Of a stretch of DNA of 11,943 bases, positions 1-11,943 are shown piece after piece. The position numbers were made by a program, and so were the translations under genes. The DNA comes from Myxococcales bacterium (GTDB lineage: Bacteria > Myxococcota_A > Polyangia > Polyangiales > Houyiibacteriaceae), in NCBI GenBank assembly GCA_020354595.1, contig CP070650.1:2641529-2653471 (forward strand), in the 5' to 3' direction. Within the stretch, counting starts at the first letter, position 1; each line of letters starts with the position of its first letter. The notes below the pieces were generated by a model. That model ran no database searches. It saw nothing but the letters and a program-made list of their open reading frames with translations, and was not told where the DNA came from.

Positions 1-690
1 CATCTGTGCATCTGCCATGCGACAGACGTTCGTTGGCTTTCCAACGCGCCCGGGGGTCGCCGCATCGCGCGCCGCATCGCCTCGGGAGCCACGTCGATGT
101 GGTTTCTCGGCGCGTCGCATCGGGACGACTTCTTCCGGACTGCGGCGCTCGACTCGGACGCGGTCGTGTCCCACGTCGGCCCGATGCCGATCGAGATTCC
201 CAACGCGCCGGCGCAAACGCGCAGCGAGCTCCGGCGAAAGCTGGGCATCGACGGCTTCACGCTACTGTTCCTCGGACGCCTCGTGCCCGTGAAAGGCGTC
301 GATCAGCTGCTACGCGCCGCCGCCGCGTGTGACTCTCGGGTTCACGTACGCATTGCGGGAGACGGCCCGGAGCGAGAGGAGCTCGCCGCCCTCGCAAGCG
401 AGCTCGGCGTCGACGCAACCTTCGAAGGCTGGGTCCGAGGCGACCGCAAGGAAGCCCTTCTTCAGGCTTGCGATGCGCTAGTCGTCCCCTCTCGCGCGGC
501 TGACGGTCTTCCAACGGTGATCTTCGAAGCACGATCACGCTCGCTTCCAATCATCGCCACCCGGGCCGGAGCCATTGCCGATCACATCCGCCCGAGCAGC
601 CGACACCGCCTCGTCCCGCCACACGCCCCTGACGCGTTGGGCCGTGCGATCGACGAGCTCGTAGCACGACACACCGAGCTCACGGTGTGA
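1..690 (+). CDS. Glycosyltransferase, GT4-like (GT-B fold), 5' truncated
   Basis: The frame is open from the first base, so only the C-terminal 229 residues are present; the ATG at 97 is internal. These residues form the nucleotide-sugar-binding half of a GT-B glycosyltransferase. Visible landmarks are FLGRLVPVKGVDQLLRA (about 90-106, start of the GT4 C-terminal Rossmann domain), IAGDGPEREEL (118-128), and VVPSRAADGLPTVIFEA (161-177), followed by PIIAT and GAIADHI. The usual E-x7-E motif reads D168-x7-E176, a conservative change. Family knowledge says such enzymes transfer an activated sugar to a lipid, glycan or small-molecule acceptor at the inner face of the membrane; donor and acceptor cannot be read here. 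Its last 11 bp overlap the 3' end of the convergent lolA gene, with no terminator hairpin visible between them. Confidence 0.88.
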   Translation, partial: HLCICHATDVRWLSNAPGGRRIARRIASGATSMWFLGASHRDDFFRTAALDSDAVVSHVGPMPIEIPNAPAQTRSELRRKLGIDGFTLLFLGRLVPVKGVDQLLRAAAACDSRVHVRIAGDGPEREELAALASELGVDATFEGWVRGDRKEALLQACDALVVPSRAADGLPTVIFEARSRSLPIIATRAGAIADHIRPSSRHRLVPPHAPDALGRAIDELVARHTELTV

Positions 691-1381
691 CGCGCTCGGT
701 TCCTTTGGGCGGACGGTAGTTGAACTTCTTGTCAGACACTTCGCGGTTGAACTTCATCTTCGAGAAATCGAATCGGTTCCGATTGCCCGCGGCGTCGATG
801 ATCAGAACGCGTTGCACGATGCCGGCGCGCTTTCCGTCGTTGTTGAGCGTGCGGACGTAAAACACGAGTTGCTCGTAGTTGGGCGTGGACTTTCGCGGGA
901 TGAGCTGCAGGACGTGTCCATCTTTGAACTTGTCGTTGTCGTGCTCGAGCAGCCGGACCTCGAAGTCTTCGTCGAGGTCACCGCCGCCGGTCAAGAACGC
1001 GAACGCCGAGGGCAGCTGGTCTTCGTCGAGAGCGCGCTCGATGAGCTGCCCGCGCTTCTCGCCTTCCTCGGGCGGCTGGTAGATCAGGAGCTGCTTGCCA
1101 TTGCTGACGAATACTTGCCCGTTCGGTTGCGCGTAGTCCCAGCGCATCTTCCCAGGCTTCTTGAAGACGACCTTTCCGTTCGCCCGATCGTACCGATCGT
1201 AGAGGCGCGTATAGCGCGTCTGCTGAAACTCAGCCTGCAGGGTTTTGGTCTGATCGTAAAAGGTCTGTACCAAGGTCACGATCGCGGCGGCATCGAGGGC
1301 CTCGCCCCCCTGGGCGGCAGCGCCCCCCACGAACGAAACCGCTGCGAAACACAGACCGATCGCCCCAACTCGCAAGGTCAT
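680..1381 (-). CDS. lolA: Outer-membrane lipoprotein carrier protein LolA family
   Basis: A 233-aa exported protein of the LolA family. In the Lol pathway, periplasmic LolA takes mature lipoproteins from the LolCDE transporter and hands them to the outer membrane. The chosen ATG at 1381 gives a clean signal peptide (MTLRVGAIGLCFAAVSFVGG, then AAAQ, with likely cleavage near residue 24); longer in-frame starts would place about 80 unrelated residues in front of it. Family pattern: TLQAEFQQTRY (48-57), GKVVFKKPGKMRWDY (69-83), NGQVFVSNGKQLLIYQPP (87-104), a region equivalent to the LL.G segment (LPSAFAFLTGGGDL, 123-136), and a C-terminal VLIIDAAGNRNRFDF strand. A weak SD (GGGAG) lies rather far upstream, about 15 nt. 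A possible weak promoter (TTGTGT / AATACT) overlaps the inverted repeat at 1422-1437. Localisation in the periplasm is inferred. LolA-like proteins can have other lipid-carrier roles. Confidence 0.85.
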   Translation of the reverse strand: MTLRVGAIGLCFAAVSFVGGAAAQGGEALDAAAIVTLVQTFYDQTKTLQAEFQQTRYTRLYDRYDRANGKVVFKKPGKMRWDYAQPNGQVFVSNGKQLLIYQPPEEGEKRGQLIERALDEDQLPSAFAFLTGGGDLDEDFEVRLLEHDNDKFKDGHVLQLIPRKSTPNYEQLVFYVRTLNNDGKRAGIVQRVLIIDAAGNRNRFDFSKMKFNREVSDKKFNYRPPKGTERVTP

Positions 1382-1421
1382 CAAAGTGTAGAACGCTCCC
1401 GAGGGCGTAGTATTCACCCTG

Positions 1422-1437
1422 CTTGTGGGCACACAAG
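1422..1437. repeat. Inverted repeat CTTGTG-N4-CACAAG
   Basis: A perfect 6-bp inverted repeat with a 4-bp spacer lies in the divergent region between lolA and the DUF465 gene, about 40 bp upstream of the lolA start. It overlaps the only -35-like hexamer I see for lolA (minus-strand TTGTGT). It could be an operator or a leader hairpin; no regulator is identified. Confidence 0.4.
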
Positions 1438-1444
1438 GCGACCA

Positions 1445-1466
1445 CAATCCCCCCAAAGTGGGATTG
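1445..1466. repeat. Inverted repeat CAATCCC-N8-GGGATTG
   Basis: A perfect 7-bp inverted repeat with an 8-bp spacer, directly next to the repeat at 1422-1437 and touching the -35-like element proposed for the DUF465 gene. Two neighbouring dyads in a divergent promoter region suggest regulator binding, but this is inference. Confidence 0.4.
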
Positions 1467-1492
1467 ATCATTTCGGCTTGGAATCCTAGGAT
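1464..1492 (+). promoter_or_regulatory. Possible sigma-70-type promoter for the DUF465 gene
   Basis: TTGATC (1464-1469), a 17-bp spacer, then TAGGAT (1487-1492). Each hexamer matches the consensus at four of six positions. It predicts transcription from about 1500 and a leader of about 60 nt that contains a small GGCGC-TTG-GCGCC hairpin (1502-1514). The match is modest and could be chance. Confidence 0.35.
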
Positions 1493-1561
1493 GTAGCGAG
1501 AGGCGCTTGGCGCCCCGGTGTTGGCTTGGCTTTCAAACCCCGTCCCACCCAGGGAGGTGAC

Positions 1562-1756
1562 ATGACCAAGCAGCACGCTCGAACGATTCCCCAAGATCGC
1601 ACCCGTGAGCACCTCGAAAAGAAGCACGCCGAGTTAGCGGCACGCGTCGAGGCCCTCGATAGTCGTCTCAGTCTCACCCCGAGTGAAGAGCTCGAGCTGC
1701 ACCAGCTCAAAAAACAGAAACTTTGGGCGAAAGACGCCCTTCAGTCTTGCGACTGA
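1562..1756 (+). CDS. Small DUF465 / YdcH-family protein
   Basis: A 64-residue, highly charged, helical protein. The core HLEKKHAELAARVEAL and PSEELELHQLKKQKLWAKDAL fits the DUF465/YdcH pattern (two helices joined by a short L-T-P-S linker, the second ending in LKKxKLxxKD). The family is widespread in proteobacteria and has no firmly established role; small helical-hairpin oligomers are expected. The start is fixed by a very strong Shine-Dalgarno sequence, AGGGAGGTGA at 1551-1560, immediately before the ATG at 1562; an in-frame ATG at 1526 lies upstream of that SD and is unlikely. The gene is monocistronic: a divergent gene lies to the left and a strong terminator follows about 80 bp after the stop. 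The strong SD and terminator suggest substantial expression. Confidence 0.82.
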   Translation: MTKQHARTIPQDRTREHLEKKHAELAARVEALDSRLSLTPSEELELHQLKKQKLWAKDALQSCD

Positions 1757-1835
1757 CTAGCTGGGTCCATCCCCCGGCACCCCACCCGAACGGGGGGTCC
1801 CCACTTATCCTCCCCTCTCCTGAAAGTCCCTAGGT

Positions 1836-1869
1836 ACGGCCCACCCTCATCCGGTGGGCCGTTTTTTTT
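1836..1869 (+). terminator. Intrinsic terminator of the DUF465 gene
   Basis: The stem ACGGCCCACC / GGTGGGCCGT (1836-1845 with 1853-1862) is perfectly complementary, with a 7-nt loop, and runs into a T tract to 1869. The T run lies only on the right side, so the signal works for plus-strand transcription. A further GC hairpin (CCCCCG 1771-1776 with CGGGGG 1791-1796) sits between the stop codon and this terminator. Confidence 0.9.
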
Positions 1870-1892
1870 CGGGAAGGGGCAGGGGCGTTTTG

Positions 1893-1928
1893 AAAAAGCA
1901 AAATGGGCCACCCGAAGGCGGCCCATTT
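1893..1928 (-). terminator. Intrinsic terminator with UUCG tetraloop, minus strand
   Basis: Read on the minus strand, AAATGGGCCGCC (1928-1917) pairs with GGTGGCCCATTT (1912-1901) around a TTCG loop (1916-1913), then TGC and five T (1897-1893). As minus-strand RNA the 12-bp stem is complete because G1919 and T1910 make a G.U pair. As plus-strand RNA the same position is an A.C mismatch, and no T tract follows. This asymmetry shows the direction. No minus-strand protein gene lies upstream for it to terminate, because the next gene to the right is on the plus strand. Confidence 0.85.
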
Positions 1929-2072
1929 CAAACGAAAGAATCGATGCTACAGTAGTAAGCTAGGTAAATAAGTTAAGAAATATTTCCTGAGTTTACGGAG
2001 TTAAGGACGACCCATCGCCGCGCGGATGCCGGGCAAGCTGGAAAGTGCACGGCGTGGGTCTTAAGCAAGCGA
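1893..2072 (-). ncRNA. Candidate sigma-54-dependent small RNA (~180 nt)
   Basis: Boundaries are inferred from a sigma-54 promoter (-12 GC at 2085-2084, so +1 near 2072) and the UUCG-capped intrinsic terminator ending near 1893. Predicted architecture: (1) a 5' domain in which TTAAG-ACCCA-CGCCG (2064-2050) pairs with CGGCG, bulged A, TGGGT, bulged CGTC, CTTAA (2020-2001), closing a 29-nt apical region; (2) an AU-rich stretch (2000-1929, about one-third G+C by my count) with little strong pairing and two TTAACT copies; (3) the terminator hairpin. No convincing coding frame is present: ATG at 2017 gives four codons, and a GTG frame at 2050 gives 25 codons without a Shine-Dalgarno sequence. Known sigma-54-driven sRNAs such as Qrr and GlmY/GlmZ give precedent for the layout. 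I do not recognise the sequence as a named family. Target and activator are unknown. Confidence 0.65.
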
Positions 2073-2082
2073 CTCGGTACGT

Positions 2083-2099
2083 TGCAAACCCGGTGCCAA
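2083..2099 (-). promoter_or_regulatory. Sigma-54 (RpoN) -24/-12 promoter
   Basis: On the minus strand, TTGGCACCGGGTTTGCA spans 2099-2083. It contains TGGCAC, five spacer bases and TTGCA, the sigma-54 consensus. The invariant GG (2097-2096) and GC (2085-2084) are separated by exactly 10 bases. Expected start is about 12 bases beyond the GC, near 2072. It faces away from the zinc-ribbon gene and into gene-free DNA, so it should drive a non-coding transcript. Sigma-54 promoters need an enhancer-binding activator; none is encoded in this window. Confidence 0.78.
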
Positions 2100-2114
2100 C
2101 CTGTCAGAGGGGCA

Positions 2115-2128
2115 AAAACCAGGGTTTT
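2115..2128. repeat. Palindrome AAAACC-N2-GGTTTT
   Basis: A perfect 6-bp inverted repeat with a 2-bp spacer, centred about 50 bp upstream of the predicted sigma-54 start, just beyond the -24 element. It is A/T-rich at both ends. It could be a regulator or DNA-bending protein site; function is unknown. Confidence 0.4.
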
Positions 2129-2137
2129 CTTCACTGC

Positions 2138-2217
2138 CAGCGCTCTCAGTAGGACATTTCTGTCATGGCTCTGCACGCGATGTCGCGGTCGGGCTCAACC
2201 TGTCGGCTCGAGCGCTG
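2138..2217. repeat. Paired inverted copies of CAGCGCTC
   Basis: CAGCGCTC at 2138-2145 and its reverse complement GAGCGCTG at 2210-2217 each contain the self-palindrome AGCGCT. Their centres lie about 70 and 141 bp upstream of the predicted sigma-54 start, within the usual range for enhancer sites bound by sigma-54 activators. The role is inferred from position; an 8-bp match can arise by chance in GC-rich DNA. Confidence 0.35.
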
Positions 2218-2220
2218 ACG

Positions 2221-2243
2221 GGCATACATTTCCCTACTATGCC
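2221..2243. repeat. Inverted repeat GGCATA-N11-TATGCC
   Basis: A perfect 6-bp dyad with an 11-bp spacer ends two bases before the -35-like element of the zinc-ribbon gene and lies about 160 bp upstream of the sigma-54 start on the other strand. It is therefore placed to act as an operator for the plus-strand gene, an upstream activator site for the minus-strand RNA, or both. Confidence 0.4.
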
Positions 2244-2245
2244 GG

Positions 2246-2275
2246 TTGAAGTGGGCCAGGGGTCGTGCGTATGAT
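2246..2275 (+). promoter_or_regulatory. Sigma-70-like promoter for the zinc-ribbon membrane gene
   Basis: TTGAAG (2246-2251), an 18-bp spacer and TATGAT (2270-2275). Predicted start is near 2282, giving a short leader of about 19 nt to the ATG at 2301. This supports that start codon and places the promoter back-to-back with the sigma-54 unit on the minus strand. Confidence 0.5.
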
Positions 2276-2300
2276 CTGAGCACCGGGGTGGCCGGGCCAG

Positions 2301-3539
2301 ATGCCAACGTGCAAGAGCTGCAACGCGAAGGTGGTGAGGACGGACGCATTCTGCGGTACCTGCGGCGAGCCCGTGCCGGGGGCCAAGCCCGTCGTCCCGA
2401 TCGCGCGCCAGCCGAACCCGAGCGGCGTGCAGACGGCGACCGATCGGGTCACCGGCGCGTTTCCACCGCCGACCGCGACGGGCACCTCGGCGCGCGCCGT
2501 CGCGGTGGTGCCTCTCTCCGAGCCGGAAGAGCCCGAGCCGCCCGACACGGGGCTCAGTCGCACGACGATCCGGGAGCGAGAGCAGAGCGAGCCAGCGCCG
2601 GTGCTGCCGCTTCACCGGCGCAAGGACGGAACCGCGTCGCAGAGCGAGCTCGTCGAAGCGACCGCCGAGCCGCAAGCCGAGGAAGCACGGCTCTCGATGC
2701 CGGAGCGGGACACCAGCTTACCGAACGTGCCTGTGCCCGCCGGCCCACCGATTCTCGCGTCGGACCTGCTGCGTGAGCAAATGCGACCGTCGAGCCCGGG
2801 TGAGAAGACGCTTCGCGTCGTGACCGTGAGTCTCTGCGCGATCGGCGTCGTCGCCGCGCTACTCGCCGGCGGCGCGCATCCGCTGACATTCGTTTCCGCG
2901 GCGCTCCTCGTCATGATGGCGACCTTGGCGCTGACGCCGTCGTCCTATCGGGCGCGCGCGATCTCCCTCGCGCTCGCGGGCGCGACGGCTACGAGCGTCG
3001 CGCTCTGGCAACAGACTGTTCACGGTCTCGAACCGGAGAGCATCATCTTGGCGGGCGCGACGATTCTCCTGAGCGGCAGCCTGTTGTTTCGCGCCTATTA
3101 CCGAGGCGCCAGGTTCGCCCGGTTCGCAGTGGCTCTCGGCGTGGTTGCCCTCATCGCTTGGTTCGTCGTATCCGGCGGCCACGAAAGCCTCGTCATGTTG
3201 GAGGGGCATTGGCAGTCCTGGGCGCCGGCAACCACACACATGACCTTCAGCCTCCTGGCGCTGCTGTCGCTGATGGCCTTCATGGAGAGCAGCACGCGTG
3301 GCGGTTCGCACGTGTGGGCGGTCGCGCTTCTGGTTCTCTACGCGGTTCACATCAGCCTCATGATCGCGAGCGAGGTCTGGCCCGTGCCCGGCGTGCAGCC
3401 CACTATCCAAGGGCCGACCATCGCGACGTTGCTCACCGGAATGGTCGGGACGATCGTGGCAGGGTTGGCGCTGGCCCAGGTGTTCGTCGCGATCTACCAG
3501 AAGACGTCACGGGGCTTTTCGCGGCCAGGACGCGAGTAG
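2301..3539 (+). CDS. Zinc-ribbon protein with Pro/Glu-rich linker and ~8 TM segments
   Basis: A 412-aa protein of unknown function. It starts with a zinc ribbon of two CxxC knuckles (C4, C7, C18, C21; MPTCKSCNAK ... AFCGTCGEP). A long Pro/Ala/Glu-rich, probably disordered, cytoplasmic segment follows (about 25-168). The C-terminal half holds about eight hydrophobic helices: roughly 173-191, 195-212, 218-236, 247-267, 273-291, 311-328, 338-360 and 374-399. The ribbon at the extreme N-terminus implies the ATG at 2301 is right; a GGGGTGG sequence about nine bases upstream may serve as SD, and a promoter-like pair lies at 2246-2275. The layout of ribbon, linker and membrane domain is common in Myxococcota hypothetical proteins (general impression, not searched). 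Its 3' end overlaps the convergent CAP-domain gene by 33 bp. I do not recognise a transport or enzymatic motif. Confidence 0.85.
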   Translation: MPTCKSCNAKVVRTDAFCGTCGEPVPGAKPVVPIARQPNPSGVQTATDRVTGAFPPPTATGTSARAVAVVPLSEPEEPEPPDTGLSRTTIREREQSEPAPVLPLHRRKDGTASQSELVEATAEPQAEEARLSMPERDTSLPNVPVPAGPPILASDLLREQMRPSSPGEKTLRVVTVSLCAIGVVAALLAGGAHPLTFVSAALLVMMATLALTPSSYRARAISLALAGATATSVALWQQTVHGLEPESIILAGATILLSGSLLFRAYYRGARFARFAVALGVVALIAWFVVSGGHESLVMLEGHWQSWAPATTHMTFSLLALLSLMAFMESSTRGGSHVWAVALLVLYAVHISLMIASEVWPVPGVQPTIQGPTIATLLTGMVGTIVAGLALAQVFVAIYQKTSRGFSRPGRE

Positions 3540-4559
3540 GACGACTGCACAGGTGCGTCCTTTGTCGTCTTTGGCCTCGCCGAAGCCCGCATCGGTGAAG
3601 CGCGGGTCCGTGACCGTCATGCGATGGCTCGGGCTGTCCTCGATGGCGTGAAGGGCCTCGCGCATCGTCCGCGCCCGCGCCACCGCTTCGCCGACGACCC
3701 GCGCCTGGATGCCTCGCTTCAGCAAGCGCGCCTCGGGATCGCCGTAAGGGTCCAGCTCGTGACCGAGCTTGCCGGAATCGCAGACGTTCTGGGCGTGACT
3801 GGTCGCCTCTTTGCTGAGCAGGCGATTGTTGCGCACCGTGCGCGCTCCCGCGGCGCGCCGAAGCTGCATCAACCAGGCTTCGGGGGATTGCGAGCCGCCG
3901 CGCACCGGTTCGTGCTGCGGGATCTTGCCGACCCAACGCTCGGCCACCGGACGGGGCCCGTTCGGGCCGGTCGCCACGAGCTGTACGAACAGCGGGCGCC
4001 CCCACTCGTTCGGAAGGTTAATCGTCGACCCATAAGCTTCTTCGCCGACCGCGATCCGCCGTGATGCGCCCGAGGCATCCCGAACCATCAGGTACGGGTC
4101 GCGAAAATCTTCGATGACCTCGGCGTGAAGGCGGTTCTTGCCAACGAGGTTGATCGTCCCGGCGCGCACGGCAGCGACGAGGACGACGCGCTCCCCCGAG
4201 CGCGCACGCCCGCAGATCAGCGGCGCGTCGGCGGTCTCGAGGAGGTCCTCGACCCAGGCTTTGAAGCTTGCCACCTCACCGGTGACGCCGAACTTCGCGT
4301 ACACGGGGTTAGCGTCGACGCCTTGCTCGCGAGCGGTCTGAATCAGCTCCGAAGACGGCGGGATGTGCTGCTGGTCCGCGAGCAGCTGCGCGACTTGCTC
4401 GAGCTTCTCACTGCCGGTGCAGAGCGGCTTCGGCTTGGCGGGCACTGCCTGCCCTTCGGTTGGAGGGGCACCGTTGTTCTGGTCGGCGCCGGCTGTCGCG
4501 TGAAGCGCGAGCAGCGCGGCACAAAGAAGGATCGATTTGCGCGGCATGGTTTGGATCAC
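3507..4559 (-). CDS. Exported CAP/SCP-domain protein with extra N-terminal region
   Basis: A 350-aa protein with a signal peptide (MPRKSILLCAALLALHATAGA), so probably periplasmic or secreted. The C-terminal 125 residues fit the bacterial CAP/SCP/PR-1 fold: AWLMQLRRAAGARTVRNN, LLSKEATSHAQNV, LGHELDP (H267), GEAVARA (E291, the GENxA position), SPSHR (H312), TDPRFTDAGFG. H267, E291 and H312 match residues of the family's His/Glu metal site. Four cysteines in the mature part (47, 116, 260, 337) could form disulfides. Residues about 48-220 precede the CAP domain and are not recognised. The GTG at 4559 overlaps the argJ stop (GTGA), suggesting coupled translation; the ATG at 4547 is an equally plausible start giving the same signal peptide. 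It is the last gene of the secA-argJ cluster. CAP proteins are structurally conserved but functionally diverse, so no activity is assigned. Confidence 0.82.
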   Translation of the reverse strand: MIQTMPRKSILLCAALLALHATAGADQNNGAPPTEGQAVPAKPKPLCTGSEKLEQVAQLLADQQHIPPSSELIQTAREQGVDANPVYAKFGVTGEVASFKAWVEDLLETADAPLICGRARSGERVVLVAAVRAGTINLVGKNRLHAEVIEDFRDPYLMVRDASGASRRIAVGEEAYGSTINLPNEWGRPLFVQLVATGPNGPRPVAERWVGKIPQHEPVRGGSQSPEAWLMQLRRAAGARTVRNNRLLSKEATSHAQNVCDSGKLGHELDPYGDPEARLLKRGIQARVVGEAVARARTMREALHAIEDSPSHRMTVTDPRFTDAGFGEAKDDKGRTCAVVLLASWPRKAP

Positions 4560-5746
4560 GTCCGGTAGTCGGCGTTGATCCGAACGTACTCGTGACCGAG
4601 GTCGCAGGTCCAGTAATGACCAATGCCGCGCCCGCGCCCGAGGGTCATCGTGATTTGGTATTCCGAACGCTTCATCGTCGCGGCGGCTCTGGCTTCGGTT
4701 TTCGGCGTCATCACGGGGGTTCCGCGCTCGAAGATCGACACGTCGCCGATCTTCATCGAGACGTGATCAGGATTGAAACGTGCCCCGGACCGGCCCGCCG
4801 CGGCGAGGATCCGACCCCAGTTGGGGTCGCAACCATGGAGCGCGGTCTTCACGAGCTGGGACCCGGCAATCGTGCGTGCGATTTGAACGGCATCGGCATC
4901 GGTTCGGGCGCCCTGCACCTCGATACGCACCAGGTGCTCCGCGCCCTCCCCGTCGGCGACGATCTTCTTGGCGAGTGACTCCAGGACCTCGTTCAGCGCG
5001 GCAGCAAAGCGTCGACCGGCGGCGCTCTTTTCGACCAGCGGCCGACCCGTCGCGGCGCCGGATGCGAGCACGTAAAGCGAATCGTTCGTGCTGGTGTCGC
5101 CGTCGACGGTGGCTCGGTTGAGGGTCTCCTCGGCGGCACGGCGCAGGAGCCGATCGAGGGTTGCTCGGTGGATTGAGGCGTCGGTCGTGACGAAGGCGAG
5201 CGTCGTCGCCATGTTGGGGTGGATCATGCCGGCGCCCTTCGCGATGCCAAGCACCCGGCAGGTAGTCCGGCCGACTTTGACCTCGGCCTGCGCAACCTTG
5301 GGTCCTCGGTCGGTCGTCATGATCGCGCGCGCAAAGCGCGTCGCGCCGGCCTCGGAGAGGTCGTCGACCAGGGCGGGAATCGAGGCCTTCATCCTTTTCT
5401 CCGGGAGCTGAACGCCGATCACTCCGGTGGACGCTGGAACGACGAGCTTCTGCGGCACCCGAAGAGCTGAAGCCGTCGCTCGGCTCAACGCCATGGCAGC
5501 TCGCCTCCCTTGCTTGCCCGTGCAGGCGTTCGCGTTGCCGCTATTGACCAACACGGCTTGGCAGAACCCGGTTCGCAGACGACGCTCGCTGATCACGACC
5601 GGCGCCGCGCGGACCCGGTTCTTGGTGAAGACGCCGGATGCAGTGGCGGGCTGGTCAGCGACGATCAACCCCATGTCCAACGCTTCGTCCACCTTGATTC
5701 CGCCGTGCACGCCAGCGAAGCGAAACCCCTTCACCCGTCCGCTCAT
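4556..5746 (-). CDS. argJ: Bifunctional glutamate N-acetyltransferase / ornithine acetyltransferase
   Basis: A 396-aa full-length ArgJ. It moves the acetyl group from N-acetylornithine to glutamate, recycling acetyl in arginine biosynthesis; some members also use acetyl-CoA. Family landmarks: NSGNANACTG (68-77), PASTGVIG (104-111, oxyanion region), KGAGMIHPNMATTLAF (170-185), DGDTSTND (215-222), GCDPNWGRI (305-313) and the C-terminus CDLGHEYVRINADYRT. ArgJ precursors self-cleave before a conserved threonine; here that is T181 (NMA / TTLAF), giving alpha and beta chains. Whether it is mono- or bifunctional cannot be told from sequence. It starts with ATG 24 bp after the secA stop, behind a weak AGG, and its stop overlaps the next start, so it probably lies in an operon with secA. 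Cytoplasmic. Confidence 0.96.
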   Translation of the reverse strand: MSGRVKGFRFAGVHGGIKVDEALDMGLIVADQPATASGVFTKNRVRAAPVVISERRLRTGFCQAVLVNSGNANACTGKQGRRAAMALSRATASALRVPQKLVVPASTGVIGVQLPEKRMKASIPALVDDLSEAGATRFARAIMTTDRGPKVAQAEVKVGRTTCRVLGIAKGAGMIHPNMATTLAFVTTDASIHRATLDRLLRRAAEETLNRATVDGDTSTNDSLYVLASGAATGRPLVEKSAAGRRFAAALNEVLESLAKKIVADGEGAEHLVRIEVQGARTDADAVQIARTIAGSQLVKTALHGCDPNWGRILAAAGRSGARFNPDHVSMKIGDVSIFERGTPVMTPKTEARAAATMKRSEYQITMTLGRGRGIGHYWTCDLGHEYVRINADYRT

Positions 5747-5770
5747 AGCGTGCCTATTACCAGATGGGCG

Positions 5771-8700
5771 TTACTGCGGCGAGGCTGCCGCTTGGTCTTC
5801 TCGGTAGTGGCAGTTCTTGTATTTCTTGCCGCTGCCGCAATAGCACGGGTCGTTCCGACCGAGCTTCGGACGCTCGCGCTTCACCGTCGCCTGCGCGGCA
5901 GGAGCCTGCGGTGGGGGCGCCGGAGCGCCGGCGCCACCCGCTCGACGGCCTCGTGCGGCGGCAGCGCGTCTTTGCCGCCGACTCGGGCCCGCCTGCTGTG
6001 GACGGGCGCCCTCGGGTCCGCCCTCGTCCAGATGTGTTGCGCGGATCTGTCGTTGGCGCTGCTCCGTCGCCTGGCGGCGCTGCTCCTCGAGGCGTTGAAG
6101 CTCTTCCTCGCCTGCTCGCTCGACCGTGAACATCGAGACGGTCACGGACGACTTCACGCTCTGCACCATCTCCAGGTACATGTCGAAGCCCTCGCGCTTG
6201 TATTCTTTCTTGGGATCGCGCTGCCCGTAGCCGCGCAAACCGATGCCGTCGCGGAGATGGTCCATCGACTGCAGGTGGTCCATCCACTGCTTGTCGATCT
6301 CCTGGAGGTAGAGGTCGCGGAACAACCGGAGGAAGTTCTCCGTGCCGAACTCCTCTTCCTTGCGGATCAGCACCGCCTCGGCGTCACCGTAGAGTTTCGC
6401 TAGGAGCTCTTGGCGGTCGGTGATTTCGCGAATGCCAGTCGCTTGGATCGCGAACTGCTCCTTGTAGGCGCGCTCGAGCCCGTCGAGGTCCCAGTCCTCG
6501 TAGTGCTTGCCAGGCGGGCACGCGTGCTCGGTCATCGTGACGACGATCTCGTCGACGAGGTCGAGCAGGCGCTCCTTTTGCTCGGAGAGCGACATGCCGA
6601 CCGCTTCCTCGAGATGCTTGTACGCCCCGACCGGGTCTTTGCGGAACTGGTCCAGGGGAACGACGCAGCCGAACCACAGGTAGATGTCTTTCTCGAGCTG
6701 CTCGACGCGAACGTCGGTCAGCGACGAGAGGTCGGACTCGAGCGCGCGCTTTCGGTGCGCGGGCAGTTCCTCTTGGGTGAGACCCGCGTCCGGCAACGGA
6801 TACGAGTGGAACTTCACCATGTTCTCCAGGACCTGGGTGACGCGCGAAACCAGCTCGGTGTCGACCTCGTCGACGAACGGCTGAGGCTCGACGCCGGCCT
6901 TGCGCTCGTCATCGGTCGGCACGGTCCGGTACTCGCCTCGAAGAACCTGCTTGCGCAACGCGTACATGCTCTTGCGTTGCTGGTTCATGACGTCGTCGTA
7001 CTCGAGCAAGTGCTTTCGAATGTCGAAGTTGCGCTCCTCGACCTTCTTCTGCGCATTCTCGACGGCTCTCGTGACCCAGCGGTGCTCGATCGGAACGTCT
7101 TCCTCCATCCCGAGCCGGTCCATCATGGCCTGGACGCGCTCGCCCGCGAAGATCCGCATGAGGTCGTCCTCGAGTGAGAGGAAAAAGCGCGACGCGCCGG
7201 GATCGCCCTGACGGCCCGAGCGACCGCGAAGCTGGTTGTCGATGCGTCGCGACTCGTGGCGCTCGGTGCCGATGATGCGAAGCCCACCCGCGTCCTTCAC
7301 GTGCTTCGCATCCTCTTTGCACTTTGCGATGAAGTGATCGGTGGCTTTGGCGACGGCCGCGTCTCGAGCCTCTGGGTTGGAGAGCACTTCTTCGGGTGCG
7401 TTTTCGAGCACTTCCATGCGCGCGATCATCTCGGGGTTGCCGCCAAGCACGATGTCCGTGCCGCGGCCGGCCATGTTGGTTGCGACGGTAACGGCACCGG
7501 GTGTGCCTGCCTGCGCAACGACGTATGCCTCGCGCTCGTGCTGCTTCGCGTTGAGGACGTTGTGGGGAATGTCGCGACGGTTGAGGAAGTGCGCCACTGC
7601 GTCGGATTTCTCCACGCTGGTCGTGCCGACGAGGACCGGCTGCCCGGCCCTGTGGGACTGCTCGATCTCCTCGCAGATCGCTTTGAACTTCTCGCGCTCG
7701 GTCTTGTAGATCAGGTCCTCGGCGTCGTCGCGTGTGATCGGCTTGTTGGTCGGGATCACGACGACGTCGAGCTTGTAGATGTCGTGAAACTCGGCTGCCT
7801 CTGTATCGGCTGTGCCGGTCATGCCGGAAAGCTTGCGGTAGAGCCGGAAGAGGTTCTGGAAGGAAATCGTCGCGAGCGTGAGGTTCTCGCTTTGAATCGC
7901 GACGCGCTCTTTCGCCTCGACCGCCTGGTGAAGGCCGTCCGACCAGCGGCGGCCCGGAAGCACGCGACCGGTAAACTCGTCGATGATCATCACCTTGCCG
8001 TCCTCGGACACCATGTAGTGCTGGTCGCGGTGGTAGAGGGCATGCGCGCGTAGACACTGCTGCAGGATGTGAAGCGTCTCGAGGTTGACCGGGTCGTAGA
8101 GGTTTGCGCCCGCTCCGCCGAGGAGGCCGCGGCCGGCGAGAAGCTCTTGCGCGCGCTCCATGCCTTCTTCGGTGAGGGTGACGCTTCGGTTCTTCTCGTC
8201 GAGGTCGTAGTGCTCGTCGATGCGCAGCCGCGGGATGATCTCGTTGATCTGCTCGTACTTGCCGCTCGCGGTCTCGCCAGGCCCGCTGATGATGAGCGGA
8301 GTGCGCGCCTCATCGACTAGAATCGAGTCGACCTCGTCGACGATTGCGTAGTTCAGATCACGCTGCACGTAGTCGTAGATGCTGAACTTCATGTTGTCGC
8401 GCATGTAGTCGAAGCCGAACTCGTTGTTTTGGCCGTAGGTGACGTCGCATGCGTACGCGCGCTTCTTGACCGGGTTGCTCTGCCCGGGGACGACGACGCC
8501 CGTGCTCAAACCGAGGAAGCTGTAGAGCTTACCCATCCATTCGGCGTCGCGCTTGGCGAGGTAGTCGTTGACCGTAACGACGTGCACGCCCTTACCCTCG
8601 ATCCCATTCAGGTAGCACGGCAGTGTGGCAACGAGCGTCTTACCCTCACCGGTCTTCATCTCGGCGATCTTGCCTTGATGAAGGACGATCCCTCCGACGA

Positions 8701-8962
8701 GCTGGACGTCGTAATGGCGCATTCCGAGGACGCGCTTGCCGGCCTCGCGCGCGACTGCATATGCAGGGATCAACAGATCATCGAGGGACGCGCCGTTGTC
8801 GAGCTGCTGCCGGAACTCCGCGGTTTTGCCGCGGAGCTGCGCATCGGAGAGCTTCTGCATCTCGGGTTCGAGCGCCGAGATCGCGGACACCATGGGCTGC
8901 ATGCGCTTGACCTCGCGCGCGTGCTTGGTGCCAAACATCTTTTTCAGGACCGAATCGAACAC
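5771..8962 (-). CDS. secA: Preprotein translocase ATPase SecA, with enlarged helical-wing region
   Basis: SecA is the ATPase motor that pushes unfolded preproteins through SecYEG. All core motifs are present: the Walker A EMKTGEGKT (101-109), Walker B VDEVDS (208-213) followed by ILVDEARTPLIISG, the IIDEFTGRVLPGRRWSDGLHQA segment (about 326-347), KLSGMTGTADTEA (377-389), NMAGRGTDIVLGG (496-508), and RGRSGRQGDPG (579-589). The C-terminal tail ends in a zinc-binding SEC-C motif (CYC-x8-CH, in NDPCYCGSGKKYKNCH) that contacts SecB or ribosomes. The start is GTG at 8962; the N-terminus MFDSVLKKMFGTKHAREVKR aligns with the family there. At 1063 aa it is well above E. coli SecA (901). The excess lies mainly between RKQVL (about 670-674) and LIRKEEE (about 865), about 190 residues against about 79, plus a Pro/Ala/Arg-rich tail before the zinc motif. 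Confidence 0.97.
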   Translation of the reverse strand: MFDSVLKKMFGTKHAREVKRMQPMVSAISALEPEMQKLSDAQLRGKTAEFRQQLDNGASLDDLLIPAYAVAREAGKRVLGMRHYDVQLVGGIVLHQGKIAEMKTGEGKTLVATLPCYLNGIEGKGVHVVTVNDYLAKRDAEWMGKLYSFLGLSTGVVVPGQSNPVKKRAYACDVTYGQNNEFGFDYMRDNMKFSIYDYVQRDLNYAIVDEVDSILVDEARTPLIISGPGETASGKYEQINEIIPRLRIDEHYDLDEKNRSVTLTEEGMERAQELLAGRGLLGGAGANLYDPVNLETLHILQQCLRAHALYHRDQHYMVSEDGKVMIIDEFTGRVLPGRRWSDGLHQAVEAKERVAIQSENLTLATISFQNLFRLYRKLSGMTGTADTEAAEFHDIYKLDVVVIPTNKPITRDDAEDLIYKTEREKFKAICEEIEQSHRAGQPVLVGTTSVEKSDAVAHFLNRRDIPHNVLNAKQHEREAYVVAQAGTPGAVTVATNMAGRGTDIVLGGNPEMIARMEVLENAPEEVLSNPEARDAAVAKATDHFIAKCKEDAKHVKDAGGLRIIGTERHESRRIDNQLRGRSGRQGDPGASRFFLSLEDDLMRIFAGERVQAMMDRLGMEEDVPIEHRWVTRAVENAQKKVEERNFDIRKHLLEYDDVMNQQRKSMYALRKQVLRGEYRTVPTDDERKAGVEPQPFVDEVDTELVSRVTQVLENMVKFHSYPLPDAGLTQEELPAHRKRALESDLSSLTDVRVEQLEKDIYLWFGCVVPLDQFRKDPVGAYKHLEEAVGMSLSEQKERLLDLVDEIVVTMTEHACPPGKHYEDWDLDGLERAYKEQFAIQATGIREITDRQELLAKLYGDAEAVLIRKEEEFGTENFLRLFRDLYLQEIDKQWMDHLQSMDHLRDGIGLRGYGQRDPKKEYKREGFDMYLEMVQSVKSSVTVSMFTVERAGEEELQRLEEQRRQATEQRQRQIRATHLDEGGPEGARPQQAGPSRRQRRAAAARGRRAGGAGAPAPPPQAPAAQATVKRERPKLGRNDPCYCGSGKKYKNCHYREDQAAASPQ

Positions 8963-9004
8963 GGCTGCAATCTAGGTCGCCCCGGGGAGGCGCGCAAACG
9001 AGAG

Positions 9005-10498
9005 TCAAAACCAACGTTTAGAGAGCGCGAGCACCGCCATCAGCACGAACACCAGGAGCACGAACGCCCAAAGGCCGCGCCCGAAAGCCGGTCGGCGCGG
9101 TGGCGGCGATACGTCGTCGCTCAGGTCGCGCAGAAGCTGACGGGCGCGTGCCTGCGCGACGAGCTCGACCCGGAGCAAGACCATGCTGACGACGAAACCA
9201 AGCAACAAGATCAAGCCGGCGGCCTGCCACCGCCGAAGGTCTTGCTCGCGGGCGAGTCCCTCGTCGACGCCGATGCGAGCGCTCACACCCGGGCCGACTG
9301 CGACCACGTCGAAGGCGGGAATCGCGAACATGGCCCGGAGGGCGTCACCGGCATCTCCAGAAAACGATCCCTCGAGGACGGCCATGGCCAGCGGATCCAA
9401 GCCTTCCTTGGCGGCCTTCGCGAGCACAGCGTCGGCGGCGGCACGAACCGCCTCGGACTTCTCAGAACCGACGGCGACGTACGTGACGCCCGCCGTGTTG
9501 TCGGAGAAGAGGTCAGCCCGAACCTGCAGCCGGAAGACACCGGGCGGCGGCGCCTCGACCGAAGCGTCTCCCGGCCCGAGCGACCGCGCGTCGACCCATC
9601 GGTGACCATCGAAGACATCGACCAAGACCGGAATCCGTCCGGCCAGGGACTCCCATGCGAGGCGCAATTGCCCATCCTCGACGGATGCGCGCGCGACGAG
9701 CCCTCCTGGGACGATTGGAAGACGCACCTCACGGGAGGCGAGCACGCCGCCGTCATCGCCCACAGCCTCGACCGACACGCGACCTTCTTGACCGACGACG
9801 ACCAGCGGTAGTCGAGCGAAGCCCGCGGAGACGCGGGCGGTGTCCCGTTCGAAACGCGCGCCCGCCCGCGATCGCAACCGGAGCCGGCCCTGCCATTCGC
9901 CGACCCAGACCACCAGCGTGCAGCGAAGGTCTGGAACGCAGGCACCTTCTTCGACCCGGGGATCGAGCGTCACGGGCGCGCGTGTCCGATCGAACACCCG
10001 AAGGGGCTCGAGCTCATAGACTTGAAACGCGTTGACGGCACGTCCTGCCGGCAAGCGCGAGTCGATTCCGTCGCGCACGTGGAGCGCGCGGGAAACCGTG
10101 ACCTCGCGACGGTCGATGATCGCGCGGGCCGTGAGCGAATGCTCGCCGTCGAGCTCCGGTAGGATCGCGAGCCGTCCCTCCGCGCCCTGCGCACGAGACG
10201 CGGAGAGCTTGGTGCGCATGACCACCATGTCAGCCTCGTTTCGGAGCTCGACCGTCACGTCGGGTGCGAGGATCACCGTGTAGCCGTCGCGGTCTCGATC
10301 GACTTGCCACGCTCTCAAACCGATCGTGCTTCCCGGACGCGCAACGACCGGTGCGCTCAACCGCAGATCGGGAATCTCGGCGGGCGCGCCCGCCATCCAC
10401 AGCGCGGCGAGAATGATGGCGACGAGCATCGGTGTAAGCCGAATCGCCCAACCAAATCGCCGCAATCGCGTCTCTTCGCTCTCAGCAGGGATGGACAA
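9005..10498 (-). CDS. Membrane-anchored protein with large extracytoplasmic beta-rich region
   Basis: A 497-aa protein of unknown function. It has an N-terminal signal anchor (about 21-38), a soluble region of about 380 residues, a second TM helix (425-443), a short cytosolic Arg/Pro-rich loop, and a third TM helix close to the C-terminus (475-493). The soluble part is rich in short beta-strand patterns; residues about 46-141 (PGSTIGLRAW, VTVELRNEADMVV, LPELDGEHSLTARA) resemble an Ig-like macroglobulin MG2 domain, which is my inference. A close cysteine pair (C187, C193) could form a disulfide. The longest frame uses TTG at 10498 with no clear SD; the ATG at 10432 (M23) would keep most of the anchor and is a real alternative. 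The stop is 42 bp before the secA start on the same strand, so the two are probably co-transcribed. Confidence 0.75.
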   Translation of the reverse strand: MSIPAESEETRLRRFGWAIRLTPMLVAIILAALWMAGAPAEIPDLRLSAPVVARPGSTIGLRAWQVDRDRDGYTVILAPDVTVELRNEADMVVMRTKLSASRAQGAEGRLAILPELDGEHSLTARAIIDRREVTVSRALHVRDGIDSRLPAGRAVNAFQVYELEPLRVFDRTRAPVTLDPRVEEGACVPDLRCTLVVWVGEWQGRLRLRSRAGARFERDTARVSAGFARLPLVVVGQEGRVSVEAVGDDGGVLASREVRLPIVPGGLVARASVEDGQLRLAWESLAGRIPVLVDVFDGHRWVDARSLGPGDASVEAPPPGVFRLQVRADLFSDNTAGVTYVAVGSEKSEAVRAAADAVLAKAAKEGLDPLAMAVLEGSFSGDAGDALRAMFAIPAFDVVAVGPGVSARIGVDEGLAREQDLRRWQAAGLILLLGFVVSMVLLRVELVAQARARQLLRDLSDDVSPPPRRPAFGRGLWAFVLLVFVLMAVLALSKRWF

Positions 10499-10547
10499 AT
10501 TCGAGATGTTACCTTAGGAACGGGTGGGGTATAGAGGCCTCATCCCC

Positions 10548-11006
10548 ATGGGAGCCACCGCCGAACACGACGTCGAGCAGCTACGCGCTCGCTTGAACGA
10601 TTACATGTCACGCCACGGGCTTCGCTCGACCGAGCAGAGGCGCGTAGTGACCGAGATGTTCTTCGCGAGCGACGGACACCTCTCCATCGAGGACCTCCTC
10701 GACAAGGTGCGCGTGGAAGAGCCCCGCATCGGCTACGCGACGGTGTACCGCACCCTGAAGCTCCTCAAAGAGTGCGGGCTCGCGTTCGAGAGGCACTTCG
10801 GCGACGGGGTTTCGCGCTACGAGGTGGCGTGGGAAGACGAGCACCACGACCATTTGATCTGTGTCGAATGCGAGAAGATCATCGAGTTCGAGGATGACGC
10901 TATCGAGGCGCTCCAGCATGCGGTCGCGGCGAAGCACGGCTTCACCCTCGTGCGCCACAAGCTCGAGCTCTACGGCGTGTGCTCCGACTGCCAGGCCAAG
11001 ACGTAG
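10548..11006 (+). CDS. fur: Ferric uptake regulator family transcription factor
   Basis: A 152-aa Fur-family repressor. The N-terminal winged helix carries GLRSTEQRRVV (24-34) and the recognition segment IGYATVYRTLKLL (61-73). The dimerisation and metal-binding domain carries HHDHLICVECEKIIEFEDD (99-117) and the second cysteine pair CSDC (145-148), so both CxxC pairs of the structural zinc site are present. The HHDHLIC-x2-C-x4-IEFEDD and ELYGVC pattern fits Fur best; PerR or Zur cannot be excluded by sequence alone. The ATG at 10548 is preferred because family proteins begin about 20 residues before the RxT motif; a GTG at 10524 is possible. Only 49 bp separate it from the divergent membrane-protein gene, with TATAGA at 10530-10535 as a possible -10 but no good -35. 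I see no Fur box upstream. Confidence 0.9.
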   Translation: MGATAEHDVEQLRARLNDYMSRHGLRSTEQRRVVTEMFFASDGHLSIEDLLDKVRVEEPRIGYATVYRTLKLLKECGLAFERHFGDGVSRYEVAWEDEHHDHLICVECEKIIEFEDDAIEALQHAVAAKHGFTLVRHKLELYGVCSDCQAKT

Positions 11007-11029
11007 CCGGACCGTAGCTAGACCGTAGC
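11002..11029. repeat. Three CGTAGC copies with 11-bp period
   Basis: CGTAGC occurs at 11002-11007, 11013-11018 and 11024-11029, exactly 11 bp apart, with the last two sharing GACCGTAGC. The array spans the fur stop codon and the stop of the convergent acyl-CoA dehydrogenase gene, so it looks like a small local duplication at the convergent junction. Confidence 0.6.
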
Positions 11030-11943
11030 GAACGCCTCGTCCGGGATCTCGACCGGCAGCGTGTCGATCGCGCTCAGGCGCTGCACGCGAGCGGGCAACG
11101 TCGCCAACGCGTTGTTCGCGAAGTACTTCGCGGCAAACTTCTTGCCGGTATAGAACGCGTGGTCCGGGTGCGTCTCGGAGGTCTCCGGCAGCTTCCGTAG
11201 AGCGATCGCCGCTTGGTCGAGAAGCAACCACCCCACCGCGAGCTCGCTCATGATCGTGAGGAACTCCTCTGCGGCGAGAGGGATGTGCTCGATCTTGCCG
11301 CCCTTGAACCAACTGATGAACTGCATCACCGATGCAGCCACCGCCTCGTGCGCGGCCTGCAAGTGCCTGATGGCCTCCTGCAGCTCCGGCGTGTCCTTGT
11401 TCTCCATGATGAAGCTCTGGATGTCCTTCAGGAAGGCCTGGGTGTTGGCCCCGCCGGCCTGACCAAGCTTGCGGCTGACCAAGTCCATCGACTGGATGAA
11501 GTTGGTGCCCTCGTAGATCTGGAAGATCTTGGCGTCGCGGCAGTACTGCTCGACCGGGTGGTCTTTGAGGTAGCCATGGCCACCGTGCACTTGGATCGCG
11601 CTGCTCGAGACCTCGAATGCGGCGTCGGTGCCGTACGCCTTCACGAGCGGGGTCAGTAGATCGACCTGCCCCTTGTGGTACGCCTCGGACTCGTCGTCTT
11701 TGCCCTGCGTAGCCGCAAGCCGATCACCGTGGTTCGAGAGCTTCATGACCAGCGCCCGAATGCCTTCGACGCGCGCTTTCATCGCCAAGAGATCTCGGCG
11801 GATGTTGGGGTGTTCGAGGATCGGAACACGAGGCGCGTTGGCGTCCTTGAACTGCTTGACGCTAGCGCCCTGCTTGCGCTCCCGCGCGTACTCGAGAGCG
11901 CTGAGGTACGAGGCGGACGCCACGGAAAGACCCTGGATTCCGA
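11018..11943 (-). CDS. Acyl-CoA dehydrogenase, 5' truncated by window edge
   Basis: The C-terminal 308 residues of an FAD-dependent acyl-CoA dehydrogenase, which oxidises acyl-CoA to 2-enoyl-CoA and passes electrons to ETF. The frame stays open through the right edge (GIQGLSVASASYLSALEYARERKQGA is continuous family sequence), so the GTG at 11923 is internal. The helical C-terminal domain holds QVHGGHGYLKDHPVEQYCRD and IFQIYEGTN, whose glutamate is at the catalytic-base position of the medium-chain type. About 160 further residues (WFKGGKIEHIPLAAEEFL ... DEAFATV) match the extra C-terminal domain of large enzymes of the DmdC/FadE-like group. Substrate cannot be read. The stop lies 11 bp from the fur stop, with no intrinsic terminator between the convergent genes. 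Confidence 0.93.
   Translation of the reverse strand, partial: GIQGLSVASASYLSALEYARERKQGASVKQFKDANAPRVPILEHPNIRRDLLAMKARVEGIRALVMKLSNHGDRLAATQGKDDESEAYHKGQVDLLTPLVKAYGTDAAFEVSSSAIQVHGGHGYLKDHPVEQYCRDAKIFQIYEGTNFIQSMDLVSRKLGQAGGANTQAFLKDIQSFIMENKDTPELQEAIRHLQAAHEAVAASVMQFISWFKGGKIEHIPLAAEEFLTIMSELAVGWLLLDQAAIALRKLPETSETHPDHAFYTGKKFAAKYFANNALATLPARVQRLSAIDTLPVEIPDEAFATV

Follow-up and report, generated by a model that had tools for sequence, protein, structure and literature searches.

A gene-free interval between a DUF465 gene and a divergent zinc-ribbon gene in the window (the whole stretch of DNA analysed, 11,943 nt) very likely holds a genuine sigma-54-type small RNA gene on its minus strand, and the product is probably an activator-gated, Hfq-independent regulatory RNA that acts via an exposed loop. 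The complete switch is preserved in the 19 examined genomes of the genus, so that a new regulatory RNA is very probable. As far as literature and database searches reach the gene is undescribed, and the titles and abstract openings of the open-licence literature yielded no paper naming this element. Its parts and immediate neighbours, in window coordinates, are as follows.

1562..1756, plus strand: gene for a DUF465 protein (Pfam PF04325), the convergent neighbour, conserved as such in 19/19 genomes.
1893..2072, minus strand: predicted small RNA of ~180 nt, both ends deduced from the spacing to the -12 element and the position of the terminator.
1894..1930, minus strand: intrinsic terminator with T-rich tail, a 14-pair stem kept among relatives.
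1930..1949, minus strand: conserved single-stranded 3' segment, TAGCATCGATTCTTTCGTTT.
2009..2060, minus strand: hairpin 1, a 13-pair stem around a ~23-nt loop, from the minimum free energy structure and the alignment of 19 sequences.
2025..2043, minus strand: nearly invariant loop core TTCCAGCTTGCCCGGCATC, a candidate seed or protein site by its conservation and unpaired probability.
2083..2099, minus strand: sigma-54 promoter TTGGCAC-N5-TTGCA (-24/-12), an exact motif match kept among relatives.
2153..2164, no strand assigned: probable activator (enhancer-binding protein) site, a conserved palindrome reading GACATTTCTGTC on the plus and GACAGAAATGTC on the minus strand.
2246..2275, plus strand: TTGAAG-N18-TATGAT, taken by motif as the sigma-70-type promoter from which the zinc-ribbon gene is divergently transcribed.
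2301..3539, plus strand: zinc-ribbon gene (412 aa), the divergent neighbour, an open reading frame whose leader is a weak target candidate.

The promoter, which the preliminary description had called near-perfect, is in fact exact: TGGCACCGGGTTTGCA at 2098-2083 of the minus strand matches TGGCAC-N5-TTGCA with no mismatch, and no other exact copy exists in the window, where matches with up to three mismatches number 23 (this site included) against 24.5 expected by chance. A stricter pattern, TTGGCAYN5TTGCW, occurs a single time in the 2.78-Mb assembly of the genome from which the window derives (66.8% complete), at this very site, with no occurrence of the reversed-pattern control; over the 19 genomes of the genus it occurs 70 times, 19 of them at the small RNA locus, vs 22 for the reversed control. 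The conserved GG and GC of the -24/-12 element are kept in all 19, TTGGCAY-N5-TTGCA standing at the locus in each, and the promoter block has a mean pairwise identity of 91%. Five of the 19 genomes (L206, L207, L208, L209 and L210) share another exact sigma-54-like site, TTGGCACGAGCGTTGCA, which recurs directly upstream of an open reading frame of ~200 aa with a signal-peptide-like start.

Beyond the parts recognised in the preliminary description, the unit includes the palindrome at 2153-2164, probably, judging by its sequence and placement, the activator site for the small RNA promoter. It takes the form GACA-N4-TGTC in 19/19 genomes, 52-54 nt upstream of TTGGCA, and the exact GACAGAAATGTC accompanies the promoter in 16, the remaining three showing one or two central base differences. 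Mean pairwise identity in the palindrome block (2166-2152) reaches 96%, vs 60% in the spacer leading to the promoter, and a palindrome of this type has one copy in the window. It lies ~80-90 bp upstream of the predicted RNA start, the usual place for an enhancer-binding protein. Between palindrome and promoter (window 2110-2130), many rows of the alignment contain an inverted repeat, AAAACC..GG.TTTT, which may mark a DNA bend or a further site for a protein.

The proposed dependence on sigma-54 and an activator gains from this placement and from the complement of proteins encoded in the genus. RpoN was detected in 17 of the 19 genomes, the two without a match being 79-80% complete, and the genome of origin has 19 matches to the sigma-54 activator domain above cut-off, 13 of them strong (one of these with an internal stop codon). 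No activator gene adjoins the small RNA at its locus. A scan of 65 kb of activator-gene loci in the same genome returned a single palindrome, GACATTAATGTC, located where an activator gene ends (L155:2435); about one is expected by chance. Besides the main rpoN, this genome also shows a second, partial match to the sigma-54 DNA-binding domain (G000:C1:55931-56191).

Counting 12 nt on from the C of the GC element puts the expected +1 at ~2072, and together with the terminator end at ~1893 this predicts an RNA of ~180 nt, the length originally proposed. Across the genus, between 145 and 196 nt separate +1 from the last base of the terminator stem. The intrinsic terminator claimed at the outset is found as a 14-pair stem (1930-1899, minus strand) followed by the tail CTTTTTC, paired in 99.1% of alignment cells over 19 genomes; in one of these (L018) it carries a tandem duplication of the first stem half, adding 13 bases. 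On the opposite strand a DUF465 terminator (1836-1862) faces that of the small RNA, forming a convergent terminator pair. The predicted RNA of the window folds with an energy z-score of -5.0 (0 of 200 shuffles as low), and all 19 genomes give values between -2.2 and -5.6. In hairpin 1 every letter-bearing cell of the stem is paired over the 19 sequences (100%), and one pair is changed on both sides, an amount of covariation reached by 443 of 500 shuffles; the percentage paired is reached by 43 and the covariation score by 36 of 500. The covariation signal is weak because the stems hardly vary. The loop (2047-2025) is 98% identical, and its core has a mean unpaired probability of 0.73-0.74 in each of the 19 genomes.

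An oriented alignment resolves the locus into near-identical blocks with drifting DNA in between, the parts of the unit being 83-98% identical vs 48-60% for the DNA separating them. Identity rises from 53% at positions -11 to -1 to 92% over the first 13 nt of the RNA, which supports a start site at ~2072. The hairpin arms stand at 85 and 92%, the 3' single strand (1950-1931) at 92% vs 48% in the linker, and the terminator at 83%; DNA upstream of the palindrome, including the promoter side of the zinc-ribbon gene, is 65% identical. The zinc-ribbon gene is only 45% identical at its fourfold-degenerate positions (18 of 19 genomes, leaving out G011, where the gene is split over two contigs), so that drift is far advanced and the conserved blocks are under selection. 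The preliminary description had named loss of the -24/-12 bases and the terminator stem among relatives as evidence against its minus-strand sigma-54-driven unit; instead promoter, stem and terminator are kept, at almost constant spacing, in 19/19 genomes in the interval between the DUF465 and zinc-ribbon genes, which supports the proposed unit.

Gene order is equally stable, with LolA, DUF465, the RNA and the zinc ribbon following one another in all 19 genomes and lolA lying ~0.5 kb downstream of the small RNA on its strand. The zinc-ribbon protein has no Pfam match; TATGAT precedes its start codon in 19/19 genomes, and its mRNA leader is short (~20-25 nt).

Within the sensitivity of these searches, the RNA appears to be specific to this genus. 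By blastn against 57 related genomes the unit was found in 19, which are all members of the genus including the genome of origin, and in none of 38 from other genera; identity in the 18 other members is 75-86%. Rfam and a custom model, both recommended earlier, were searched as well. No Rfam 15 covariance model, Qrr and GlmY/GlmZ being among its families, matches the small RNA region up to E = 1 (the window's two matches fall elsewhere), so membership of a known family was rejected. A model built from the RNA itself gave 20 matches among 33 genomes of the family, 19 of them strong, and under strict filters it recovered 19 of 183 genomes in the order, all within the genus. The one family match outside the genus (G020, E 0.07) was discarded as a relative: it lies inside a 475-aa open reading frame, presumably encoding adenylosuccinate lyase as judged by its signature, and has neither promoter nor loop motif nearby. 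Among 377 genomes of the phylum the loop sequence with at most one mismatch is confined to nine members of the genus; allowing two mismatches gives 24 genomes, these nine and 15 others, each of the latter with two mismatches, and the reversed control pattern hits 12 non-genus genomes vs 15 for the true one. Candidate relatives found by the loop pattern (L108, L109) were dismissed, their loci of 2.1-3.0 kb containing no sigma-54 motif or palindrome of the types looked for, as was a 29-nt blastn match (L020), whose locus in the same size range also has neither. In the sister genus g6 a zinc-ribbon orthologue is present (two genomes), but in the stretches of 5-6 kb examined (L173, L174) neither a palindrome nor such a promoter nor a similar RNA was found beside that gene; L174 has one loose TGGCC-type match more than 1 kb from it, and the blastn matches are weak (E 0.026 or more). 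Beyond the phylum the range was covered by Rfam and by plasmid records, and the latter returned no match.

What the RNA might act upon was approached through its loop. A search of the 19 genomes with the 18-nt loop complement found only the small RNA locus itself at fewer than two mismatches, and elsewhere seven matches at two mismatches vs 26 for the reversed control; a strongly complementary target was accordingly rejected, two-mismatch matches being fewer than in the control. The RNA could instead control its divergent neighbour: by pairing with the zinc-ribbon leader over ~12-15 nt (about -20 to -4), the loop would block translation, so that the activator signal would shut the protein off. 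We regard this as unlikely. The zinc-ribbon leader does pair best among those of five neighbours, with a mean duplex energy of -19.2 kcal/mol (11 distinct leaders, 14 loci) and 10 of 400 dinucleotide-shuffled loops doing as well (z -2.0), with identical or overlapping registers at 11 of 14 loci (loop ~4-19 with leader ~12-27); in all 19 genomes the duplex is better than the mean of shuffled leaders, the best (L014) reaching -26.4 kcal/mol with 1 of 300 shuffles as good. However, the number of equally good shuffled leaders ranges from 1 to 96 of 300 between genomes, GC-rich leaders pair readily (the reversed loop also scores z -0.7), the window, L022 and L033 use another register, and the CAP leader performs nearly as well (28 of 400 shuffled loops, compared with 219 for LolA, 285 for DUF465 and 259 for ArgJ). 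Significance falls to ~0.12 once five genes are allowed for, and the pairing is thus a lead, not a result. Of similarly low probability is a reading in which the RNA does not pair with mRNA but would act as a sponge, sequestering an RNA-binding protein or a different RNA via a repeated CUUGCYY at its 5' end, in the loop and in some linkers. The motif RCTTGCYY does recur two or three times per RNA in 19/19 genomes, in keeping with a sponge role, and a nearly invariant loop would fit a protein ligand; on the other hand, the motif was picked out post hoc, 10 of 19 genomes including the window have no copy in the linker, and L015 is devoid of the 5' copy.

The other alternatives carry far less weight. 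That the RNA is a leader of lolA, an attenuator whose terminator would be read through conditionally, is suggested by the constant presence of lolA downstream on the same strand (19/19), but the terminator is conserved and the oppositely oriented DUF465 gene stands in between, which makes this very improbable. No more credible is that the blocks are conserved DNA devoid of RNA function, for instance sites bound by proteins at the divergent zinc-ribbon promoter. Upstream regions of conserved promoters often contain such sites, yet this would leave unexplained a hairpin, a loop and a terminator that lie as far as 0.4 kb off, and would account neither for the rise in identity at the predicted 5' end nor for the drift between parts. 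As for coding capacity, the region had been described as gene-free, and indeed no gene-like open reading frame is found between the end of the DUF465 frame (1756) and the start of the zinc-ribbon frame (2301). One frame alone is shared widely: 18 of 19 genomes (all but L015) have it open for 22-53 codons, beginning at a TTG so close to the RNA 5' end (4-5 nt) that a Shine-Dalgarno site has no room; further frames in the RNA are common to fewer genomes or extend beyond the terminator. A sigma-54-driven leaderless mRNA encoding a peptide of 22-53 residues could be read into this frame, but changes in stem length split it into two peptides without relation to each other, one in 10 genomes and one in 8, with variable ends, and the most conserved part of the RNA is the loop, which is not codon-like. 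A small protein was rejected as the product for this reason: a protein from this region is unlikely on sequence grounds, and the leaderless mRNA is very unlikely to be the right explanation. Against a stand-alone small RNA gene itself one may set the weak covariation, the two genomes in which RpoN was not found, the slight chance of a leaderless TTG frame, and the lack of both a strongly complementary target and an adjacent activator gene.

The stand-alone gene would encode a trans-acting regulatory RNA, for which we infer transcription, activator binding and base pairing. An enhancer-binding activator would sit on GACAGAAATGTC and, by looping the DNA, open the sigma-54 polymerase held at TTGGCAC-N5-TTGCA; in the absence of the signal the gene would be silent. 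Looping by the activator, opening of the held polymerase and silence without signal are established sigma-54 biology. The RNA begun at ~2072 would fold into a rigid hairpin presenting the nearly invariant loop (CUUUCCAGCUUGCCCGGCAUC), carry a second conserved single strand, and end at the intrinsic terminator near 1893. Its loop may then pair with one or more target mRNAs, most simply over the ribosome-binding region, in an Hfq-independent manner; a search for Hfq gave no match in any of the 19 genomes of the genus, and matched 5 of 14 control genomes. A more ambitious version, in which a genus-specific, Hfq-independent switch silences the divergent zinc-ribbon protein and perhaps other genes through this loop, and which would amount to a new RNA family having an activator site of its own new kind and an adjacent gene as built-in target, is unlikely as a whole.

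Several known systems bear comparison. The Qrr small RNAs of vibrios are driven by sigma-54 and an activator, have multiple targets and need Hfq; the present RNA resembles them in its predicted sigma-54 and activator control, and differs in the lack of detected Hfq and of an Rfam match. It has a sigma-54 promoter, an upstream activator-site-like sequence and a small RNA product in common with GlmY of enterobacteria, which, in excerpts of the published accounts, has a sigma-54 promoter with upstream activator sites (PMC6075780), the QseF site being given as TGT-N12-ACA (PMC6075780) or TGTC-N10-GACA (PMC8745638). Unlike GlmY, whose gene adjoins qseEGF, the present RNA has a site of the form GACA-N4-TGTC, and TGTC-N10-GACA is absent from the window. 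Closest in organism is Pxr of Myxococcus xanthus (Cystobacterineae), the only sigma-54-driven myxobacterial small RNA met in a mostly open-licence literature. Excerpts of the relevant papers describe a sigma-54 promoter, predicted upstream of the gene and accompanied by an enhancer-binding region, a first stem-loop essential for function, and a host without Hfq (PMC5568312, PMC5684412), as well as a 108-nt gene that was traced to Cystobacterineae and is flanked by nla19 and a predicted NADH dehydrogenase gene (PMC5568312, PMC5684412, PMC11928866). Both are myxobacterial RNAs with a predicted sigma-54 promoter, a candidate enhancer region, a hairpin loop and no Hfq found, whereas the present one has LolA, DUF465 and zinc-ribbon neighbours (19/19) and no adjacent activator gene. 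The published pieces of Pxr (13-33 and 48-111, taken from primers for an inferred ancestor given in part of PMC5568312) score against it like shuffles, 499 and 66 of 500 being as high. Orthology was ruled out by locus (no nla19/pxrR neighbour) and by sequence, as far as those pieces go. By analogy with Pxr only, the RNA could be linked to development or nutrient status.

The mapped unit, comprising an activator site, a promoter, an RNA and a terminator, all predicted, is open to direct tests. If real, it would be a second, unrelated sigma-54-driven small RNA of myxobacteria, from another lineage and conserved in all species of its genus that were sampled. Such a second case would suggest that sigma-54 activators have recurrently acted through small RNAs in this group without Hfq.
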